Below, piece after piece: positions 1-64,000 of a stretch of DNA of 64,000 nt; position 1 is the first letter of the stretch, and each line of letters opens with the position of its first letter. The position numbers were made by a program, and so were the translations under genes. The DNA is from Chryseomicrobium sp. FSL W7-1435 (lineage in GTDB: Bacteria > Bacillota > Bacilli > Bacillales_A > Planococcaceae), in the NCBI RefSeq assembly GCF_038595005.1, contig NZ_CP151997.1, positions 2,604,001 through 2,668,000 of the forward strand, written 5' to 3'. The notes beneath the pieces are model-generated. The model ran no database searches. It was given only the letters and a program-made list of their open reading frames with translations, and was not told where the DNA came from.

Positions 1-2318
1 AACAGATTCCCGGTGTCCAGGATGCCAAAGTGAACTTTGGGGCTTCGAAAATTGCGGTCTACGGCGAGGCGACGATCGAGGAACTGGAAAAAGCCGGCGC
101 TTTCGAGAATTTGAAGGTCGCACCGGAAAAACCGAAACGCCAGGCGGCTCCTGAAGTGACCGTCGAAGACAAAAATGTCTTCCGGGTCGAAGGCTTTACA
201 TGCGCGAACTGCGCCGGGAAGTTTGAGAACAACGTCAAGCAGATCCCCGGTGTCCAGGATGCCAAAGTGAACTTCGGGGCTTCAAAAATTTCCGTTTACG
301 GGGCAGCGACCATCGACGAATTGGAGAAAGCCGGTGCGTTTGAAAACTTGAAGGTGGCGCCTGAAATTACAGGACGTCCAGCTATCACGAATACCGGAAC
401 CGAAAAAGCGCCAGCTCGAACAGAGAAGAAAGTGCCGTTCTACCAAAAGCACAGCACCTTGCTCTACTCCACCCTCTTGATCGTGTTCGGCTACATTTCC
501 CAGTTCGTCAACGGCGAAGACAACCTGATGACGTCGCTCCTGTTTGTGGCGGCGATTGTCATTGGCGGGTACTCGCTCTTCAAAGTCGGCTTCCAGAACC
601 TGATTCGCCTGGATTTCGACATGAAGACCCTCATGACCGTTGCGGTCATCGGGGCAGCCTTTATCGGGGAATGGGCGGAAGCGGCCATCGTGGTCATCCT
701 CTTTGCGATCAGTGAAGCACTGGAACGCTATTCCATGGACCGGGCGAGACAATCCATCCGTTCGTTGATGGACATCGCTCCGAAAGAGGCACTGGTCCGG
801 CGGAATGGCCAAGAACAGTTAATTTCGGTAGACGACATTGTGGTGGGCGACACCATGATTGTCAGACCGGGACAGAAGATTGCGATGGACGGCACGGTGA
901 CCAACGGGTATTCGGCGGTCAATCAGGCGGCCATCACCGGGGAATCCGTGCCGGTCGCCAAAACGGTGAATGATGATGTCTTCGCCGGTACGCTGAACGA
1001 AGAAGGTTTGCTGGAAGTCCAAATCACCAAACTGGTCGAAGACACGACCATTGCGAAAATCATTCACCTGGTCGAAGAAGCGCAGGGCGAACGCGCCCCT
1101 TCCCAGGCATTTGTCGATAAGTTTGCGAAGTACTACACACCGATCATCATGGCGGTTGCCGCACTTGTCGCCATTGTCCCGCCCCTTCTGTTCGATGCTA
1201 GCTGGGAAACCTGGGTCTATCAAGGACTGGCTGTGCTCGTAGTAGGCTGTCCGTGTGCATTGGTCATTTCGACGCCGATCTCAATCGTGTCCGCCATCGG
1301 GAATGCCGCGAAAAAAGGCGTGCTGATCAAAGGCGGCGTATACTTGGAGGAAATGGGTGCGCTGAAGGCCATCGCATTTGACAAGACCGGCACCCTGACC
1401 AAAGGGGTTCCCGTCGTAACGGATTTTGAAGTCATGAACAAGCAAGTAAACGAAAAAGAGCTGCTTTCCATCGTGACTGCGCTGGAGTACCGCTCGCAGC
1501 ATCCCCTTGCCTCCGCCATCATGAAAAAAGCGGACGCAGAGAACATTTCATATTCTTCGGTATTGGTCGAGGACTTCTCTTCCATTACCGGAAAAGGGAT
1601 TAAGGGAACCGTAGAAGGGATCACGTACTACATCGGTAGCCCGATTCTGTTCAACGAGTTAGGCGCGGCGAGCCCCAATGCGAACTTGGAACAGACCGTA
1701 ACGGCCCTGCAAAACCAGGGCAAGACCGCGATGATCATCGGGACGGAACAACACATTTTGGCGGTCATCGCCGTGGCCGATGAAGTCCGGGACTCCAGCA
1801 AGGAAGTCATCCAGAAGCTGCACGACATGGGCATCAAGAAGACGATCATGCTGACGGGTGACAACAAAGCGACCGGTCAGGCCATCGGCCGAGAGGTCGG
1901 CGTCACCGAAATCCAGGCCGAGCTGATGCCGGAGGACAAATTGAATGTCATCAAACGCTTACGGGCCGAGTACGGCAAGGTGGCGATGATTGGAGACGGC
2001 GTGAACGACGCGCCGGCACTCGCCGCTTCTACGGTCGGGATTGCCATGGGCGGAGCCGGAACGGATACCGCTTTGGAAACGGCGGATGTCGCTTTGATGG
2101 GCGACGATTTGAGCAAGCTGCCATTCACGGTGAAATTGAGCCGGAAATCCCTGAATATCATCAAAGCGAACATTACGTTCGCCATCGGCATCAAAGTGAT
2201 TGCGCTGCTATTGGTCATTCCGGGTTGGCTGACCCTGTGGATCGCCATCATGTCGGATATGGGCGCTACCCTTCTGGTTGCACTCAACAGCTTGCGGCTG
2301 ATGCGCGTTAAAGAGTAA
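1..2318 (+). CDS. cadA: Cadmium/zinc-translocating P1B-type ATPase CadA, 5' end outside window
   Basis: Heavy-metal efflux ATPase of the inner membrane that exports Cd2+/Zn2+/Pb2+ using ATP. The reading frame is open from base 1 (codons in phase with position 3), so the start lies upstream. The visible protein begins inside one N-terminal HMA metal-binding domain, then has a second, nearly identical HMA domain with the CxxC pair (GFTCANC, codons around 192-212), followed by membrane helices, the TGES actuator motif, the CPC metal-binding motif in a helix (VGCPCAL), the phosphorylation motif DKTGTLT and the GDGVND hinge. The two HMA copies repeat with a 79-residue (237-nt) period. Base composition is GC-richer than the rest of the window, suggesting acquisition. 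A perfect terminator follows directly. Specificity for Cd rather than Zn or Co cannot be settled from sequence alone. Confidence 0.95.
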
Positions 2319-2320
2319 CG

Positions 2321-2354
2321 AAAAGAGCTTTCCAGCCAACTGGAAAGCTCTTTT
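2321..2354 (+). terminator. Rho-independent terminator of cadA
   Basis: A 15-bp perfect inverted repeat (AAAAGAGCTTTCCAG / CTGGAAAGCTCTTTT) with a 4-nt loop starts three bases after the cadA stop codon and ends in a T run. The symmetry would also let it work on the other strand. Confidence 0.93.
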
Positions 2355-2469
2355 CTGAAATACATAGTAGGGCACTACGAATCTGAAGCATTCTCTTACT
2401 AATTCTCAAGATATAGGGTATGGATTTTAGGAGAGGTACCCTTTGCTAGTATCGGTTCGCCTCTTTTGA

Positions 2470-2812
<343 letters not shown>

Positions 2813-2828
2813 GTATTTAAAACTAGTT

Positions 2829-2866
2829 GAGCTCAACTCCTCAGTTGCAGGAGTCGAGCTCTTTTT
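2829..2866 (+). terminator. Terminator after the SDR remnant
   Basis: Inverted repeat GAGCTC-AACTCCT ... AGGAGT-CGAGCTC followed by five T residues, 16 nt after the SDR stop codon. It probably belonged to the original SDR gene. Confidence 0.88.
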
Positions 2867-2878
2867 GTATAGCAAGAA

Positions 2879-3301
2879 TTATCTAACCTTATAATCTTTC
2901 GCTTTCGTCATAGGAATTTCATTACGTTTTGAAAAATGAACAAGTGCGGCCTCTAGACCTTGTGGAAAGAAGTCGAACAAGCGAATAGTAATTCCTTGCT
3001 TTCGCTTCAATACTGCTCCCATCTTCGCAAATCCGAACCTTCGAAAATGAATTTCGGTTAAGTCTTCGGGAGTAATTTGTTTCCGGTAAAGAGGAAGTTT
3101 GTAAAGAAAGACTCCAAATTGAAGCGTGCTTTCAGACACATGCAATTCATATGTAATAAACAACGATAGAACAAGAAAAGCTATAAAAAAGTATGGATAA
3201 TATAGAGTGGCTTCATTGAGAGAAATCGCCAAATTCGGTATGCCAATCAATACGATGAAAAATAATAAAAGCTGTTTGGGTGGAGTCGCTTTATAGGTCA
3301 T
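2879..3301 (-). CDS. Small membrane protein, possible PH-like domain
   Basis: Function not recognised. The 140-residue product has two adjacent N-terminal membrane helices (about residues 9-50, with a short polar break) and a soluble C-terminal half beginning YELHVSESTLQFGVFLYKLP. That layout, two helices then a compact beta-rich domain, resembles bacterial PH-domain (EbsA/YdbS-like) membrane proteins, but the match is only by pattern. Its start overlaps the end of the upstream DUF805 gene by 11 bp, so the two are probably co-transcribed and translationally coupled. Confidence 0.7.
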   Translation of the reverse strand: MTYKATPPKQLLLFFIVLIGIPNLAISLNEATLYYPYFFIAFLVLSLFITYELHVSESTLQFGVFLYKLPLYRKQITPEDLTEIHFRRFGFAKMGAVLKRKQGITIRLFDFFPQGLEAALVHFSKRNEIPMTKAKDYKVR

Positions 3302-3677
3302 GAGTTGCCTCTTCTAAAGTATCTTTTGGATTCGGCCCGAAGCGATTTGGAAAACTTTCACCATCGTAGCAGAACATCATCAATAAAAGAAGTGGACCAA
3401 GAATCGGTATAAGAATAATCAGCACCCACCAGCCGCTGTATCCAAGATCATGCATTCTTCTGACACTGACTGAAATGTTTGGAAGGAAGATTAGTAGACT
3501 AAATAGTGCAGACAAAACTCCAATAGCAGGTGTAAGCATCCATCCGTTCAAAAGATCTATCACGTTTGTAGCTATACCAATTAAAAATGCAATCAAAGCA
3601 AACATCCAATATTCTTTTCGTCTCGCTCTTCCTTTAAACACAAATGCTTTTTTCATTACAATCAAAAACCATTTCAT
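3291..3677 (-). CDS. DUF805 family membrane protein
   Basis: 128-residue integral membrane protein. Family hallmarks are visible: an N-terminal AFVFKGRARRKEYWMF segment (the R-x-R-R-x-EYW signature), three to four hydrophobic helices, the central VRRMHDLGYSGWW loop and a C-terminal G-x-x-x-x-NRFGPNPK tail. DUF805 proteins are widespread and of unknown biochemical role. First gene of a two-gene minus-strand operon with the downstream membrane protein, overlapping it by 11 bp. Confidence 0.9.
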   Translation of the reverse strand: MKWFLIVMKKAFVFKGRARRKEYWMFALIAFLIGIATNVIDLLNGWMLTPAIGVLSALFSLLIFLPNISVSVRRMHDLGYSGWWVLIILIPILGPLLLLMMFCYDGESFPNRFGPNPKDTLEEATHDL

Positions 3678-4102
3678 TGTGCGTCACCTATCTTTCTAGT
3701 TTAAGTATAAGAGAAATATAGGTGGGTGTATATTTTAATTTTGGGATAAATAGTTATTTTTTGAGTTAATCGGTTAATCACCATAACTCGTGGTTGACAG
3801 TAGAATGATTTAATAATTTAAGTGAATAGAAAAAAGCGAAAACTCCTATCGTAATTGTTGTCTAGACAACATACGCTTTATTTTCGTGAAGTTTATAAAA
3901 AACGCTCAAAATAATTTAGTGTCCAGTCCTTAAGAATAGCCCTATTTGACGCTTCTCTTTCTTCATTTCTTTGATGACATCCAACAAAAATCCGGGAGTT
4001 GGTGGACACCTTCATCCATCAACTCCCGGATCTTCTTTACTCTTCTTTATATACTGACTCAACTTACTAATTAACAATTTTCCTACTACAACTGGAAGCG
4101 GC
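3678..4102. other. Intergenic region without a convincing gene
   Basis: AT-rich stretch between two minus-strand units. I see no supported protein gene. It holds a 16-bp perfect palindrome at 3856-3871 (TGTTGTCTAGACAACA), loosely flanked by AAAGCG and CGCTTT so that it could be part of a larger hairpin, and a separate hairpin described next. A TTGACA box near 3794 has no downstream plus-strand gene. Confidence 0.6.
3986..4031 (-). terminator. Long hairpin with T run on the minus strand
   Basis: A 17-bp inverted repeat with one mismatch (ATCCGGGAGTTGGTGGA at 3990-4006 against 4015-4031) is followed on the minus strand by TTTTTG. It lies about 210 nt past the stop of the minus-strand channel gene, beyond the inserted repeat element, and may be that gene's original terminator displaced by the insertion. 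Confidence 0.6.
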
Positions 4103-4240
4103 TCCCAAAAGGTACCTGGACCCCACACAACATCAACGCTATTTATGATTATCCACTTTCAAACGCAGGAATGCGGGTTCATTTTGAATATCCGATGAAT
4201 AGTCTTGAATGTCTGAATTGTTTTTGGGACAGGTACCTTT
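4103..4240 (-). repeat. Interspersed ~138-bp repeat, copy A
   Basis: Non-coding element bounded by TCCCAAAAGGTACCTG and GGGACAGGTACCTTTT, that is, imperfect inverted termini built around GGTACC. Read on the minus strand it aligns end to end with the element at 29087-29225, sharing GGTACCTGTCCCA, ACAATTC, TGAACCCGCATT, GAAAGTGG and the terminal CACCTTTTGGGA-like end. It abuts the stop codon of the adjacent channel gene. Size, lack of coding capacity and palindromic ends fit a MITE/REP-type mobile repeat; no transposase is present in the window. Confidence 0.8.
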
Positions 4241-4241
4241 T

Positions 4242-5843
4242 TTACATAAAGCGCTCTTCCTCTTGAGCAGATTTCATATCATCCTTCGCATCTTGTTTCA
4301 TTTGGTCTTTTTGCTGTTCGTAGTTTTCTTTGTCTACTTCAGCCTCATCAATTGATTTTTCCATACGATCTAGATAGCGAGAAGCGTGTTCACGTCCACC
4401 TAAACCAAATGCTAAACCAAATGCTAGGGCAACTCCACCAAGGATTAAGATAAACGCCGACTGGATGATTCCAGGTGCAATTCCTAATTGGCTAAGTGCC
4501 ATAAAGAAAGCAAATCCGAGGATTGCATATTTAGCTACTAAGCGTAAGAAGTGTGGAGAACCTGATGCATCTTTCATCAAGCTACCTACGAGTTTCTCAG
4601 CTAAGTTAGCTAGCCAGAAACCTACCGCCAGAATAACTAATGCAGCGACTACCATAGGAAGGTAAGCAAATACTGCACTACCTAGTGATACCATGAAGTC
4701 TAGGTTGACAAGTTGTAGTGCTTCCATTACAAACAGAAGAACAATTAATACTTGAACAACTGTTCCGATGATTGAAGCTAAATCAAAGTTAGAAGAATTC
4801 GTTTTGTTTAGACCAATTTTTGAAGCTAAATTGTTGATACCAAATCCATTTAATAAGTTGACCACAAAATCTTTCACATATTTCGCTACGTAGATACCTA
4901 CAAGTACCAATACAATAGCAACGATGATTTGTGGAATCATGGCCATGATGTCATTTAACATTGCAACGGCTGGTTGTGAAATACCATCAAGGTCAAGAAT
5001 TTCTAAAGCTGTGATCGTAATTGGGATTAAAATCAAGATAAACGCAATCAATCCAGCAATTTTAGAAAGGCTTGTATTTGAAGTCGTATTTGTTGGTGTA
5101 GTTGTTGAATTATTTTTCAAATTCATTTTGTCCGTAAATTTGTCAATTCCAACAGCATGTAAGAATTTCTCTACTAGATTGCGAACTAATTTCGCGATGA
5201 AATACCCTATAGCAAATACGATAGCTGCAGAGACTAATTTAGGAATGAAATTAATGAAGCTAGATAACATGTCTTCAAATGGACCGCTTAAGCCATCAAT
5301 TCCTAATGCATTTAATACAGCGGGTAAGAAAAGAAGGAAAATTAAGTAGTAAGAAACGTTGGCAACCGTGTCTGTCCACTTCGTTGTCTGTTCACCAGTA
5401 GCTGACATGCCAGTCTTTTGACCAAGTTTGTTGAAATCGACTTTGTTGCCCAGCATTTGGATGCCTTTTTTAACTAAGGTAGCCAGTCCCCAAGCAACTA
5501 GTAAGATCAAACCAGCTTTTAAAATGTTTAAGAAAGCGCCTGTCAATGTGTCATACATGTTCGCAAACGGAGCTGCGAATGTGTCGAGGTTAAGTATGTT
5601 AAAGAATAGAACGAATGCAAGGATGAGCAAGATGAAAAATACTACCTTACTAATAATCTTTTCGACTGACCATTTAGAGCGTGTGTTACCTAGACGTTCA
5701 TTGAGGTTTAGTTTACGAAGACCTTTGAAGACTACTTTCTCAACAACTTTCGCGATAATAAATCCGATTAATAATACAAGCAATGCGAGAAGTAGGTCAG
5801 GTAGAGATGATAACATGTCTCTTACATAATATTCATTGAACAA
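4242..5843 (-). CDS. Mechanosensitive-channel-like multi-helix membrane protein (CmpX/conserved TM-helix family)
   Basis: 533-residue protein built from repeated hydrophobic units, each carrying a P-x-(I/L/V)-(I/L/V)-x-A-(I/L/V)-(I/L/V)-x-(I/L)-(I/L/V)-G-(Y/F)-x-x-A-K-x-V motif (for example LPDLLLALLVLLIGFIIAKV, IPKLVSAAIVFAIGYFIAKL, IPQIIVAIVLVLVGIYVAKY). The last helix pair, ending GGVALAFGLAFGLGGREHA, resembles the pore helix of MscS channels. The C-terminus is a charged, probably coiled cytoplasmic tail. I chose the TTG at 5841-5843 because GAGGAGGG sits 7 nt before it; the frame extends to 5909 but without a ribosome binding site. Stands alone as a transcription unit. Role probably in osmotic or envelope stress. 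Confidence 0.85.
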   Translation of the reverse strand: MFNEYYVRDMLSSLPDLLLALLVLLIGFIIAKVVEKVVFKGLRKLNLNERLGNTRSKWSVEKIISKVVFFILLILAFVLFFNILNLDTFAAPFANMYDTLTGAFLNILKAGLILLVAWGLATLVKKGIQMLGNKVDFNKLGQKTGMSATGEQTTKWTDTVANVSYYLIFLLFLPAVLNALGIDGLSGPFEDMLSSFINFIPKLVSAAIVFAIGYFIAKLVRNLVEKFLHAVGIDKFTDKMNLKNNSTTTPTNTTSNTSLSKIAGLIAFILILIPITITALEILDLDGISQPAVAMLNDIMAMIPQIIVAIVLVLVGIYVAKYVKDFVVNLLNGFGINNLASKIGLNKTNSSNFDLASIIGTVVQVLIVLLFVMEALQLVNLDFMVSLGSAVFAYLPMVVAALVILAVGFWLANLAEKLVGSLMKDASGSPHFLRLVAKYAILGFAFFMALSQLGIAPGIIQSAFILILGGVALAFGLAFGLGGREHASRYLDRMEKSIDEAEVDKENYEQQKDQMKQDAKDDMKSAQEEERFM

Positions 5844-6329
5844 TAGAGTTCCCTCCTCTGTTTTGTTATAGGAAAAACTGTTTGATTTTCCTATATAGGT
5901 TATACCCACTGAACTGTGTAATAAAACTAAATTGAAGCTAACCGAAGAAGAAGTAATTATCTATAATGAAGATTCCTATACCACAGATAAACACGATGTA
6001 AAGTCTCACAATCGGAGTTAGGGGAATTAGGAAATTTACTGTCTCTGATCTTTCTTCTACTTATAAGTGGGATTATCGTGAATAACATAAATTGATTAAA
6101 AATTATGAGGTCGCAAAAATAGATTACTTATCAAGAGAGAAATAGAGAATTCATAGCAAATCCTCTCTATTATTAGCGTTTGTGATGAGACCTTTAAAAT
6201 AAGAAGCTACGCTATACATTGAATATAGATAGATATTTTTTCAACTCATTTCTAACTAATACCTACATATAAAATTATGATTGACTATTCAATCATTACA
6301 AATATTACAAATTTTACAAATCAATTTAA
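5844..6329. other. AT-rich intergenic region
   Basis: About 490 nt between divergent genes, very AT-rich, with no open frame that looks coding on either strand. It must hold the promoters of the channel gene (minus) and the stress gene (plus). Runs such as TATTACAAATTTTACAAAT near 6302-6320 are simple AT repeats. Confidence 0.5.
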
Positions 6330-6355
6330 GTTTATTCTTGTTTTAAATAAGGTAT
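6330..6355 (+). promoter_or_regulatory. Sigma-B-type promoter of the stress gene
   Basis: GTTTAT (6330-6335) and AGGTAT (6350-6355) with a 14-nt spacer match the sigma-B consensus GTTTAA-N12-15-GGGTAT in each conserved position but one per hexamer. It lies about 50 nt before the start of a gene whose Bacillus relatives belong to the general stress regulon. Confidence 0.65.
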
Positions 6356-6404
6356 TTCCTAAATAGAATCAACTTAATTACGAAAAGAACGAGGAGGATG
6401 TAAA

Positions 6405-7250
6405 ATGGAAAATCGAGACAACAAGCTATATGGAATCTATGATACGGAAACTGAAATCCAAGCGGAAATGGATCGCTTACGAGCAGAAGGGTATACGGAG
6501 GAAGATATGTATATCGTTTCAAACAGAGACAATCAATATTCTATGTACCGTGGCTCTTCTGATTACAACACAAACGAAGAGAGCTCTTGGTGGGATCGTT
6601 TCAAAGCCTCTCTAACAGGTGAAGATCTTATTCGAGATCAACATTTTACGAACATGGGATTGTCAGATGAAGAACGCACACGCTATTCGAGCGAACTTGA
6701 AGCCGGAAAATATCTATTATATGTAGATAAAGATTACGGAAATCACTTCACTGGAAGTGTGGGTTCATATGATACAGGTAATACATTCGAATCTACTCAT
6801 GAAGGTACGGAAGAAGAACGCTTAGAACTTCATGAAGAACAACTTCATGTCGATAAACAACGCGTTCAAACTGGTGAAATCGATGTAGAGAAGCATGTCG
6901 TAGAAGACACTCAGACTGTAGAAGTCCCTGTCGAGCGCGAAGAAGTCTATATCGAAAGACGTCCAGTCAACCAGGAGTCTTCTGTCCATTCAGAAGGTAA
7001 CTTCGGTGAAGGGTCGACTCATGCTTACGAAGAAGAAGGACGCATTCACATTCCAGTGACGGAAGAACACGTCGAAGTGACAAAGAAAGATGTTGTCGCT
7101 GAAGAGATCGTCATCGGTAAAAAGAAAGTGATGGATACGGAAACCGTTTCTGAAACGGTTCGCCGTGAAGAAGTAGATATTCACGATTCTACAAACCAAT
7201 TACGTGATACGGATCTAACAGACCGTGACCGTACAGATCGCGATCTATAA
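6405..7250 (+). CDS. General stress protein, YsnF/DUF2382 type with YflT-like N-terminal domain
   Basis: 281 residues. The N-terminal ~100 residues (KLYGIYDTETEIQAEMDRLR...EDMYIVSNRD) look like the YflT/GsiB-associated heat-induced domain. The C-terminal half has two DUF2382 repeats: HEEQLHVDKQRVQTGEIDVEKHVVEDTQ..VEVPVEREEVYIERRPV and IHIPVTEEHVEVTKKDVVAEEIVIGKKKV. Highly charged and soluble, no signal peptide. The ribosome binding site GAGGAGG lies 6 nt before the ATG. A sigma-B-type promoter precedes it, in line with family members induced by general stress; the biochemical role of DUF2382 is unknown. Confidence 0.9.
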   Translation: MENRDNKLYGIYDTETEIQAEMDRLRAEGYTEEDMYIVSNRDNQYSMYRGSSDYNTNEESSWWDRFKASLTGEDLIRDQHFTNMGLSDEERTRYSSELEAGKYLLYVDKDYGNHFTGSVGSYDTGNTFESTHEGTEEERLELHEEQLHVDKQRVQTGEIDVEKHVVEDTQTVEVPVEREEVYIERRPVNQESSVHSEGNFGEGSTHAYEEEGRIHIPVTEEHVEVTKKDVVAEEIVIGKKKVMDTETVSETVRREEVDIHDSTNQLRDTDLTDRDRTDRDL

Positions 7251-7260
7251 TAAAGTTATC

Positions 7261-7292
7261 AAAAGAAGCCAGTTTCCCTGCTGGCTTCTTTT
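7261..7292 (+). terminator. Terminator of the stress gene
   Basis: AAAAGAAGCCAG / CTGGCTTCTTTT, a 12-bp perfect stem with an 8-nt loop, followed by more T residues, 10 nt after the stop codon. Confidence 0.93.
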
Positions 7293-7329
7293 TTGATTTG
7301 ATAATTAGTTGTTCTCTTCTTTTTGTGAC

Positions 7330-8364
7330 TTTTAAAAAAAATCGTAGTTTAATCATAGTATATAAATATTTCGGTGCTTCCATCATTGGTCCCGGTGTAT
7401 GCAATTCAAATGTTTCATCTTCTGAATTCAGACCCTCGTATTTGCTGAAGTCTGGCAGTTCGATCGAACGCCGACTTACCTTTTGTTGTCTCTTCTCTTC
7501 ATCTTCTTCATGCTCTTTTTTGGCAGTCGAGAATCACTGTTTGAACTGCTCTCTATTCTCTTCTTCCTGACTTTGGTTTTTGAGTAGAAAGGATTCCCCC
7601 TCAATTTGCAATGCTTCTGAAAATGAAAGACGGGATGTCTCACCTATCAAAAGTCCTCTATATGCGAGTGTCTCATCAACCAGATCTGATACATACCGAT
7701 GCACCCTGATATAATTGCGCTCATCAATTTGTGAGATATAGAACAAACTCTTCACTTCCATGTCGTCTCTTTGTGATGCGACTCGTGACGCGTAGTTCAT
7801 GACTTTGAAGAGTTCTTTTTTATCGGTGTAACTTTCAATATCTCTACGCTTTACCCTATCTTCTTTGCTAATCTGAGAAGCGAGTGATTCTAAACGAAAA
7901 AAGACGATACTGTTCTTGTGATTCTCTGTAGCGAGATTTGATTTGTCTATAAACCAAAGAGGAATCAGGTTCTTCCCTTTAAAATAATCGGATTTCTTTT
8001 TGAAGACATTACTGTGTTCAGCGCTTTCTTTTTCTGTCATATTAGCCAACACCGTGATACCCCATTCTTTATTACCCGTCTTCACATAGATATCAGGGAA
8101 GTACTTATCGAGGCCCTGCAATCGCTAACCATCAAGTACTTGAATCGTATCGTGGATCTTGGCCGAGATTTCTAGTTCATCCCTAATCATACTCACTAAA
8201 AGTTGCCGTCTAGGAGATTCATTTTTAATCTGTTTTTTATATTTCGAATAATTTCCTTCTACACGTGTAGATTCTGCACAACTCAAATTAGGTGGGTGCG
8301 AGAAATGTGACTCTCTTTCTTTACCGCCTCTTACTGTCATAGCCACTTTACAATAAGGACACAA
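7330..8364 (-). pseudogene. Decayed CoiA-like competence/nuclease-family gene
   Basis: One continuous minus-strand frame interrupted by two in-frame stops: TAG at 8125-8127 and TGA at 7534-7536. The N-terminal piece has CPYC...VRGGKERESHFSHP...C, the zinc-finger-like start of CoiA family proteins (known to act in competence and recombination); the middle piece has PDIYVKTGNKEWGITVLANM...FKKKSDYFKGKNLIPLWFID, compatible with the family's degenerate nuclease core; after the second stop the same frame continues (KKEHEEDEEKRQQK...). About 30 N-terminal residues usual for CoiA are missing: the frame emerges from the terminator of the neighbouring lipoprotein gene and has no ribosome binding site. 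The 3' end is uncertain because the frame runs into the stress gene's terminator. Confidence 0.65.
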
Positions 8365-8415
8365 AAAAACTGTATCAATTAGAAGAGAATTGACTCCTCT
8401 AAATCAACACAGTTT
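8363..8415 (-). terminator. Terminator of the hsdR-lipoprotein operon
   Basis: Long imperfect stem (AAACTGTGTTGATTTAGAGGAG pairing with CTCTTCTAATTGATACAGTTT on the minus strand, 8367-8415) followed by seven T residues, 14 nt past the lipoprotein stop codon. It replaces the expected 5' end of the CoiA-like gene. Confidence 0.85.
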
Positions 8416-8428
8416 TTGCTACCACTAC

Positions 8429-9073
8429 TTATTCTTCTCCCATATCCTCTAAAGCTTCCGGATACACAACAGAGCTGATAACCTCGTCAGTATCCACATC
8501 CTTCACTTCAATAAGCACTTCTAAATCATCTGACTGAACGCCACTGAAAAGTTGGTATAGTGTACCGACCATTCCAACACTCATAGTCGCAAACCCATCA
8601 AAGCTGTTCTCGAAAGCTTCACGGTCTACACTAAGTGTAAAGTGACTATAATCTTTATTCGTTTCTACTCCCTTAATTGATGGGAAGTCACCCGATTCAA
8701 CTAAGTCTGTTTTAGTCTCTTCCACACTTGCTGCCATTTCTTCCATCATTTCTTTGTGTTTGCTCTTAGACATTTTGTACGTAACAGAACCATCGTCATT
8801 GACAGTTGCTTCACCGATTCCATCTGCTTCTGCATTGGCAACTACTTCTGCGAGATCTTCACCTTCAAAGAAGCTCGCTGGCAAGGTTACTTCTACATTA
8901 AATAGTCCTTTATCGACATTGACGCCACCTTCTTCAGACTCAGTCTCTTCTGTATCTACTGTTTCTGTAGAGGCTTGATTCTCTGTTTCTTCGGCTGGAG
9001 CTGCTTCTTCGTTCCCACATGCACCTAAAACTAAAAGGCTCGCTGCGAGTAATGCTACTAATTTTTTCATCAT
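8429..9073 (-). CDS. Lipoprotein downstream of hsdR
   Basis: 214 residues. Signal peptide with lipobox (MMKKLVALLAASLLVLGAC, Cys at residue 20), then an acidic linker rich in E, T and A, then a soluble domain starting GLFNVEVTLPASFFEGED and containing DDGSVTYKMSKSKHKEMM and a final EVKDVDTDEVISSVVYPEAL. Similar lipoproteins occur widely in Firmicutes, often labelled only as antigen I/II N-terminal-like or hypothetical. The ATG at 9071-9073 was chosen because AGGAG overlaps the hsdR stop codon 5 nt upstream; the gap to hsdR is 7 nt, so translation is probably coupled. No known role in restriction. Confidence 0.88.
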   Translation of the reverse strand: MMKKLVALLAASLLVLGACGNEEAAPAEETENQASTETVDTEETESEEGGVNVDKGLFNVEVTLPASFFEGEDLAEVVANAEADGIGEATVNDDGSVTYKMSKSKHKEMMEEMAASVEETKTDLVESGDFPSIKGVETNKDYSHFTLSVDREAFENSFDGFATMSVGMVGTLYQLFSGVQSDDLEVLIEVKDVDTDEVISSVVYPEALEDMGEE

Positions 9074-9080
9074 AATTCTC

Positions 9081-12000
9081 CTATTCTGGATAGACTCCCT
9101 TGGATTCTGCAACTTGTTCTTCACTCTTCCATTCACTCACATTACCGCTCATTAATTCAGCTTGACGAAGTACTGTTTCAAGTGCAATTTTTTGTTGGAA
9201 AGGTGGGTAACCATGTTCTCTTAAAAGTCGTTTCACAAGTCTTCTCATTGCTGCCTGCGCATCTTTTCGTACAGTCCAATCCACGGTGACATTGGCACGA
9301 ATTTTTGAAGTCAGCTCCTGTGCAATCAAAATCAAAGTCTCGTCTTTCATCATTTCTTTCACTTTTTCATTGTCTGTTAACGCTGTATAGAAGGCCACTT
9401 CGTCTTTCGATAAGCCTAGCGCGTTTTCTTCATCGTCCTCTTGCTTAATTTGATAAGCTAAGCGAATCAGTTCTTCAATGACCTGCACATTGGTCAAGCT
9501 TTGGTTGCGATACTTGTTCAAAGCACGGTTTAGCTTTTCTGAGTAGCGCTCGGACTTCACTAGATTTGAACGTTCCATCACTTTTAACTTTCCGTCCAAC
9601 AATTTCTTCAACATCTCGACTGCTACATTTTTATGTTGCAGGTGGCGAATCTCTTCTAGAAACTGTTCTGATAAAATCGATACGTCAGGTCGTTCAATAT
9701 TTAAAGTATCAAACACATCTACTACGTCTTGCGAGATAATCGACTTCTCAAGTAATTGATCTACACGCGCTTCAATCTCAGATTTCGAACGTTTTTTCGT
9801 TCCAGTTGTGCCTAATTTTTGAAGTGTAGCGCGCACCGATTTAAAGTAGTCGACATGAGGCTTGGCTTGTTTCCCGTCATCTGTGCCAGAAACTAATACA
9901 TGCGCTTTTGCCAACTCCATAGCAAACTGCTTAAATTCTTTTTGCTCTTCAGGAGGCAGTCCTAAGACAAAGTTCATCCCACCGATGATGGCAACTGCTC
10001 GGTCTCGGTTAGACTCTCCCATATAAGCTGAGTAATCAAAGGAATGGAATATTCCTTGAAGCACTTCTAATTTCTCCTGCATCACTGCAATCGCTACATC
10101 CATATCAATTCCAGTAGTCTGTCGGTCTTGATCTGTATATTGACGAAGTGCTTTCTTAAGGCTTTCAAAGATACCTAAGTAATCGACAATAGCTCCGCCA
10201 GGTTTGTCTTTGAATACCCGGTTCACTCGAGTGATGGCCTGCATTAAATTATGGCCTTTCATTGGCTTGTCGATGTACATCGTGTGCATGGAAGGGACAT
10301 CAAACCCCGTTAGCCACATATCGCGCACAATTACTAGCTGCAATTCATCAGCTGGATCTTTCATTCGGTTAGCAAGAGTGTCTCTCCGCTGCTTACCACC
10401 CGTATGCTTTTGAAGATTTTCTTCATCAGATGCTGAACCAGTCATGACGACTTTGATGACTCCTTTATCCACATCGTCACTATGCCATTCTGGTCGAAGC
10501 GCTATAATCTCATCATACAAATTCACCGCAATCTTTCGGCTCATCGCTACAATCATTGCTTTCCCAGCCATTGACTTTGATTTCGTCTCATAATGCTCGA
10601 CGATATCTTTTGCGAGCATTTTAAGTCGGTTTGGAGACCCAACCACAGCTTCCAAGCGTGACCACTGAGACTTGTACTTCTCACGAGCAGTTTCTTCTTG
10701 GCCTTCAATAATATCTTCAAATTCTTCATCGATTTTTTCCCACTCAGTCTCATCGACATCTAACCGAATAATACGATTTTCGTAAAAGATTTTTACAGTC
10801 GCTTCATCTTCAACAGCCTGCGTCATATCATAAACATCAATATAGTTCCCAAACACTGCTGGAGTGGACTTATCTTCAAATTCAATTGGAGTACCAGTGA
10901 ATCCAATGAACGACGCATTTGGTAAGGCATCGCGTAAGTATTTGGCGTAGCCAAACTTTTGGATACCGGTATCCAAATCTGTCTTCGCATCAAATCCGTA
11001 CTGGCTGCGATGTGCTTCGTCGACAATCACAATAACATTCCGACGATCAGTCAGAGCTGGCATATCTCCTTCAAGAGGTGCAAACTTTTGAATGGTTGTA
11101 AAGATAATGCCCCCCGATTCACGTTCATTCAACAAATCAAAGAGTCCATTTTCTCCGGTCTGTTTAGATGCATCAGTAAGCTTCCGGACATCTGCTTGTT
11201 TTGGTTCTTGGCGAAGTAAATCCGAGGACTTGGCAAACGTTGAAAACAGTTGATCATCTAAATCATTTCTGTCTGTTACTACTACAATGGTCGGGTTATT
11301 CAATTCTTTAACAAGCGTTCCTGTGTAGAACACCATTGAGAAGCTTTTCCCACTTCCTTGCGTGTGCCAGATGACCCCAATCTTGCGGTCACCTTCAACA
11401 GCTACAGCTTGTTTGGTATTCGTTACAGCCTTCTTGACGGCATAATACTGGTGATAAGCAGCCATGATTTTAATAATCGACTTTCGTTCACCGATTTTGC
11501 GTCCGTCTCCGTCCAGCTCCGCATCACGAGTTTCTTGGAAGAGAATAAAATTCTGGATAACATCAAGGAAGCGGTGTGGATCTAATAGACCACGAAGCAT
11601 GACTTCATATTGAGGCGTGTTTAAAGAAGCGATATCTTCTCCATTGATTGTTCGCCAGTTCATGAACCGCTCTAGGTTAGATGTCACAGTTCCAGCTTTC
11701 GCATGCAACCCGTCCGAAATAATTGTAAATGCGTTGTAGCGGAATAAAGAAGGTATCTCTGACTTGTACGTTTGAATTTGATGGTAGGCTTGTTCAATTC
11801 CTACATTTTCATCTGAAAGGTTTTTTAATTCAATGACGACAAGAGGCAATCCATTCACAAAAACAATAAGGTCTGGACGGCGATTCTCATATTCAATGAC
11901 TGTAAACTGGTTGACAACTAAAAACTCGTTCCGGTCTGGATCTTCAAAGTCCACGACAAACACTTTTTCTGTACGTAAGTTCCCGTCTCTTTGGAAAGTA

Positions 12001-12296
12001 ACGTCGATTCCATCAACTAGTAGTCTATGAAACTCTCGGTTATTTTCAATAAGCGCTGGACTCGAAAACGTCTTCACAATACGAAATGCTTCTTCAATAG
12101 CATCCTTAGGAATAGTAGGGTTTAAATGATACAAAGCATCGCGTACTTTGGAATCAATAAGGACTTCTTTGTAATCAGTTCTCAGTCCACCAGTATGTAA
12201 GTCCGGTCCATGAACGTAGTCATACCCCATCTCCTGCAGTACTTCGATGGCTGCTCGTTCTAAAAATTCTTCATTAAATGCATGGATGCCTTCCAT
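9081..12296 (-). CDS. hsdR: Type I restriction endonuclease subunit R
   Basis: Motor and nuclease subunit of a type I restriction-modification complex (R2M2S), which cleaves unmodified foreign DNA after ATP-driven translocation. Visible modules: N-terminal PD-(D/E)xK nuclease (RPDLIVFVNGLPLVVIELK, about residues 141-160) with the QxxxY motif (QAYHQIQTY), helicase Walker A (HTQGSGKSFS, about 313-322), DEAH box (IVDEAHRSQYG), SFIGFTGTP motif and a later helicase lobe. The 1071-1073 residue length is normal. Two ATGs lie 6 nt apart; I prefer 12294-12296 because AAGGAGG is 6 nt before it, whereas the first ATG touches the ribosome binding site. Follows hsdS by 15 nt and appears intact. Confidence 0.96.
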   Translation of the reverse strand: MEGIHAFNEEFLERAAIEVLQEMGYDYVHGPDLHTGGLRTDYKEVLIDSKVRDALYHLNPTIPKDAIEEAFRIVKTFSSPALIENNREFHRLLVDGIDVTFQRDGNLRTEKVFVVDFEDPDRNEFLVVNQFTVIEYENRRPDLIVFVNGLPLVVIELKNLSDENVGIEQAYHQIQTYKSEIPSLFRYNAFTIISDGLHAKAGTVTSNLERFMNWRTINGEDIASLNTPQYEVMLRGLLDPHRFLDVIQNFILFQETRDAELDGDGRKIGERKSIIKIMAAYHQYYAVKKAVTNTKQAVAVEGDRKIGVIWHTQGSGKSFSMVFYTGTLVKELNNPTIVVVTDRNDLDDQLFSTFAKSSDLLRQEPKQADVRKLTDASKQTGENGLFDLLNERESGGIIFTTIQKFAPLEGDMPALTDRRNVIVIVDEAHRSQYGFDAKTDLDTGIQKFGYAKYLRDALPNASFIGFTGTPIEFEDKSTPAVFGNYIDVYDMTQAVEDEATVKIFYENRIIRLDVDETEWEKIDEEFEDIIEGQEETAREKYKSQWSRLEAVVGSPNRLKMLAKDIVEHYETKSKSMAGKAMIVAMSRKIAVNLYDEIIALRPEWHSDDVDKGVIKVVMTGSASDEENLQKHTGGKQRRDTLANRMKDPADELQLVIVRDMWLTGFDVPSMHTMYIDKPMKGHNLMQAITRVNRVFKDKPGGAIVDYLGIFESLKKALRQYTDQDRQTTGIDMDVAIAVMQEKLEVLQGIFHSFDYSAYMGESNRDRAVAIIGGMNFVLGLPPEEQKEFKQFAMELAKAHVLVSGTDDGKQAKPHVDYFKSVRATLQKLGTTGTKKRSKSEIEARVDQLLEKSIISQDVVDVFDTLNIERPDVSILSEQFLEEIRHLQHKNVAVEMLKKLLDGKLKVMERSNLVKSERYSEKLNRALNKYRNQSLTNVQVIEELIRLAYQIKQEDDEENALGLSKDEVAFYTALTDNEKVKEMMKDETLILIAQELTSKIRANVTVDWTVRKDAQAAMRRLVKRLLREHGYPPFQQKIALETVLRQAELMSGNVSEWKSEEQVAESKGVYPE

Positions 12297-12311
12297 CGTC
12301 ATCCTCCTTTC

Positions 12312-13577
12312 TTAGTTTTCCACGTTTTCTTTGATTGGTAGTTCGATCTCTCCTGAGAGAAGTTTTGGGAGTAATATATTCCTGAGACTATTTAAAGTAT
12401 TTATTTCTTTTGTTTTTAACTTAATAAGCTCAAATAAAGGAATAATTTCTTTTTTTAAAGCTTGCAGAATTTGACTATCCGGAATAAGTACTTTAATTTT
12501 TTTTACAACCTTAGAATTTACTGCTGTTCCGATGGACGAAGTGTTCCCAAGTGAATTAAAATCGAAATTCGAAAGATACAAATATAGATACTCAGTGAAT
12601 AAATCAGGATCTTTAAATTCGAAACTTGCAATCGCTTCATTAGTTGCTAATCTTTCATCGGTTATATTTAATCTTCCAACAGTTAATTTAAAACTCATAA
12701 TCAAAGTGTTCTCTGGCACAATATTAATTTTAAATTTAGTTACTGCTTCATATGTTAAATTTTCTGAACTTTCAAAAATATAAGGCCCGATCGAATTCCC
12801 CATATCTTTTATCGATACCCATTTGACCCCGACAGAATTATCTGTGAACCATTCAGCTTCTTTTCTTGGGGGAGTTCGTCCAATTTTCACATTTGATATT
12901 TCATCAAGTTCTCTATATTCCCAGCTATAAGGAATCATCCCTAATTCACTTTCAACCATCTTCCCACCACTTGATTTATAAGGCTGACCATTTTCGTTCG
13001 GGAATTCGAAGTCGATGAACCAGTGTTTGTAAATAGTTTGCGAGATGTCCTCTAATCTTTTAACTAATTGATTGTTAATATCGATTTTCCGAGAAATATT
13101 ATTTAATACTTCTACTGCTTTCTTTTGTTTTATCAAAGATGGAAAATCAAATTCTAAGTGACCGATGACTGATGGTTTAATTGAAGGATAAGTAGATGTA
13201 CTAGCTTCTGCAATTGCTTGCAAATAATCTATTACTTTTTCTTGTGTCAATAACCAATACACATAATCCGGATCGGCTTTATTTATATCGACTCTTAAAT
13301 GTGCAAAACCAGTGGATGCAATTATTTCTGCTTGATATTTATATATACCAAAGTGTTTTTGATTTGGCCTAACAGTAGAGTAAAGAATATCATTACATTT
13401 AACTAAGCGTTTTGCTCGGCTTGGTACTTTATCAATCCCTCTTGTATACTCCACAAGTTTGTCAATTTTCCCTTGATTTAAATTAGCTGTATCTAAATAT
13501 CTAATTTTTTCAAAGGAGGAAATATTCACAGAATTACTTGGATTGATTTCTGCAACGTCTGCCAATTTATATCTCAT
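12312..13577 (-). CDS. hsdS: Type I restriction-modification specificity subunit S
   Basis: DNA-recognition subunit, 421 residues, with the usual two half-repeats: a first target-recognition domain (about 1-155), a conserved helical spacer ([43 protein letters not shown]), a second recognition domain (about 215-360) and the closing helix ending [15 protein letters not shown]. Base composition is more AT-rich than the flanking hsdM and hsdR, as is common for exchanged specificity genes. ATG at 13575-13577 is preceded by AAGGAG; a TTG two codons earlier is less likely. It overlaps the 3' end of hsdM by 11 bp. The recognised DNA sequence cannot be read from the protein. Confidence 0.95.
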
Positions 13578-15090
13578 AACCAATCTCCTTCAGATTCTTC
13601 CGAATTTGATCTTCTAATTCGTTGGATTTAGCAAATAGCTCACTTAATTCGCTTGTCAACTTTTCCATCTTTTCTTCAAAAGGAATTCCATCATCTTCCT
13701 CATCAGCTAGTCCTACATAACGTCCTGGAGTCAGAATATGATCATGACCTCTAACTTCCTCTAGTGAAGCAGATTTCACAAAACCCGCTACATCTTCGTA
13801 GTTTCCATCTTTATTCCTCCATGAGTGATAAGCTGAAGCAATTTTCTCAATGTCTTCAGGCAATAATTCTCTTAATTTACGATCGACCATCTTTCCTTCG
13901 TTACGTGCATCAATGAATAAAATTTCGTTCTGACGATTACGGAAACGTGAACTCTCTTCCTTGTTACGTCGCAAAATCCAAACAGATACTGGAATGGCTG
14001 TGGAATAGAATAAGTTCCCTGGTAGAGAAACGATACAATCTACTAAATCGGACTCTATCAAATTCTTGCGGATTTCGCCTTCATTTGAAGTATTCGAGCT
14101 TAGTGAACCATTCGCCAAAACGATTGCAGCTGTTCCGTGTGGTGCCAAGTGATGAACCATGTGCTGAACCCATGCGAAGTTGGCATTTCCTGTTGGCGGA
14201 GTACCATATTTCCAGCGGACATCGTCTTTTAAGAGGTCCCCTCCCCAGTCACTGATGTTGAATGGAGGATTTGCTAAGATGTAATCGGCTTTTAAGTTTT
14301 TGTGTAAATCGTCATGGAATGTATCAGCATGATTTGGCCCTAAATTTCCGTCTAGTCCTCGGATTGCCAAGTTCATGCGGCAAAGTTTCCAAGTCGTTGA
14401 ATTTAACTCTTGCCCGTAAATGGAAAGGTCTTGCACACGACCTTGATGTTCTTCCACGAACTTTTCACTTTGAATGAACATTCCACCTGAACCACAAGCT
14501 GGGTCATAGATACGGCCCTTATACGGCTCTAGCATTTCAACTAATACTTTTACAACACTTACAGGAGTATAGAACTCTCCTCCGCCCTTTCCTTCTGCAG
14601 AAGCGAACTTTCCAAGGAAGTATTCGTAAACGCGCCCTAGAAGATCTTTTTCTCCATTAGAGTGCAATTTAATGGTAGAAATCAGGTCAATCAGTTCTCC
14701 TAAACGACGCTTATCGATTTCTGGACGCGCATAGCGTTTTTCAAGAACCCCTTTTAAAGAAGCATTCTCTTTTTCAATCAATAGCATAGCCTCATCGATG
14801 ATTTGCCCAATTTTCACATCTTTCGCATGATCTTTGATGTAGTCCCAGCGTGCTTCTGCAGGAACCCAGAAAATGTTTTCTGCTGTGTATTCATCAATAT
14901 CTTCTTCAAAACCCGAGCCTTCTGCTACGAGTTCGTTGTACTTCGTTTCAAATTTATCCGAGATATATTTTAAGAAAATCAAGCCGAGCACGACGTGTTT
15001 GTACTCGCCTGAATCCATGCTTCCGCGAAGCTTATCTGCAGCTTTCCAAAGAGTTTCTTCAAAGCCGACATTGGCTGTTGTATTATTCAT
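13567..15090 (-). CDS. hsdM: Type I restriction-modification methyltransferase subunit M
   Basis: N6-adenine methyltransferase of the system, 507 residues. N-terminal helical HsdM_N domain (about 1-145), then the catalytic domain with SAM-binding motif [11 protein letters not shown] (196-205) and catalytic motif IV NPPF (274-277). Also seen: GGGEFYTP before motif I, typical of HsdM. A strong AGGAGG lies 8 nt before the ATG. It follows the HTH gene by 11 nt and overlaps hsdS, giving the order regulator-M-S-R-lipoprotein in one minus-strand operon. Confidence 0.97.
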
Positions 15091-15101
15091 GGTGGTTCCT
15101 C

Positions 15102-15692
15102 CTAATAATTGTGGTCATCAAAAACTTCAAATAAGTCTTCCTCAAACTCTTCTTGTTCTTCTTCTGTAGAAATTTCTGGTGGCAATACATCGAAATAATG
15201 AGCTAAGCCTTCTAATGTTTTATGGACTAAAGGCTCTGTCGGTGTATCCTCAATGAGTTTTAAAAAGAGTGAGATAGTATCCATATTAGATAAAGGGCTC
15301 TCAAGTAGAGTTTTAAATTTCCCTACTAACATTTCCTGATCAATTTCTGCTGAGATAGCATTAAGTTGAGGTTGCTCGTAGATTATCTTCTCAGTCAATA
15401 AAGATTCTTCTTCAAATATAGAAAATTTCTCAACTTTATTTAGTGTGACAGGTTGAAGTTCCCGTTCCAACTTCTCTTTCTGGATATGAAGTTTATCGAG
15501 TTCAGTGAGTTGTTTTTGAAAGTAGGCGGCTTCTAAATGAAACATGTCGGACAGAATAGGCAAGTATTTCTTTGGAATGTTCTGCTTTTCTTTGATCCAC
15601 AGATTGATGTTTTGCTTTTTAATACCGAGCTTTTCCGCAAGCTCCATATGAGGAATCTCATATAGGTGGAGAATGTATTCGAGTCCGATCAT
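15102..15692 (-). CDS. HTH transcriptional regulator heading the type I R-M operon
   Basis: 196 residues. The N-terminus (about 4-55) is an XRE-like helix-turn-helix: [40 protein letters not shown] coiled segment follows ([22 protein letters not shown]) and then an acidic C-terminal region. It is the first gene of the operon, 11 nt before hsdM, so it probably tunes restriction-modification expression. A 19-bp palindrome overlaps its own -10 region, and two more copies of that palindrome sit on the promoter of the lipoprotein next door; I infer these are its operators. AAGGAGG lies 7 nt before the ATG. Controller proteins are familiar for type II systems but less so as the leading gene of a type I operon. 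Confidence 0.82.
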
Positions 15693-15704
15693 GTCGCCAC
15701 CTCC

Positions 15705-15723
15705 TTATTGTCTTGGTCAATAC
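15705..15723 (-). promoter_or_regulatory. Palindromic operator over the HTH-hsdMSR promoter
   Basis: TTATTGTCTTGGTCAATAC matches the shared consensus TATTGTCYNRGWCAATA. On the minus strand it overlaps the last bases of a -10 candidate TAGTAT (15725-15720; weak -35 TTCCAT at 15748-15743, 17-nt spacer) and ends at the ribosome binding site. Binding here would block transcription start, so negative autoregulation is likely. Confidence 0.65.
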
Positions 15724-15762
15724 TAGTTTACTTGTTCAACCAATGGAAAACAATAAGGCGAA

Positions 15763-15783
15763 AGCTGCCTGATATAGGCAGCT
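15763..15783 (-). terminator. Hairpin after the DUF4352-like lipoprotein gene
   Basis: AGCTGCCTGATATAGGCAGCT, an 8-bp stem, lies 6 nt beyond the stop codon and is followed on the minus strand by a short TTT. A weak terminator, just upstream of the HTH operon promoter. Confidence 0.6.
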
Positions 15784-15789
15784 CATAGA

Positions 15790-16449
15790 TTACTCTGTGG
15801 CAAAAAAGACATTGTCCCAATTTCCATCTTCAAAGACAAGTAATATTGGATCATCGACTTTCACCATATTCACGACTTTTCCTTCAATCCTACCTCCTGC
15901 ATAAATCTCTCCAGAAAGATTAGGTTCTACAACGACTGATGTCCACTCATAAGGAGAGCCGTCGCTGCCAATAAAGTCAAACCACATACCGTCCATAAAC
16001 CAAGCATAATCTTCTGTCTCAGCTTCTACTAAAGATGCAGTAACATCTAACATCATATATTCATAACCTTCAGGTGGTGCTTCATTAAACTGATTAATTT
16101 CTTGCACAAAGTCTAAAACACTTTGGCCACGTTCTACAGAGTTTACTGTAATCTCAGCTGTAGCATCATAAGTATTGAAATCATTATCGGATAATTGGAT
16201 ATAAATACTTTGTGTCTGACCTACTGGCACTGGATTTGAACGTTTGCCAAACTCTGATTCACTTTCAGCCTCTTCAGCCTCTTCCTCTGTAGCTTCAGTT
16301 TCCTCTATTTCTTCTGTTCCACTTTCAGATCCTGATGTTTCCTCTGATTGAACTGTTTCTTCAACAGGTGTTTCCGGTTCAGTAGACTCCTCTGTCCCAC
16401 AGGCTGCGAGCAATAGTGCTGTTAATGCTAGTAAAGATAGTTTTTTCAT
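15790..16449 (-). CDS. DUF4352-like lipoprotein with tandem operators
   Basis: 219 residues. Lipobox signal peptide (MKKLSLLALTALLLAAC), a long linker of mainly E, T and S, then a beta-rich domain starting GKRSNPVPVGQTQSIYI and containing EITVNSVERGQ, resembling the DUF4352/telokin-like domain common in Gram-positive surface lipoproteins. The ATG at 16447-16449 has AAGGAGG upstream. Its promoter is near-consensus and covered by two copies of the palindrome also found at the HTH gene, which suggests shared control with the restriction-modification operon. The role is unknown. Confidence 0.87.
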   Translation of the reverse strand: MKKLSLLALTALLLAACGTEESTEPETPVEETVQSEETSGSESGTEEIEETEATEEEAEEAESESEFGKRSNPVPVGQTQSIYIQLSDNDFNTYDATAEITVNSVERGQSVLDFVQEINQFNEAPPEGYEYMMLDVTASLVEAETEDYAWFMDGMWFDFIGSDGSPYEWTSVVVEPNLSGEIYAGGRIEGKVVNMVKVDDPILLVFEDGNWDNVFFATE

Positions 16450-16471
16450 TTGTTCTTCCTCCTTATATTTT

Positions 16472-16518
16472 TTATTGTCTAAGACAATAATATAATTAAA
16501 TATTGTCCGAGTCAATAA
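16472..16518 (-). promoter_or_regulatory. Strong promoter covered by two palindromic operators
   Basis: Minus-strand promoter with -35 TTGACT (16515-16510) and -10 TATTAT (16492-16487), 17-nt spacer. Operator 2, TTATTGTCTAAGACAATAA (16472-16490), is a 19-bp palindrome over the -10 and start site; operator 3, ATATTGTCCGAGTCAATAA (16500-16518), covers the -35. Their centres are 28 bp apart. Both align base for base with the palindrome at 15705-15723. Confidence 0.75.
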
Positions 16519-16678
16519 ATTATTTTAATTTTCTTTATCGATGCTTTAAATATGCAACAATGTAGCTATCAAATATCTCTTTCGCAATTATTTCCAAAGT
16601 CATAGCTTCATTGCTTGGGCAAAAATAGCCCCCAAGAAAAATAGCTCCAAGAATTAAATCCCTTTCATTTTAACTACT

Positions 16679-17140
16679 TCATTTGTTGCTTTCTCTGTTA
16701 TAAATCAATTCTAAATCCTCTTTTTTTGTTTTAATCTGCTTCATCTGATCTGATGCTTGTTGAATATATTGATCTTGATTAGTATTTAACCATAGCACTA
16801 AAGACTCTTGAACTCCTATTAGTTCAGTTGTAATACTTTGAACTTGTTCATAAGTATCTTGTCTGGAAGGGATTAAGGCTAAATTACTTTCACTAGAAGT
16901 GAACGACTCCATTTCTTTAATTAGGATGCTTATACTGGTTCGATACGATTCGTTTTCTAGTATCCATGGTTCATCAATATAGTCGTTAACTAAAGTAGTA
17001 GTCCGATTATAAAGCAGTACCAAAGTTTCTCCCTAATTATTAAGTTCATTTGAAAATCGATATTCATCCAGTAAATCGTTTATAGGTACCAACTTCCATA
17101 CTATAAATAAAACTATTCCATAAAAGAGAAGTTTTTTCAT
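16679..17140 (-). pseudogene. Secreted or anchored protein gene split by an amber codon
   Basis: An ATG at 17138-17140 with a GGGGG ribosome binding site begins a signal-anchor-like segment (MKKLLFYGIVLFIVWKLVP...). After 35 codons there is TAG at 17033-17035, and the same frame then continues without interruption for 118 codons (GETLVLLYNRTTTLVNDYI...) to 16679. Read through, it would be a 153-residue protein with one N-terminal helix and a helical extracytoplasmic domain. A TTG at 17021-17023 could restart translation but would lack the signal. I do not recognise the family. Confidence 0.6.
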
Positions 17141-17346
17141 CAAGACATCCCCCTTTCTGTTTTGTAACTGAACTTACCCTATTTAAATTCATTATGAATA
17201 ACTACACTCGATAAATCCATATATTTTCATATTTAACCCCCACTGGAAAAAGTGTAAAGTTGTAAAAGAAAGTGAAACCCATTCGTTTCCTCGTTCGTTG
17301 TAGGAAGGCTTAAAAAATTTGTAGTAGAAATCACGGAGGTTAGGGA

Positions 17347-18252
17347 ATGCAAAGTCGCGGGAAGAGTATCAATTTATATTTAATGGATGGCAATCCTACA
17401 GGACGAATCATCTGTACATTGGCCAACTGGACAGGGATTGCGTTTAAGATTCCACGAACAGAGCTGGAGAATTCGAAAGATCGTGCAGAACTTGCGCAGA
17501 CAGGCGTGTACTTTTTATTTGGAACAAGTGAAGAGACCAATGAAGATGTAGTGTATGTCGGACAAGCTGGCGTGCGTAGAAATGGCGATGGTTTGCTGAG
17601 TCGTTTGATTGAACATAAACGAAATGCAGATAAAGATTATTGGACAGAGGCTGTGATTTTCACGACTTCGAATAATTCGTTTGGTCCTACAGAAATCAGT
17701 TACTTGGAGAATCGCTTCTATCTTCTAGCAAAAGATGCCGGTCGCTACGTTGTGAAAAACGGCAACAATCCGACTCCCGGAAATATTACGGAGCAAAAAG
17801 AAAGTGAGCTGGAGGAATTCATTGATAATGCAAAACTGATGATGGGTACACTTGGTCATAAATTGTTTGAGCCGTTGACAGAGAGACCTGTCGTGACGAC
17901 GAAAACGGTCCTTTCTCATTCCGAAGAAGATTTGACGCTTTATTTATCGCGCACTATCCGAAAAAGTGGTGTGACGGTTCATGCGACGTGCAAGCAGACC
18001 AATGAAGGATTCGTCGTATTAAAAGGCAGCTTGATTGAAAAAGAAGATACGGAGAGTTTGCAGCCGAATGTCATTGAGCGCCGTATGAAAGCGAAGATCG
18101 ATGAATCGGGAATTTTGCTTGAAGACGTCTTGTTCCCAAGCCCTTCCTTCGCAGCAGCATTTGTCATTGGCGGAAAAGCGAATGGTCTGACGGAATGGAA
18201 GACAAAAGATGGCGTTTCGTTGAAGCAAATGGAGATGGAAAGCGTTCAGTAA
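17347..18252 (+). CDS. GIY-YIG nuclease family protein with DUF4357 C-terminus
   Basis: 301 residues. The GIY-YIG core is visible from about residue 50: TGVYFLFGTSEETNEDVVYVGQAG (the GVY...YVG pair), followed by LLSRLIEHKRN and a Glu in SYLENRFYLLAKDAGRYVVKNGNNP, as expected for the catalytic set (Tyr, Arg, Glu). The C-terminal region (DGVLLEDVLFPSPSFAAAFVIGGKANGLTEWKTKDG-like) is the DUF4357 module. This pairing is known from uncharacterised nucleases often found near restriction-modification genes. GGAGG precedes the ATG by 8 nt. It is transcribed away from the hsd operon and is followed by its own terminator. DNA substrate unknown. Confidence 0.87.
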   Translation: MQSRGKSINLYLMDGNPTGRIICTLANWTGIAFKIPRTELENSKDRAELAQTGVYFLFGTSEETNEDVVYVGQAGVRRNGDGLLSRLIEHKRNADKDYWTEAVIFTTSNNSFGPTEISYLENRFYLLAKDAGRYVVKNGNNPTPGNITEQKESELEEFIDNAKLMMGTLGHKLFEPLTERPVVTTKTVLSHSEEDLTLYLSRTIRKSGVTVHATCKQTNEGFVVLKGSLIEKEDTESLQPNVIERRMKAKIDESGILLEDVLFPSPSFAAAFVIGGKANGLTEWKTKDGVSLKQMEMESVQ

Positions 18253-18260
18253 ATGACGAG

Positions 18261-18285
18261 TCCGGGCGATTGCTCGGATTTTTTT
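18261..18285 (+). terminator. Terminator of the GIY-YIG gene
   Basis: TCCGGGC / GCTCGGA stem with a 4-nt loop and a run of seven T residues, 8 nt after the stop codon. Confidence 0.85.
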
Positions 18286-18292
18286 ATGAAAT

Positions 18293-18323
18293 GGAAAACC
18301 ACAGGGTAGAGTCAATCGTTGTA
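18293..18323 (+). promoter_or_regulatory. ECF-type promoter of the first sigma gene
   Basis: GGAAAACC (18293-18300), 16-nt spacer, CGTTGTA (18317-18323). The nine bases TCAATCGTT around the -10 are identical to those in front of the second sigma gene (20085-20093), so the two operons probably share a sigma factor, as expected for autoregulated ECF factors. Confidence 0.6.
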
Positions 18324-18352
18324 GGATAACAAACCAAAAAGGGGGAATATGC

Positions 18353-18898
18353 GTGACAAGGAGTCCATCCACCCCACCTGCGGAAGGAACAGACCAGTGG
18401 CTCAACACACTGATGACAACTTACGGAGATGCGTTGACGAACCTTTCCTATAGTTATTTGCACGACTGGGGAAAAGCGCAGGAAGTGGCGCAAGATGTGT
18501 TCTTGAAGTGTTATGAGAATGCGGATTCCTTTCGAAAGCTAGAGTACATAAAACCGTATTTATACCGCATGACCATCAACAAATGCAAAGACGTATTAAA
18601 AAGTTCATGGATTCGACGCGTCATTTTTGGAAGCAAGGTGCCTGAAATTCGTACTTCTTCAAGCGCTTCTGTCGAAGAGACTGTCGCAAATTACGCAGCT
18701 TCTGCTCAGTTGATCCAGCATGTAGCCGCGCTTCCGATCAATTACCGCGAAGTGATTCATCTACACTACTACGAAGAATTATCGGTGGCGGAAGTGGCAG
18801 TAGTTACGCAATTGAATGAAAACACAGTGAAGACACGATTACGACGTGCACGCACACTTCTCGGGAAATCCTTACAAGGTGGTGATTCTCTTGACTGA
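18353..18898 (+). CDS. ECF RNA polymerase sigma factor, first pair
   Basis: 181 residues. Region 2: LTNLSYSYLHDWGKAQEVAQDVFLKCYEN...YLYRMTINKCKDVLKSSW; region 4: LPINYREVIHLHYYEELSVAEVAVVTQLNENTVKTRLRRAR. No region 3, as in group IV sigma factors. Directs RNA polymerase to promoters controlled by its partner. GTG start with GGGGG upstream; the 3' end overlaps the partner gene's TTG start by 8 bp. Closely similar in sequence to the sigma factor at 20117-20668, so the two are recent paralogs. Confidence 0.93.
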   Translation: MTRSPSTPPAEGTDQWLNTLMTTYGDALTNLSYSYLHDWGKAQEVAQDVFLKCYENADSFRKLEYIKPYLYRMTINKCKDVLKSSWIRRVIFGSKVPEIRTSSSASVEETVANYAASAQLIQHVAALPINYREVIHLHYYEELSVAEVAVVTQLNENTVKTRLRRARTLLGKSLQGGDSLD

Positions 18899-19715
18899 TC
18901 CGTTAAAGAACTACAAAACCGCGATGGACAAGCATGTATTCACAGAAAGTCGGTTCACGAATGCAGAGCGTCAACAAGTCTTCACGAAGCGCATTGCGAA
19001 GAAACGAAAATCGCCCAAACAACTCGTGTGGCTCCCTGTGCTCGCATCGGCCATTGTTGTTTTGCTTATTCTGATAGTCGGGCCATTCACGAGTCCTGAG
19101 GAATCCGCACAACCGGTAGCCCCTCCACCTCCAGTTGTTCCTCCTGTTGAGGAAGTGGAAGAAGTGGTGGAACCTACGACTGAAGAAATCATTCAACAGT
19201 TCGAGGCGCCTTATAATGAAATTGGGATGATTTTATACAACTATAAATTACCTGTTCAAGGCCAAGTCGGCGGTGATTCTGGTACATATGAAAATGGATA
19301 TCAGTTTGATACCGTGACTGGATTTTTCCGCTCACGTAGTTATGCTTCTGGCGGAACGCCTCTTCCACCGACTGAAGGACAATTTATTGGGATGTTCATG
19401 GCGACCATCGATACTATTGTAATGGATCGAGATGCCAATACGACGTATTACGGTTCCACAGAATCACTTGAATCAAGTGGCGTGAAAATGAGACAGCATC
19501 AAATAAGTGAATATATACTTCCTCAGTTAAACCAATTACGCAATTACGAGCAGAGTGACGAAGCGCTAACTAGCTGGCTGGACGAAACAATTGCAAGGTA
19601 TCAGGCTGTTGTCAACAGTGCGACAATTGAAGAGTATAACGAAAACTTCGAAGTTTCGAATGCACGCATGGATCGTATGGTGGAAGTAATTCTTATTGCG
19701 CGTGAGCTTGAATAA
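18891..19715 (+). CDS. Membrane-anchored anti-sigma factor partner, first pair
   Basis: 275 residues: a short cytoplasmic N-terminus (DPLKNYKTAMDKHVFTESRFTNAERQQVFTKRI), one membrane helix (VWLPVLASAIVVLLILIVG), a Pro/Glu-rich linker (PVAPPPPVVPPVEEVEEVVEP) and an extracytoplasmic domain not recognised. The cytoplasmic motif FTNAERQQVF-(A)KR is the kind that binds the sigma factor. I chose TTG 18891 because AAGGTGGTGA lies just before it and the overlap with the sigma stop implies coupling. Expected to hold the sigma factor inactive until an envelope signal. Confidence 0.8.
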   Translation: MTDPLKNYKTAMDKHVFTESRFTNAERQQVFTKRIAKKRKSPKQLVWLPVLASAIVVLLILIVGPFTSPEESAQPVAPPPPVVPPVEEVEEVVEPTTEEIIQQFEAPYNEIGMILYNYKLPVQGQVGGDSGTYENGYQFDTVTGFFRSRSYASGGTPLPPTEGQFIGMFMATIDTIVMDRDANTTYYGSTESLESSGVKMRQHQISEYILPQLNQLRNYEQSDEALTSWLDETIARYQAVVNSATIEEYNENFEVSNARMDRMVEVILIARELE

Positions 19716-19815
19716 AAGTTAGTATTTACAGAATTCTCCTCTATGTATAAGATGGAAATAGTAGGAATATTGGTTAAAAAAGGTTTTCATCCTATCCACT
19801 AAAGGGGACTGGCAA

Positions 19816-20004
19816 ATGAACACGCACGCCATCAAATGGGTATTCGCAGCAATCTTTATTCTTTCTTGTGTCAGCTTGATCATCATCTACTTTTCCGAAT
19901 ACACAGCGGAGAATTTATCCGCACGCGCTTTACCAGTAGCCATCTTTGCTGGACTATTGGCGATAGCGACAGCAATTGCTTTCCGTAAACCACGAACAGC
20001 GTAG
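19816..20004 (+). CDS. Two-helix small membrane protein
   Basis: 62 residues with two hydrophobic helices (VFAAIFILSCVSLIIIYFS and VAIFAGLLAIATAIAF) and a basic C-terminal tail. AAAGGGGA is upstream of the ATG. No recognised domain. It lies between the two sigma/anti-sigma operons and has its own terminator. Confidence 0.75.
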   Translation: MNTHAIKWVFAAIFILSCVSLIIIYFSEYTAENLSARALPVAIFAGLLAIATAIAFRKPRTA

Positions 20005-20015
20005 ATTCACACGAG

Positions 20016-20048
20016 CGGCCTCCTTCATTTGCGAGGCCGTTTTTTTTT
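20016..20048 (+). terminator. Terminator before the second sigma operon
   Basis: CGGCCTC / GAGGCCG stem with a 10-nt loop and nine T residues, 11 nt after the stop codon of the small membrane gene. Confidence 0.92.
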
Positions 20049-20066
20049 ATAAAACTTTGGCGAAGT

Positions 20067-20096
20067 TGAAAGTATTTCTGCTTCTCAATCGTTATA
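20067..20096 (+). promoter_or_regulatory. ECF-type promoter of the second sigma gene
   Basis: TGAAAG (20067-20072), 17-nt spacer, CGTTATA (20090-20096), close to the TGAAAC-N16-CGT pattern of Bacillus ECF promoters. It lies about 20 nt before the start codon and shares TCAATCGTT with the first sigma promoter. Confidence 0.65.
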
Positions 20097-20116
20097 TATG
20101 TAAAGAGGTGGAATTC

Positions 20117-20668
20117 ATGGAAGAACTGAGGCAAACGAAAGAAGCGACCCATCAGCAACATCTATGGCATGATGACCTGATGGATACATATGGCTTAGAG
20201 ATGACAAAGCTAGCTTACACCTATGTGAAGAACTGGTCGACCGCTCAAGACATCGTACAAGATGTGTTCGTCAAAGCGTATCATAACTATTCAAAGCGTG
20301 AAAAATTGCATTCCGTGCGAGGCTGGTTGATTCGCCTGACGATCAATCAATCGAAAGATTATTTGAAGTCTTCCTGGTTTCGCCGTGTGACTGGACTTGA
20401 TTCCAAACACTCGACTGAGACAACTCAATCGGCGGAAGATACGCTCACGACGAATTCTTCCAACGCGCAGCTCAGCCAAGCTGTTTTGGCGCTGAAGCAA
20501 GATTATCGTGAAGTAATTTTCCTCTATTATTATGAGGAGTTGACCGTTCGGGAAATGAGCGAAGTACTGAAAGTAAAAGAAGCCACCCTCCATACACGGT
20601 TGCGCCGAGCAAAAATGGAACTACACCACCAGTTGAAAGGAGAGGATTTCGTATGGGGAACGAATTAA
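20117..20668 (+). CDS. ECF RNA polymerase sigma factor, second pair
   Basis: 183 residues. Region 2 MDTYGLEMTKLAYTYVKNWSTAQDIVQDVFVKAYHNY and RGWLIRLTINQSKDYLKSSWFRRV; region 4 LKQDYREVIFLYYYEELTVREMSEVLKVKEATLHTRLRRAK. Paralogous to the factor at 18353. The start is ATG 20117, with AGAGGTGG 5 nt before it; the open frame extends upstream to 19976 without support. It overlaps its partner gene by 16 bp. Confidence 0.93.
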   Translation: MEELRQTKEATHQQHLWHDDLMDTYGLEMTKLAYTYVKNWSTAQDIVQDVFVKAYHNYSKREKLHSVRGWLIRLTINQSKDYLKSSWFRRVTGLDSKHSTETTQSAEDTLTTNSSNAQLSQAVLALKQDYREVIFLYYYEELTVREMSEVLKVKEATLHTRLRRAKMELHHQLKGEDFVWGTN

Positions 20669-21570
20669 ACAACCTTAAAGAAGCTATGGATGAAACAGTT
20701 TTCGAACAGGCTAAATTTGATTCCACTTCCAAGCAAGCCGTTCGGGAAGTTCTTTATTCTCGTAAGGAAAAACCCTTCTCCGCTTTCGCTGTTGTGGCTG
20801 CCGCTACACTCGTACTGGCGATTCTTTTAGGCACAACTACTTGGTTGCAGGCAACTCTCACATCCGAACAAGCGACAGTTCCGGAAGAGGAAACCGCTGC
20901 TTCTACCTTAGAAGAAGCGCACATTCTCGAAGGCATGATTTTCCGTGGACATACGAATTCAGGCGACTCGTTCCACTTCATCGATGGAAATCTGGTCATT
21001 GTGACTGATCCTACAATGAGCGCTGTTCGTCCGTGGATCAATCCAGAAGACATGGCGACAGAAGGAGTATCAGAAGTTACCTATACAGATATTGATGTAG
21101 AACGGGACGAGTCACTATTTGTCATTTACAGTGCAGGAGAATTAATTTTTGAGCTCATTCAAACGGGACCACGACTGTATGAGGATAGCGAGGGCAATGT
21201 GTTTAGCACGGATCAGTATATCGAGGAAGCAGAGTTTTTAGTAGCCCGTGTAGAGGATTTTGAGTATGGATTTCAAATTGACGGTGGCCAGATTTTTGGA
21301 AACAATGCAAAAGGAATCATCATTTACATGGGGAATTTGGGAATGCGCGATGGGAATCTATCTGTACTAGATGAGTTCTTGCTTGAACAAGGATATAACA
21401 GTACAGATTCCATTTATTTAGAGTTTCCAAAAGCTCAAATCACTGTAGAAAACACCAAATACTTTATTCAATTAAATGACGAAGACTCATTAGAGTTTGA
21501 AAAGGTCGGAAAGCGTATCATCAAAGATGCGAATGGTCGAGAGTATTATTTAAATCAAATGCCGGAGTGA
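20653..21570 (+). CDS. Membrane-anchored anti-sigma factor partner, second pair
   Basis: 305 residues. Same layout as the first partner: cytoplasmic N-terminus with NLKEAMDETVFEQAKFDSTSKQAVREVL (compare KNYKTAMDKHVFTESRFTNAERQQVF), one membrane helix (FSAFAVVAAATLVLAILLG) and a large extracytoplasmic domain of a different sequence. The conserved cytoplasmic segment and divergent sensor suggest that duplication was followed by a sensor swap. GAAAGGAGAGG upstream of ATG 20653. Confidence 0.82.
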   Translation: MGNELNNLKEAMDETVFEQAKFDSTSKQAVREVLYSRKEKPFSAFAVVAAATLVLAILLGTTTWLQATLTSEQATVPEEETAASTLEEAHILEGMIFRGHTNSGDSFHFIDGNLVIVTDPTMSAVRPWINPEDMATEGVSEVTYTDIDVERDESLFVIYSAGELIFELIQTGPRLYEDSEGNVFSTDQYIEEAEFLVARVEDFEYGFQIDGGQIFGNNAKGIIIYMGNLGMRDGNLSVLDEFLLEQGYNSTDSIYLEFPKAQITVENTKYFIQLNDEDSLEFEKVGKRIIKDANGREYYLNQMPE

Positions 21571-21574
21571 AAAA

Positions 21575-21636
21575 AGCTCCCAGGTAAGATTTCATAAGTG
21601 AAGTTACCTACTTCATTGAAATCTTTTCTGGGAGTG
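21575..21636 (+). repeat. Short copy of the GCTCCCAG palindromic repeat, acting as terminator
   Basis: AGCTCCCAG...AAGATTTCA pairs with TTGAAATCTT...CTGGGAG, a ~62-nt hairpin directly after the anti-sigma stop. The ends match the copy at 22221-22327, but the central GAGATAACCCC segment is absent. T-rich tail supports terminator use. Confidence 0.7.
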
Positions 21637-21707
21637 TTTTGTTAGTAGTTGAAACCCTCGTTCTAACGGAACGTATATACATTATAACCAACAACAAGGG
21701 GGATACT

Positions 21708-22217
21708 ATGCAACTTTCAAGATGGACATTATATCAAATTATTACCGTTAGCTTTCTATTAGCTGCAGGTTATGCACTCAGTTACTACCGCGAGGATATA
21801 TCGAATCAGATTGTGAATAATGTACCCATCACCTTAATAATATCTCTCTCAATTATTTTTGGAGCAGTTGCTTGCACAAGTTTATTATTTTATTTTCAAA
21901 CTAAAAAAAGCTCTACCTTCTTAATTCATCCGTTATGGAAGAAAATGCACGTACTTGTTGGCATCAACATACTAGTTTCGATGATCCTTTTAATTATCCT
22001 GTCTGTTTTCAGCCCGATGTTTGAAATAGTGGAGCGCAGACCATGGATACTATCTTTATTGGGGTATTATTTCCTCTTTAATTTTAATTTGTTTATTTTA
22101 TGTGTTCTCCATAGATTCGGAAACACTAAAAGCTCTCCAGAGAAAAAAGTAGAGTACGGTTTTTTTGGGACTTTACTTTCAGCTCTTATCATTCTCTTCT
22201 TACTCCCATCATTTTAA
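21708..22217 (+). CDS. Four-helix membrane protein, unknown function
   Basis: 169 residues with four hydrophobic helices (about 10-28, 43-64, 82-103, 115-135) and another near the C-terminus. No recognised motif. The start ATG 21708 has AAGGGGG upstream; an in-frame extension to 21639 lacks one. Flanked on both sides by members of the palindromic repeat family, the downstream one probably providing its terminator. Confidence 0.7.
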   Translation: MQLSRWTLYQIITVSFLLAAGYALSYYREDISNQIVNNVPITLIISLSIIFGAVACTSLLFYFQTKKSSTFLIHPLWKKMHVLVGINILVSMILLIILSVFSPMFEIVERRPWILSLLGYYFLFNFNLFILCVLHRFGNTKSSPEKKVEYGFFGTLLSALIILFLLPSF

Positions 22218-22220
22218 AAA

Positions 22221-22327
22221 AGCTCCCAGCGAATATTTCATAAGTGAAGTTAGCTTAATTAGTGAGATAACCCCTGGGGTTGTCTCATTTTTTAAGTACA
22301 CCCTTCTTTGAAATATTCACTGGGAGC
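22221..22327. repeat. Dispersed palindromic repeat, full copy 1
   Basis: About 107 nt: outer arms AGCTCCCAGCGAATATTTC and GAAATATTCACTGGGAGCT, and an inner palindrome GAGATAACCCCTGGGGTTGTCTC (22264-22286). Nested symmetry gives a long hairpin on both strands. Lies between convergent genes and may serve both as terminator. Confidence 0.8.
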
Positions 22328-22332
22328 TTCTA

Positions 22333-22710
22333 TTATTCTAGAGAGCTTTTCAAAAACGCTTCCACTTCCTCATTCACTTCAATCACACGAATCACTTCGA
22401 ACTTCTCTAACCCCGGAGATGTTTCAATCAAGAGAGGTTGCAATCGACCAGTTAGCTCAACATACGTGAGCTGCTTGATTTTACTAGGGTTATTCGAATC
22501 ATAAATATTTCGAATTTCCTCAGCCGTTTTGCCGGTGCTAGTTAGGAAAATTTCGTCATCCAAAGATGCTAGATTTTCTTCATTCAGTAACCAACTATGT
22601 AATTCTAAAGAATTGCTAGGGTATGTAAATACCTGCATGGATACTACTGCAATCAATGCAATTGCTAAAATAATGCTTAAAATTTTGTATTGAGCTTCTT
22701 TACTTTTCAT
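22333..22710 (-). CDS. Membrane-anchored hypothetical protein
   Basis: 125 residues: basic N-terminus, one helix (ILSIILAIALIAVVSMQVF) and a soluble extracytoplasmic part. No recognised domain. Encoded just downstream of another hypothetical with the same layout (20-nt gap), so the two are probably an operon. Confidence 0.68.
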   Translation of the reverse strand: MKSKEAQYKILSIILAIALIAVVSMQVFTYPSNSLELHSWLLNEENLASLDDEIFLTSTGKTAEEIRNIYDSNNPSKIKQLTYVELTGRLQPLLIETSPGLEKFEVIRVIEVNEEVEAFLKSSLE

Positions 22711-22730
22711 CGTTTTACTTATGCCCCCTA

Positions 22731-23213
22731 CTATTCACCCAGCGTAATTTTTAGTTCTTGTTCTCCCTGTCCTTCCTCTTTCCAAAGGATAGTTGTAGTC
22801 AGCTTTGATAAAATTTGGCGCATTTCTTCTTCGTCCACTCTACTTGTATTCGACAACCCTATATATTCTGAACTACTCGCAAGTTGATTTGTAAACGTTA
22901 TATGGTCCACACTTTTCATCTCTATACGACCTATTTCGTCGGAACCAAGGTTTGATGACTCTGTATACATAATGAGTTCTCGAACTTTAACCTCGCCTCT
23001 ACTAAACAGGAATTGATCAAGCTGCCAATCCTCTTTCCCTTTTTTAGTGACTTCATACTTCAGCACCCAAGGCCCACTCGTAACTGAATTTGTGAGCTTA
23101 TAAGACTGAGAGGAAGCAATAGAGTTAGTGGTGACTATAAACACAATTAAAAGAACTGGTAGCAACACAAAAACATATTTTACTTTCTTCAAGTGGTTTT
23201 TCCTCCCCTTCAC
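22731..23213 (-). CDS. Membrane-anchored hypothetical protein
   Basis: 160 residues: signal-anchor (YVFVLLPVLLIVFIVTTNSIA) then an extracytoplasmic domain of alternating strands (SGPWVLKYEVTKKGKEDWQLDQFLFSRGEVKV...EEGQGEQELKITLGE). Not recognised. Upstream member of a likely two-gene operon. Confidence 0.68.
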   Translation of the reverse strand: MKGRKNHLKKVKYVFVLLPVLLIVFIVTTNSIASSQSYKLTNSVTSGPWVLKYEVTKKGKEDWQLDQFLFSRGEVKVRELIMYTESSNLGSDEIGRIEMKSVDHITFTNQLASSSEYIGLSNTSRVDEEEMRQILSKLTTTILWKEEGQGEQELKITLGE

Positions 23214-23294
23214 TAATTCTTATCGAATAAATCCCATCTCTACTCTTATTCTAGAAAAAGTCTCAAAATCCTTTTATCCCCAATCATAAATATT

Positions 23295-23395
23295 GCCAGG
23301 AGTTTTCTCATTACAAGAATTAACTTAGTTATGAGATAACCCCAGGGGTTGTCTCTTTTAAAAGTGTACTCTTCATTGAAATAACCCCTAGGAGC
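23295..23395. repeat. Dispersed palindromic repeat, full copy 2
   Basis: Same plan as 22221-22327 with more divergence: outer arms GCCAGGAGTTTTCTCA / TGAAATAACCCCTAGGAGC and inner palindrome GAGATAACCCCAGGGGTTGTCTC (23333-23355). It lies in the divergent promoter region between the minus-strand hypothetical and the DUF2207 gene, so it is not simply a terminator. Confidence 0.78.
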
Positions 23396-23466
23396 ATTCT
23401 TATATCCTTCTTTACCCGAAACTTTTTTTCAGCTTATTCGTAAATAAAGGGAAGAGGTGATAACAA

Positions 23467-25140
23467 ATGACAAAAAAGCTACTCCTTCCAATCTTATTCG
23501 TGCTACTCATGACGGGGGTTTTCCCCCTTCAGGCCTTTGCGATTGATTTCGAAATTGACACAGTATTGATTGATGTACAGTTAGAAGAAGATGGGACTGC
23601 ACAAGTCACGGAAAGCTTCACCTATACATTTGAAGACGATTTTAACGGAATTACGCGATTCTTAATTGCTAAAGAAGGAACATCGATTGAGGATTTTGCG
23701 GCTTCCGAAAATGGAAATGCATTACGCACTGAACTAGAAGACGGGGAATTCCGGATTTACCGTGAAGGCGAAGATGGCGAGACGATCACAGTTGATTTGT
23801 CTTACACCATTCAGAATGCTGTAGAGAAATTCGAGGACGGCGCACAATTTTATTATCCGTTCTTCGACGACAGCAATGAGTCTGCTTACCAAGACATGAC
23901 GATTGTTGTCACTCCCCCTCAAACGTCCGCTAATACAGAAGCGCTCGGCTATGGCGAAGCGTATGATTCTGAGCGAATTGGCAGTGACGGCAGTGTACGG
24001 TTTGAAATAGGAACTGTGCGCGAAGGCCGAACTGGAGACATCCGTGCAATTTTTGATGTGGAATTGTTTCCAGGCGTTGCAGCCCAAAATGGAACCGTGC
24101 GTGACGACTTAGCCGCTGACCGAACGAAACTTGAAGAAGACGCGGCAGCATTTGCGGCGAACCAACAGACTGCTCGTTCAGTTGGTATCCCTATTATTGC
24201 TGGTGCGGGAACGATTTTATTGATTGGTATCTTTTTTGCTTGGTTCTCAGCATACAATCGAAAGCGTGCAGCTAGAAGTGAAGCGAACGGCTTTTTCGTT
24301 CCAAAAGAAACACTGAGCATACCGGGAACTCTGTATTTCACGAACTCACCATTCCTCTCTCCACATGTTACAGCTGCTGCAATTCTAGACCTTGTTCGAA
24401 AAGGAAACCTGAAGCAACTGTCTGACGATGCGTTTGAACTCGGGAACCGTGCGACGGACTTTGAACACGAGACAACCCTCCTCACGCTTGTTGTTGACCG
24501 GATCGGGGATGGAAACGGCTTTACCCTGACTCAAGTAAAAGAGTTTACGGAAAAGACGATTTATCATGCAGAGTACAACGAAGCAATTGCAAAGTGGAAC
24601 AAGGGGGTTCGTGCAGAAGTCATGGCTCATGATTTCTATGAAAAACGCCCAATGGTTCGCTGGATTGCTGGCGCTCTTTCCATATTATTTGTGGGAATAG
24701 CGGTCTACACTGGCATCTACGAGGTCTATCCATGGATGGCTGCTTCCATCTTCTTAGCGGTATCGGCACTCGGTTTTGCGCTGTTCTATTCACCGATTTC
24801 CCAGCAAGGACATTTAATCCGCGGGGAATGGCGTGCGTTGAAGAAATCTCTGCCGGAAGTGACAGAAGACGAATGGAAAGCATTGACGGAAGACGAGCGA
24901 AAACGTGCTTACGCGTATTTGCTAGGAAGTGATTCAAAGACAGCTGAGAAAAAAGCGGTGGCCTTCACGACGGCAAGTTCAGCGAATCAGGACACTAATT
25001 TTGTGATGAACCCTGTATTCTTGACGACCATCTTTGTTGCGGCCAACACGTCGACTAGCGCAAGTGCTAGCGGCAGTTCCGTCAGCACTGGCGGTGGCGG
25101 AGGAGTTGGTGGTGGCGGCGGTGGCTCGGGGGCCTTTTAA
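23467..25140 (+). CDS. DUF2207 domain membrane protein with glycine-rich tail
   Basis: 557 residues. Signal peptide (LLLPILFVLLMTGVFPLQAFA), an extracytoplasmic DUF2207 domain (about 25-235, with VQLEEDGTAQVTESFTYTFEDDFNGITRFL), a helix (GIPIIAGAGTILLIGIFFAWF), a cytoplasmic region, two more helices (about 400-440), and a C-terminus ending in runs of Gly (GGGGGVGGGGGGSGAF). This is the standard family layout; function is unknown. GAAGAGGTGATAACAA precedes the ATG. Downstream lie large hairpin repeats rather than another gene. Confidence 0.92.
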   Translation: MTKKLLLPILFVLLMTGVFPLQAFAIDFEIDTVLIDVQLEEDGTAQVTESFTYTFEDDFNGITRFLIAKEGTSIEDFAASENGNALRTELEDGEFRIYREGEDGETITVDLSYTIQNAVEKFEDGAQFYYPFFDDSNESAYQDMTIVVTPPQTSANTEALGYGEAYDSERIGSDGSVRFEIGTVREGRTGDIRAIFDVELFPGVAAQNGTVRDDLAADRTKLEEDAAAFAANQQTARSVGIPIIAGAGTILLIGIFFAWFSAYNRKRAARSEANGFFVPKETLSIPGTLYFTNSPFLSPHVTAAAILDLVRKGNLKQLSDDAFELGNRATDFEHETTLLTLVVDRIGDGNGFTLTQVKEFTEKTIYHAEYNEAIAKWNKGVRAEVMAHDFYEKRPMVRWIAGALSILFVGIAVYTGIYEVYPWMAASIFLAVSALGFALFYSPISQQGHLIRGEWRALKKSLPEVTEDEWKALTEDERKRAYAYLLGSDSKTAEKKAVAFTTASSANQDTNFVMNPVFLTTIFVAANTSTSASASGSSVSTGGGGGVGGGGGGSGAF

Positions 25141-25147
25141 GATGTGG

Positions 25148-25247
25148 AAGGCGTTCGACCAGAAATGCTTCGGGAATCAAGCGTGCCCCTAGAGACTCTT
25201 TTTGTCTCTAGGGGTGCGATTGATTTTCGAATGTATTTCTAACGCCT
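25148..25247 (+). repeat. Long hairpin repeat unit 1
   Basis: About 100 nt that folds on itself: arms AGGCGTT...AGAAAT...GAATCA...GTGCCCCTAGAGAC and GTCTCTAGGGGTGCGATTGATT...ATTTCTAACGCCT, loop TCTTTTT. Preceded by GATGTGGA at 25141 and followed by CTCGATTTC, which recur around unit 2. The closest 19 bp of the stem are almost perfect. It starts 8 nt after the DUF2207 stop codon. Confidence 0.8.
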
Positions 25248-25273
25248 GCAACTCGATTTCGATAAGATGTGGA

Positions 25274-25374
25274 GAACGCCACTCTAGAAATTCCGAGGAA
25301 ATCAGACGTACCCGTGAAGGCGCTTTTCAGCCTTTGCGGGTGCGGCTGATTCCGCAGCGTATTTCTGGCGTTCG
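25274..25374 (+). repeat. Long hairpin repeat unit 2
   Basis: Second ~100-nt hairpin, 125 nt downstream of the first: arms GAACGCCA...TAGAAAT...GGAAATCAGACGTACCCGTGAAGGC and GCCTTTGCGGGTGCGGCTGATTCC...ATTTCTGGCGTTC. The boundaries match unit 1 (GATGTGGAG before, AACTCGATTTC after), whereas the loop-proximal arms differ but keep pairing. A third GATGTGGAG at 25392 starts a truncated unit. Confidence 0.8.
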
Positions 25375-25426
25375 GAACTCGATTTCATTTAGATGTGGAG
25401 CCGACTGTTCAGAAATTGAGCGGGCG

Positions 25427-25510
25427 TTCTGGAGCAAGTATCGTGTTTTCTTAGACAAGTAACTCGATTTCTAGAACAAGTAGCGCCTTTTCTAGAGCAA
25501 GTAAACTGAT
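25427..25510 (+). repeat. 21-nt tandem repeat, four copies
   Basis: Four consecutive 21-nt units of the form TTCTAGA(A/G)CAAGTANC(N)CNTT, at 25427, 25448, 25469 and 25490. A frame reading L-E-Q-V-x-x-F per unit is open (LEQVSCFLRQVTRFLEQVAP...) but has no start codon and is closed upstream by TGA at 25417, so I do not call it coding. Confidence 0.85.
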
Positions 25511-25566
25511 TTGTACATCCGAAGTCGTTTTATGGAAACTAACTCAGCCCCAACCCCAAATGTCTC

Positions 25567-25640
25567 AAGCCCTTCCTAGCAAGGGCTTAGGTATCCTAAA
25601 AAATCATAAAGCCCCTCAGGACTCATTTCCTGAGGGGCTT
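25567..25640. terminator. Convergent terminators between DUF2207 and GTPase genes
   Basis: Two hairpins: AAGCCCTT / AAGGGCTT (25567-25588) and AAGCCCCTCAGG / CCTGAGGGGCTT (25609-25640). The second is a 12-bp perfect stem followed by TTC on the plus strand and preceded by an A-rich tract that gives T residues on the minus strand, so it can stop transcription from both sides. Confidence 0.82.
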
Positions 25641-25679
25641 CTTCATGGACACCATCACTCTTCACAAGATGGGTATGTC

Positions 25680-26672
25680 TTATGCGTTTGAATCTTTGTC
25701 TTTAAAGTTGCTTGCAAAGTTCTTCAAGAACTCCACATTCAATTCGATATCGTTTTCGTAAGCATACTTGATTCCGTAACCAAGCGCGAGCGTCAGAGAA
25801 GCGGCGACGCCTCCTCCGATTGCAGATCCTGCACCTGGCACGACCTTGACCGCTTGGCGGAAGATGCTCTTTCCGATGTTCCCAGTTAATGTAGCAATCG
25901 CAAGTTCTCGTGCGCGTTCTTTCGAAATTGGCTTGTCATATAACGTAGCGAGACGCACCATCAATCCCACCTGCACTCCTGTTAGCGGAACAATGTCAGC
26001 GCCTGGTAGTGGAACAGCTCCAATGAGCCCGGCTGAGGTGGAGGCTGCGATGATCCATCTATTTGCGACTCCGGATTTTGCTTTTAATTCTTTCGCGAAG
26101 AGTAGGTCCTTTTTTTTCGTCTGCAAAATATCCAAGATGGCATCTCGCAACTGCTGCATATTCTCTCCTGTACGAGACGAAATAGGTACGACTTTGAACT
26201 CATTGTTCGTGTTAGTTTTGATGTACTGGACAAGACTCGGAATGTCATCGGCAGCGTCAATTTTATTCAACACAAGAATAATTTCCTTGTTCGTCTTCTT
26301 AACGTCTTGAAGGGCCTTCTTTTCCCCATCTGACAAAACAGTTCCTGCAGCGTTCAAGAAGAACAACACGACGTCTGCCTCTTTATAGTATTTCAGCGTC
26401 TCTTCGGAATTACTCTTGTTGATATCATCAAGCCCAGGCGTGTCCGCAAACACAATTTTGTCTTTGTAAATGTAGCGCTTGATAGCTGTCGTCTCACCAG
26501 GGCGGGCACCGACTGATGCCACCTCTTCCCCCATGATTTGATTCACAGTAGACGATTTTCCTGCATTGACATCCCCAATGAGAACAAAGAGAATTTCGCT
26601 ATCGAGTTGTGCATTAACTTCACGTACCTCTTTTTCATATAAATCATTAAATTCTTGTTCATTGAATTGCAT
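25680..26672 (-). CDS. P-loop GTPase with C-terminal DUF697-like helices
   Basis: 330 residues. Era/dynamin-like G domain: G1 GDVNAGKSS (about 30-38), G2 region PGETT, G3 DTPGLDD, G4 NKID, and SSRTGEN (G5-like). The C-terminal part (RWIIAASTSAGLIGAVPLPGADIVPLTGVQVGLMVRLA ... VVPGAGSAIGGGVAASLTLALGYGIKYAYE) matches the YcjF/DUF697 type membrane-associating helices. Probably a membrane-linked GTPase; substrate unknown. ATG 26672 has GGAGGAG 9 nt upstream; the frame extends further without one. Confidence 0.85.
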   Translation of the reverse strand: MQFNEQEFNDLYEKEVREVNAQLDSEILFVLIGDVNAGKSSTVNQIMGEEVASVGARPGETTAIKRYIYKDKIVFADTPGLDDINKSNSEETLKYYKEADVVLFFLNAAGTVLSDGEKKALQDVKKTNKEIILVLNKIDAADDIPSLVQYIKTNTNNEFKVVPISSRTGENMQQLRDAILDILQTKKKDLLFAKELKAKSGVANRWIIAASTSAGLIGAVPLPGADIVPLTGVQVGLMVRLATLYDKPISKERARELAIATLTGNIGKSIFRQAVKVVPGAGSAIGGGVAASLTLALGYGIKYAYENDIELNVEFLKNFASNFKDKDSNA

Positions 26673-26780
26673 ACTTTCACTCCTCCACGTAAACGTTCTT
26701 CCCTTATTTACGTATGAGACTTGAAAAAGTTTCCTAGAGCAGTTGGTGACAGGTGTATGGGATATCTGCGGCAGCACTTT

Positions 26781-27245
26781 TTATTCTTCAATCGATTCTT
26801 CCAACCCCTTCAAAAGTATCTCAAAAGAATCAGCCACTACAAAGTCCTGATTACTATCTACGTCTATGTAGACAACTTGAGGCTCTCCGCCTTTTCTGTA
26901 ATCCAGACAAACAAACGTTGGCGCTGTGTTCGAAAAAACCAGCAACTTATTTGACGGAAGTTCCCATTCCTCTATCATATAAGCAGAATCCTTCAGTCCG
27001 ATCTGGGTGCCAATGCCTAAAATATGATCGACATTGATATGATTCTCTGCCCAAGAAGTCGCTTGTGAAACCGGATAAAATGGGCGAACTAACTGAAATC
27101 CATTGCGCTCTTTCAGTAATTTCTTATAGGTATCTGGAAGAACAAATCCGCTTTCTTGTTGAAAATCGGTTATCATTTCTTCCGTAAGTTTTCCCTTGTA
27201 ATAAAAATCTTCTGCATCGTCTTCCCAAAGTTGAAATTTATTCAT
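26781..27245 (-). CDS. SMI1/KNR4 (SUKH) family protein
   Basis: 154 residues. SUKH signatures: LTEEMITDFQQESGFVLPDTYKKLLKERNGF near the N-terminus, ILGIG in the middle, and a closing VFSNTAPTFVCLDYRKGGEPQVVYIDVDSNQDFVVADSFEILLKGL. In bacteria many SUKH proteins are immunity proteins against contact-dependent or polymorphic toxins, others are solitary; no toxin gene is adjacent here, so a specific role is not assigned. Confidence 0.85.
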   Translation of the reverse strand: MNKFQLWEDDAEDFYYKGKLTEEMITDFQQESGFVLPDTYKKLLKERNGFQLVRPFYPVSQATSWAENHINVDHILGIGTQIGLKDSAYMIEEWELPSNKLLVFSNTAPTFVCLDYRKGGEPQVVYIDVDSNQDFVVADSFEILLKGLEESIEE

Positions 27246-27265
27246 TTTCGACTCCCCTTAATTCA

Positions 27266-27829
27266 TTAATTATTCGCCGTTTCTTCCTTCGCCCGCACAA
27301 TATACTCAATGCCGTGTTCCCCCGTGATACGATAAAGTCTTCGCCGTTTATCATCTGTAACTAGCGGAGAATTCTCCAAAACCAATTTTTCTCCTTCTTT
27401 CGGAATAAATATGTACTGTCCATTCTCTTCAATTCCATATTCGTAGATAATTGTCTCCATATCTTTCATGTAAAGCGTGGTTTCTTCTCTCAGCTCCGTC
27501 ACGTGGACGAACTCTTCATGGATTTGGATATAGCTGAGGCCTGATGCATATGTGAGGACACCTGCCACAATCAGCATACTTCCAACTGTGAAACAGATCG
27601 GTTTTGTTCGTTTGTACGCTAACAGCAATAAACTACCAATCAGTAGGATAGAGGCTGCTGATAAAAGATAATAGTTTAAAACGGGAAATGTCATTAAGAT
27701 GTTTTGTGCATCGTGCCGAAACGTCGCTACTTGAATCATAGGTAGGAATAAGACAACAAGCGGTGCTGTCACCGTGAACAAGATGGCGAAAACACCAAAA
27801 ATTGTTGTTGGGGATTTTTTATGTAACAT
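27266..27829 (-). CDS. Four-helix membrane protein, unknown function
   Basis: 187 residues: three to four N-terminal helices (TTIFGVFAILFTVTAPLVVLF, YYLLSAASILLIGSLLLLAY, ICFTVGSMLIVAGVLTYASGL) and a soluble C-terminal domain with EENGQYIFIPKEGEKLVLEN. ATG 27829 has AGGAG 9 nt upstream; a GTG two codons earlier is too close to it. Followed after 20 nt by the SUKH gene, possibly one operon. Confidence 0.7.
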   Translation of the reverse strand: MLHKKSPTTIFGVFAILFTVTAPLVVLFLPMIQVATFRHDAQNILMTFPVLNYYLLSAASILLIGSLLLLAYKRTKPICFTVGSMLIVAGVLTYASGLSYIQIHEEFVHVTELREETTLYMKDMETIIYEYGIEENGQYIFIPKEGEKLVLENSPLVTDDKRRRLYRITGEHGIEYIVRAKEETANN

Positions 27830-27927
27830 ATACACTTTCTCCTCTCAACTCTTGTTCTCTGTTTTACGGAAAAGAGAGGAAAAATTTCCCACTAATTACT
27901 TAATTTATTTTTATTCATTTATCTGTT

Positions 27928-29049
27928 CTATTGTTGCTCGCTTTCTTCTTTCGCCTTTTCCTCTTCCGCTTTTGCTAAGTAGTATGCTTCTTTTTCTTGA
28001 TTGCCTCCTTTTTTAGCGTAGTCTGCTGCTAACTGGTAACTAAAGTAGTCACGTTGAACATAATTCATGCGGTATTCTGATAGCTCAGCCATCTCTAGCC
28101 ATTTCTCGTCTGATTCGTACATACGAAAAATTATGTTTGTAACCAGTTGCGCATTGTAATAATACGGCTGCTTTTTTTCGTGGAAAGCAAGAACCTCTGC
28201 TTGGAACTGTTCGTTTCCTACTTCTGCTTCCGTTCTATTCATCAAGTCTTCTACCGTCTCATCTTCTGCTGCTAAATAGGATTTCAAATCTGTATGTGTA
28301 TAGTTCAATTGCTCTTCTAAAACGGTTTCAAGATCAGAGGATTTTGTCAGGTTACTCAGAACTGTATGGACAGCTTCGTCCCCCTTCGTATAGAGAAAAT
28401 GTTCTACGAGAAACTGGCTCATGATGTACTCTCCACCTGTCAATCGATCCGTGGCTTCTTTTTCAAACATTGCTTCTACATCCCATAAATCCATAGACTC
28501 CGCAAATGGCAGTGGGGCAAATCGATGGCCAAATGCTTCTGCCACTCCTTCATGGAACCACATTGGAACTTCTTTGTGATTGACATCTACCTCTTTCAAA
28601 TAGTTGAACATGCGGTAATGCGCATATTCGTGTGTATACCCGTGCAAAATTCTATCGTCATCCAGGTTCATGTTCAAAAGTATAATTTGACTTGAAGAAA
28701 TATACATGCCATTCGCACCTCTTAGCATAATATTCATTACTAAATTTGGTTCAATTGCATAAACAGTTACCTCAGGATAGTCTTTTGAAGCTGGTTCAAA
28801 CCAAGCACTTGAGAGTTGGTCGATTCCATCTAGGTTTGGTTCAAATAGTTCCGTAATGCGCTCGGGTTGATCCGTATGTATGGTGACATGGTCATACTGA
28901 AAAGTCTCAAGTTGTTCTTTCTTATCACCTAAAGAGAGTTCAAAAATAGTTTTCATCCACCAGGACTGCACCGGTTGGGTATTCATTATTGTCCATGTGA
29001 TAAAAAATGTGACAAACACCACCACTAGCTTAAGAATATTTTTTTTCAT
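27928..29049 (-). CDS. Membrane-anchored gluzincin-type zinc metallopeptidase
   Basis: 373 residues. N-terminal signal-anchor (ILKLVVVFVTFFITWTIM), extracytoplasmic catalytic domain with the zinc motif HEYAH (in DDRILHGYTHEYAHYRMF) and the downstream Glu in WFHEGVAEAFG, the pair expected in peptidase MA (clan MA, gluzincin) proteins. The C-terminal half is helical, ending in a charged tail (KEAYYLAKAEEEKAKEESEQQ). Substrate unknown. The interspersed repeat copy B begins about 37 nt upstream of the start, within the promoter region. Confidence 0.83.
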   Translation of the reverse strand: MKKNILKLVVVFVTFFITWTIMNTQPVQSWWMKTIFELSLGDKKEQLETFQYDHVTIHTDQPERITELFEPNLDGIDQLSSAWFEPASKDYPEVTVYAIEPNLVMNIMLRGANGMYISSSQIILLNMNLDDDRILHGYTHEYAHYRMFNYLKEVDVNHKEVPMWFHEGVAEAFGHRFAPLPFAESMDLWDVEAMFEKEATDRLTGGEYIMSQFLVEHFLYTKGDEAVHTVLSNLTKSSDLETVLEEQLNYTHTDLKSYLAAEDETVEDLMNRTEAEVGNEQFQAEVLAFHEKKQPYYYNAQLVTNIIFRMYESDEKWLEMAELSEYRMNYVQRDYFSYQLAADYAKKGGNQEKEAYYLAKAEEEKAKEESEQQ

Positions 29050-29086
29050 AACGTTCCTCGATTTCTTTTATCTTTATTAGGTATTT

Positions 29087-29225
29087 TTTTGGTACCTGTC
29101 CCACAAACAATTCCGCTATTCATCTTTATTCAACAAATATACAAGTTGAACCCGCATTGCTTCGTCGGAAAGTGGTTAAAGATAAATTGTGAGTGAATTG
29201 CGCGGGGGACAGGCACCTTTTGGGA
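29087..29225 (+). repeat. Interspersed ~138-bp repeat, copy B
   Basis: TTTTGGTACCTGTCCCA at the left end, GGGGGACAGGCACCTTTTGGGA at the right. It aligns along its whole length with 4103-4240 in inverted orientation. No coding capacity. It sits between the peptidase gene and the next small membrane gene, upstream of the former's start codon. Confidence 0.8.
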
Positions 29226-29302
29226 TATTTATGGAAAATCAATATGGTGTCATAAAAATAGCTCCAAGCCTCAGCTCAGAGCCGCACTACCTGATTTAAT
29301 GT

Positions 29303-29497
29303 TCAAACTGGTTTCTTTACATGTTTTAAAATCAAAGCTACACCTATTGCAATCAAGCCGTTCAAGGTAACAAATAAAGAAGCCAAAACGTAATAAATAG
29401 CGCTCGGATCATACATCATAAAGGACATGATTAGCATAACCAAAGCCCCCATTGTGACCAAACTTCCAACTACTAAAAGCACCCATGCAAATTTCAT
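29303..29497 (-). CDS. Two-helix small membrane protein, paralog of 33109-33360
   Basis: 64 residues with two helices (WVLLVVGSLVTMGALVMLIMSF and YYVLASLFVTLNGLIAIGVALIL). The second helix motif LNGLIAIGVA recurs almost identically (FNGLIAIGVA) in the gene at 33109. ATG 29497 has AGAGGTG upstream. Confidence 0.72.
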   Translation of the reverse strand: MKFAWVLLVVGSLVTMGALVMLIMSFMMYDPSAIYYVLASLFVTLNGLIAIGVALILKHVKKPV

Positions 29498-29597
29498 AAC
29501 GAGCACCTCTTTCTTTTAAGATACAGGTAGTGTTGTTAGAGAATTAGACTCTTCTTTCATCTAAATCGTTACACATAATTAGTAGGTAAAGTGGTTA

Positions 29598-29807
29598 TTA
29601 CCCAAATATGAGTAGTGCAGAAAGCATCAACGAAAATACCCACGCAACCGCAAGAATTGTTCCGACGGTAGAAGAAAGCTTGTCAGGGTTTCCAGCCTGG
29701 ATGTCTCTAGCAATCCACAAAATCGTTCGGAAAAATAGGAATGTAAGTAGTAATGGCAATCCGAAGTAAAAGACGATGAGCTCTTCAATCAAGATTGGTT
29801 CCTCCAT
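29598..29807 (-). CDS. Two-helix small membrane protein
   Basis: 69 residues: helix 1 LIVFYFGLPLLLTFLFFRTIL, polar loop ARDIQAGNPDKLSS, helix 2 TVGTILAVAWVFSLMLSALLIF. Not recognised. Its start overlaps the end of the upstream DinB-like gene by 19 bp, so they are probably co-translated. Confidence 0.7.
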   Translation of the reverse strand: MEEPILIEELIVFYFGLPLLLTFLFFRTILWIARDIQAGNPDKLSSTVGTILAVAWVFSLMLSALLIFG

Positions 29808-30298
29808 TGTGATTCTAATGTCTTCAATTGCCTCAAATGATGATTAAAATGCATATCTACTAATGCTAACCATTCGCTTGCATTTAGCCATCCGAATCCT
29901 CCATGCCGGACAGAAAGATGGGGATGATCAATTTCAATCTTCTCTTTCAAAACTTCCATTCGTTCATTTAAATTTTCTAAACGGACCACTAATTCTTCTT
30001 TAGTTTGGCTATTGTCAGGTGCTTGGTTCATTTCAGCAGGAAGTGTAATTTTTATTGGCGGAAAACCACCACGTTCAAAGAGTTCTTCTCCAAATTTAGA
30101 TTTCCTCGTTTGGAGTTCCCCGTTGCCGGCTATGCACTCTTCTGCAGCGTCACAATATTCATGGGCCACAACAATACAATGATCATACACTTGTGTTATT
30201 GACCATTCACTAGTACTCGGATTGAAGCACAGTTGCTCATTCGGATAGTTTTGAACTTTGCTTATATAAGTCTTGATTAGGTTCATAGTATTCGCCAT
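29789..30298 (-). CDS. DinB-like four-helix-bundle protein
   Basis: 169 residues resembling the DinB/YfiT-like metalloenzyme fold: helix 1 with SEWSITQVYDHCIVVAHEYC (His after Q-V-x-D/H) and the closing SEWLALVDMHFNHHLRQLKTLE, where the H-x-x-x-H pair supplies further metal ligands. Members of the superfamily include thiol transferases, but most are uncharacterised. The first ATG is used because AGAGGAAG is just upstream. Confidence 0.8.
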   Translation of the reverse strand: MANTMNLIKTYISKVQNYPNEQLCFNPSTSEWSITQVYDHCIVVAHEYCDAAEECIAGNGELQTRKSKFGEELFERGGFPPIKITLPAEMNQAPDNSQTKEELVVRLENLNERMEVLKEKIEIDHPHLSVRHGGFGWLNASEWLALVDMHFNHHLRQLKTLESQWRNQS

Positions 30299-30368
30299 CT
30301 TCCTCTTCTCTTTATGGAGAAGAATTATGATATTCTGTTTATACCACTACACAATAGGAGGTGCTGAT

Positions 30369-30647
30369 ATGAAAGATAACTCGTGTGATACGACTTCGAG
30401 TTCTAAAGTACCAAAGAAGAAATCAGAAATTGTTGATGGACTTACCATCAAGTATCATGCCAGTGGGAAATCCGTTTGGTCGAAAGGCGCAGTTGTTGAT
30501 GAAAAGCCTGAAGGATACTGGGAATGGTACCGAGTTGATGGAACAATCAAGCGATCTGGCCACTTTGAGTCAGGAGAACCCATTGGTGAGTGGATTACTT
30601 ATGATTCAAATGGAGAAGTTTATAAAATCACTCAAAGAAATAAATAG
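30369..30647 (+). CDS. MORN-repeat protein, YwqK-like
   Basis: 92 residues with MORN-like repeats: IKYHASGKSVWSKGAVVDEKPEGYWEWYRVDGTIKRSGHFESGEPIGEWITYDSNGEV. This is the pattern of proteins annotated as the YwqK-family antitoxin. AGGAGG lies 7 nt before ATG 30369. There is no toxin-like partner next to it, so an antitoxin role is unsupported. Confidence 0.75.
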   Translation: MKDNSCDTTSSSKVPKKKSEIVDGLTIKYHASGKSVWSKGAVVDEKPEGYWEWYRVDGTIKRSGHFESGEPIGEWITYDSNGEVYKITQRNK

Positions 30648-30680
30648 CGTCTACAAAGTCCAAGAGATTTCTTAGGTTTT

Positions 30681-31133
30681 TTAATTTAAATCCCCTAAAT
30701 AAACCTCAGTCTTCTTGGTGCTTTGGATTATTTCTACTATCGCGTTTGGATACACGCGAAAACTATGTAAATCAGTTATCGGAATCCACTCAATTCCAAT
30801 TTGATCCGTGTCTGGTTGAATGGGTGAACCATTCACACTTTCATCGACAATACTGCACATGAAATAAAACTCGATTTGGTGAACGTCCTCATCAAAATGC
30901 GCAAATTCATGGTTTTTCCCGATGTATTCTCGAACATGAATCAGTTCATGTACTTGAACAGCCGCATCCAATTCTTCTAGACACTCTCGAATCACTGCAT
31001 TTTCAAGAGTTTCTCCCTTATCTTGTCCTCCACCTGGAAAGATATAAAAGAAGCCTTCTTCATCTTGCTTTTTTATGAGCGCTATCTTGTTATCTGTTAC
31101 AATGACAGCTTTTGCCGAATTTCTTATCCCCAT
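30681..31133 (-). CDS. Nudix hydrolase
   Basis: 150 residues with a complete Nudix box GGGQDKGETLENAVIRECLEELDA (GX5EX7REUXEEXGU pattern, with D in place of the last G). Expected to hydrolyse a nucleoside diphosphate linked to another moiety; substrate not predictable. Preceded by NSAKAVIVTDNKIALIKKQD, the usual first strands. Stand-alone domain of normal length. Confidence 0.9.
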   Translation of the reverse strand: MGIRNSAKAVIVTDNKIALIKKQDEEGFFYIFPGGGQDKGETLENAVIRECLEELDAAVQVHELIHVREYIGKNHEFAHFDEDVHQIEFYFMCSIVDESVNGSPIQPDTDQIGIEWIPITDLHSFRVYPNAIVEIIQSTKKTEVYLGDLN

Positions 31134-31146
31134 GACATACTCCTTC

Positions 31147-31638
31147 TTACAATAGTTTCATCAAATCATTCTCCGGCAACCATTCCTCTATCACTTTGTT
31201 GATTTCGTTTAGATTCATATCAGGCGTTAAGACATTATCCAATTCCGTTAAACCCTCTGTGATCGCTTCTAGTTGCGCAATTTCCTCCTCCGACAATTGC
31301 TCCTTTTTATTCATAAATGAAACAATGTGAGCGGCTTGCTCAAAATAAGAAGTAGTCTCTAAATCGGTATACATATCGGATATATGAATTTCATTTAAGT
31401 TTTTCATAAGCGTTGTAAAATCATTTTTCACAGTAGCTGGTTGTGAAACATTTGCTTCTAGTATTTCCGCTGAAGAGGAAACAAGCGATACGAAATTTCC
31501 CGCTGCCTGCTGTTCAAGTTTTTGCGTAGTAGATATGTACAAATAGAGTGTGATACCTAGTGAAATAGCTAAAACGATATTAAGTAAGTAGGATAGTTTT
31601 TTCAGTGTTCTTCGTCCTTTGAAATGGAATGGATTCAA
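31147..31638 (-). CDS. Membrane-anchored hypothetical protein
   Basis: 163 residues: basic N-terminus (NPFHFKGRRTLKKL), one helix (LSYLLNIVLAISLGITLYLYI) and an extracytoplasmic helical domain. Not recognised. Lies between a Nudix gene (13-nt gap) and a four-helix membrane protein (5-nt gap), probably co-transcribed. Confidence 0.68.
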   Translation of the reverse strand: MNPFHFKGRRTLKKLSYLLNIVLAISLGITLYLYISTTQKLEQQAAGNFVSLVSSSAEILEANVSQPATVKNDFTTLMKNLNEIHISDMYTDLETTSYFEQAAHIVSFMNKKEQLSEEEIAQLEAITEGLTELDNVLTPDMNLNEINKVIEEWLPENDLMKLL

Positions 31639-31643
31639 CTTAT

Positions 31644-32120
31644 TTAATCGTTTGTTTTGAGAGATTTGATTTCGCCTGTTTCTGGATCGACCATAAACTC
31701 TTGTACTTGTCCTTCGTCTCCAGCAGCAACTCGGTAGAACTCATCTTTAGTATCGAGGATTGGAATCGTCCTAAAATGACTTTCACGAATGGCTAGCGAA
31801 TACTCTGCCTCCACTAGTTGTTGGGCTTCTCCGTAAGTGTATGCTGGCTTATAGAGTTCATAACTGACTAGAAACACTAGGATAGTTAGAAAAGAGATGC
31901 TTGCAAAACGAATGGCTGCTTTCGTTGTGAAGGCATCTACTAAATAGGGAGCTGTACCTCTATACGTCATGACTCCCGCTAAAATAAAGAAGGAAGATGA
32001 AAAATAAGCAAGTCCGGATATATTCAAATACTGCTTTGCATCTAGTATTAAATAAATAAAACAAGCTAGAGAAAATAAAATATGGCACGACAACACACTG
32101 TAATACTTTTTCTTCATCAC
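31644..32120 (-). CDS. Four-helix membrane protein with PepSY-like tail
   Basis: 158 residues: three to four helices in the first ~100 residues, then a C-terminal domain YGEAQQLVEAEYSLAIRESH...KDEFYRVAAGDEGQVQEFMVDPETGEIKS whose ending is typical of PepSY domains (F-x-V-D-P-x-T-G-x-I). Function unknown. Confidence 0.72.
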   Translation of the reverse strand: MMKKKYYSVLSCHILFSLACFIYLILDAKQYLNISGLAYFSSSFFILAGVMTYRGTAPYLVDAFTTKAAIRFASISFLTILVFLVSYELYKPAYTYGEAQQLVEAEYSLAIRESHFRTIPILDTKDEFYRVAAGDEGQVQEFMVDPETGEIKSLKTND

Positions 32121-32141
32121 GCATCCTTCTTTCAGCAGGTA

Positions 32142-33146
32142 TTAAAGAAACGCCTCTTCTAAAATTTCCAACACTGGATAGGCCCCTTGAGATTTATTCG
32201 AACAGACTGTAATCGTTAGTTCTTGGCAAGGGTAATAGCCCGAATGAAAGCTGACACCAGGGTCGTAGTCCATCACATGGTATTTTTTCTCGCCAATTGA
32301 ATCGCTGTCGATCCACACACCATATCCGTATGCGGTTTCCTCGTCTTCCCATGCATGGGGCGTCAACAAACGGTCTGTCCATGCTTTTGATAAAAGTTCA
32401 TTCGCCATAAGTGCTGACCAGAAAGAATCCATGTCACCGGCTGTAACAAACGCGCCACCATCTGCTCCACCTTTTACTGGAACTGAATAGATGTTGGATT
32501 TCCACTTACCATCTGGGAAGTCGATATAGCCTAGAGCTGTCGAGGATGGAAGTTGATCAAGTTCAAAGTATCCTGAGTTTTCCATGCCTGCTAGTTGAAA
32601 CACATGCTTTTGTACATAGTCCGCAAATGACATATCCGCTAGTTTTTCCACCACTAATCCTAAAAGGATGTAGCCTGTGTTGTTGTAATGAAATTTCTCG
32701 CCTGGAGTAGAAAGCATTTTTTCGTTTTCAAACAATGGAATGAAATCCTCAAGCTTCCGCATATGGTACATGGGATTTTGAATCCATAGTTCTTCAAAAT
32801 CATCCATCACATCTTCATTGAAATAATCCGGAACACCAGATGTATGGGTCAACAAATGATGAATCGTGATGTCTTGTGCAAAGTGTGGGAATGTATGGTC
32901 CAGTAAGTCCATAAGTTTCGATTCAACGGATAGCTTGCCTGCTTCGACAAGCTGGAGGATGCTGACTGCTGTGAAGATTTTGCAGCCCGATGCGATCCCA
33001 AAGCGTGTTTCTGTATGATTTTGAATTTTTTCAGAGCGGTTTGCGTAGCCATAGCTCTCCTGAAGAACAATTATCTCTTCAGATGTGACCAGCAATGTTC
33101 CTGAAAATTCATTGGAAGTGATTGAGTTTTGTATTGTGTTCGTCAT
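32142..33146 (-). CDS. Serine hydrolase, beta-lactamase family class C/DD-peptidase fold
   Basis: 334 residues. Active-site Ser-x-x-Lys motif in RFGIASGCKIFTAVSILQL, Tyr-x-Asn motif in KFHYNNTGYILLGLVVEKL, HHLLTHTSGVPDYF between them, all typical of the Pfam beta-lactamase family. No signal peptide, so probably cytoplasmic. ATG 33146 has GAGG 9 nt upstream. It overlaps the 3' end of the preceding small membrane gene by 38 bp, implying translational coupling. Real substrate unknown. Confidence 0.88.
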   Translation of the reverse strand: MTNTIQNSITSNEFSGTLLVTSEEIIVLQESYGYANRSEKIQNHTETRFGIASGCKIFTAVSILQLVEAGKLSVESKLMDLLDHTFPHFAQDITIHHLLTHTSGVPDYFNEDVMDDFEELWIQNPMYHMRKLEDFIPLFENEKMLSTPGEKFHYNNTGYILLGLVVEKLADMSFADYVQKHVFQLAGMENSGYFELDQLPSSTALGYIDFPDGKWKSNIYSVPVKGGADGGAFVTAGDMDSFWSALMANELLSKAWTDRLLTPHAWEDEETAYGYGVWIDSDSIGEKKYHVMDYDPGVSFHSGYYPCQELTITVCSNKSQGAYPVLEILEEAFL

Positions 33147-33360
33147 GAGATGTAACCTCAACTTTCTTCATCAGTTTTGTTGTGTTAGTTAAGAGTTCGG
33201 CAACTCCAATCGCAATGAGTCCATTGAAGAATATCAATGCGGAAGTCAATACCGTCATTCCTTTTTCAGAGTCATCGGAGAGCAAGGTCATGACAGTAAA
33301 TAAAATGCTCGCTCCGCATACTAAGAACCCCATGGCAGCTAGTAGTCCTGATAGTTTCAT
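33109..33360 (-). CDS. Two-helix small membrane protein, paralog of 29303-29497
   Basis: 83 residues: helix 1 LSGLLAAMGFLVCGASILFTVMTLL, helix 2 VLTSALIFFNGLIAIGVAELL, then a hydrophilic tail with KKVEVTSHDEHNTKLNHFQ. Same order of helices and the same FNGLIAIGVA motif as 29303-29497. Its 3' end overlaps the serine hydrolase start. Confidence 0.72.
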   Translation of the reverse strand: MKLSGLLAAMGFLVCGASILFTVMTLLSDDSEKGMTVLTSALIFFNGLIAIGVAELLTNTTKLMKKVEVTSHDEHNTKLNHFQ

Positions 33361-33371
33361 GTAAATTCTCC

Positions 33372-34115
33372 TTAAACATGCTTCTCAAAAAACTCTAATG
33401 TCTTTTGAATAATAGTTTGCTGATCATTATCTAACGTCGCCACATGATAGCTTTCGGGCAGTTCAATTAACTCTTTATCTCGTGAAGCGATAGTTTCCAA
33501 GATTGTTTGACTATTAGAAGGTGGTACAACATGATCTTCTGGTGCTACGAAAATAATGGTCGGGCAGTGCACACTTGAAAGCCCTGACTTCACTTCTTCC
33601 ATAAATGTGAGCAGTTGTTTCACAGCTGCGACCGGCGTCTTCTCATACGCCAATTCCACTACTCCAGGCTTCTTAATATCTGAACCAATGGCGTCCAAAA
33701 AGCGCATCTCTGGAGGTAACTGTTTGACCCCTACCATCGATGGAACTTCGATAGCGGCATTAATCAACGAAATCGCCTTTAAGTCCGGATGATGTTGCGC
33801 CATATAGAGGGTCAAAGTCCCGCCCATAGAAAGTCCGGTCATATAAATCGTGTCGCAGCGTTCTGCAAGCCAAGCGTAGGCTTCTTCAATTGAGTCCACC
33901 CAGTCTGAATACGTTGAGGACTCCATTTCTTCGTGGTGCGTGCCATGTCCTTTCAATCGCGGCATGGAAACCGTGTAACCTGCTTCAACAAATGCGTCTG
34001 CAAGAGGTTTCATACTTTGAGTCGTCCCTGTAAATCCGTGCGAAACTAACACGCCCTTTTTTCCACCTTCGTATGTAAATGCCTCTGCCCCTTTTAATAC
34101 TTCAAATTGTGTCAC
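33372..34115 (-). CDS. Alpha/beta hydrolase, Est30-like carboxylesterase
   Basis: 247 residues. Motifs: oxyanion loop GVLVSHGFTGTTQSMKPLA, nucleophile elbow GLSMGG, Asp in FVAPEDHVVPP and His in ESYHVATLD, as in Geobacillus Est30 and related monoglyceride-lipase-like esterases, which have the same length. I chose GTG 34115 because GGAGG lies 8 nt before it; a TTG at 34133 is inside the ribosome binding site. Likely hydrolyses short-chain esters. Confidence 0.88.
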   Translation of the reverse strand: MTQFEVLKGAEAFTYEGGKKGVLVSHGFTGTTQSMKPLADAFVEAGYTVSMPRLKGHGTHHEEMESSTYSDWVDSIEEAYAWLAERCDTIYMTGLSMGGTLTLYMAQHHPDLKAISLINAAIEVPSMVGVKQLPPEMRFLDAIGSDIKKPGVVELAYEKTPVAAVKQLLTFMEEVKSGLSSVHCPTIIFVAPEDHVVPPSNSQTILETIASRDKELIELPESYHVATLDNDQQTIIQKTLEFFEKHV

Positions 34116-34273
34116 GTTCAATTCCTCCCCCAAAATAATTGTGTGAATTTTCGTTTAATATCTTTAAAACCATCATACCTTTTCATTCTAGACGTTACAA
34201 TAAATTTCCAAAGATACTAGTGATTCGCTAATTGTTTTGGTAGGATAGGAAAAAGACTAGGGGTGTGAACTAA

Positions 34274-34789
34274 ATGCGTATACGAAGAGCTATCTTAGAA
34301 GATGCAGAACAAATCGCAAAAGTACATGTAGATTCTTGGAGAACTACCTACAAAAACATAATCCCTCAGGCCTTTTTAGATGGCTTGAGTTACTCAAAGA
34401 GAATCCCTCTTTGGGAAATGAATTTGAGTAGGCCGGAAAATTACGTACTTGTTGCTGAAAATGAGCATTCTCAAATTGTAGGATTTGCAGATACGAGTAA
34501 GCGAGCTGAAAATGTTCATCCAAATTCCTTAGACCTCACTTCAATTTATTTGCTTGAAGAGTACCAAGGACAAGGGATTGGCCGGGCCCTGCTTCAGGAA
34601 TTGTTTGCTTACTATAAATCTCAGAAGGTAGAGAAAGTTTTCGTGGAAGTTTTGGCTGACAATAAAACGAAATATTTCTATGAAGCATTTGGTGCAAAAC
34701 ACCTTCGTGATATCGAAATTAAAATTGCAGGAAAATTACTTAAAGAAAGTATTTACGTGTGGAATCTAAGAGAGGATAGAATGACTTAG
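34274..34789 (+). CDS. GNAT family N-acetyltransferase
   Basis: 171 residues. Acetyl-CoA-binding motif A in LTSIYLLEEYQGQGIGRALLQELFAYY (Q-x-x-G-I-G-x-A), preceded by VGFADTSKRAENVHPNSLDL and followed by VFVEVLADNKTKYFYEAFGA. N-terminus RIRRAILEDAEQIAKVHVDSWRTTY is typical. Substrate unknown. TAGGGGTG upstream of the ATG. Confidence 0.88.
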   Translation: MRIRRAILEDAEQIAKVHVDSWRTTYKNIIPQAFLDGLSYSKRIPLWEMNLSRPENYVLVAENEHSQIVGFADTSKRAENVHPNSLDLTSIYLLEEYQGQGIGRALLQELFAYYKSQKVEKVFVEVLADNKTKYFYEAFGAKHLRDIEIKIAGKLLKESIYVWNLREDRMT

Positions 34790-34825
34790 TAAACTTTTCG
34801 AGTCACTATATGAAGAGGTGGACAC

Positions 34826-35026
34826 ATGTCAAAGTATATAATTAAATTTTTCCTTGTCTTAATCATTAATATAATTCTAACGTTTGTATTGATGGGGATA
34901 TTTGATGGTGGGGATTATGTAGAGACTTGGGTAGTGACCTTCAGCACAATCATTATTCTATTGTTGTCATTCCTAATTGCACTTATGTTTTATGTGATCG
35001 ATTTGATCAAGAAAATATCTAAGTAA
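34826..35026 (+). CDS. Two-helix small membrane protein
   Basis: 66 residues: helix 1 YIIKFFLVLIINIILTFVLMGIF, helix 2 TFSTIIILLLSFLIALMFYVIDL, ending KKISK. GAAGAGGTGGACAC precedes the ATG. Not recognised. Confidence 0.72.
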   Translation: MSKYIIKFFLVLIINIILTFVLMGIFDGGDYVETWVVTFSTIIILLLSFLIALMFYVIDLIKKISK

Positions 35027-35058
35027 TAAATCAATTTTGTAATCGATAATTCTCAAAA

Positions 35059-35102
35059 AAAATCCAAGTACAAATCCTCTTATCAGGACGTACTTGGATT
35101 TT
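35059..35102. terminator. Bidirectional terminator
   Basis: AAAATCCAAGTAC / GTACTTGGATTTT, a 13-bp perfect stem. It ends within the stop codon of the small minus-strand gene, so it can serve both convergent units. Confidence 0.85.
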
Positions 35103-35220
35103 AATTTGTCTTTCGTCGCTTCCAGATGATTCTTCCAACAAAATAAATACCAGCCAAAACAATCATCAAATAAACGAATGTAAATACTACATCTCCAATA
35201 TTCACTACAGTTGTGCCCAC
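35101..35220 (-). CDS. 39-residue single-helix membrane peptide
   Basis: Starts GTG at 35218-35220 with GGGAG upstream, 3 nt after the stop of the preceding gene. Sequence MGTTVVNIGDVVFTFVYLMI... continues as one helix to YFVGRIIWKRRKTN. Position, ribosome binding site and a clear helix plus basic tail support a real gene. Confidence 0.6.
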   Translation of the reverse strand: MGTTVVNIGDVVFTFVYLMIVLAGIYFVGRIIWKRRKTN

Positions 35221-35223
35221 GAT

Positions 35224-35436
35224 TTAGTCTCCCTGCTTCACATTTTCTTTCATATCCATTAACAACACACCTAGAAATACTAATATGCTAAGTGTAAAAA
35301 TAGCCGCTAATAGTTTCAAGTCCCCAAATGTTGCCTGTAAAAAGTCGGCGTACCTTGGAAGTCCAAGTGATGTAATGAATGGCATAATAATCAGTGCAGT
35401 GGCAAACCCCATTAGAAAATACCATTTCTTCTTCAT
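35224..35436 (-). CDS. Two-helix small membrane protein
   Basis: 70 residues: MKKKWYFLMGFATALIIMPFITSLGLP and LLAAIFTLSILVFLGVLLMDM. GAGGAGGAATTGAG precedes the ATG. Not recognised; likely co-transcribed with the 39-residue peptide gene downstream. Confidence 0.72.
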   Translation of the reverse strand: MKKKWYFLMGFATALIIMPFITSLGLPRYADFLQATFGDLKLLAAIFTLSILVFLGVLLMDMKENVKQGD

Positions 35437-35501
35437 CTCAATTCCTCCTCATTTGGTCGAATTTATTATGATTACCCTAATTACTTAAGATATGCCTCTA
35501 T

Positions 35502-35981
35502 TTATTCAGTGATTTCTATTAAATGTTGATAATTATTTTCAAAAAAGTTTTCTAAGTAATCATGTAGAGGTGGATCGAACGAATAATAGGCTTCATCGGC
35601 TACCGCAATTCGCTCATAGAAAATCTCTTCGAACCCCATGTCTTGTTCAAGTTGTGTATAAACTGTCCATAACTCCAATCCGTGTTCATTCAAATTAGCC
35701 GCGTGCTTCTTTGCTCCGATTTCTTCCAAAGCTACAACGGTGTTCTTCAAGAACGTCTCCGGACCAAATTCTTTAAAACGGTCTTCAAAATGATTCAAGA
35801 AAGCTTCATGTCCACCCGACTCAAGCTCGGAATAATAAGAATAGGCATGCCAAGCTGTCTTTGTTACTTGTTTATCCCCACGCGTTTCATTCTCGACAAT
35901 GGCTTCAATCGAAGCATTCCACCGGTCTTCTGGTGTTTCGAGTAGATCTTTCCGAAAAGCTAACTTTGTCCACATGTGCAT
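35502..35981 (-). CDS. DMP19/DUF4375-like protein
   Basis: 159 residues, soluble, helical and acidic. HAYSYYSELESGGHEAFLNHFEDRFKEFGPETFLKNTVVALEEIGAKKHAANL has the G-G-x-x-x-F-x-N and repeated helix pattern of DUF4375 (DMP19) proteins. Assignment is by pattern only and the family's function is unknown. Confidence 0.65.
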   Translation of the reverse strand: MHMWTKLAFRKDLLETPEDRWNASIEAIVENETRGDKQVTKTAWHAYSYYSELESGGHEAFLNHFEDRFKEFGPETFLKNTVVALEEIGAKKHAANLNEHGLELWTVYTQLEQDMGFEEIFYERIAVADEAYYSFDPPLHDYLENFFENNYQHLIEITE

Positions 35982-36080
35982 AACTCCTTTTATTCTTGGA
36001 TAACTTGTTTAGGACGGAACCGATGCCAAATTATGTGGATAATTAACATAAAATGTGTATCTTATTAGATACTTACAACT

Positions 36081-36158
36081 TCATTTTTTCTTCTGGTACA
36101 TATCAATGACAACCGCTAAAACAATTATCACAACAACTGCAATTGCTAAAAAGACCAT
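36081..36158 (-). CDS. 25-residue single-helix membrane peptide
   Basis: ATG 36156-36158 with GAGG 9 nt upstream; MVFLAIAVVVIIVLAVV then IDMYQKKK and TGA. One helix with a lysine tail, like the 32-residue peptides at 46632 and 49232. Below the usual annotation cut-off; support comes from the ribosome binding site and composition. Confidence 0.5.
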   Translation of the reverse strand: MVFLAIAVVVIIVLAVVIDMYQKKK

Positions 36159-36269
36159 GTGTTCATTCCTCGTTTCTTGTACTACGGACTACTTCTACTA
36201 AAGTTCCCAAATTCCTTTTTATTTTTCAAAAAATGGTATACTGAAAGAAAGCAGGAAGGAGTGTAATCC

Positions 36270-36443
36270 ATGTATATTTTAGGATTTTTACTAGCTGTAC
36301 TGACCTTTGGTATTTTGGCAGACCTTCGCCGTGGAAGCTTTCGTTCTCGAAAAGCACACGACACTAATCCAAACAATGTAAAATCACCTGATGCTGCACA
36401 TAATGCTTATAATACTTCCCATCATGAGACGTATATTCCGTAA
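36270..36443 (+). CDS. 57-residue membrane-anchored protein
   Basis: GAAGGAGTGTAATCC precedes the ATG. One N-terminal helix (MYILGFLLAVLTFGILADLRRG) then a hydrophilic tail with many Asn, His and Ala, ending HHETYIP. Directly followed by another small membrane gene (2-nt gap). Not recognised. Confidence 0.65.
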   Translation: MYILGFLLAVLTFGILADLRRGSFRSRKAHDTNPNNVKSPDAAHNAYNTSHHETYIP

Positions 36444-36445
36444 GT

Positions 36446-36631
36446 ATGTACATGTTTTATATGTTTTCTTCTATTGTATTTTTTATTGCTCTACTTGTAT
36501 TACTATCTTATTTAATTATTCAATTCGCCCGAGGACCTAAGAACCCTATTACGCTATTCACTTTAATTTTACTCCTCATTTTATTAATCGTGACAATCTG
36601 GAGTATATTTGGCAATGCTAGTTTGCACTAA
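36446..36631 (+). CDS. 61-residue two-helix membrane protein
   Basis: Helix 1 SSIVFFIALLVLLSYLIIQF, loop ARGPKNPITL, helix 2 TLILLLILLIVTIWSIF. No clear ribosome binding site of its own; the ATG lies 2 nt after the stop of the upstream gene, so it probably depends on translational coupling. Confidence 0.6.
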   Translation: MYMFYMFSSIVFFIALLVLLSYLIIQFARGPKNPITLFTLILLLILLIVTIWSIFGNASLH

Positions 36632-36667
36632 AAAACACGAACCCTATACAAGGATTCGTGTTTTTTT
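36631..36667. terminator. Bidirectional terminator before the ABC exporter operon end
   Basis: AAAAACACGAA / TTCGTGTTTTT, 11-bp stem with T residues on both strands, between the plus-strand small membrane genes and the minus-strand permease gene, which ends within one base of it. Confidence 0.85.
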
Positions 36668-37375
36668 CTATTCGTCACTCATACGTTTTTTAAACAATAC
36701 CGCTGAGACAATCACTGCCACTATTGCCCAGACTGCGAGCACCACTAGAGAGATTAGAATATCTGAAGTCGCCCCTACTGCACTGTTTTGCTCAAGCAAA
36801 ATTAACTGAGCACTTGGCAACCATTGGAATATCTCAAGAATCGGATAGCGATCCGCAAACAACAATACTAATGGTCCAAATGAAAAGACGAGCATCACTG
36901 GAAGAATCCCAACAGAAGCTTCCATAACCGTTTTCGTATAAAGGCCTACAATCAAGCCCATCGCCAAGTAAAAAATTGTGGAAAGGACCAGTGCGATCCC
37001 CATTGCAAATAGGTTAGACGGCGTAAAATCAAGCATCCACATGCACATGCCTAAAATAACTACTGTGATGACAAACACAAGAGCACTTTTTCCAATCAGT
37101 ACATCCGCTACGGATGCTGGCGACAACAATAAACTGCGCAATGTATTGTGTTCTTTCTCTTCTGCAATGAGACAGCTCTGAATAAACGCTGTAATCATCG
37201 CAAACGTCAGATTGATTGGTATGAACATGCTCTGCAAGTCCATGTCCCCTGTCATACTATATAGAAATGCTAGCGCTAATGGCATAAGCACCATAGTCGA
37301 AATCGCATAATTTCGGTAAAACTCTTTGTAATCTTTCACAAAAATCGCTTGGATTCTTTTCGCAGATACATTCAT
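36668..37375 (-). CDS. ABC-2 type transporter permease
   Basis: 235 residues with six hydrophobic helices in the ABC-2 pattern. It contains the characteristic amphipathic connector after helix 2 (CLIAEEKEHNTLRSLLLSPASVADVLIGK), the E-x-x-x-x-T-L-R-S/P-L-x-x-S-P motif of drug/antibiotic exporter permeases. Overlaps the ATPase gene by 4 bp (ATGA). Expected to dimerise and export an unknown substrate. Confidence 0.9.
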   Translation of the reverse strand: MNVSAKRIQAIFVKDYKEFYRNYAISTMVLMPLALAFLYSMTGDMDLQSMFIPINLTFAMITAFIQSCLIAEEKEHNTLRSLLLSPASVADVLIGKSALVFVITVVILGMCMWMLDFTPSNLFAMGIALVLSTIFYLAMGLIVGLYTKTVMEASVGILPVMLVFSFGPLVLLFADRYPILEIFQWLPSAQLILLEQNSAVGATSDILISLVVLAVWAIVAVIVSAVLFKKRMSDE

Positions 37376-38223
37376 GATAATTCTCCCCCTGTCACGCGCA
37401 TAAATAGATCTCCAAGTGTCGGTTCATTGGAATGAATACGACGAATACGTTGGCCCGTCGCCCAGTTTTTTAATGCATCCATCGTAGCCACTTCGTTCAC
37501 TGGCAGTTCGTGTATTTCTCCACAAGTCAATTCGATTTCGATAATGTCAGTTCTGTACGCATTCTTCAATTCTTTTGGTGATCCACTTTCACGAATTTCT
37601 CCTTCATGTAAGAAGGCTACTCGGTGACATAAGGCCTCTGCTTCATGCATATCGTGCGTCGTCAGTAAAATCGTTGTCCCTTGAGCGTTCAATTTTCGTA
37701 ATCCCTCGTGAATATGATGTGTATTTACTGGGTCGAGCGCTGATGTGGGTTCATCTAAAAAGAGAAGCTCTGGTTTATGAAGGATGGCACGAGCCAATGT
37801 GACGCGCTGCATCATCCCACGCGACAGTTGGGCTACTTTTTTCTTCTTGTTAGGTAAGAGGTTTACGAACTGAAGTGCTTCGTCCATTGCGGACTCTGGA
37901 AGCTCGTATAGATCACAGTACATTTTGAGGTTCTCTTCTATAGTAAGTCGTTTATACAACCCACTGTTATCCGTCAGAACGCCAAACCGTTTGCGATTTC
38001 GACTTTGCTTGATGTGTTCACCAGATTCTCCAAACACCTCAACAGTTCCAGAGGAAGGTTCAAGTTGTCCCGTTAAGAGTTTAATGATGGTCGACTTTCC
38101 AGCACCACTTGGCCCAAGTAATCCTAAAATCTCACCTGTCTGAATTTCTAGATCCACATTTCGTATTGCTTCAAATCGACTAAAGCTTTTCTTCACTTTT
38201 TCCATTTTAATGGTATCACTCAT
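37372..38223 (-). CDS. ABC transporter ATP-binding protein
   Basis: 283 residues: Walker A GPSGAGKST (about 35-43), Q-loop replaced around FGVLTDNSGLY, signature LSRGMMQRV (canonical LSGGQ altered to LSRGM), Walker B LLFLDEPTSALDP, and switch His in LLTTHDMHEAEAL. Energises the adjacent permease. GGGAGG precedes the ATG. The regulator gene with a degenerate ABC domain lies 144 nt upstream on the same strand. Confidence 0.93.
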   Translation of the reverse strand: MSDTIKMEKVKKSFSRFEAIRNVDLEIQTGEILGLLGPSGAGKSTIIKLLTGQLEPSSGTVEVFGESGEHIKQSRNRKRFGVLTDNSGLYKRLTIEENLKMYCDLYELPESAMDEALQFVNLLPNKKKKVAQLSRGMMQRVTLARAILHKPELLFLDEPTSALDPVNTHHIHEGLRKLNAQGTTILLTTHDMHEAEALCHRVAFLHEGEIRESGSPKELKNAYRTDIIEIELTCGEIHELPVNEVATMDALKNWATGQRIRRIHSNEPTLGDLFMRVTGGELS

Positions 38224-38295
38224 TCAAATGGCCTCCCTTATTGTTTTCTACACTGAGTGTATGAAAAGACAGAGAGGCCTGCAGTAGTTTTCACG

Positions 38296-38342
38296 TGAAT
38301 AGCATCCGAAATTCGCTGAATGGTGGAAATTTCGACATGAAT
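38296..38342 (-). promoter_or_regulatory. Three direct repeats with 21-bp period, putative LytTR sites
   Basis: On the minus strand ATTCA recurs exactly every 21 bp: ATTCATGTC, ATTCAGCGA and ATTCACGTG (plus-strand TGAAT at 38296, 38317, 38338). Each is followed by an A/T-rich stretch that is also partly repeated (GAAATTTC, GAATTTC, GAAAAC). LytTR regulators bind direct repeats on one helix face with about two-turn spacing, so these are candidate sites of the neighbouring LytTR protein upstream of the exporter operon. Confidence 0.55.
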
Positions 38343-38367
38343 GGAAAGGATTATTTCCCAGGAAATA

Positions 38368-39288
38368 TTATGATATGCCAAGAAGTTCTTTTAACAGACT
38401 AAGTTTGGCACGAGATATTGGCACCAATGTCGTTTTTTCGACATCCAATTTAATACTGTAACTATTTTTCGTCCAACTCACCAACTCACGCACTTTTTGT
38501 AAGTTTACAATGTAGGATCGATGACATCTATAGAATCCATAGTGCTGGAGCCTTGCTTCCAGTTCAGTCAATGTAAAAGAGCTTGTGTATGCTATGCCCG
38601 CTACATTGATATACACTGTCCCATCAATACTTTCTATATAATCGACTTCAGGAGGATTGAATAAAAGTGTTTTCTCTCGATGTTTCACTTGAATCTTATT
38701 GACCTTCAATTGGGTAGGTTCTTCATTGAGAGGGGCAGTGTCATCTTTGAATTCCATTTTATGGATTCCTCGTTCATCTAAGCGATAAATAGAGTCGGAT
38801 ACCGGCAACAAATCTTCTAAGTTGGTGCTTAAAAGTAAAATGGATTTTCCTTGGCGTTGCATACCTCTCAGTATCTGTTCAACGGCATAACGTCCCTCTA
38901 ATTCGATTCGGTGAAAAGGCTCTTCGATGACAACCCAGTCCCCGGATGCACAAAATGCTCTGATAAAAGATAGGGTGTTTCGTTTCGTCTCAGATAATTT
39001 TTTCACCTTCATACGCGCTTCTGCTGTCAGATCAAATAGTTTTAACAGTTCTGAAATCGCCCAGTCTGTATCCGAGAGCTTTAAGTAATAATTTATCGTT
39101 TCTTGAACTGTTAGGTGGGGGTGATGTCCGTCTTGCACTTGATGAACATAAGCCACCCTCTGGAATTGGTTCATGAGAGAAGCTGCACGTTTCATATCCA
39201 CTAACAGCCCTGTCGTACCATGTGTAAATGTATGTCCAGGAATCCACACTCTTTCTTTCTCCATCACTGTTGTTGACGTTAATGTCAT
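38368..39288 (-). CDS. Degenerate ABC-ATPase domain fused to LytTR DNA-binding domain
   Basis: 306 residues. Residues ~1-185 keep the outline of an ABC ATPase but have lost its catalysis: the Walker A position reads GHTFTHGTTGLL, with no GKS/T, the signature is LSETKRNTLSFIRAF instead of LSGGQ, and Walker B is WVVIEEPFHRIE. Residues ~204-303 are a LytTR domain: VDYIESIDGTVYINV ... FYRCHRSYIVNLQKV. It probably binds the 21-bp repeats in front of the exporter operon and may sense exporter state or a ligand through its ABC-like half. GAGGG lies 6 nt before the ATG. Such fusions exist in Firmicutes but are poorly described. Confidence 0.87.
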   Translation of the reverse strand: MTLTSTTVMEKERVWIPGHTFTHGTTGLLVDMKRAASLMNQFQRVAYVHQVQDGHHPHLTVQETINYYLKLSDTDWAISELLKLFDLTAEARMKVKKLSETKRNTLSFIRAFCASGDWVVIEEPFHRIELEGRYAVEQILRGMQRQGKSILLLSTNLEDLLPVSDSIYRLDERGIHKMEFKDDTAPLNEEPTQLKVNKIQVKHREKTLLFNPPEVDYIESIDGTVYINVAGIAYTSSFTLTELEARLQHYGFYRCHRSYIVNLQKVRELVSWTKNSYSIKLDVEKTTLVPISRAKLSLLKELLGIS

Positions 39289-39345
39289 AGTCTTCCCTCA
39301 TTTTCATTCCGTCTGTTCCTTCTAGCTTACCATGGAAAATCATGC

Positions 39346-39378
39346 AAAAAAACACGTACATCCGAAGATATACGTGTT
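39346..39378 (-). terminator. Terminator of the riboflavin operon
   Basis: AACACGTA / TACGTGTT stem followed by T residues on the minus strand, just past ribH and before the LytTR gene, separating the two units. Confidence 0.85.
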
Positions 39379-39385
39379 GAATGTG

Positions 39386-39856
39386 TTATTCAGCTAAACT
39401 CTTATAGACGTTGGCCATTTCTATCGCTGTGATAGCGGCTTCAGCGCCTTTATTCCCCGCTTTTGTGCCTGCACGTTCAATTGCTTGTTCAATCGACTCT
39501 GTTGTCAACACACCAAAGATTGTCGGGATTCCCGATTGAAGACTGACAGCCGATACACCTTTTGCCACTTCTGCACAGACATAATCGAAGTGTGGCGTTG
39601 CACCACGAATCACTGTTCCTAATGTGATCACCGCATCGTACTTTCCGCTATCTGCAAGTTTTTTTGCAGCTAATGGGATTTCAAACGCTCCTGGTACCCA
39701 CAGAACGGTGACATCTTCTTCACGAACTCCGTGTCGACGAAGTACATCTTCTGCTCCGCCTAACAACTTGCTTGTAATAAATTCATTGAAACGCGCCACT
39801 ACGATGGCTACTTTCAAATCGGTTCCAACTAAATGCCCTTCAATAATCTGTTTCAT
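39386..39856 (-). CDS. ribH: 6,7-dimethyl-8-ribityllumazine synthase
   Basis: 156 residues. Condenses 5-amino-6-ribitylaminouracil with 3,4-dihydroxy-2-butanone 4-phosphate. Family motifs: [18 protein letters not shown] near the N-terminus, [16 protein letters not shown], and the active-site region [15 protein letters not shown] with the catalytic His. Last gene of the rib operon; AGGAGG 7 nt before the ATG. Confidence 0.97.
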
Positions 39857-39867
39857 GATTGTTCCTC

Positions 39868-41055
39868 CTATAGGTGTAAGATATGATTTAATTTTGATTT
39901 CTTTGTTTTGAGATAGTTCTCATTGGATTTATTCGCAGGAAGCTCAAGTGCGATACGCTCTACGATTTGGATTCCGTGCGATTCCAAGCCTTGTAGCTTC
40001 CGTGGATTGTTTGTCAGAAGACGAATGGATGTTGTACCCAAAGACTTCAATATATCTGCCGCTTCCCGGTATTCCCTTAAGTCATCTGCAAACCCAAGTT
40101 TATGGTTCGCTTCGACCGTGTCATAACCTTGTTCTTGTAGTGAATAAGTTTCTAACTTATTCAGAAGTCCGATGCCTCTGCCTTCTTGACGCATATATAA
40201 AATCACGCCTGCACCGAGTTCTTCAATTTGTTGAATCGCTGCATCGAGCTGTGGTCCACAATCACAACGCTGTGAACCAAACACGTCACCCGTCAGACAC
40301 TCTGAGTGAATGCGCACTGTTACAGTTTCAGCCGCATCTAGCTCGCCTTTGATGAGGGCCATATGTTCCTTGCCATTTTTCCCTGTAAATCCGACTGCCC
40401 GGAAGGTTCCGTACTTTGTCGGCATAGCGACTTCGACACCTCGTGCAACAGTCGTTTCTTGCGCGATGCGATATGCACATAATTGTTCGATAGAAATCAT
40501 CACAAGACCCTGTTGTTCTGCTACTTCTTCCAGCTGTGGAAGACGTGCCATGGATCCGTCTGGATTCATGATTTCACAAATGATTCCGACTGGGGCTGCA
40601 CCACAAAGTCGTGCGAGGTCCACCGCAGCCTCCGTATGACCTGGTCTTTCAAGCACTCCCCCATTTTTGGCGATGAGAGGAAAGATGTGGCCTGGTCGAA
40701 CAAAGTCTACCGCTGTCGTCGTTGGATGCGCCAAAAGTTGTAATGTTTCTGCTCGCTCATGTGCACTGATGCCCGTTGTCGCTTGGACACTATCAATACT
40801 TACCGTAAATGCCGTACTGTGAGCATCTTCATTCTTCGCAACCATTGGCGGGAGATCGAGTCGCTCGGCAATCTCCTGTGTTACAGGTGCACAGACAAGT
40901 CCTCTCCCTTCTGTCACCATGAAATTGATGAGTTCAGGTGTCGCATACTCTGCTAGCGCCAAAAAATCGCCTTCGTTTTCGCGGTCCTCATCATCCACTA
41001 CGATGATTGGGCGTCCTTTTTTGAGTTCTTCTATGGCTTTTTCAATTTCGTGCAT
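39868..41055 (-). CDS. ribBA: Bifunctional 3,4-dihydroxy-2-butanone 4-phosphate synthase / GTP cyclohydrolase II
   Basis: 395 residues. N-terminal DHBP synthase (about 1-200) with [18 protein letters not shown] and RPGHIFPL; C-terminal GTP cyclohydrolase II with zinc cysteines in [20 protein letters not shown] and [13 protein letters not shown]. Supplies both precursors of riboflavin. ATG 41055 has AGGAGG at a good distance (7 nt), whereas the ATG two codons earlier (41061) sits 1 nt from it. Confidence 0.96.
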
Positions 41056-41067
41056 GGTCATTCCTCC

Positions 41068-41712
41068 TTACGCATAGCCGTTCTCTTGTAAAAAACTATG
41101 GGTCATTGTTGATTTTTGGGAACGTTCTTGATGAGCTGCGCCAAGGATATATTTTCCGAGAACATCAAACTCCAAGTTGACGGAGTCGCCTGTACGTTTC
41201 GTGTGTAAAATCGTTTGTTCAACTGTATGTGGAATGAGAGAAATCGTCAGAGAGTTCGGTGTAAGACCGAAGACCGTCAAAGATACACCATCCACGCTAA
41301 TTGAGCCTTTCATGATGACATACTTTCGAAACTCTTCTGGGAACTGAATGGTCACTTGTAGCGCGTTTTGATTCATCTGCCGATCGGTAATCTCACCTAC
41401 CGCATCGCAGTGACCTGTCACAAAATGCCCGCCAAACCGGCCCCCTGCTGCCATCGCTCGTTCTAGGTTGACCTGTGTCCCACGCTTCAAACGACCTATT
41501 GTAGTGGCTGCATAAGTCTCCGGCATGACGTCAGCAGTAAACTGTGAAGTCGTGTAAGTTGTGACGGTCAGACAAACACCGTTGATAGCGATACTGTCTC
41601 CCAGGTTAACATCTGTCAAAATCTTCTTGGCAGCCAGTGTGAGCTCCATCGCCTCTCCCGTCTTCTTGACAGAGACAACTGTGCCGATTTCTTCGATAAT
41701 ACCCGTAAACAT
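41068..41712 (-). CDS. ribE: Riboflavin synthase alpha subunit
   Basis: 214 residues, two lumazine-binding repeats, starting MFTGIIEEIGTVVSV and again SGVTGHCD-type motif (FVTGHCDAVGEI) in the second half. Dismutates two lumazines to riboflavin. ATG 41712 shares one base with the ribD stop (TGATG), so translation is coupled. Confidence 0.96.
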   Translation of the reverse strand: MFTGIIEEIGTVVSVKKTGEAMELTLAAKKILTDVNLGDSIAINGVCLTVTTYTTSQFTADVMPETYAATTIGRLKRGTQVNLERAMAAGGRFGGHFVTGHCDAVGEITDRQMNQNALQVTIQFPEEFRKYVIMKGSISVDGVSLTVFGLTPNSLTISLIPHTVEQTILHTKRTGDSVNLEFDVLGKYILGAAHQERSQKSTMTHSFLQENGYA

Positions 41713-42806
41713 CACGTCACCTCCTCTTCATTCGGAATCGCAACAACTTTGATATCTGGTCCAAGTAGTTCAACGTGGATGAATTTGAGCTGGTGGGCAT
41801 CTATAATCGACGCAATTCCTGCTCCACCCATCACTTGCGTTTGAGTGCCACCGAACAATTTAGGAGCCATGTAAAGGACAACTTGTTGGAACGCTTTGCT
41901 TTCAACAAACGAAGCAAGGACTGTGCCCCCGCCTTCAACTAAAACCGACTGAATATTTCTCTTTCCTAAGTCTTCGAGTACGGCGTCAATCGAAAGTGTT
42001 TCCTCTTGTAATTGAAGGACCTGAACACCTATTCGCTCTAGTTCTTTGCGTTTTTCTTCATTTGCATATTTAGTTGTGTACACCCATGTAGGTGCCTGGC
42101 CATCTTGAAAAATCTTATACGTGTGTGGAAGTGTGAGCTCAGAATCGAGCACGATGCGAATGGGATTGCGTCCACCTCGGGGTCGTCGGGTGGTGAGAGA
42201 AGGATTGTCATGAAGAATTGTGTGTTTTCCAACTAAAATTGCATCATGCTGATGGCGAAGCGTGTGCGCGTCTTCTCGTGCAGCGTCTGATGTGATCCAT
42301 TTGCTTTCGCCTGTAGATGTGGCGATTTTCCCGTCCAGTGTCATCCCTGCTTTCAAGGTGACATACGGACGATTCGTTGTGACTGAGTGAAAGAACGGTG
42401 CATTGAGCATGCGGGCTCGTTGTTCTTCAATACCTTCAATCACTTTGATTCCGTGATGTGTGAGAAGTGCAATGCCTTGTCCTGCAACAAGTGGATTTGG
42501 GTCTCGCGTCGCTACGACAACTGTTGAGACGCCGGAAGCGACTACTTTTTCAGCACATGGCGGTGTCTTGCCGTGATGTGAACACGGTTCAAGCGTCACG
42601 TATAATGTTGCTCCGCGTGCAAGTTCTCCAGCTTGATCAAGCGCAAAGACTTCAGCATGCGGTCCGCCTGTCTTCATGTGTACACCTGTCCCTACAACCG
42701 CACCGTCTTTTACAACGATCGCTGCAACCGACGGATTTGGACTGGTCTGCCCACGTGTCGCCTCTGCTAGAGACAAGGCAAGTTTCATGTAGTCATGATC
42801 TGTCAT
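41712..42806 (-). CDS. ribD: Bifunctional diaminohydroxyphosphoribosylaminopyrimidine deaminase / 5-amino-6-(5-phosphoribosylamino)uracil reductase
   Basis: 364 residues. Deaminase domain with the zinc motif HAE (KTGGPHAEVFAL) and PCSHHGKTPPC; reductase domain from about residue 145 (RPYVTLKAGMTLDGKIATSTGESKWI). First gene of the rib operon, behind the FMN riboswitch and two terminators. GGAGG lies 5 nt before the ATG. Confidence 0.96.
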   Translation of the reverse strand: MTDHDYMKLALSLAEATRGQTSPNPSVAAIVVKDGAVVGTGVHMKTGGPHAEVFALDQAGELARGATLYVTLEPCSHHGKTPPCAEKVVASGVSTVVVATRDPNPLVAGQGIALLTHHGIKVIEGIEEQRARMLNAPFFHSVTTNRPYVTLKAGMTLDGKIATSTGESKWITSDAAREDAHTLRHQHDAILVGKHTILHDNPSLTTRRPRGGRNPIRIVLDSELTLPHTYKIFQDGQAPTWVYTTKYANEEKRKELERIGVQVLQLQEETLSIDAVLEDLGKRNIQSVLVEGGGTVLASFVESKAFQQVVLYMAPKLFGGTQTQVMGGAGIASIIDAHQLKFIHVELLGPDIKVVAIPNEEEVT

Positions 42807-42844
42807 ATGAACCTCCTTAAAATCGTGTCCATTTTGTTATGCAC

Positions 42845-42877
42845 AAAAAATCCCCCACCTGTTTGAAAGGTGAGGGA
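42845..42877 (-). terminator. Leader terminator 2 in front of ribD
   Basis: TCCCTCACCT / AGGTGGGGGA stem followed on the minus strand by TTTTTTG, between the riboswitch and ribD. Confidence 0.8.
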
Positions 42878-42890
42878 GAAAAAGCAGCAC

Positions 42891-42924
42891 AAAAAAGCGT
42901 TTAAAATCGGTTGATTTTGAAACG
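42891..42924 (-). terminator. Leader terminator 1, riboswitch-proximal
   Basis: CGTTTCAAAATC / GATTTTAAACG stem, then CTTTTTTG on the minus strand, 9 nt after the riboswitch. The expression platform therefore holds two terminators in series. Confidence 0.75.
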
Positions 42925-42932
42925 TTGTGTTT

Positions 42933-43076
42933 TCCTTCTCCCATCCAGACTTTTACTGTCGGCTTTGGAGTTTCACCAAATCCACCGCTTTCTTTTCACA
43001 GAAACCGGGTCACGGACTAAGAGGCCTTGCCTCATCACCGCCGGTTGGGAATTGCACCCGACCCCGAAGGAAATCC
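42933..43076 (-). promoter_or_regulatory. FMN riboswitch (RFN element)
   Basis: Reading the minus strand: GGATTTCCTTCGGGGTCGGG, TGCAATTCCCAACCGGCGGTGA, AGTCCGTGACCC, the variable arm, then GTGGATTTGGTGAAACTCCAAAGCCGACAGTAAAAGTCTGGATGGGAGAAGG. All conserved blocks of the RFN element are present in order. When FMN binds, the downstream terminators should form and stop transcription of ribD-ribE-ribBA-ribH. Confidence 0.96.
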
Positions 43077-43199
43077 TATTCACGCCCTAACTATACCAAA
43101 ATCAAATCTATCTGTATACTTGATGTGCTTGCGCTACTAAAATAGCGATGAAGGGAATCTTCTGAACGAGTAAAGAGAAAGGCATGGAAAGGATAGTAT

Positions 43200-43670
43200 T
43201 CAGTTAAGGATTTCGAATTCAACTGCTAGAAAGTGTCTATCAAAATCGCCCGCATCTCGAAAATCTAGTACTTCTTTCACTAAACGATATTCTCCAGTTT
43301 TAAGTTCTCCATAGAGCCAATCCCACTCGATCGATAGCTCTGATGATTCATGTGGATTTGTGCCTAACCCTTCATCTGTAAAAGCAAAATTTCCACCCAC
43401 GACATCCTCTACTTCAAACCATTCCTCATTGACTTTTTGTTCAATCGAAAATGAGCCATTATATACGAGAGACTTTTCAGAGTCATTCACAATTCGCAAT
43501 GTTAACCCTTCTGATGTAAGTGTATTTTCAACGATTTCGAGGTGGATGTTGCTCAAAGTATTCACTTCCCCTATATCAGATTTCTTTAATTCAACTGGTT
43601 CATCTGAAGAAGTGCAGCCAGAAACAACTACCATACATACAACTAGCAAGAATAGCACAACATTTCGCAT
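43200..43670 (-). CDS. Lipoprotein with Ig-like/YtkA-type beta domain
   Basis: 156 residues. Signal peptide and lipobox (NVVLFLLVVCMVVVSGC), then a beta-rich domain (IHLEIVENTLTSEGLTLRIVNDSEKSLVYNGSFSIEQKVNEEWFEVE ... GEYRLVKEVLDF) resembling immunoglobulin-like domains found in Bacillus lipoproteins. ATG 43670 is 10 nt from GAGGGG; an ATG three codons earlier is too close. Confidence 0.82.
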   Translation of the reverse strand: MRNVVLFLLVVCMVVVSGCTSSDEPVELKKSDIGEVNTLSNIHLEIVENTLTSEGLTLRIVNDSEKSLVYNGSFSIEQKVNEEWFEVEDVVGGNFAFTDEGLGTNPHESSELSIEWDWLYGELKTGEYRLVKEVLDFRDAGDFDRHFLAVEFEILN

Positions 43671-43776
43671 TGAAATCATTCCCCTCTACTTTTAGGTATA
43701 GACCTATCTAGTTGCGGAATAGTTACAAGTCTTTTGGTTTTTGTGTGATTTTCAGACAGAAATTCATGTGTAATCT

Positions 43777-44046
43777 TTACAGTTTTTCTTTGTTCGATTC
43801 CCAGTATGCTTTCATTTCACGAGAGACAAATCCCACATTGAAACCTTCGACCCGGCGTTTGCCTGTATTCTCAAATGCGACCTCATCCTCAATTTGAATA
43901 TATGTGCGATCAATTTTCCGGAAGATATGTGTATTCCCTTCATACTCCCCACTCCGAAAGTTATCGAGCGTTATGAAATCATAAATCGTTTTGTACGTTT
44001 CCTCATCCATAATTTCATCTTCAAATACTTGAATTAGATACTTCAT
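43777..44046 (-). CDS. Hypothetical soluble protein
   Basis: 89 residues, acidic and soluble, no recognised motif (MKYLIQVFEDEIMDEETY...). The start overlaps the end of the upstream membrane-anchored gene by 26 bp, suggesting an operon. Confidence 0.65.
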   Translation of the reverse strand: MKYLIQVFEDEIMDEETYKTIYDFITLDNFRSGEYEGNTHIFRKIDRTYIQIEDEVAFENTGKRRVEGFNVGFVSREMKAYWESNKEKL

Positions 44047-44482
44047 CGGATTCCTCCTGAATCAACTTCCGAATCTCATCCGCATCTTTGGCAGAGAGTT
44101 TGTACACGTCTCCATATTCAACTGTGTATGTCAGTGTAGCTTCTTCGCCTTCCTGCCCCATCCACAAATGAAGCGGGTGCGCTGGAAAGCCTTCTTCATA
44201 CTCGACTAACAAATCATAGTCCGGTGTGGATTCTGGAAGTTCGCCCATCTGCAATCTTGCATTTCGAAGTACTGCTTCTATAACAGCGATCTGCTCTTCT
44301 TCTTCAATAGTCAGTTCATGGTCTTCAGGTATTTGGCCAAGCCCCGCTGATTTCGAAACTTTTATTGTCTCCACTTTCTCATCGAGGAGGGCAAGACGTT
44401 CTCCTCCTGTTTTGTAGACTGTATAAGATGCAACTGCTACCGCAGCCACTGTGAAAAGTAGGCCAACAAATTTCTTTTTCAT
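44021..44482 (-). CDS. Membrane-anchored hypothetical protein
   Basis: 153 residues: short signal-anchor (KKKFVGLLFTVAAVAVASYTVY) and a Glu-rich extracytoplasmic domain with YDLLVEYEEGFPAHPLHLWMGQEGEEATLTYTVEYGDVYKLSAKDADEIRKLI. No Cys lipobox. Family not recognised. Confidence 0.7.
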   Translation of the reverse strand: MKKKFVGLLFTVAAVAVASYTVYKTGGERLALLDEKVETIKVSKSAGLGQIPEDHELTIEEEEQIAVIEAVLRNARLQMGELPESTPDYDLLVEYEEGFPAHPLHLWMGQEGEEATLTYTVEYGDVYKLSAKDADEIRKLIQEESDEVSNSSI

Positions 44483-44636
44483 GATTATTTCTCCTTAAAT
44501 TCATTTGGTTGAAAACCACTGTATTGAATGGTTGATTCATGGAAAACTCCCTTTATATTTACAGATACTTCTACTTTCTTCATACTACTAGATAGGACGA
44601 AGAGAAGAAATACTTTTCAAAGAATGGAGCGTTAAA

Positions 44637-45500
44637 ATGAGTACCTATATACGATTAGATGCCTCGCAACTCGAGATGGCAGCCGAATGGTTAGCTCGCG
44701 TCAATAGCCAAACCACCTCTCACTGTGGCTATTGTGGGTCATCAAAAGAAGAGATTTTAGAAAGTTTACGGGAAGATTTTGTTGAGGGAGAATCAACTTC
44801 ATTAGTTGCGGAGCTTGAAGGAGAAACGATTATCGGCATGATCGGATTTGATTATGAGGAAGAATTTGCGGAAGTGTGGGGACCATTTAGTCTTTCTTCT
44901 AATACAGAGGAGACTCTGGCATTTTGGAATTTCGCAACGAATGAATTTCCGCAACTTAAATCGTATTCGTTTTTCTTACATAAAGACAACAGCACGCAAC
45001 AGAAATTCATGAACACACTTCAAGCTGAGCTCCGAGGAAAGCATTTGTACTACAGAATTCAGCAACCTGCTAAAGCTGAATCACATAAATTAACACTCGA
45101 GACATATTCCAATCAAGACAATCAGAAATTTATAGAACTCCATGATACCGAGTTCCCTGATACGTATTATGATGCGAAGACGATTCTGGAACGTTCACTT
45201 CTACAAGGTCATACACTTTACTTTGCTTATTTCGAGAAGGAATTTGTAGGTTATTCATTCTTTGAGGAAGGGATAGACTCCATTCATCTCGAATATTTCG
45301 CACTCGATTCTTTTTATCGCGGGCAAGGGTTTGGCGAAGAATTACTGCGTGTATCGCTTTATCAAGTAACCTCAGCTAGCAATTTAAATACAGTAACATT
45401 GACGGTGGATTTATTAAACGACGCAGCCAATCCTCTTTATGAAAAGGTCGGATTTGAAATAGAGAATGAGCTTTGGAATTACAGGTTCGAAACTAAATAA
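44637..45500 (+). CDS. Tandem GNAT acetyltransferase
   Basis: 287 residues. The C-terminal half (about 145-285) is a good GNAT domain: FVGYSFFEEGIDSIHLEYFALDSFYRGQGFGEELLRVSL (acetyl-CoA loop R-G-x-G-F-G) and VTLTVDLLNDAANPLYEKVGF. The N-terminal half looks like a second, degenerate GNAT fold lacking the glycine loop. Such double-domain proteins are common in Bacilli; the substrate is unknown. Confidence 0.85.
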   Translation: MSTYIRLDASQLEMAAEWLARVNSQTTSHCGYCGSSKEEILESLREDFVEGESTSLVAELEGETIIGMIGFDYEEEFAEVWGPFSLSSNTEETLAFWNFATNEFPQLKSYSFFLHKDNSTQQKFMNTLQAELRGKHLYYRIQQPAKAESHKLTLETYSNQDNQKFIELHDTEFPDTYYDAKTILERSLLQGHTLYFAYFEKEFVGYSFFEEGIDSIHLEYFALDSFYRGQGFGEELLRVSLYQVTSASNLNTVTLTVDLLNDAANPLYEKVGFEIENELWNYRFETK

Positions 45501-45566
45501 TTTTTCTATAATTCCCAGTATATTCATGGTACATTAAAAAGAAAGTGATACACAAAGGGGATTTGT

Positions 45567-45878
45567 ATGAAGAATTTTATTCGGGGAATTGTGCTGTTCG
45601 GAGCAGGAACTATCTTGATGAGTGCGACTTTACTTGCTGCGGCCATCTATGCAACGAGTGCTGAATCTTGGTCAGGAAATTCTAAAGTAGGCTCTGTCTT
45701 ATTCAGTGGTAACTATGTAAATTCAGAACCACTACTATTAGGATTTCCATTTGTCGTAGGTGTCTTATTATTTGTTTTCGGAGCTACAATAATCGGCGCT
45801 GAGTGGTACAAAGAATGGTTAAACGAAGCCGATGCGAAGTTAGAAAAACTTAAAAGCGAAACGCCTCATGAAAGTTAG
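45567..45878 (+). CDS. Two-helix membrane protein
   Basis: 103 residues: helix 1 IRGIVLFGAGTILMSATLLAAAIYA, helix 2 PLLLGFPFVVGVLLFVFGATIIGA, then a charged amphipathic tail (KLEKLKSETPHES). AAAGGGGATTTGT before the ATG. Not recognised. Confidence 0.72.
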   Translation: MKNFIRGIVLFGAGTILMSATLLAAAIYATSAESWSGNSKVGSVLFSGNYVNSEPLLLGFPFVVGVLLFVFGATIIGAEWYKEWLNEADAKLEKLKSETPHES

Positions 45879-45906
45879 TTTATACTGACTTTTATGAGGT
45901 TTTTTT
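45864..45906 (+). terminator. Terminator overlapping the gene end
   Basis: CCTCATGAAAGTTAG / CTGACTTTTATGAGG imperfect stem with seven T residues; the left arm includes the last codons and stop of the membrane gene. Confidence 0.85.
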
Positions 45907-45947
45907 AATTCAGTATGAAATAGTAGTAAATATGATAAGTTCTCAAA

Positions 45948-46154
45948 TCATTTTATAAGCCATTCAATTATAAGAGGAAAAAGAAGCAGTACCAGTATAC
46001 TTTGTATCAGAGTTAAAGTTAAATCTATCCGCCAAGAGTTCCCTTCTAGCTTTCAACGTCGCAAGCGCAGAAGTAAAAAGAACAGTCCCCATCAAAAGAG
46101 CACGGTCATTACACCATTAACTATACCAATCTCTTTGTATACGTCTAAAATCAT
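45948..46154 (-). pseudogene. Small two-helix membrane protein gene with two in-frame TGA codons
   Basis: ATG 46152-46154 with AAGGAG 6 nt upstream opens a 69-codon frame broken by TGA at 46092-46094 and 46053-46055. The three parts in the same frame make sense together: MILDVYKEIGIVNGVMTVLF, WGLFFLLLRLRR and KLEGNSWRIDLTLTLIQSIL... ending LFPLIIEWLIK, i.e. two helices separated by a basic loop. Two point mutations (TGG or CGA to TGA) would explain it. Confidence 0.5.
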
Positions 46155-46170
46155 TTACTTCTCCTTCCAC

Positions 46171-46614
46171 TCAACTAACCGTCCGGCGATCAAACTGAAA
46201 TAGCGCTAATAAACTCATACTCCCCACATAGGTAGGAACCGCCACACTCATCGACACATCGAGCCACTCACCAAATGGTCTAGAGAAGTCTCCTACAACT
46301 GCAAGATAGATAACTCCAACCAGAACTGCTCCAAGTCCTAAAGTTGTACCTGACAACTGCCATTTCGTTTTTGCGAAAAGAGTGAAACTGATCATAGAAA
46401 AAATTAAAGCCGCGAGTACACCTATGTACCAGATAGTCATTTGTGTTTGATTCGTAGTATCAACATTGCCAAGCATCGTGTTGAAAAATACCGTCACCAT
46501 ACTTACAACAATCATGAAATTTAAGATAGCCAGTACCTTTTTCTTTAAATACCAAAAAATAAACGGACTCACAATTGTAACTATAATTGAAAAAACAACA
46601 AGTGTATCAGTCAC
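46171..46614 (-). CDS. Five-helix membrane protein, unknown function
   Basis: 147 residues consisting almost entirely of hydrophobic helices (for example VFSIIVTIVSPFIFWYL, WYIGVLAALIFSMISFTLF, LGLGAVLVGVIYLAVVG). Part of a minus-strand cluster of small membrane genes from 47141 down to 45948. Confidence 0.7.
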   Translation of the reverse strand: MTDTLVVFSIIVTIVSPFIFWYLKKKVLAILNFMIVVSMVTVFFNTMLGNVDTTNQTQMTIWYIGVLAALIFSMISFTLFAKTKWQLSGTTLGLGAVLVGVIYLAVVGDFSRPFGEWLDVSMSVAVPTYVGSMSLLALFQFDRRTVS

Positions 46615-46631
46615 CTCTCTTCCTCCCCCGC

Positions 46632-46730
46632 TTAATCTGGCTTCAAAAATTTATACGACAGCCAAATACCTCCTGCTATCAATACTACCCCAAGCACTAC
46701 TAAGGCTATTAGTAAATTTCCTACTACCAT
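46632..46730 (-). CDS. 32-residue single-helix membrane peptide, family with 49232-49330
   Basis: ATG 46728-46730. One helix followed by the motif LIAGGIWLSYKFLKPD. The peptide at 49232 has the same length and the matching ending TIAGGILLSYVFLKKD, so this is a conserved family rather than a chance frame. The ribosome binding site (GGGGAAG) is moderate. Confidence 0.6.
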   Translation of the reverse strand: MVVGNLLIALVVLGVVLIAGGIWLSYKFLKPD

Positions 46731-46793
46731 CTTCCCCACTCCTTTCCGATACATACGAATGTAATTGGTAAATAGTTTCAGATAAAAATAAAT

Positions 46794-47042
46794 TTACATC
46801 CGAGATATAAATAAACTGAATAGAAAAAACAGTAGCTGAAATCCAGCAAAACTCACTAGCAGACTACTTAAATTTATAGACTTCTTAAACTCTAAAATAG
46901 ACGCTAAAAGCCCGATGCAAACAATGCCGATCCATGTTGCATCCCAAATCCAACTTGCACTATCTTCTGGTAATGAAGCATATATACCTGTAAGATAGAG
47001 TCCCCACTGAATACAGACAGTCCCTAAAAATAGATACGTCAC
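46794..47042 (-). CDS. Two- or three-helix membrane protein
   Basis: 82 residues; GTG start directly after the TAA of the upstream peptide gene (TAAGTG), so probably translated by coupling. Helices around YLFLGTVCIQWGLYLTGIY, WIGIVCIGLLASILEF and SLLVSFAGFQLLFFLFSLF. Not recognised. Confidence 0.62.
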   Translation of the reverse strand: MTYLFLGTVCIQWGLYLTGIYASLPEDSASWIWDATWIGIVCIGLLASILEFKKSINLSSLLVSFAGFQLLFFLFSLFISRM

Positions 47043-47141
47043 TTAATAAGGTCTTGCGTCAACATCTTGAACAGCAATGCTAATTACAATCATTGCGAGT
47101 ATAAGAATCAATAAAACTAATAACAACAATAACAACGGCAT
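47043..47141 (-). CDS. 32-residue single-helix membrane peptide
   Basis: ATG 47139-47141 with GAGGAG 7 nt upstream; a leucine-rich helix (MPLLLLLLVLLILILAMIVI) followed by SIAVQDVDARPY. First gene of the minus-strand cluster. Same length as the 46632 and 49232 peptides but a different tail. Confidence 0.58.
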   Translation of the reverse strand: MPLLLLLLVLLILILAMIVISIAVQDVDARPY

Positions 47142-47247
47142 TTCACCACTCCTCGTTCCAAATTACAAAAAAGACTATTAAAATTTCAAGAAGTTCCCAT
47201 ACTTAATGCGAATAAAAGTGCAATTAAGGTGAATCTTTAAATGAATG

Positions 47248-47300
47248 ATGTACATAATAAATGTACATTTATTGAATATAATATGTACATATGTTATATT
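47248..47300 (+). promoter_or_regulatory. Promoter and three ATGTACAT operator boxes of the toxin-antitoxin pair
   Basis: ATGTACAT, an 8-bp palindrome, occurs at 47248-47255, 47261-47268 and 47283-47290. The third lies in the 17-nt spacer between -35 TTGAAT (47272-47277) and -10 TATATT (47295-47300). This is the arrangement expected for autorepression by an antitoxin. Confidence 0.62.
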
Positions 47301-47335
47301 GGAGGTGAAAATATTTGAGACGGGAGGAAAATAAA

Positions 47336-47692
47336 ATGTCAGCAGCAACTGGTTCTATTGATGTAAAGCAGATAGAAAAAGAACTACCAAATCGAAATCG
47401 ATTAATTGCTTCTGAACTTCGTTACAGTAAGAAATGGCAATCATTATTAGATCAATATGCCACTGTTGAAATCATGTTGAATGGAGAAACTGTTGCGCAA
47501 TTGAGTAATCCTACTGTCATTCCCGCTCTACTTAATCGAATTTACGAATTAGAAAATGAATTAGAGCAATTACTGGTTGAACAATTATATGCGGAGCGCT
47601 TAAATGACACAGATCGCAAATCTGGTGACGAGTTAAAGCAAGGTGCTGAAGACATACTGCTCCACTACATCGACTCTGGAAAAACTGAATGA
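47336..47692 (+). CDS. Putative antitoxin, Phd-like
   Basis: 118 residues. The middle part YATVEIMLNGETVAQLSNPTVIPALLNRIYELENELEQLLVEQL resembles the Phd/YefM pattern (strand, N-G-x-x-V-A-x-L, then helices). GGGAGG 8 nt before ATG 47336. An upstream TTG (47315) also follows a GGAGG, but that site would lie at or before the predicted transcription start. Overlaps the next gene by 4 bp. The assignment rests on gene order, operator boxes and partner, not on a strong motif. Confidence 0.6.
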   Translation: MSAATGSIDVKQIEKELPNRNRLIASELRYSKKWQSLLDQYATVEIMLNGETVAQLSNPTVIPALLNRIYELENELEQLLVEQLYAERLNDTDRKSGDELKQGAEDILLHYIDSGKTE

Positions 47693-48093
47693 ATATAAAT
47701 ACCGCTTTAGTCAAAGAAGCTATCTCTCAAATCTCAGCAATCCCTAATCTTTATATGGACCCGCACTATTTAGTACTTGATTTATTAGCACTTACTAGCG
47801 TAGAAAGCTTTGATTCAGATGAAAAGTTCTCCTCTGTCATTCGAACCTTAATTCATTCCTTTGAATTAATTTCAAAATATCCAGAAAGCGGGGAATCCTT
47901 AAAGAATGACTTTTATGGCTATAGCTCTTATCATTTTTTGAGCGATTATCCGTCAAATCATCCACACGATGACATGCGTATTATCTATACCACTCAAGAT
48001 GATCAGCTCTGGATTATTGGTTTCGGTCACCGGTACCTACCATCTGACATTTACGATAAACTGAGAAGTTTGAAAAGACATTCATCCTACTAG
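47689..48093 (+). CDS. Putative toxin, RelE/ParE-like
   Basis: 134 residues. The C-terminal core DDMRIIYTTQDDQLWIIGFGHRYLPSDIYDKL follows the RelE/ParE-superfamily ending (R-I-x-Y-x-x-x-x-x-x-x-x-I-x-x-x-x-H-R-x-x-x-I-Y). The N-terminal half (ISKYPESGESLKNDFYGYSSYHF) is longer than in classical toxins. Start overlaps the antitoxin stop (ATGA). If active it would probably be an mRNA endoribonuclease. Confidence 0.6.
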   Translation: MNINTALVKEAISQISAIPNLYMDPHYLVLDLLALTSVESFDSDEKFSSVIRTLIHSFELISKYPESGESLKNDFYGYSSYHFLSDYPSNHPHDDMRIIYTTQDDQLWIIGFGHRYLPSDIYDKLRSLKRHSSY

Positions 48094-48172
48094 TTCTTTT
48101 TTAGAAGAGACGAAATGAAAATTCACTAGGCTTTTCTACTTTGAAGATACTAAAATAGAAACAGTCCACCAT

Positions 48173-48688
48173 CTACATAGATAATTCCTCAATCGTCTTA
48201 AAAATCCTCGAATACGCTTCTTGAATCGTTTTTTCATTCACAATGTCATTGTATAACCCGTATCCCCAATACTGTTCACTAGATTGATCATAAAGATACG
48301 CATACATGCCTGACTCTACATCAGGAAACTCGTCTAAACTTATTTCTTCGTCCACAAAGGGTACATACGATTTTGTTGTTCCAATAAACAAAAAAGGTCG
48401 AGAGCTGCTTGTATAAATAGAGGCATATTCTGGCTGATCTGCTTCTTCTAAATTCTCTTTTGTAATAAACACTGCATCATACTCTTCTACATTTTGTAAA
48501 TCATCAAATGTAATCGATGTAAATTCAATATTTTTTTCTCTGACAACAGGTTTCTCACCGATAACCGCAATATGTAGGGAAGACTTTTCATACATTTCAA
48601 ATTCAGGAAGCGCCTCTACTTTTACACAACCGCCCATAATGAGTAATACCACTGTCAGTAGTAAAAGTAGTTTAACTTTTGCTTTCAT
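48173..48688 (-). CDS. Lipoprotein, unknown function
   Basis: 171 residues. Signal peptide and lipobox (LLLLLTVVLLIMGGC), then a soluble domain with alternating strands and helices (SSLHIAVIGEKPVVREKNIEFTSITFDDLQNVEEYDAVFITKENL), possibly a Rossmann-like fold. No recognised family. Confidence 0.8.
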   Translation of the reverse strand: MKAKVKLLLLLTVVLLIMGGCVKVEALPEFEMYEKSSLHIAVIGEKPVVREKNIEFTSITFDDLQNVEEYDAVFITKENLEEADQPEYASIYTSSSRPFLFIGTTKSYVPFVDEEISLDEFPDVESGMYAYLYDQSSEQYWGYGLYNDIVNEKTIQEAYSRIFKTIEELSM

Positions 48689-48719
48689 GAACTTCCCCCT
48701 ACCACCGAAATAGAATACG

Positions 48720-49178
48720 TTAGTTTAAAAAAGATCTTTCTTCTAGTTCGGCTGTGCTATTCATAAATTTCAGCTTGTCTTCTTCACTCATTTGATTGCC
48801 ATAGTGAACTAACCATTTCTCAAGCAAATCCGGTCGATTACAAGCCTGAATCCGCTCCATGGTATAACTGACTCCTTCATCAATTGTGCGTTCACCATTT
48901 ATGGACCAAGAAAATATGGCGTCATAAAATTCCGCAGCTGTTTCATAAGCCCCTACTTCTTCATACTTTCCGGCAAGAACTCCAAGTTGCGTGATCGTGA
49001 GGTCATGCGGCATCTCTACATGCTTAACATTGTGAATGACAAATTCTCTTAATTCTTTCATGTCCCCTTCAGTGCTAAGGTCGAAAAGCTTTGACATCAT
49101 CTTTTCATAAGGTTTGAATGCCTCTTTTTCTTTTTTTCGTTGCGTACGCTTCTCTTTCCAGTCATTGATCCATGTCAC
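48720..49178 (-). CDS. Helical hypothetical protein, distant paralog of 49359-49760
   Basis: 152 residues, soluble, helical, strongly basic N-terminus (TWINDWKEKRTQRKKEKEAF). TPR-like pattern around LGVLAGKYEEVGAYETAAEFYDAIFSW. The gene at 49359 has the same build (WIEKIKYSRYEGKML... then YMSSRFKEKGDAPSAATGYDMALQL and a closing DLVETWLNDF comparable to DLLEKWLVHY). Confidence 0.68.
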   Translation of the reverse strand: MTWINDWKEKRTQRKKEKEAFKPYEKMMSKLFDLSTEGDMKELREFVIHNVKHVEMPHDLTITQLGVLAGKYEEVGAYETAAEFYDAIFSWSINGERTIDEGVSYTMERIQACNRPDLLEKWLVHYGNQMSEEDKLKFMNSTAELEERSFLN

Positions 49179-49231
49179 GGTAACTTGTTCTCTCCTCTAC
49201 ATCTGAATACGTAACCCTAGTAATGTATCTA

Positions 49232-49330
49232 CTAGTCTCGATCTTTTTTTAGGAAAACATACGATAGTAAAATTCCTCCTGCAATTGTCACTACACAAAG
49301 GATTAGTAACCCCATCAATAAACTTCCCAT
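49232..49330 (-). CDS. 32-residue single-helix membrane peptide, family with 46632-46730
   Basis: ATG 49328-49330 in the gap between two helical hypotheticals. Ends TIAGGILLSYVFLKKDRD, matching LIAGGIWLSYKFLKPD of 46632-46730. GAGAGGGTGGCAAGG is upstream. Confidence 0.58.
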   Translation of the reverse strand: MGSLLMGLLILCVVTIAGGILLSYVFLKKDRD

Positions 49331-49358
49331 AACCTTGCCACCCTCTCCCATTTAATAC

Positions 49359-49760
49359 TTATTTCAGACTCTTAAACTTTTTATCGTAAGAAGCACGCGT
49401 GTGAAAATCGTTTAGCCAAGTCTCCACTAAATCTTCTCGTCCCGCATATCTAAATACATTTAGGATATTTTGAAGCTCTTTATGATACTCGAATTCTTTC
49501 TGTTTGACCAACTGCAGTGCCATATCATAGCCAGTAGCAGCACTTGGCGCATCCCCTTTTTCCTTGAAGCGACTTGACATGTAAATTAAGAGATCCGCTT
49601 TGGCAGGATTGGAAAGCCAACTTGCATCGAGTTCAGCCGTTACATATGGGAATAACTCATCTAAGCGGTCCTGCTTCACCAATCGGTCCGTCTGCTTTCG
49701 AACCTTTTTTAACATTTTCCCTTCATATCGGGAATACTTGATTTTTTCAATCCATTTCAT
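49359..49760 (-). CDS. Helical hypothetical protein, distant paralog of 48720-49178
   Basis: 133 residues, basic N-terminus, TPR-like helices (LLIYMSSRFKEKGDAPSAATGYDMALQLVKQKEFEYHKELQNILNVF). Not recognised beyond its similarity in layout to the neighbour two genes downstream. Confidence 0.66.
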   Translation of the reverse strand: MKWIEKIKYSRYEGKMLKKVRKQTDRLVKQDRLDELFPYVTAELDASWLSNPAKADLLIYMSSRFKEKGDAPSAATGYDMALQLVKQKEFEYHKELQNILNVFRYAGREDLVETWLNDFHTRASYDKKFKSLK

Positions 49761-49932
49761 GCTGGCACCCTCGCTTTTACTTACTACCTTCTTTTACGAT
49801 TTTTAAATAGAAACGTTTCATTCGTATGTATTGATTAATCGATAGGATTGATAATTAGGCATTAATTGAAGTTGTTCCCTCACCGTGTTAGGGTTAAAGT
49901 AAATAATCTTCCAAAATAAGGAGGTGGCATTC

Positions 49933-50232
49933 ATGCCCGTTTGCCAAAACTGTAACTACACTTGGAGCCTTGGAGAGACACTAAAGCGCTCGTTTACACT
50001 CTCACCTGCCATGAAATGCCCGAATTGCAATACAAATCAATTCATGACCGTAAAGTCACGAAAGCGCTCTGCTTTTCTATCCTTCATTGTCATTTTTCTG
50101 ATCACAGGCTTCAATATTCGCTACGGTCCTACAGCCTATACATTTTTATTTTTTATCGTTACACTTGGTATACTCACAATCACCTATCCAAGATTCATAA
50201 AGCTTTCCAGTACCGAAGAGCACATGTTTTAA
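49933..50232 (+). CDS. cxxc_20_cxxc (TIGR04104) zinc-ribbon membrane protein
   Basis: 99 residues: two CxxC pairs (CQNC and CPNC) 25 residues apart form the zinc ribbon that names the family, then two helices (FLSFIVIFLITGFNI and AYTFLFFIVTLGILTITY). AAGGAGG 8 nt before ATG 49933. Function unknown; common in Bacillales. Confidence 0.85.
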   Translation: MPVCQNCNYTWSLGETLKRSFTLSPAMKCPNCNTNQFMTVKSRKRSAFLSFIVIFLITGFNIRYGPTAYTFLFFIVTLGILTITYPRFIKLSSTEEHMF

Positions 50233-50270
50233 CAAGCACAGAAATTACTTTATCTGTGCTTGTTTTTTTC
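50231..50270. terminator. Bidirectional terminator
   Basis: AACAAGCACAGA / TCTGTGCTTGTT, a 12-bp perfect stem and T run, between convergent genes. Its right arm overlaps the last codons of the minus-strand P-loop gene. Confidence 0.9.
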
Positions 50271-50772
50271 GAAGTGTGGACAAAAATCGTTCTACATCAC
50301 TTGGCTTATTAAAATGCACGACACGCTTATCAGACGGAAGTTCACGCAAACGCTTCACAATATGCGGTGTTTTTTGCTCTGGAAAATTCCAAATGTATTT
50401 GAAAAATTCGTAATCAAAACGTTCCGGGCATCCTTCCGCCATATCCGGACGCACTGTGTTCCGATACTTTAGAACTCGTTTTGCTGCTCGTGTCATGCAA
50501 AGCATCCTTGGAAAATCAAAGAATAGGATCGTGTCTGCTTCTTCGACACGTTTAGAAAGAGTCCCACCATAATTGCCGTCGATGATCCACTCTTCCTTCT
50601 CAAAAATTTCATCTTGAAGCCGTATTTGTTCTTCTCGTGATACTTCTTCGCAACCCTCCCGCCAATTTAATTGATCTAGATGATAAACCGGGATGGAAAG
50701 CATCGCTGTAAGCTCACGTGACAGAGTAGACTTTCCTGCGCCGCTGGAGCCAATGAGTGCTATTTTTTTCAT
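50245..50772 (-). CDS. P-loop kinase, DNA topology modulation protein FlaR-like
   Basis: 175 residues. Walker A GSSGAGKST at residues 8-16, then LDQLNWREG, EEWIIDGNYGGTLSKRVEEADTILFFDFPRMLCMTRAAKRVLKY, the pattern of adenylate-kinase-like proteins annotated as FlaR or topology modulation. The biochemical activity is unproven. GAGGTAGCAGT before the ATG. Confidence 0.82.
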   Translation of the reverse strand: MKKIALIGSSGAGKSTLSRELTAMLSIPVYHLDQLNWREGCEEVSREEQIRLQDEIFEKEEWIIDGNYGGTLSKRVEEADTILFFDFPRMLCMTRAAKRVLKYRNTVRPDMAEGCPERFDYEFFKYIWNFPEQKTPHIVKRLRELPSDKRVVHFNKPSDVERFLSTLRKKQAQIK

Positions 50773-50795
50773 ACTGCTACCTCCGTTAATTTTTT

Positions 50796-50856
50796 GACCC
50801 TAGGGGTTGTCTCGTTAATTGAAGTTAATTTCTAAAGAGAGACAACCCCAGGGGTC
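50796..50856. repeat. Palindrome related to the dispersed repeat core
   Basis: GACCCTAGGGGTTGTCTC (50796-50813) and GAGACAACCCCAGGGGTC (50839-50856) form an 18-bp stem with two mismatches. The arm is the inner core of the repeats at 22221 and 23295. Located between two minus-strand genes. Confidence 0.72.
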
Positions 50857-50859
50857 ATT

Positions 50860-51351
50860 TTATTCTCCCTCAACCCTCGAGTAAATCCATTCGCTGTAAT
50901 GAGAAGTTGAATAATTAATTGGAGCCGGATGCACGATGTAGTTTTCGTTCACGGATTGAACTTTTGGGAAATCTGCGATGATTTCAGTCTGTGCTTCATT
51001 CAAACGCTCCATCTCATCTTCAGTCGGTTCAGCATCGAAATAGACGCGCCAAATCAATGTATCGCCGATAACCTTTGCATAAATCGCTTTAGTAGCTTTG
51101 GGTACAGCAGAGTGTAAAGCCCGATTCGCACTATGAATCAATTTTTTCTGACTCTTACTAGTTGGTTCTCTTTCCCCGAATGTTTCCCGATTATAAAAAC
51201 CAATATAAATTCCAGCGAAAATTAGTCCACTACCTATAAGTGCTACTATCAAAGTACTGATCGGCTCATTATTTACTTTGACCCCAAGCAACATGGCTCC
51301 AACTAAAATGATTGGAATCCCAACAATTGCACGTACAATTTTTACATCCAT
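50860..51351 (-). CDS. Membrane-anchored hypothetical protein
   Basis: 163 residues: two helices (IVRAIVGIPIILVGAMLLGV and ISTLIVALIGSGLIFAGIYIGF) and a soluble C-terminal domain with YAKVIGDTLIWRVYFDAEPTEDEMERLNEAQTEIIADFP. Not recognised. Confidence 0.7.
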   Translation of the reverse strand: MDVKIVRAIVGIPIILVGAMLLGVKVNNEPISTLIVALIGSGLIFAGIYIGFYNRETFGEREPTSKSQKKLIHSANRALHSAVPKATKAIYAKVIGDTLIWRVYFDAEPTEDEMERLNEAQTEIIADFPKVQSVNENYIVHPAPINYSTSHYSEWIYSRVEGE

Positions 51352-51487
51352 CCCCTACACCACGCAATCATCCATTTTCTTCATTTTTACATATCTAGTC
51401 ATCCTTTACTTTCCTACCACGAAAATAATTTCCAATTTCCTTTCATGCTTGTGATAGATTTAAACGAACAGAACGAATGTATTAGTG

Positions 51488-51515
51488 AACGGATTTTTCG
51501 CGAAAAAAGCGTCTC
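51488..51515 (+). promoter_or_regulatory. Candidate ECF-type promoter of the third sigma gene
   Basis: GAACGG (51488-51493), 16-nt spacer, CGTCTC (51510-51515), about 17 nt before the start codon. Resembles ECF promoters with CGTC at -10; differs from the promoters of the first two sigma operons. Confidence 0.45.
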
Positions 51516-51531
51516 AATAATGAGGTGAAAC

Positions 51532-52044
51532 ATGGAACAGCACATTATTAATCAACTCAAAAATCATAAAGAACAAGGCATCTCACTCGTCCTTGATCAA
51601 TACGGCGGTTTACTCAAGCACATTGTGAATAAGTACATTGCTGGGCATCCGGAAGAAATCGAAGAATGCGTAGCCGATATCGTTATCGCGGCTTGGTACC
51701 ACATCGATGAGTTTGACCCGGAACGCAACTCTTTGAAGAACTGGCTAGCTGTCATTGCCAAATTCAAAGCCATCGACCGTCTTCGGAAGTTACAAAGAAG
51801 TGGTCAACAAGACGAGTTATCTGACCAAGTTCCAGCAACTGCAGCGCAGACAATCAATTGGCAAGAAGTTCTTGAAAACCTGTCTCCCCAGGAACAGCGC
51901 ATTTTTAAACGGTATTATTTTGAAGGATCGTCTGCCCGGGAAATTGCATCGGAATACGAAGTGAAAGAATCGTGGATTCACAATAAGCTTTCACGGAGCC
52001 GAAAAAAGTTGCGCACATATTTTCAACAGGAAGAGGGATCCTAA
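51532..52044 (+). CDS. ECF RNA polymerase sigma factor, third pair
   Basis: 170 residues. Region 2 VLDQYGGLLKHIVNKYIAGHPEEIEECVADIVIAAWYHIDEF...LKNWLAVIAKFKAIDRLRKLQ and region 4 LSPQEQRIFKRYYFEGSSAREIASEYEVKESWIHNKLSRSRKKL. Belongs to the group paired with DUF4179 anti-sigma proteins and is not closely related to the pair at 18-21 kb. The stop overlaps the partner start by one base (TAATG). Confidence 0.92.
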   Translation: MEQHIINQLKNHKEQGISLVLDQYGGLLKHIVNKYIAGHPEEIEECVADIVIAAWYHIDEFDPERNSLKNWLAVIAKFKAIDRLRKLQRSGQQDELSDQVPATAAQTINWQEVLENLSPQEQRIFKRYYFEGSSAREIASEYEVKESWIHNKLSRSRKKLRTYFQQEEGS

Positions 52045-53027
52045 TGAGCCTTTATAGCGACTTTAATGACATCGACGCAGAAATTACAACTCATGACAAT
52101 AAATCCTTAACGAAATTAGAGAAAAAACGCATCAAAAAACGTATTCAAAAAAAGTTATCCCCAGCAAAACGACGTGTTGGTTTTATTGCTGCTTCAGTTG
52201 CAGCTATTGCTTTGAGCGCAATTGTTGTAACGAGCCCAACCATTGCTAACATGCCTTTAGTGGCGGGTCTTTTAGAAGATTGGAAGCCTGGCGAAAACCA
52301 AGATTTCACAGAGTACAAAAATCCAATTGGCATCACAGCCACTACTGAAAATGGTGAGTTAACTTTGAACGAAGTGATTGTGGACTACGATAAAATTCTT
52401 ATCAGCTCCACTTTTGTAAAACCCGACGACTTTAGTTATTCACATAGATATCAGATGTTACCCGATATATATATGAATGGGGAAAAGCTCGAAGTGACGA
52501 ACACAGCTGCCCAATCCATCGAGCAAAACTCTTCAATGTACACTGTTTACATTGAAGTGGGACTTGCTGCTCCGCTTGATTCTGCTGAACTAGATTTAGA
52601 AATCGTTTATGCACGCATGTTAACACCAGATGAATCAGATCCAATTGATGGCGTGCGATTATCAGAACCTTGGAAGTTTGACGTGAATGCGAATCAACTC
52701 GCTGTCCAGGAAAACACTGTTGTTAGCACACCCTCTATCACAGTTCCCGCGCTTGATGGAGGAAGCTTTGTGGTCGATAAGGTCATTCGTACACCAATTT
52801 CGACTACTATTTACTTTAGTGAATCGACCGTAGGGAGCGAATTAAATATTCAGTTGGTTGATGCTGAGGGAAATGCTTATTCATGGGACAATGCCTACAT
52901 TGAAGATGATAAAACTGGTATGTTCTCCTTCTCTGGTGTTTCATTCGTGGATAAAGAGTTATTCATTCAAGCACGTGAATACTATCCAGACAATAAACTC
53001 GGGGAGTTGGTAGCGATTCCTGAGTAA
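52044..53027 (+). CDS. DUF4179 anti-sigma factor
   Basis: 327 residues: cytoplasmic N-terminus (LYSDFNDIDAEITTHDNKSLTKLEKKRIKKRIQKKL), one helix (VGFIAASVAAIALSAIVVTSP), then the DUF4179 domain (about 65-180; NPIGITATTENGELTLNEVIVDYDKILISSTF) and a C-terminal beta domain. Expected to tether and inhibit the upstream sigma factor until an envelope signal acts. Confidence 0.88.
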   Translation: MSLYSDFNDIDAEITTHDNKSLTKLEKKRIKKRIQKKLSPAKRRVGFIAASVAAIALSAIVVTSPTIANMPLVAGLLEDWKPGENQDFTEYKNPIGITATTENGELTLNEVIVDYDKILISSTFVKPDDFSYSHRYQMLPDIYMNGEKLEVTNTAAQSIEQNSSMYTVYIEVGLAAPLDSAELDLEIVYARMLTPDESDPIDGVRLSEPWKFDVNANQLAVQENTVVSTPSITVPALDGGSFVVDKVIRTPISTTIYFSESTVGSELNIQLVDAEGNAYSWDNAYIEDDKTGMFSFSGVSFVDKELFIQAREYYPDNKLGELVAIPE

Positions 53028-53029
53028 CC

Positions 53030-53068
53030 AAAAACCAGGACGTCTCGTAAAGAGATGTCCTGGTTTTT
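53030..53068 (+). terminator. Terminator of the third sigma operon
   Basis: AAAAACCAGGACGTCTC / GAGATGTCCTGGTTTTT, one mismatch, 2 nt after the stop codon. Confidence 0.92.
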
Positions 53069-53227
53069 GATTAAAGATTAACTATACTACTATAACATGG
53101 AACCTTTTCTAAAATTATGAGTCTATCTTTAAAATACACTAATAAGATTGTAGTGTAGTCTACTTCATCAATTTAATTAGTGCAGTTTAAAAATTAATTT
53201 CCCTATATACCTTTTGGAGGTGTTTTT

Positions 53228-53512
53228 GTGAAAAAGATATTCCCTCTAGTGTCCTTGCTCTTTTTACTACTTGGGTTCAGCATTTTTATCTCTATGTCGC
53301 AAGAAAACGTATGGGCAAGCACACTTACATTCCACACAGCCGGTCAGCCATTTATAATTATTTTTATGATGTACAGTGTTATTGCTTTTGTCTTTGCGTT
53401 GCTAAGTACTAAAAACACTTACAAATTTATACTTATTTCCGCAAATGCGCTACTTCTCATCGCTACTGCTTTACTGAGTTTTATTGCTATTTTCGGTTTT
53501 CAGTCCGCTTGA
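53228..53512 (+). CDS. Three-helix membrane protein
   Basis: 94 residues; GTG start with TTGGAGGTG upstream. Helices LVSLLFLLLGFSIFIS, IIIFMMYSVIAFVFALL and ISANALLLIATALLSFIAIF. Function not recognised. Confidence 0.7.
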   Translation: MKKIFPLVSLLFLLLGFSIFISMSQENVWASTLTFHTAGQPFIIIFMMYSVIAFVFALLSTKNTYKFILISANALLLIATALLSFIAIFGFQSA

Positions 53513-53552
53513 AGCTTACAGTCTTAGGCGAACTCTATTCTTAATTTCAGAG

Positions 53553-54062
53553 CTATTCGATAACTTCTATAACAAACGAATAACTAGCTGTCCCTTGCTC
53601 CCAGTGGGCTAAAACTTCATAGATGAATATACCTGTCTCAGATAGATCCACTTCTTTTGTTTGTTTAAGAATTGTGTAATTATCATTCCATATTCGCAAA
53701 ATATAATTATTCGGTGGATCTTCAAAATTCAATTCTACAGACGTATCAGAAGAAACTTGCAAGGCTGTCTTGCCTTTGACTAAATCTGGCGGCGATTCAG
53801 AATCTGCCTCTATCCCTTCTCCTTTGCCATCCCCATTATCAATAGTCCAACTATACGAGCCAAGAAAAGGATGAAGAATTTCTTCGCCAAAATTTATAGT
53901 TAGGTCTGGGGGTTCAAGAGCTGTATCTTCTGGGGTGATAGCTATCTGTACGTTTTCTGTTATTTCTTTTGTTTCGCTAATTGTATCACTTTCATCAGAA
54001 TAACCCATTAGTACCAAAAGGGTGGCTAAAGTTAGACCAATCGCTAAACGCTTCAACTGCAT
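53553..54062 (-). CDS. Secreted protein with a lipobox-like signal lacking Cys
   Basis: 169 residues. The signal peptide ends LATLLVLMGYSDESD, where a lipoprotein would have L-M-G-C; the codon is TAT, one base from TGT. It is followed by a Glu/Thr linker and a beta domain (LHPFLGSYSWTIDNGDGKGEGIEADSESPPDL...). The mature part resembles Bacillus lipoproteins, so loss of lipidation is likely unless this is a sequencing error. Confidence 0.75.
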   Translation of the reverse strand: MQLKRLAIGLTLATLLVLMGYSDESDTISETKEITENVQIAITPEDTALEPPDLTINFGEEILHPFLGSYSWTIDNGDGKGEGIEADSESPPDLVKGKTALQVSSDTSVELNFEDPPNNYILRIWNDNYTILKQTKEVDLSETGIFIYEVLAHWEQGTASYSFVIEVIE

Positions 54063-54122
54063 CCCCCCTCTTCATAGTGGACGTTACTTTTTAAAAAAGT
54101 GTCATACTCTCAAAGAAATTGT

Positions 54123-54314
54123 TTAATTAAAAATCGTAAGATAAATTAGTGCTCCAATGATAAGCACTATAATAAGTACTCCTGTCCCTTTCCAACCAAG
54201 GCCTCCTACTAAATCTTGCAGCCCACTGCCTTGAATACTTCCCCCAGGATTATTTCGCAACTCTGTTTGTCTCAGTCTTTCTCGTCTTTGTTCATGCGTC
54301 TCTTTTGATGACAT
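54123..54314 (-). CDS. DUF6366 family small membrane protein
   Basis: 63 residues: ETHEQRRERLRQTELRNNPGGSIQGS, then LQDLVGGLGWKGTGVLIIVLII as C-terminal helix, the hallmark of DUF6366. ATG 54314 has GGGGG 8 nt upstream. Confidence 0.82.
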   Translation of the reverse strand: MSSKETHEQRRERLRQTELRNNPGGSIQGSGLQDLVGGLGWKGTGVLIIVLIIGALIYLTIFN

Positions 54315-54455
54315 TTCATTTTCCCCCTTCACTGTCATGTAACTCTATTCCTTTTCCAAAGAAGAATATAATGCTTTGCCAGCTTCACATGAGTACTTTG
54401 AAGAAGTTTTCGTGTAGTATGTAATTCCTTGCTTTCTGGATAACCTGGGTATAAC

Positions 54456-54944
54456 TCAAACTATCGGTAAATGCATAATGTTCTGCGGACCTTTAGGACC
54501 CACAAATACTTCCCTGTTATCCACAAATCCTATTTTTCGGTACAGTGAGGCTGCTGCCTCATTTCGTTGATTAACCCCGAGTACAAGTTCATCCACATGT
54601 GGAAAAGTAGTTTTTATTAAATCAGGTAGCTGGTGAAGGGCTGTTTTGGCGTAGCCTTTTCCTTGATGCTGCTGATTAATTGAAAATGAGGTAAGGAGCT
54701 TTGCCTTCGTGTTTGAAGAATACTTTGCAAGCTTCTTTCCTTCTTCTAATGTAAAGTAGCCAACTGGTTCTTCAGCATTTAAAATGACGACATGTAGCGC
54801 GGACTCTTCAACTAACGGACTGTTCATCTTTTCTACAGGTAAACTCGTAAACTGTCGTTGTTCTTCTGGAAGTTCAAATTTTTCAAGCGCTTCTCGGAAG
54901 TTTTCGGTAAAGGGGGTTATACGAATAGTATGAGATGTAATCAC
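54456..54944 (-). CDS. GNAT family N-acetyltransferase
   Basis: 162 residues. SFSINQQHQGKGYAKTALHQLPDLI carries the acetyl-CoA loop (Q-G-K-G-Y-A) and LVLGVNQRNEAAASLYRKIGF the usual last helix and strand. Substrate unknown. Confidence 0.88.
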   Translation of the reverse strand: MITSHTIRITPFTENFREALEKFELPEEQRQFTSLPVEKMNSPLVEESALHVVILNAEEPVGYFTLEEGKKLAKYSSNTKAKLLTSFSINQQHQGKGYAKTALHQLPDLIKTTFPHVDELVLGVNQRNEAAASLYRKIGFVDNREVFVGPKGPQNIMHLPIV

Positions 54945-54979
54945 AATCTTAACTCCTTTCTATATCAGTGCACTACCTT

Positions 54980-55471
54980 CTAGGACCACTTGTCATCCAA
55001 ATGATCTGCATAAAAGGCGAGTGTTTTTTTATACTTTCTAATTTCGTCGTTAGTTGTAGTGGCTAAGAGCGTTTTGAGGAGCAATTGCACTGCGTCATGC
55101 GATTCTCCTAAATTGTACAGCGTCATGGCATAAAAAGATTTCAAAGCATGATTACCTGGAAAGTGATTTAATGCTTCAACAAATACTCGTTTGGACTTCT
55201 GATAATCTCCTAGTGCGCGATAAGTACTCCCAAGCCCTAGGTATGCATTTTCTAAATCTGTCGCATCAAGTCCACCTTGGAGTGCTTTTTCATAATGAGG
55301 CACTGCCTTCGCTTCTTCCCCAAGTGCATCATAACTCCAGGCACATTGGTACTGGATATAGGCATCTTCAGGATGTCCATCAGCAAGTTGAGTAAGGATT
55401 TTATTTGATTCTATGTAGTTATTTTCTTCCCGAAGCAATAATGCCTCTTTTAGACTTTGTTCACGTGTCAT
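54980..55471 (-). CDS. Tetratricopeptide repeat protein
   Basis: 163 residues with about four TPR units: NNYIESNKILTQLADGHPEDAYIQYQCAWSYDALGEEAKAVPHYEKALQGGLD, then DLENAYLGLGSTYRALGDYQKSKRVFVEALNHFP. Soluble scaffold; partner unknown. Confidence 0.88.
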   Translation of the reverse strand: MTREQSLKEALLLREENNYIESNKILTQLADGHPEDAYIQYQCAWSYDALGEEAKAVPHYEKALQGGLDATDLENAYLGLGSTYRALGDYQKSKRVFVEALNHFPGNHALKSFYAMTLYNLGESHDAVQLLLKTLLATTTNDEIRKYKKTLAFYADHLDDKWS

Positions 55472-55515
55472 TTTGATTTACCTTTTCCTTTTAAAATTTC
55501 TTTCCTGTAAAGATT

Positions 55516-56232
55516 TCATTTTATGGCATGAAACACAAACGAATGAGATTGTTCATTTGCCAGTTTGTCTTCCCAATCTTCGAACACCACAACATCTCTA
55601 AATCCGACTGCTTTTACAGAAAGCATAAGTTCTTCGTAACTACGAAACTTCAATTGCATTTTTTCACGTACAATCGTTTCTCCCGTTTCAACAAATTTTA
55701 CAGTTTCATAAAATGTAAAGATGTCATCTTCCATCCCTTCGTACTCCGTCCAAATTTCTAAAGCTGCTCCGGTTTCTGGATGTGTTGCTTTATCTGGTGT
55801 TAGATCCTTCTGCCAGTATTCCCACACTCTTTTTGCAGGATTTCTTGTGTCAAAAACAAGCTGTCCACCAGGCTTTAAACTTTGGTAGATATCTCTAAGA
55901 GTCGTTAACCAACTTTCTTCTGTCAGGAAGACTTGTGCTACATTGGCGGTCATGATGACAAAATCGTATGATTTAGGTTGCAGGTCTTTACTGTCACCTA
56001 AAATCCATTTAATTTCAGATTGTAAGCTATGCTCTATCGCATAATCGATAGCCTCTGCGTTAGGGTCAATTGCTGTCACAAGGTAACCCGCTTCCGCTAA
56101 TTTTTTCGTCACTCTTCCTGTACCACACCCTAAATCCGCTACAGTCTTTCCACTTGATTGGTTCAGCAGTTTCAATAAAAACTCGCTATCTTTTTCATAT
56201 GTATTTACTTGATCATAAATAAGAGGTATCAC
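55516..56232 (-). CDS. Class I SAM-dependent methyltransferase
   Basis: 238 residues. Motif I VADLGCGTGRVTKKLAEAG, acidic residue in VTAIDPNAEAI, and the downstream YDFVIMTANVAQVF. Small-molecule methyltransferase of unknown substrate. One base separates it from the GNAT gene upstream on the same strand. Confidence 0.9.
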   Translation of the reverse strand: MIPLIYDQVNTYEKDSEFLLKLLNQSSGKTVADLGCGTGRVTKKLAEAGYLVTAIDPNAEAIDYAIEHSLQSEIKWILGDSKDLQPKSYDFVIMTANVAQVFLTEESWLTTLRDIYQSLKPGGQLVFDTRNPAKRVWEYWQKDLTPDKATHPETGAALEIWTEYEGMEDDIFTFYETVKFVETGETIVREKMQLKFRSYEELMLSVKAVGFRDVVVFEDWEDKLANEQSHSFVFHAIK

Positions 56233-56233
56233 T

Positions 56234-56695
56234 TTATTCAGTTCCTTTCAATTCCAGAGCCAGTCTCACTTGGTCTCGGCACTGGATGCCATTTTCAAAG
56301 ATGGGTTCTGGATAGTGCAAGGTAAAATAATCTGGAACTATCCCAACCAACCGGAAACCGCACCTTTGGTACAGCGCGAGTTGCCCGATACTAGAATTCC
56401 CGGTTGCGACATGAATACTCGCATATTCAAGCACCCTCGCTGTTTCAATCGCATGGAGGATCAGCTGCTTCCCTAGGCCTTTCCCCTGCCAGTGTTCAGC
56501 GACTGCCACATTCATAAGCTCTATTCCCTGAGGAGATTGTTGTTGAAGAATGTATACACCGATACATTGACCTTCAATTTCTAAGACATAGCAATGACCT
56601 GATCGACTATAAGAATGAATTTGATTTTCGGACGGGTCTGCTAACAGCAAGAGCTCCATAGGAAGTGGTTCATGTGGATATAATTTTCGTATCAT
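56234..56695 (-). CDS. GNAT family N-acetyltransferase
   Basis: 153 residues; LMNVAVAEHWQGKGLGKQLILHAIETA carries the Q-G-K-G-L-G loop, IGQLALYQRCGFRLVGIVPDYF the closing strand. Overlaps the membrane gene upstream by 4 bp and abuts the methyltransferase, forming a three-gene minus-strand operon. Confidence 0.9.
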   Translation of the reverse strand: MIRKLYPHEPLPMELLLLADPSENQIHSYSRSGHCYVLEIEGQCIGVYILQQQSPQGIELMNVAVAEHWQGKGLGKQLILHAIETARVLEYASIHVATGNSSIGQLALYQRCGFRLVGIVPDYFTLHYPEPIFENGIQCRDQVRLALELKGTE

Positions 56696-57351
56696 TCCGG
56701 CTCCACAACTTTCGCAGTAAAGGATTGATTCCGTTTCACAAAATCAGTTACCCAAGCGATATCCACTGGACCATTCAAGACTTGGTAGTAGTCCATATCT
56801 CCATAATTAATCAAGCGGTTTTCATAAACCGACCCGCCTGTCCAGTTATTATCGAAAATGAGACTAACCACAAAGCCTTGTTCATTCGATAAATCTGAGT
56901 CCCATTCTCGATTATTCATCTTCTTCACATCATATTGATTCAAAAATGTCTTCCATTCTGCCATTGCCTCTTTGTCTTCGATTATGTACATCTCTCCAGC
57001 TAAATCGACTTGTAGATGTAGCGCTTTTTCAGTTTGAAAATCAAAAGCATGATCCAAGCTTTTCACACGGTACTCATCATACAGACTGAAAACGAATGAA
57101 GCACTTGTGATTACAGCTATACTCACAGCCATGAATGTATACCACTTTTTAGATTTTTCCGATGTTACATTCTCAAACTTTCGTGCTAAGCCGCGAGCTA
57201 CTGGAATTACTAAAACAAACAATACGATAATGCTTAAAAATAACGCTAGAAATGGAGCTCCATTTAAGTAATTGTATGCTCCAAGATAAAATAGAATGGA
57301 TAATGCCATTCCTACACTCCCGAAAACCACCCAATACTGCATTTCTCTCAT
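56692..57351 (-). CDS. Membrane protein, unknown function
   Basis: 219 residues: three helices in the first ~100 residues (VVFGSVGMALSILFYLGAY, FLALFLSIIVLFVLVIPVA, FMAVSIAVITSASFVFSLY), then an extracytoplasmic domain (LQVDLAGEMYIIEDKEAMAEWKTFLNQYDV...). First gene of the operon with the GNAT and methyltransferase genes. Confidence 0.7.
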   Translation of the reverse strand: MREMQYWVVFGSVGMALSILFYLGAYNYLNGAPFLALFLSIIVLFVLVIPVARGLARKFENVTSEKSKKWYTFMAVSIAVITSASFVFSLYDEYRVKSLDHAFDFQTEKALHLQVDLAGEMYIIEDKEAMAEWKTFLNQYDVKKMNNREWDSDLSNEQGFVVSLIFDNNWTGGSVYENRLINYGDMDYYQVLNGPVDIAWVTDFVKRNQSFTAKVVEPE

Positions 57352-57471
57352 CCCGTAACCCCCTAAAAAGTAATTACACTATTCTTTTAATTCCATCTAT
57401 ACGTTTTAAGTGTACCATTTAGTTCCATCTTTCCTAGATGTTTGGTAATCTTTTTTAAAGGAGCGATATCT

Positions 57472-57783
57472 ATGAGGTTTATTAGAATTTCTTTATTTTT
57501 TAGTTTCCTTCTGCTCTTAGTCGGATGTGCGGATGAGGAGCAACCAAACATTTCTCAAACACTTAAGGAAGATTTCAGAGGCGAAGTTACAGAGCTAAAT
57601 GAAGATTCATTTTTAATTGAGTATGGTGCAAATGACTTTGCTTTATTAAAAGCAGATGCATCTATCCTCGAGGAGCTCACTATTGGGGATGTAGTGATTG
57701 TAGAAATTGATGGGGGCATCAATGAATCTGATCCATTACGAGCGGCTACGAAAAAAGTTGAGGTTATTGATTCTACCAATTAG
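57472..57783 (+). CDS. Small lipoprotein
   Basis: 103 residues. Signal and lipobox ISLFFSFLLLLVGC, then a small beta domain, FRGEVTELNEDSFLIEYGANDFALLKADASILEELTIGDVVIVEIDGG, which reads like an OB/SH3-type barrel. AAGGAGC upstream of ATG 57472. Followed by another secreted protein gene, 17 nt downstream. Confidence 0.8.
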   Translation: MRFIRISLFFSFLLLLVGCADEEQPNISQTLKEDFRGEVTELNEDSFLIEYGANDFALLKADASILEELTIGDVVIVEIDGGINESDPLRAATKKVEVIDSTN

Positions 57784-57800
57784 ACATGAGGACTAAGCAT

Positions 57801-58226
57801 ATGAAAAAAGCTATTTTAATAGGTATCGCTGGATTAGTTTTAATCGGTGCAATATGGTTTTATTTCAATCAAAATCAGGATACGACTTTCGGGGAAGTAT
57901 ATGAAAGTGTATTTAATGGTTCAGACATATCTGAAGTCGTTATTGAAGAAAAGCTAAAGAACAATTTTAATTCAGAAAATGAACAGGTACTTGATGTTGC
58001 GGAATTTAAAGAGATTATAGAGCAATCGAGTGATATGAGACTAAAAGAATCTGATATGCCACCACTAAATACTTATGAAATGACAATTTATTACACTCAT
58101 AATGGTGAAGAGAAAATGACTGCAATTGTAGTCGGCTACAACAACACTTTACAAATGGTGGATGGTAAATTTTATACCATTGAAAGTCGAAACTCTTTAT
58201 TTGAATTGATTTATCAGGAACTGTAA
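57801..58226 (+). CDS. Membrane-anchored hypothetical protein
   Basis: 141 residues: signal-anchor (KKAILIGIAGLVLIGAIWFYF) and an extracytoplasmic domain with ISEVVIEEKLKNNFNSENEQVLDVAEFKEIIEQSSDMRLKE and TMTAIVVGYNNTLQMVDGKFYTIES. GAGG 9 nt before ATG 57801. Confidence 0.72.
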   Translation: MKKAILIGIAGLVLIGAIWFYFNQNQDTTFGEVYESVFNGSDISEVVIEEKLKNNFNSENEQVLDVAEFKEIIEQSSDMRLKESDMPPLNTYEMTIYYTHNGEEKMTAIVVGYNNTLQMVDGKFYTIESRNSLFELIYQEL

Positions 58227-58311
58227 ATAACAAATGTCCAACAGATAATAGCTGCTGGACAGTGATTTAATTAACTTATTTCCACTATTCAATTGGTTGA
58301 TTAACAGACCT

Positions 58312-58461
58312 TTATGCCTTCGTAACTGCTTCTAATTCATTTAATCGTTTTTCAACAGTAGTCAATTTTGCGTTCGCCTGCGTAGCAAGTGTAAAACCAA
58401 TAATCCCAAATATAAAACCCATAGTTGCGAATGTAAAAGCCATGATTGTGAATGCCTCCAT
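58312..58461 (-). CDS. 49-residue membrane protein with coiled-coil tail
   Basis: ATG 58459-58461 with GGGGAGG 8 nt upstream; one helix (FATMGFIFGIIGFTLAT) then QANAKLTTVEKRLNELEAVTKA, a short heptad-patterned coiled coil, and TAA. Too short for standard ORF thresholds, but signal quality is good. Confidence 0.72.
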   Translation of the reverse strand: MEAFTIMAFTFATMGFIFGIIGFTLATQANAKLTTVEKRLNELEAVTKA

Positions 58462-58603
58462 GCTAACATCCTCCCCTTTGTTTACATCTGTTTCCTACTA
58501 TACGGAGAACGAGTATCAAAAGTTCCAATCGTTTATATTTCCCCTATACAAAACCAAAGAGAAACAAGTCACTTCTAAACTAAGATACTATTACTGAGAA
58601 CTA

Positions 58604-59383
58604 CTAAACATTTGCACGAACTATATAGCGGGAAAATGTTATCAGAAGACCTCTGTGAGTAGCATTTTGATTGAAGACTTTTGAAATTATAGCTAAGTTT
58701 AGTTCTTTCACTGTTTTATAAATTTCAGGTCTTTGGCCAAAACATCTCATTTTCACTACATCCAGAGGGGTATGTAAATATTCAACACTGTTAACGACTT
58801 CCACTTCCCATTGTAAAAACTCACTCGATTCTAGTCTTTGGTTGAGGGTATTTAAAATCGGTGTTCCTTGTAACTCATCAAATAAATTAGGAAATAAAAT
58901 AGGGAGCTCTTTTCCTGAAGCATCTCCAGGGTGAAGCCCAATAAACTTCCCGCTTTTCTTTAAAACCCTGCTAATAGAAGGATATGCGGAAGTTGGTCCT
59001 TTTCTGTTATAAACAAAATCAAACTCTTCCGTTCTAAAAGGCAACCCATTTTTCGTGTTTCCAACAATAAAAGATACATTCTTTCCTTTAGCTTGATTAC
59101 CGATGTGCACAAAGTTCTCTGTCGCATCAAAACCTACTATTTCTTTTGCAAAAGAACTGCATTTAATCGTGAATTCACCGTGCCCACATCCAACATCCAA
59201 CACTTTCTTATTCACTATATTGTGAAGGACTTCTAGATCAAAATTAGATTCTCCGTTAGGCTCTGTTCGTGTAGAATCCCAAGAATATTCATATTCACCT
59301 TGAAGCTTACTGAGTTGGTTGTACCATTCGAGTGAATGTGGTGGCAGCCACTTTTCTAAGGTTGATGGATTCATTAACTTCAT
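58604..59383 (-). CDS. Class I SAM-dependent methyltransferase
   Basis: 259 residues; motif I KVLDVGCGHGEFTIKCSSFAKEIVGFDATENF and EFDFVYNRKGPTSAYPSISRVLKKSGKFIGLHPGD typical of methyltransf_11/25 families, with rRNA guanine-type relatives (RrmA-like order). Substrate unknown. Confidence 0.88.
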   Translation of the reverse strand: MKLMNPSTLEKWLPPHSLEWYNQLSKLQGEYEYSWDSTRTEPNGESNFDLEVLHNIVNKKVLDVGCGHGEFTIKCSSFAKEIVGFDATENFVHIGNQAKGKNVSFIVGNTKNGLPFRTEEFDFVYNRKGPTSAYPSISRVLKKSGKFIGLHPGDASGKELPILFPNLFDELQGTPILNTLNQRLESSEFLQWEVEVVNSVEYLHTPLDVVKMRCFGQRPEIYKTVKELNLAIISKVFNQNATHRGLLITFSRYIVRANV

Positions 59384-59406
59384 ATTCTAACCCCACTTCA
59401 AATTAA

Positions 59407-60033
59407 CTAGAGCTTTTTATAATACCCACGGGAAGGATAGTATCTGTCATAATCAATTTCATCAAGAGCGGCTAAATCATAGACTTCATATACGCCATCC
59501 ACTAAAGTGTATTTGCACTCTTGTCCATCCTCTGTTTCTACGAGTAACCGCTGATTCTTCATACCTTTGATCACAACTTCTTTCCCAAGACTGTGTTCAA
59601 CACCAAAGACATCGTATGTTTCCAAGCGTAACTCAAATCCGAGTTTTTTATAAAAGTTGTTTGCAGGCTCGTCTCCGCGCGTGTATAGCTCAATAAATTC
59701 TATAGGCGTTTTCTCTAATTCCTCCAAAGCAGCTTCATATAATTTTTGTCCAATTCCTCTACCCTGGTAATCTGGATGAACAGCTATCACACTTAGAAAA
59801 GCACCGAGTCCTTTCGCTAAAAAGGATGTTTGTATTTCTTCAGTGTCCAGTACCATGTCGAGAATTCCTACGACCATGTCATCTTCTAATGCAATCAATT
59901 CAATAGTGGGTCTTCCAGGAAACTGAGGTTTTTCAGTTTTGACATCTTCGTACATGGATGTATGTAAATAAGCGAGTACTCTACAACGTAGCCATCCTTC
60001 TTCGTAACGGGGCTCATATTTTATGATTTTCAT
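59407..60033 (-). CDS. GNAT family N-acetyltransferase
   Basis: 208 residues; AFLSVIAVHPDYQGRGIGQKLYEAALEEL carries the Q-G-R-G-I-G loop; FIELYTRGDEPANNFYKKLGF closes the domain. An extra ~60-residue C-terminal part (MKNQRLLVETEDGQECKYTLVDGVYEVYDL...) is a small beta domain. Overlaps the hydrolase gene by 20 bp. Confidence 0.88.
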   Translation of the reverse strand: MKIIKYEPRYEEGWLRCRVLAYLHTSMYEDVKTEKPQFPGRPTIELIALEDDMVVGILDMVLDTEEIQTSFLAKGLGAFLSVIAVHPDYQGRGIGQKLYEAALEELEKTPIEFIELYTRGDEPANNFYKKLGFELRLETYDVFGVEHSLGKEVVIKGMKNQRLLVETEDGQECKYTLVDGVYEVYDLAALDEIDYDRYYPSRGYYKKL

Positions 60034-60769
60034 GAGTTGTCTCCTTTAACCTTGGTGAGGTAATAAACTTTATGAGTAGTCGCTTCAATATTTCCCTCTT
60101 ACTGAGCCAAAGATAATGCCCTGCGCCATCGACTTCTATATAGTTCGCACGAGGAACCAGCTTGGCAAGTTGCTGAATTGGCCATGAGGGGCGAATATCT
60201 TCTCCCCCTGCTACAAAGAGCGTCGGTACATCGAGTTTTGCAAGATTGTTCAACAAGTCCGGATATTTAATGAAGTCTCTCCATGAAGTGAGAAGACTTC
60301 TGTGTACCTCTCTGTTCGGAGCGTAGAGAAATTCAGGTAATTCTTCACCTTGTGATTGTTTATTTGCAACGTAAGCCTCTTTCCAGTCACGATCATTTTG
60401 AATGCCTGTCCCAGCCATGGAAAGAAAGCCGCGGATTGCATCAGGATACTTGAGTGCGTACACCAACCCCAAGTCCGCCCCCCATGAATGACCAACCACG
60501 GTCCATTGACTAAATCCATACTGCTTTCGAATTTCCTCGATATCGCGTAAGCAGGCGTCCACCCTATAGGTTGTCCCGTCTCCCGTCGACCGTCCACAAC
60601 CCCGTGGATCAAACTGAATGACCTTGCAGTCATCAACTAGTAGGTTTGCTACGGCATCCATATAATCTGCCGCTCCCGGCCCGCCACTTACGAGTAAGAC
60701 AGGTAAGGTTCCTGTGCCTGTTTGCTTTGTCCAAATCGTTGCCCCTTCAACTTCTATACATATCTCCAT
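60014..60769 (-). CDS. Alpha/beta hydrolase, proline-iminopeptidase-like
   Basis: 251 residues. LPVLLVSGGPGAADYMDAVANLL (HGGPG-like oxyanion motif, here SGGPG), IQFDPRGCGRSTGDGTTYRVDACLRDIE, nucleophile elbow GHSWGAD, Asp in FVAGGEDIRPS and His in DGAGHYLW. The DPRGCGRS and GGPG motifs are typical of prolyl aminopeptidases (S33). Substrate not certain. Confidence 0.88.
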   Translation of the reverse strand: MEICIEVEGATIWTKQTGTGTLPVLLVSGGPGAADYMDAVANLLVDDCKVIQFDPRGCGRSTGDGTTYRVDACLRDIEEIRKQYGFSQWTVVGHSWGADLGLVYALKYPDAIRGFLSMAGTGIQNDRDWKEAYVANKQSQGEELPEFLYAPNREVHRSLLTSWRDFIKYPDLLNNLAKLDVPTLFVAGGEDIRPSWPIQQLAKLVPRANYIEVDGAGHYLWLSKREILKRLLIKFITSPRLKETTHENHKI

Positions 60770-60835
60770 TTCTATGCTCCTATCTCTCCTGTTCCATCGC
60801 GATCCAGAAATACTGCCTTCATCGCATCATCCCCT

Positions 60836-61258
60836 CTAGTAAACAGACATATACTTCTCAATCACCAGCCGATCCGGAGGACTAATGGCTTCAGGCAAAC
60901 TTTCAAATGAAAAGAACTGCAATTCACTGGCTTCATTTTCATCAGCTTTCAAATCCCCTTTGTAGTCTCGACAGATGTAAGCAGTCACAACGTTGTAAAC
61001 TTCATCCCCATGAGGGTACTGATAATAAAAATCTTTTCCCGAAAACGTCAAAAAGAGGTCTAGTTGTGCTGGAACGAGCCCTGTCTCTTCTTCCATTTCA
61101 CGACTAGCCACTTCCTCCAGACTTTCCCCAAGATCCATGGAACCTCCGGCGAGCCCCCAGCTGCCATTATCTTTTCGCAACTGCAAAAGTAACCGATTGT
61201 CCTCATCAAAGATAAGTACGCATGCTCCCCACCATGATAAGCGGTGCAGTCCCCACAT
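60836..61258 (-). CDS. Nudix hydrolase
   Basis: 140 residues. Nudix box GGSMDLGESLEEVASREMEEETGL, complete GX5EX7REUXEEXGU. Preceded by CVLIFDEDNRLLLQLRKDNGSWGLAG. Probable pyrophosphohydrolase; substrate unknown. Confidence 0.92.
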   Translation of the reverse strand: MWGLHRLSWWGACVLIFDEDNRLLLQLRKDNGSWGLAGGSMDLGESLEEVASREMEEETGLVPAQLDLFLTFSGKDFYYQYPHGDEVYNVVTAYICRDYKGDLKADENEASELQFFSFESLPEAISPPDRLVIEKYMSVY

Positions 61259-61336
61259 ATTTACGCAAATATTGTATGTATCCCATAACTCGTTCCCACT
61301 TTCATACTATTCCATCTTTTTATTATATCGTGAACT

Positions 61337-61371
61337 AAAAAGAGATGGAAAGAATTGTTACATTCTTTCCA
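61337..61371 (-). terminator. Terminator of the HxlR gene
   Basis: TGGAAAGAAT / ATTCTTTCCA stem with a 6-nt loop, followed on the minus strand by a TTTTT run, 40 nt past the HxlR stop codon. Confidence 0.78.
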
Positions 61372-61409
61372 CCTCAAGATTCAGTTCGCTATTTTATTTT
61401 CAGCTCGTT

Positions 61410-61778
61410 TTACTTGCCTATTGTTTCTTCACTTTTTCCGTAAAGTTCATCTAAGTGTTCTAAATGAGTTACTCCCCATTCATGCATAGACAATAAAAGA
61501 GGCATTAATCCTTTCCCATATTCGGTTATTGAATATTCAACTTTTGGAGGGATTTGTGCATATATTTTGCGATTGATTATATCATGATATTCCAATTCTC
61601 TTAATTGAGTTGTTAGCATCTTTTTCGTTACATCAGGTACCAATCTATTCAATTCACTAAAGCGTAAAGTTCCTTTATCTAAAAGATGAAAAAGAATGAC
61701 AGGCTTCCACTTTCCAACAAGAATATCAAGAGCTGTTTCAATCGTTCCAGTTCCATTTCGTTTACATTCCTCAGCCAA
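61410..61778 (-). CDS. HxlR family winged-helix regulator
   Basis: 122 residues. HxlR domain: ETALDILVGKWKPVILFHLLDKGTLRFSELNRLVPDVTKKMLTTQLRELEYHDIINRKIYAQIPPKVEYSITEYG. A Cys near the N-terminus (EECKRNG) is placed as the redox-sensing Cys of YodB/HypR-like members. I prefer the TTG at 61778, 7 nt after GGAGG; an ATG at 61796 precedes that site. Divergently oriented from an NmrA-type reductase, the classic target arrangement. Confidence 0.9.
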   Translation of the reverse strand: MAEECKRNGTGTIETALDILVGKWKPVILFHLLDKGTLRFSELNRLVPDVTKKMLTTQLRELEYHDIINRKIYAQIPPKVEYSITEYGKGLMPLLLSMHEWGVTHLEHLDELYGKSEETIGK

Positions 61779-62000
61779 TTTCCTTCCTCCTTCCATGGTA
61801 TCCTTTTGTATACTATGTCACATTAAAGTGCCTACTTCCGATTATTCTCCTTAGGGCTTATTATAACCCTAGAAGTAAAATTAATACAAAATGAACCATA
61901 CCATGTATACCCTCAATTCAAACGCCTACCTATTTCTCGGATTAGCCGTAGTTTTGTTTTTTAGTTAAGGAACTAATAAGCTAAAAAGAGAGGTTGAAAA

Positions 62001-62096
62001 ATGAATATCACTGTATGAATTGTACAAGTTAGTTTAGCATGGATGTTTGAAATGAATGATTTCACAAAGGCATTAGCATTCATTGTGGCAATCTGA
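62001..62096 (+). pseudogene. DoxX family gene remnant
   Basis: GAGAGGTTG precedes an ATG that encodes MNITV, then TGA (62016-62018), then IVQVSLAWMFEMNDFTKA. DoxX proteins of Bacillales begin MNIT-x-W-IVQ-x-LLA-x-x-F-x-x-x-G-x-x-K, so the TGA stands at the Trp position. The frame ends at TGA 62094-62096, and the remaining two-thirds of the gene is missing. Located between the HxlR regulator and the reductase, where redox-regulated doxX genes often occur. Confidence 0.55.
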
Positions 62097-62191
62097 AGTT
62101 TGTAGGACGTAACTAACCATGATACCATCATTATTTATATAGGCACGAGTCCCTCACTTTTGGGGATACCAATCAACTGGAGGTAATACCA

Positions 62192-63064
62192 ATGAAAATT
62201 TTAGTTACTGGAGCAACAGGGAAATTAGGGTCAAAGGTTGTCGAATCATTATTGAAGACAGTATCTGCAAATGATTTGGTCGTGAGTGTCCGAAATCCAG
62301 AGAAAGCAGAAGAACTTCGTAGTCGTGGAGTAGAAGTGCGACAAGGAGATTTTGATCACCCTGAGACATTGGATACTGCTTTTAAAGGCATTGACCGAAT
62401 ATTAATTATTTCTGCAGATGGTGACAATGAAACAAGAATTCGCCAACACGCGAATGCTGTTCACGCAGCTGAACGCGCAGGGGTAAAATTTATTGCTTAT
62501 ACAAGTTTAGCCAATGCAACAGACAGCAAAATTCTCTTAGCTCCACCTCATGTTGCAACAGAAGCAGCTATTAGTAAAACGGGTATTCCATATTCGTTCT
62601 TACGTAATAACTGGTATTTGGAAAACGAAATTGGAAGTATTCAAGGTACTATCGCCGGAGCTCCATGGGTCACTTCTGCTGGAGAAGGTAAAGTAGGCTG
62701 GGCACTACAACAAGACTATGCAGAGGCAGCTGCAGCCGTACTTGTTGGACAAGGTCACGAAAATACGACTTATGAACTCTCTGGTCCTCTTTTGACTCAA
62801 CAAGAATTGGTATCTGCGCTTGGAAATGTAGTAGGGAAAGACATCCCTGTCCAACAAGTTAGTGATGAAGAATATGCAGAGATCATGAAAGGCCTAGGTT
62901 TACCTGATTTTGTGATTCCATTGGTAGTAGGGATTCAAGAAGGCATTCGTAACGGTTCCCTTGAAGTAAATAGCAGTGATTTTGAGAAAGTGCTAGGTCG
63001 TCCTGTTACTCCGCTTAACGAAGCACTCGACCGACTTGTTAATGAAATTTCAAAAACAAAATAA
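62192..63064 (+). CDS. NmrA/QorB-like NAD(P)-binding oxidoreductase
   Basis: 290 residues. Rossmann motif KILVTGATGKLGSKVVESLL, then VRNPEKAEELRSRGVEVRQGDFDHPETLDTAFKGIDRILIIS, FIAYTSLANA and NNWYLEN, as in quinone oxidoreductase QorB and other atypical SDR5 members. No classical YxxxK. Likely an NADPH-dependent quinone or azo reductase, controlled by the divergent HxlR protein. TGGAGG 7 nt before the ATG. Confidence 0.9.
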   Translation: MKILVTGATGKLGSKVVESLLKTVSANDLVVSVRNPEKAEELRSRGVEVRQGDFDHPETLDTAFKGIDRILIISADGDNETRIRQHANAVHAAERAGVKFIAYTSLANATDSKILLAPPHVATEAAISKTGIPYSFLRNNWYLENEIGSIQGTIAGAPWVTSAGEGKVGWALQQDYAEAAAAVLVGQGHENTTYELSGPLLTQQELVSALGNVVGKDIPVQQVSDEEYAEIMKGLGLPDFVIPLVVGIQEGIRNGSLEVNSSDFEKVLGRPVTPLNEALDRLVNEISKTK

Positions 63065-63115
63065 ATTCAACAGATTTTTCTCATATAGCTTCCACTTTTA
63101 ATCTTGAGTTCACTA

Positions 63116-63147
63116 AAAAGCTACCCTCAAATTGACGGGTAGCTTTT
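63116..63147. terminator. Bidirectional terminator
   Basis: AAAAGCTACCC / GGGTAGCTTTT, 11-bp perfect stem between convergent genes. Confidence 0.92.
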
Positions 63148-63159
63148 CGTGTTCTCTAC

Positions 63160-64000
63160 TTATTTTAAAAATGCGTTGTAATAACGAACTTTTGCGACAG
63201 CATATTCCCCACGCGTAACCGAAGCTGTTGGTGAGAATGACGCTTTCACAGTAGGTTGAAGTGCAAAAGGATCTTGGGTACTTGAAAAATGAGCATGTAC
63301 AATATTCAGGTCTAGCGCGACTTGCACATACCCTTTTAGATTCTCAGGAATTTGTGCTGCATCGTCAATTGGAAGTCGTTCATCTTTGTACTGCACTGTA
63401 ACAGTTCCAGTAAATTCTTCTGCTTGTTGTTGTAGACCTAATGCCTGGACTAACGAGTAGGCAAGTTCTGCTCTTGTAACGGCAGAATTAGGTGAGAACT
63501 TCCCGCTAGGCGCCGCAACCATAACACCTGTTTGATAATGCGATGGGTCACGTAGTGCGGCTCCTTTTGCTGTAACTGCCTCGATGAATTTTCCATCATT
63601 TACTTTAACATCTGAAAAACTGCTCGCTCCGGATAGAGGAAGCGTTTGTTTGATACCCGCTCCCATGACTAAATACCGTGCCAAATCTTTTCGAAGTAAT
63701 GGACTGTCAGGTTTAAACTTTCCCGATGACAAACCATCAAACAATCGTTCCTGTACGCCTAATTGAATAGCTCCAGCGGCTGGATGTTTAGCAATATCTG
63801 ATAATCCTGTATAGCTGCCCACTTTTAAAAACGACAACTTTCCTTGAACGGTTTCAGGTAAAGCAATTCCAACAGGATTTACTTCCGATCCTCTTAATCC
63901 TCGGATTTCTGCTTTCCATGTTCCTGCCTTTGGTGAAGAAACAGTAACAGTCCGGTCAAAAGTAGTAGGAAAAAGCAGGCTGATCCCTGAACTGTATTCC
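63160..64000 (-). CDS. SLH-domain exoprotein, C-terminal part (subtilase-like), 5' end outside window
   Basis: The frame is open to the window edge, so the start lies beyond 64000. The visible 279 residues start with a beta segment ending VTVSSPKAGTWKAEIRGLRGSEVNPVGIALPE, typical of the domain after the catalytic part of Bacillales S8 peptidases, then three S-layer homology repeats: YTGLSDIAKHPAAGAIQLG ... FKPDSPLLRKDLARYLV; FSPNSAVTRAELAYSLVQALG; FSPTASVTRGEYAVAKVRYYNAF. SLH domains bind pyruvylated secondary wall polymer and hold the protein at the cell surface. The protease assignment is inferred because the catalytic domain is not in view. Confidence 0.85.
   Translation of the reverse strand, partial: EYSSGISLLFPTTFDRTVTVSSPKAGTWKAEIRGLRGSEVNPVGIALPETVQGKLSFLKVGSYTGLSDIAKHPAAGAIQLGVQERLFDGLSSGKFKPDSPLLRKDLARYLVMGAGIKQTLPLSGASSFSDVKVNDGKFIEAVTAKGAALRDPSHYQTGVMVAAPSGKFSPNSAVTRAELAYSLVQALGLQQQAEEFTGTVTVQYKDERLPIDDAAQIPENLKGYVQVALDLNIVHAHFSSTQDPFALQPTVKASFSPTASVTRGEYAVAKVRYYNAFLK

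Follow-up and report, generated by a model that had tools for sequence, protein, structure and literature searches.

Two groups of described LytTR regulators come close to the locus analysed here. LytTR regulatory systems (LRS), such as HdrRM and BrsRM of Streptococcus mutans, have a LytTR regulator without a receiver domain and direct repeats of 9 bp; a gap of 12 bp mostly separates these repeats, which are strongly biased towards a position 10 bp before the -35 element, and ABC transporter genes are linked in some cases (PMC6193735). In RcoM and CoxC, the LytTR output is joined to a sensory domain of the haem or MHYT type, and there are three repeats at about two-turn spacing; CoxC is a repressor, and its sites overlap the -35 element (PMC11347149). 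For the LytTR regulator AgrA, the proximal repeats are centred about 60 bp upstream of the start sites (PMC4227749).

The locus considered here combines a LytTR domain with a nucleotide-binding domain (NBD) of the ABC type. An ABC-LytTR domain architecture was reportedly described by Nikolskaya and Galperin in 2002, and the LytTR domain itself reportedly received its name in a 2002 paper. The architecture also exists as an InterPro/PIRSF entry, which we take to be the same domain pairing as in the regulator of this locus; its model was absent among the two Pfam matches and the best 25 of the 73 NCBIfam matches of the regulator. Transporter parts that control the transporter's own regulator are familiar from MalK-MalT and BceAB-BceS, in which a separate regulator is touched by the working transporter, whereas here a dead ATPase domain lies within the regulator. 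No description of the function, operator or partner operon of ABC-LytTR regulators was found in the open-licence PubMed Central papers searched. The separate elements are thus familiar, and their pairing is reportedly listed in protein databases; what appears to be new is a LytTR one-component regulator whose probable input domain, a dead transporter ATPase, is tied to one exporter family.

The window, that is, the whole stretch of DNA analysed (64,000 nucleotides), belongs to a genome consisting of a single contig of 2.71 Mb. On the minus strand of the window, the regulator gene, a 144-bp gap, and the genes for the ATPase and the permease of an ABC-2 exporter form a three-gene unit (Table 1); the coordinates given in the initial annotation are correct. 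The terminator-like hairpin that separates the rib operon from the regulator is weak evidence by itself (one in the region against 1.1 expected in shuffles). The sole Rfam match between 36000 and 43500 is an ordinary FMN riboswitch 5' of the riboflavin operon (42929-43075, 114.7 bits), and a PHROGs search returned four matches, none with a telling function.

Table 1. Features of the regulator-exporter locus, in window coordinates
Feature	Position	Strand	Basis or remark
Regulator gene, 306 aa	38368..39288	-	Degenerate ABC NBD + LytTR; ORF, Pfam, model, alignments
Dead NBD part, ~residues 1-177	38758..39288	-	No P-loop, LSGGQ or H-loop His; EEP replaces DEP
LytTR DNA-binding domain, ~residues 198-304	38377..38697	-	Pfam 84.4 bits; 3d6w_B Z 17.1
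ABC-2 exporter ATPase, DrrA-like	37372..38223	-	ORF, Pfam; catalytic motifs intact
ABC-2 exporter permease	36668..37375	-	4-bp overlap with end of ATPase gene
Operator repeat 1 TCCATTCAT, distal	38337..38345	-	Pattern and ortholog conservation; predicted site
Operator repeat 2 ACCATTCAG	38316..38324	-	21 bp from repeat 1; predicted site
Operator repeat 3 GCTATTCAC, promoter-proximal	38295..38303	-	21 bp from repeat 2; predicted site
Weak -35-like element CTGCAG	38279..38284	-	10 bp past repeat 3 read as a 9-mer; positioned from orthologs
-10-like element TACACT	38256..38261	-	17 bp after -35-like element; ortholog consensus TAnncT
Noc-type palindrome ATTTCCTGGGAAAT	38353..38366	-	Between regulator stop codon and operator; putative site
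Terminator-like hairpin	39351..39378	-	3' of ribH, between rib operon and regulator

Pfam places the LytTR domain of the regulator far above its cut-off of 22.6 bits, while ABC_tran stays under its own (19.8 against 25 bits, profile positions 52-136 of 137); these are the only Pfam matches at E<=1, and a receiver (REC) domain was not found. The AlphaFold2 model of the window regulator (mean pLDDT 87.4, pTM 0.58) has an NBD followed by a LytTR fold. The best match of the modelled NBD is LptB (4p31_B; Z 18.5, rmsd 3.1, 183 residues aligned), and among the matches listed by structure comparison (VIA) most are NBDs; the LytTR fold is matched by 3d6w_B with an rmsd of 1.8 over 109 aligned residues. 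NCBIfam adds weak matches to DrrA and CcmA.

The 153 loci yield 139 distinct regulators; catalytic motifs were counted in these and in 138 partner ATPases. GK[ST] occurs at the aligned P-loop columns in 0/139 regulators, whereas Walker A is present in 138/138 partner ATPases. The same split holds for the LSGG-type signature (scored by regular expression) and for a DEP-type Walker B (0/139 against 138/138 for each), and the H-loop histidine is found in 1/139 regulators against 138/138 ATPases. Glutamate replaces the Walker B aspartate in 113 of the 139 regulators, and the catalytic glutamate is retained in 136. Matches to a Walker A expression in seven of the 139 were set aside, as they start at 12 or 142-173, off the P-loop; in one shortened ORF (L117) a GKT lies at most about 8 residues from the place of the P-loop. 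Judged by these motifs, ATP chemistry is lost in the regulator NBD throughout the sampled family. The initial annotation had described a catalytically dead ABC domain, without Walker A and LSGGQ, fused to LytTR; this holds, with the H-loop histidine missing as well and with both folds modelled.

The dead NBD shares its fold and profile similarity with DrrA/CcmA-type ABC-2 exporter ATPases but differs from them in the missing P-loop, signature and H-loop histidine and in the fusion to LytTR. In a profile alignment by hhalign, the dead-domain family matches the partner ATPases across 197 columns (E 7e-39). That the regulator is a former transporter ATPase, as first proposed, stands as far as a dead ABC domain goes; descent from the exporter's own ATPase is not shown by a tree, in which the regulators are not placed beside the operon ATPases. 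This tree has 46 rows, namely 18 long-form regulators, 22 ATPases and six labelled as outgroup (one of these, L194_og2, is really a partner ATPase), and the 18 regulators cluster together (100/100) on a branch of length 2.63, which is long enough to make the placement of the group uncertain.

The NBD part is conserved only moderately, with a mean majority frequency of 0.45 against 0.73 for LytTR, and the regulators of the window's genus are about 25 residues shorter than the long forms, the difference lying between the P-loop and Q-loop regions. Poor conservation of this part and the shortened forms would suit a dead NBD that is a dimerisation scaffold or a leftover, with regulation by protein level or another input and the exporter as a mere target. 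This reading is rather unlikely, in view of the 197 columns over which the dead-domain profile still aligns with the partner ATPases, of several near-invariant NBD positions, and of the genome distribution that the regulator shares with one permease family. Positions conserved to at least 90% in 35 aligned regulators are Y56, L59 and E63, which belong to a YERLTVxE stretch, and E123 and P124. The YERLTVxE stretch follows the Q-loop region and, as is general for NBDs, would lie next to the permease-facing surface. Regulators and ATPases have the same majority residue in 34% of the columns of the whole domain, in 15/30 of the helical subdomain and in 9/20 of the stretch after the Q-loop region; likeness is lowest in the strand leading into the P-loop (3/15). 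Since the stretch after the Q-loop is not clearly above the helical subdomain or the whole domain, these counts do not demonstrate a kept permease contact.

Conservation of gene order was followed in the 153 loci, made up of a first set of 73 and a second, named set of 80. The second set is the best 80 of at least 359 relatives found, and the nearest named relatives of the regulator come from Chryseomicrobium aureum (79%) and Tetzosporium hominis (75%). An exporter ATPase gene follows the regulator within 320 bp on the same strand in 148/153 loci (73/73 of the first set, 75/80 of the second), and the start of the permease gene overlaps the ATPase gene by 1-4 bp as a rule. Across the 151 family genomes examined, 78 have a permease match (E<=1e-12) and 79 a regulator match (E<=1e-15); the two lists are identical except for G137, whose only regulator match is a fragment of 69 residues with three stop codons. 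Regulator, ATPase and permease are one module. In a class sample, the regulator is matched at E<=1e-25 in 62 of 398 genomes, and more distant relatives of the regulator (31-32% identity) occur on Priestia plasmids. As to a conserved neighbour hinting at the substrate, none is common to more than six of the 97 loci with the whole permease in the available sequence (two nearest ORFs per side).

In five loci (L103, L145, L153, L157 and L159), no exporter ATPase was found in the 320 bp that follow the regulator. The nearest one detected in L153, L157 and L159, from Salinicoccus and Jeotgalicoccus, is about 0.9 kb after the regulator. By eye, Chengkuizengella marina (L145:4459-6627) has arginase-like and aminotransferase-like genes between regulator and ATPase, and Paenibacillus plantiphilus (L103:4364-5360) keeps regulator, repeat-like sites and permease with a short remnant of the ATPase; the latter is possibly a natural case of regulator and permease without ATPase, or simple decay.

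The initial annotation had also reported three direct repeats with an exact 21-bp period before the exporter operon, and these are confirmed. Their 7-bp cores (CYATTCA) read CCATTCA at 38344-38338, CCATTCA at 38323-38317 and CTATTCA at 38302-38296 on the minus strand, in steps of exactly 21 bp. Allowing up to three mismatches, the triple pattern occurs once in the window (none in 100 shuffles) and once in the 2.71-Mb genome (none for the reversed control); a generic repeat search with a minimum length of 10 did not list the trio.

Orthologous gaps were compared after leaving out the five loci without an ATPase within 320 bp and 14 near-copies, which gave 134 distinct gaps; 59 representatives have regulators less than 70% identical. 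In the 58 representative gaps other than that of the window, CCATTCA with at most one mismatch was matched 100 times on the gene strand (20.5 in shuffles) and 17 times on the opposite strand (15.3 in shuffles), and there were 25 pairs with a 21-bp step, against a shuffle mean of 0.04. A motif derived from one half of the representatives and scored on the other half gave a phased pair (20-22 bp) in 54/59 loci at p<=0.01 and in 56/59 at p<=0.05; because the loci are related and not independent, these p-values hold for each locus singly and do not count evolutionary events. Orthologous operons with the regulator but without the repeats had been named as a possible counter-observation; when sought, they amounted to 3/59 (L036, L139 and L144, without a significant phased pair by the held-out motif and counted as misses). 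The mean best-pair score in this held-out comparison was 21.1 at 21 bp, 11.0 at 20 bp and 4.7 at 22 bp. The best chains, in which steps of 20-22 bp were permitted, contain 92 steps, 74 of them of 21 bp and 18 of 20 bp, and the chains comprise at least three sites in 30 of the 59 loci, two in 24 and one in five.

Because the loci are related and shuffles do not remove relatedness, repeats and synteny might in principle be inherited by shared ancestry without function. We consider this barely credible: with regulators less than 70% identical and inter-repeat DNA diverged, the cores and the 21-bp step nevertheless persist, and on one strand only. The conserved row of repeats before the exporter suggests that the regulator controls the exporter in many Bacillales.

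The same scoring, with a motif from all representatives, found no phased pair upstream of the regulator (mean 0.6 against 0.2 for shuffled sequence), whereas the exporter gap scored 23.2 (59/59 scored). The repeats lie 3' of the regulator gene, so self-activation is not indicated, and the regulator is not predicted to activate its own gene. As for further targets, a two-copy genome scan with three mismatches was too noisy for defining a regulon (at least 157 matches against 31 for the reversed pattern), and the three-copy pattern was therefore used. A strict two-copy pattern marked 23 places in 21 of 151 genomes, namely 18 of the 78 that have the regulator intact, plus three of the 73 others; by coordinates, 14 of the places adjoin the regulator gene and nine lie elsewhere. 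This pattern misses the window's own site and is accordingly weak evidence, so that relatives may still have other targets. Two genomes without the regulator have a phased CCATTCA-type pair (G096:C1:594718-594748 and G104:C10:635793-635823), perhaps the target of another LytTR protein.

With the LRS, the regulator shares a LytTR domain without a receiver domain and 9-bp repeats that are 12 bp apart and end 10 bp before a -35-like element; with RcoM and CoxC, it shares a LytTR output fused to a further domain and three phased repeats at a spacing of about two helical turns. The further domain is of the ABC type and not haem or MHYT, and the dead ABC domain equally sets the regulator apart from the LRS. 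In the LRS, a small membrane inhibitor gene lies directly downstream and the repeats precede the regulator's own operon, whereas here ATPase and then permease follow (the ATPase in the 148/153 loci counted above) and the repeats come after the regulator gene. The regulator is without two defining LRS features, though it may work alike.

Anchored on the last repeat, the ortholog consensus has a -35-like xTGxxx at +18 and TAnncT at +41; for the window the resulting spacing is 9-mer repeats with 12 bp between them, 10 bp to the -35-like and 17 bp to the -10-like element, a layout that fits the published LRS spacing of repeats and -35. The promoter core of the window has 2/6 and 4/6 consensus bases, and a promoter pattern scan returned nothing at the proposed site. 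Repeats that end 10 bp before the -35-like element, together with a poor core, are as expected for an activated promoter, and the regulator is probably a one-component LytTR activator of the neighbouring ABC-2 exporter. We infer activation rather than repression from position only.

On the same operator, bound LytTR dimers could alternatively repress the exporter and leave the DNA once the dead NBD has taken up the exported compound or another ligand. Release by the substrate is common among repressors of exporter genes. CoxC is an example of a LytTR repressor that has three phased repeats (PMC11347149), and the scan's only minus-strand match (38394-38367) lies upstream of the repeats, although at chance level (four matches in the region against 3.3 expected); were it a real promoter, transcription would start upstream of the repeats, and a bound repressor could act as a roadblock. 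The sites of CoxC overlap its -35, whereas the ortholog-consensus repeats end 10 bp upstream of the -35-like element, and the poor core resembles that of activated promoters. Repression of this kind is distinctly unlikely.

For the activator, the layout and conservation of the operator point to a LytTR domain that would bind two to three 9-bp direct repeats on one DNA face as a row of protomers. The bound LytTR would recruit RNA polymerase to the poor promoter and so switch on the ATPase-permease operon. The dead NBD would then be the input domain, and its fusion to LytTR, its genetic linkage and its retained fold make the exporter itself the most likely input. With a kept ABC fold and a near-invariant Y..L...E beside the permease-facing surface, the dead NBD could attach itself to the permease or form a pair with the working ATPase. 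In that case the regulator might be idle while held at an idle exporter and be freed once the exporter is engaged, comparable to the regulators that a membrane inhibitor holds in the LRS; candidate signals are absence or load of the exporter, or a ligand.

Seven bp before repeat 1 there is a putative binding site for the nucleoid occlusion protein Noc, whose consensus binding site is given as TATTTCCC-GGGAAATA (PMC7383237); the site in the window has TG at its centre in place of the CG of the consensus. The genome of the window encodes Noc (363.6 bits, cut-off 315) and contains 11 exact ATTTCCYRGGAAAT sequences and one with a single mismatch, against none of the reversed pattern. When the gap and the final 60 nt of the regulator gene were searched, allowing up to one mismatch outside the central two bases, 66/134 loci and 25/59 representatives had such a site, against 0.06% of shuffles; the loci include Planococcaceae-type genomes, Paenibacillus, two Halobacillus and one Alkalicoccus. 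Twenty-five genomes were searched throughout, and all have Noc above cut-off; they contain 2-22 exact sites each against 0-3 for the reversed control (G124 has three of both). Among 22 regulator-bearing genomes, the site at the locus is exact in 16 and has one mismatch in three.

Gene context is likewise kept around two of the ten remaining exact sites of the window's genome, each time in one of the two distant genomes compared (L187 and L188 against L196 and L202; one kept in G061, the other in G035), so positional conservation is not unique to the operator locus. Some Noc-type sites appear to be held in place over long times, and the site at 38353-38366 possibly links nucleoid occlusion with the exporter promoter. 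A bolder combination makes the dead NBD a decoy subunit on the permease or the real ATPase that parks the activator at the membrane, where it would report assembly or load of the exporter, with the Noc-type site bringing the promoter there; this we hold to be highly improbable.

The conserved Noc-type site raises the question of whether chromosome-membrane tethering sites may be placed for gene control. The regulators belong to a class that is widespread in Bacillales and, going by open-licence PubMed Central papers, apparently unstudied, with a readable operator, one clear predicted target and an input open to experiment. They would make concrete a general question, how a dead motor domain of a transporter may become the sensor of a transporter.
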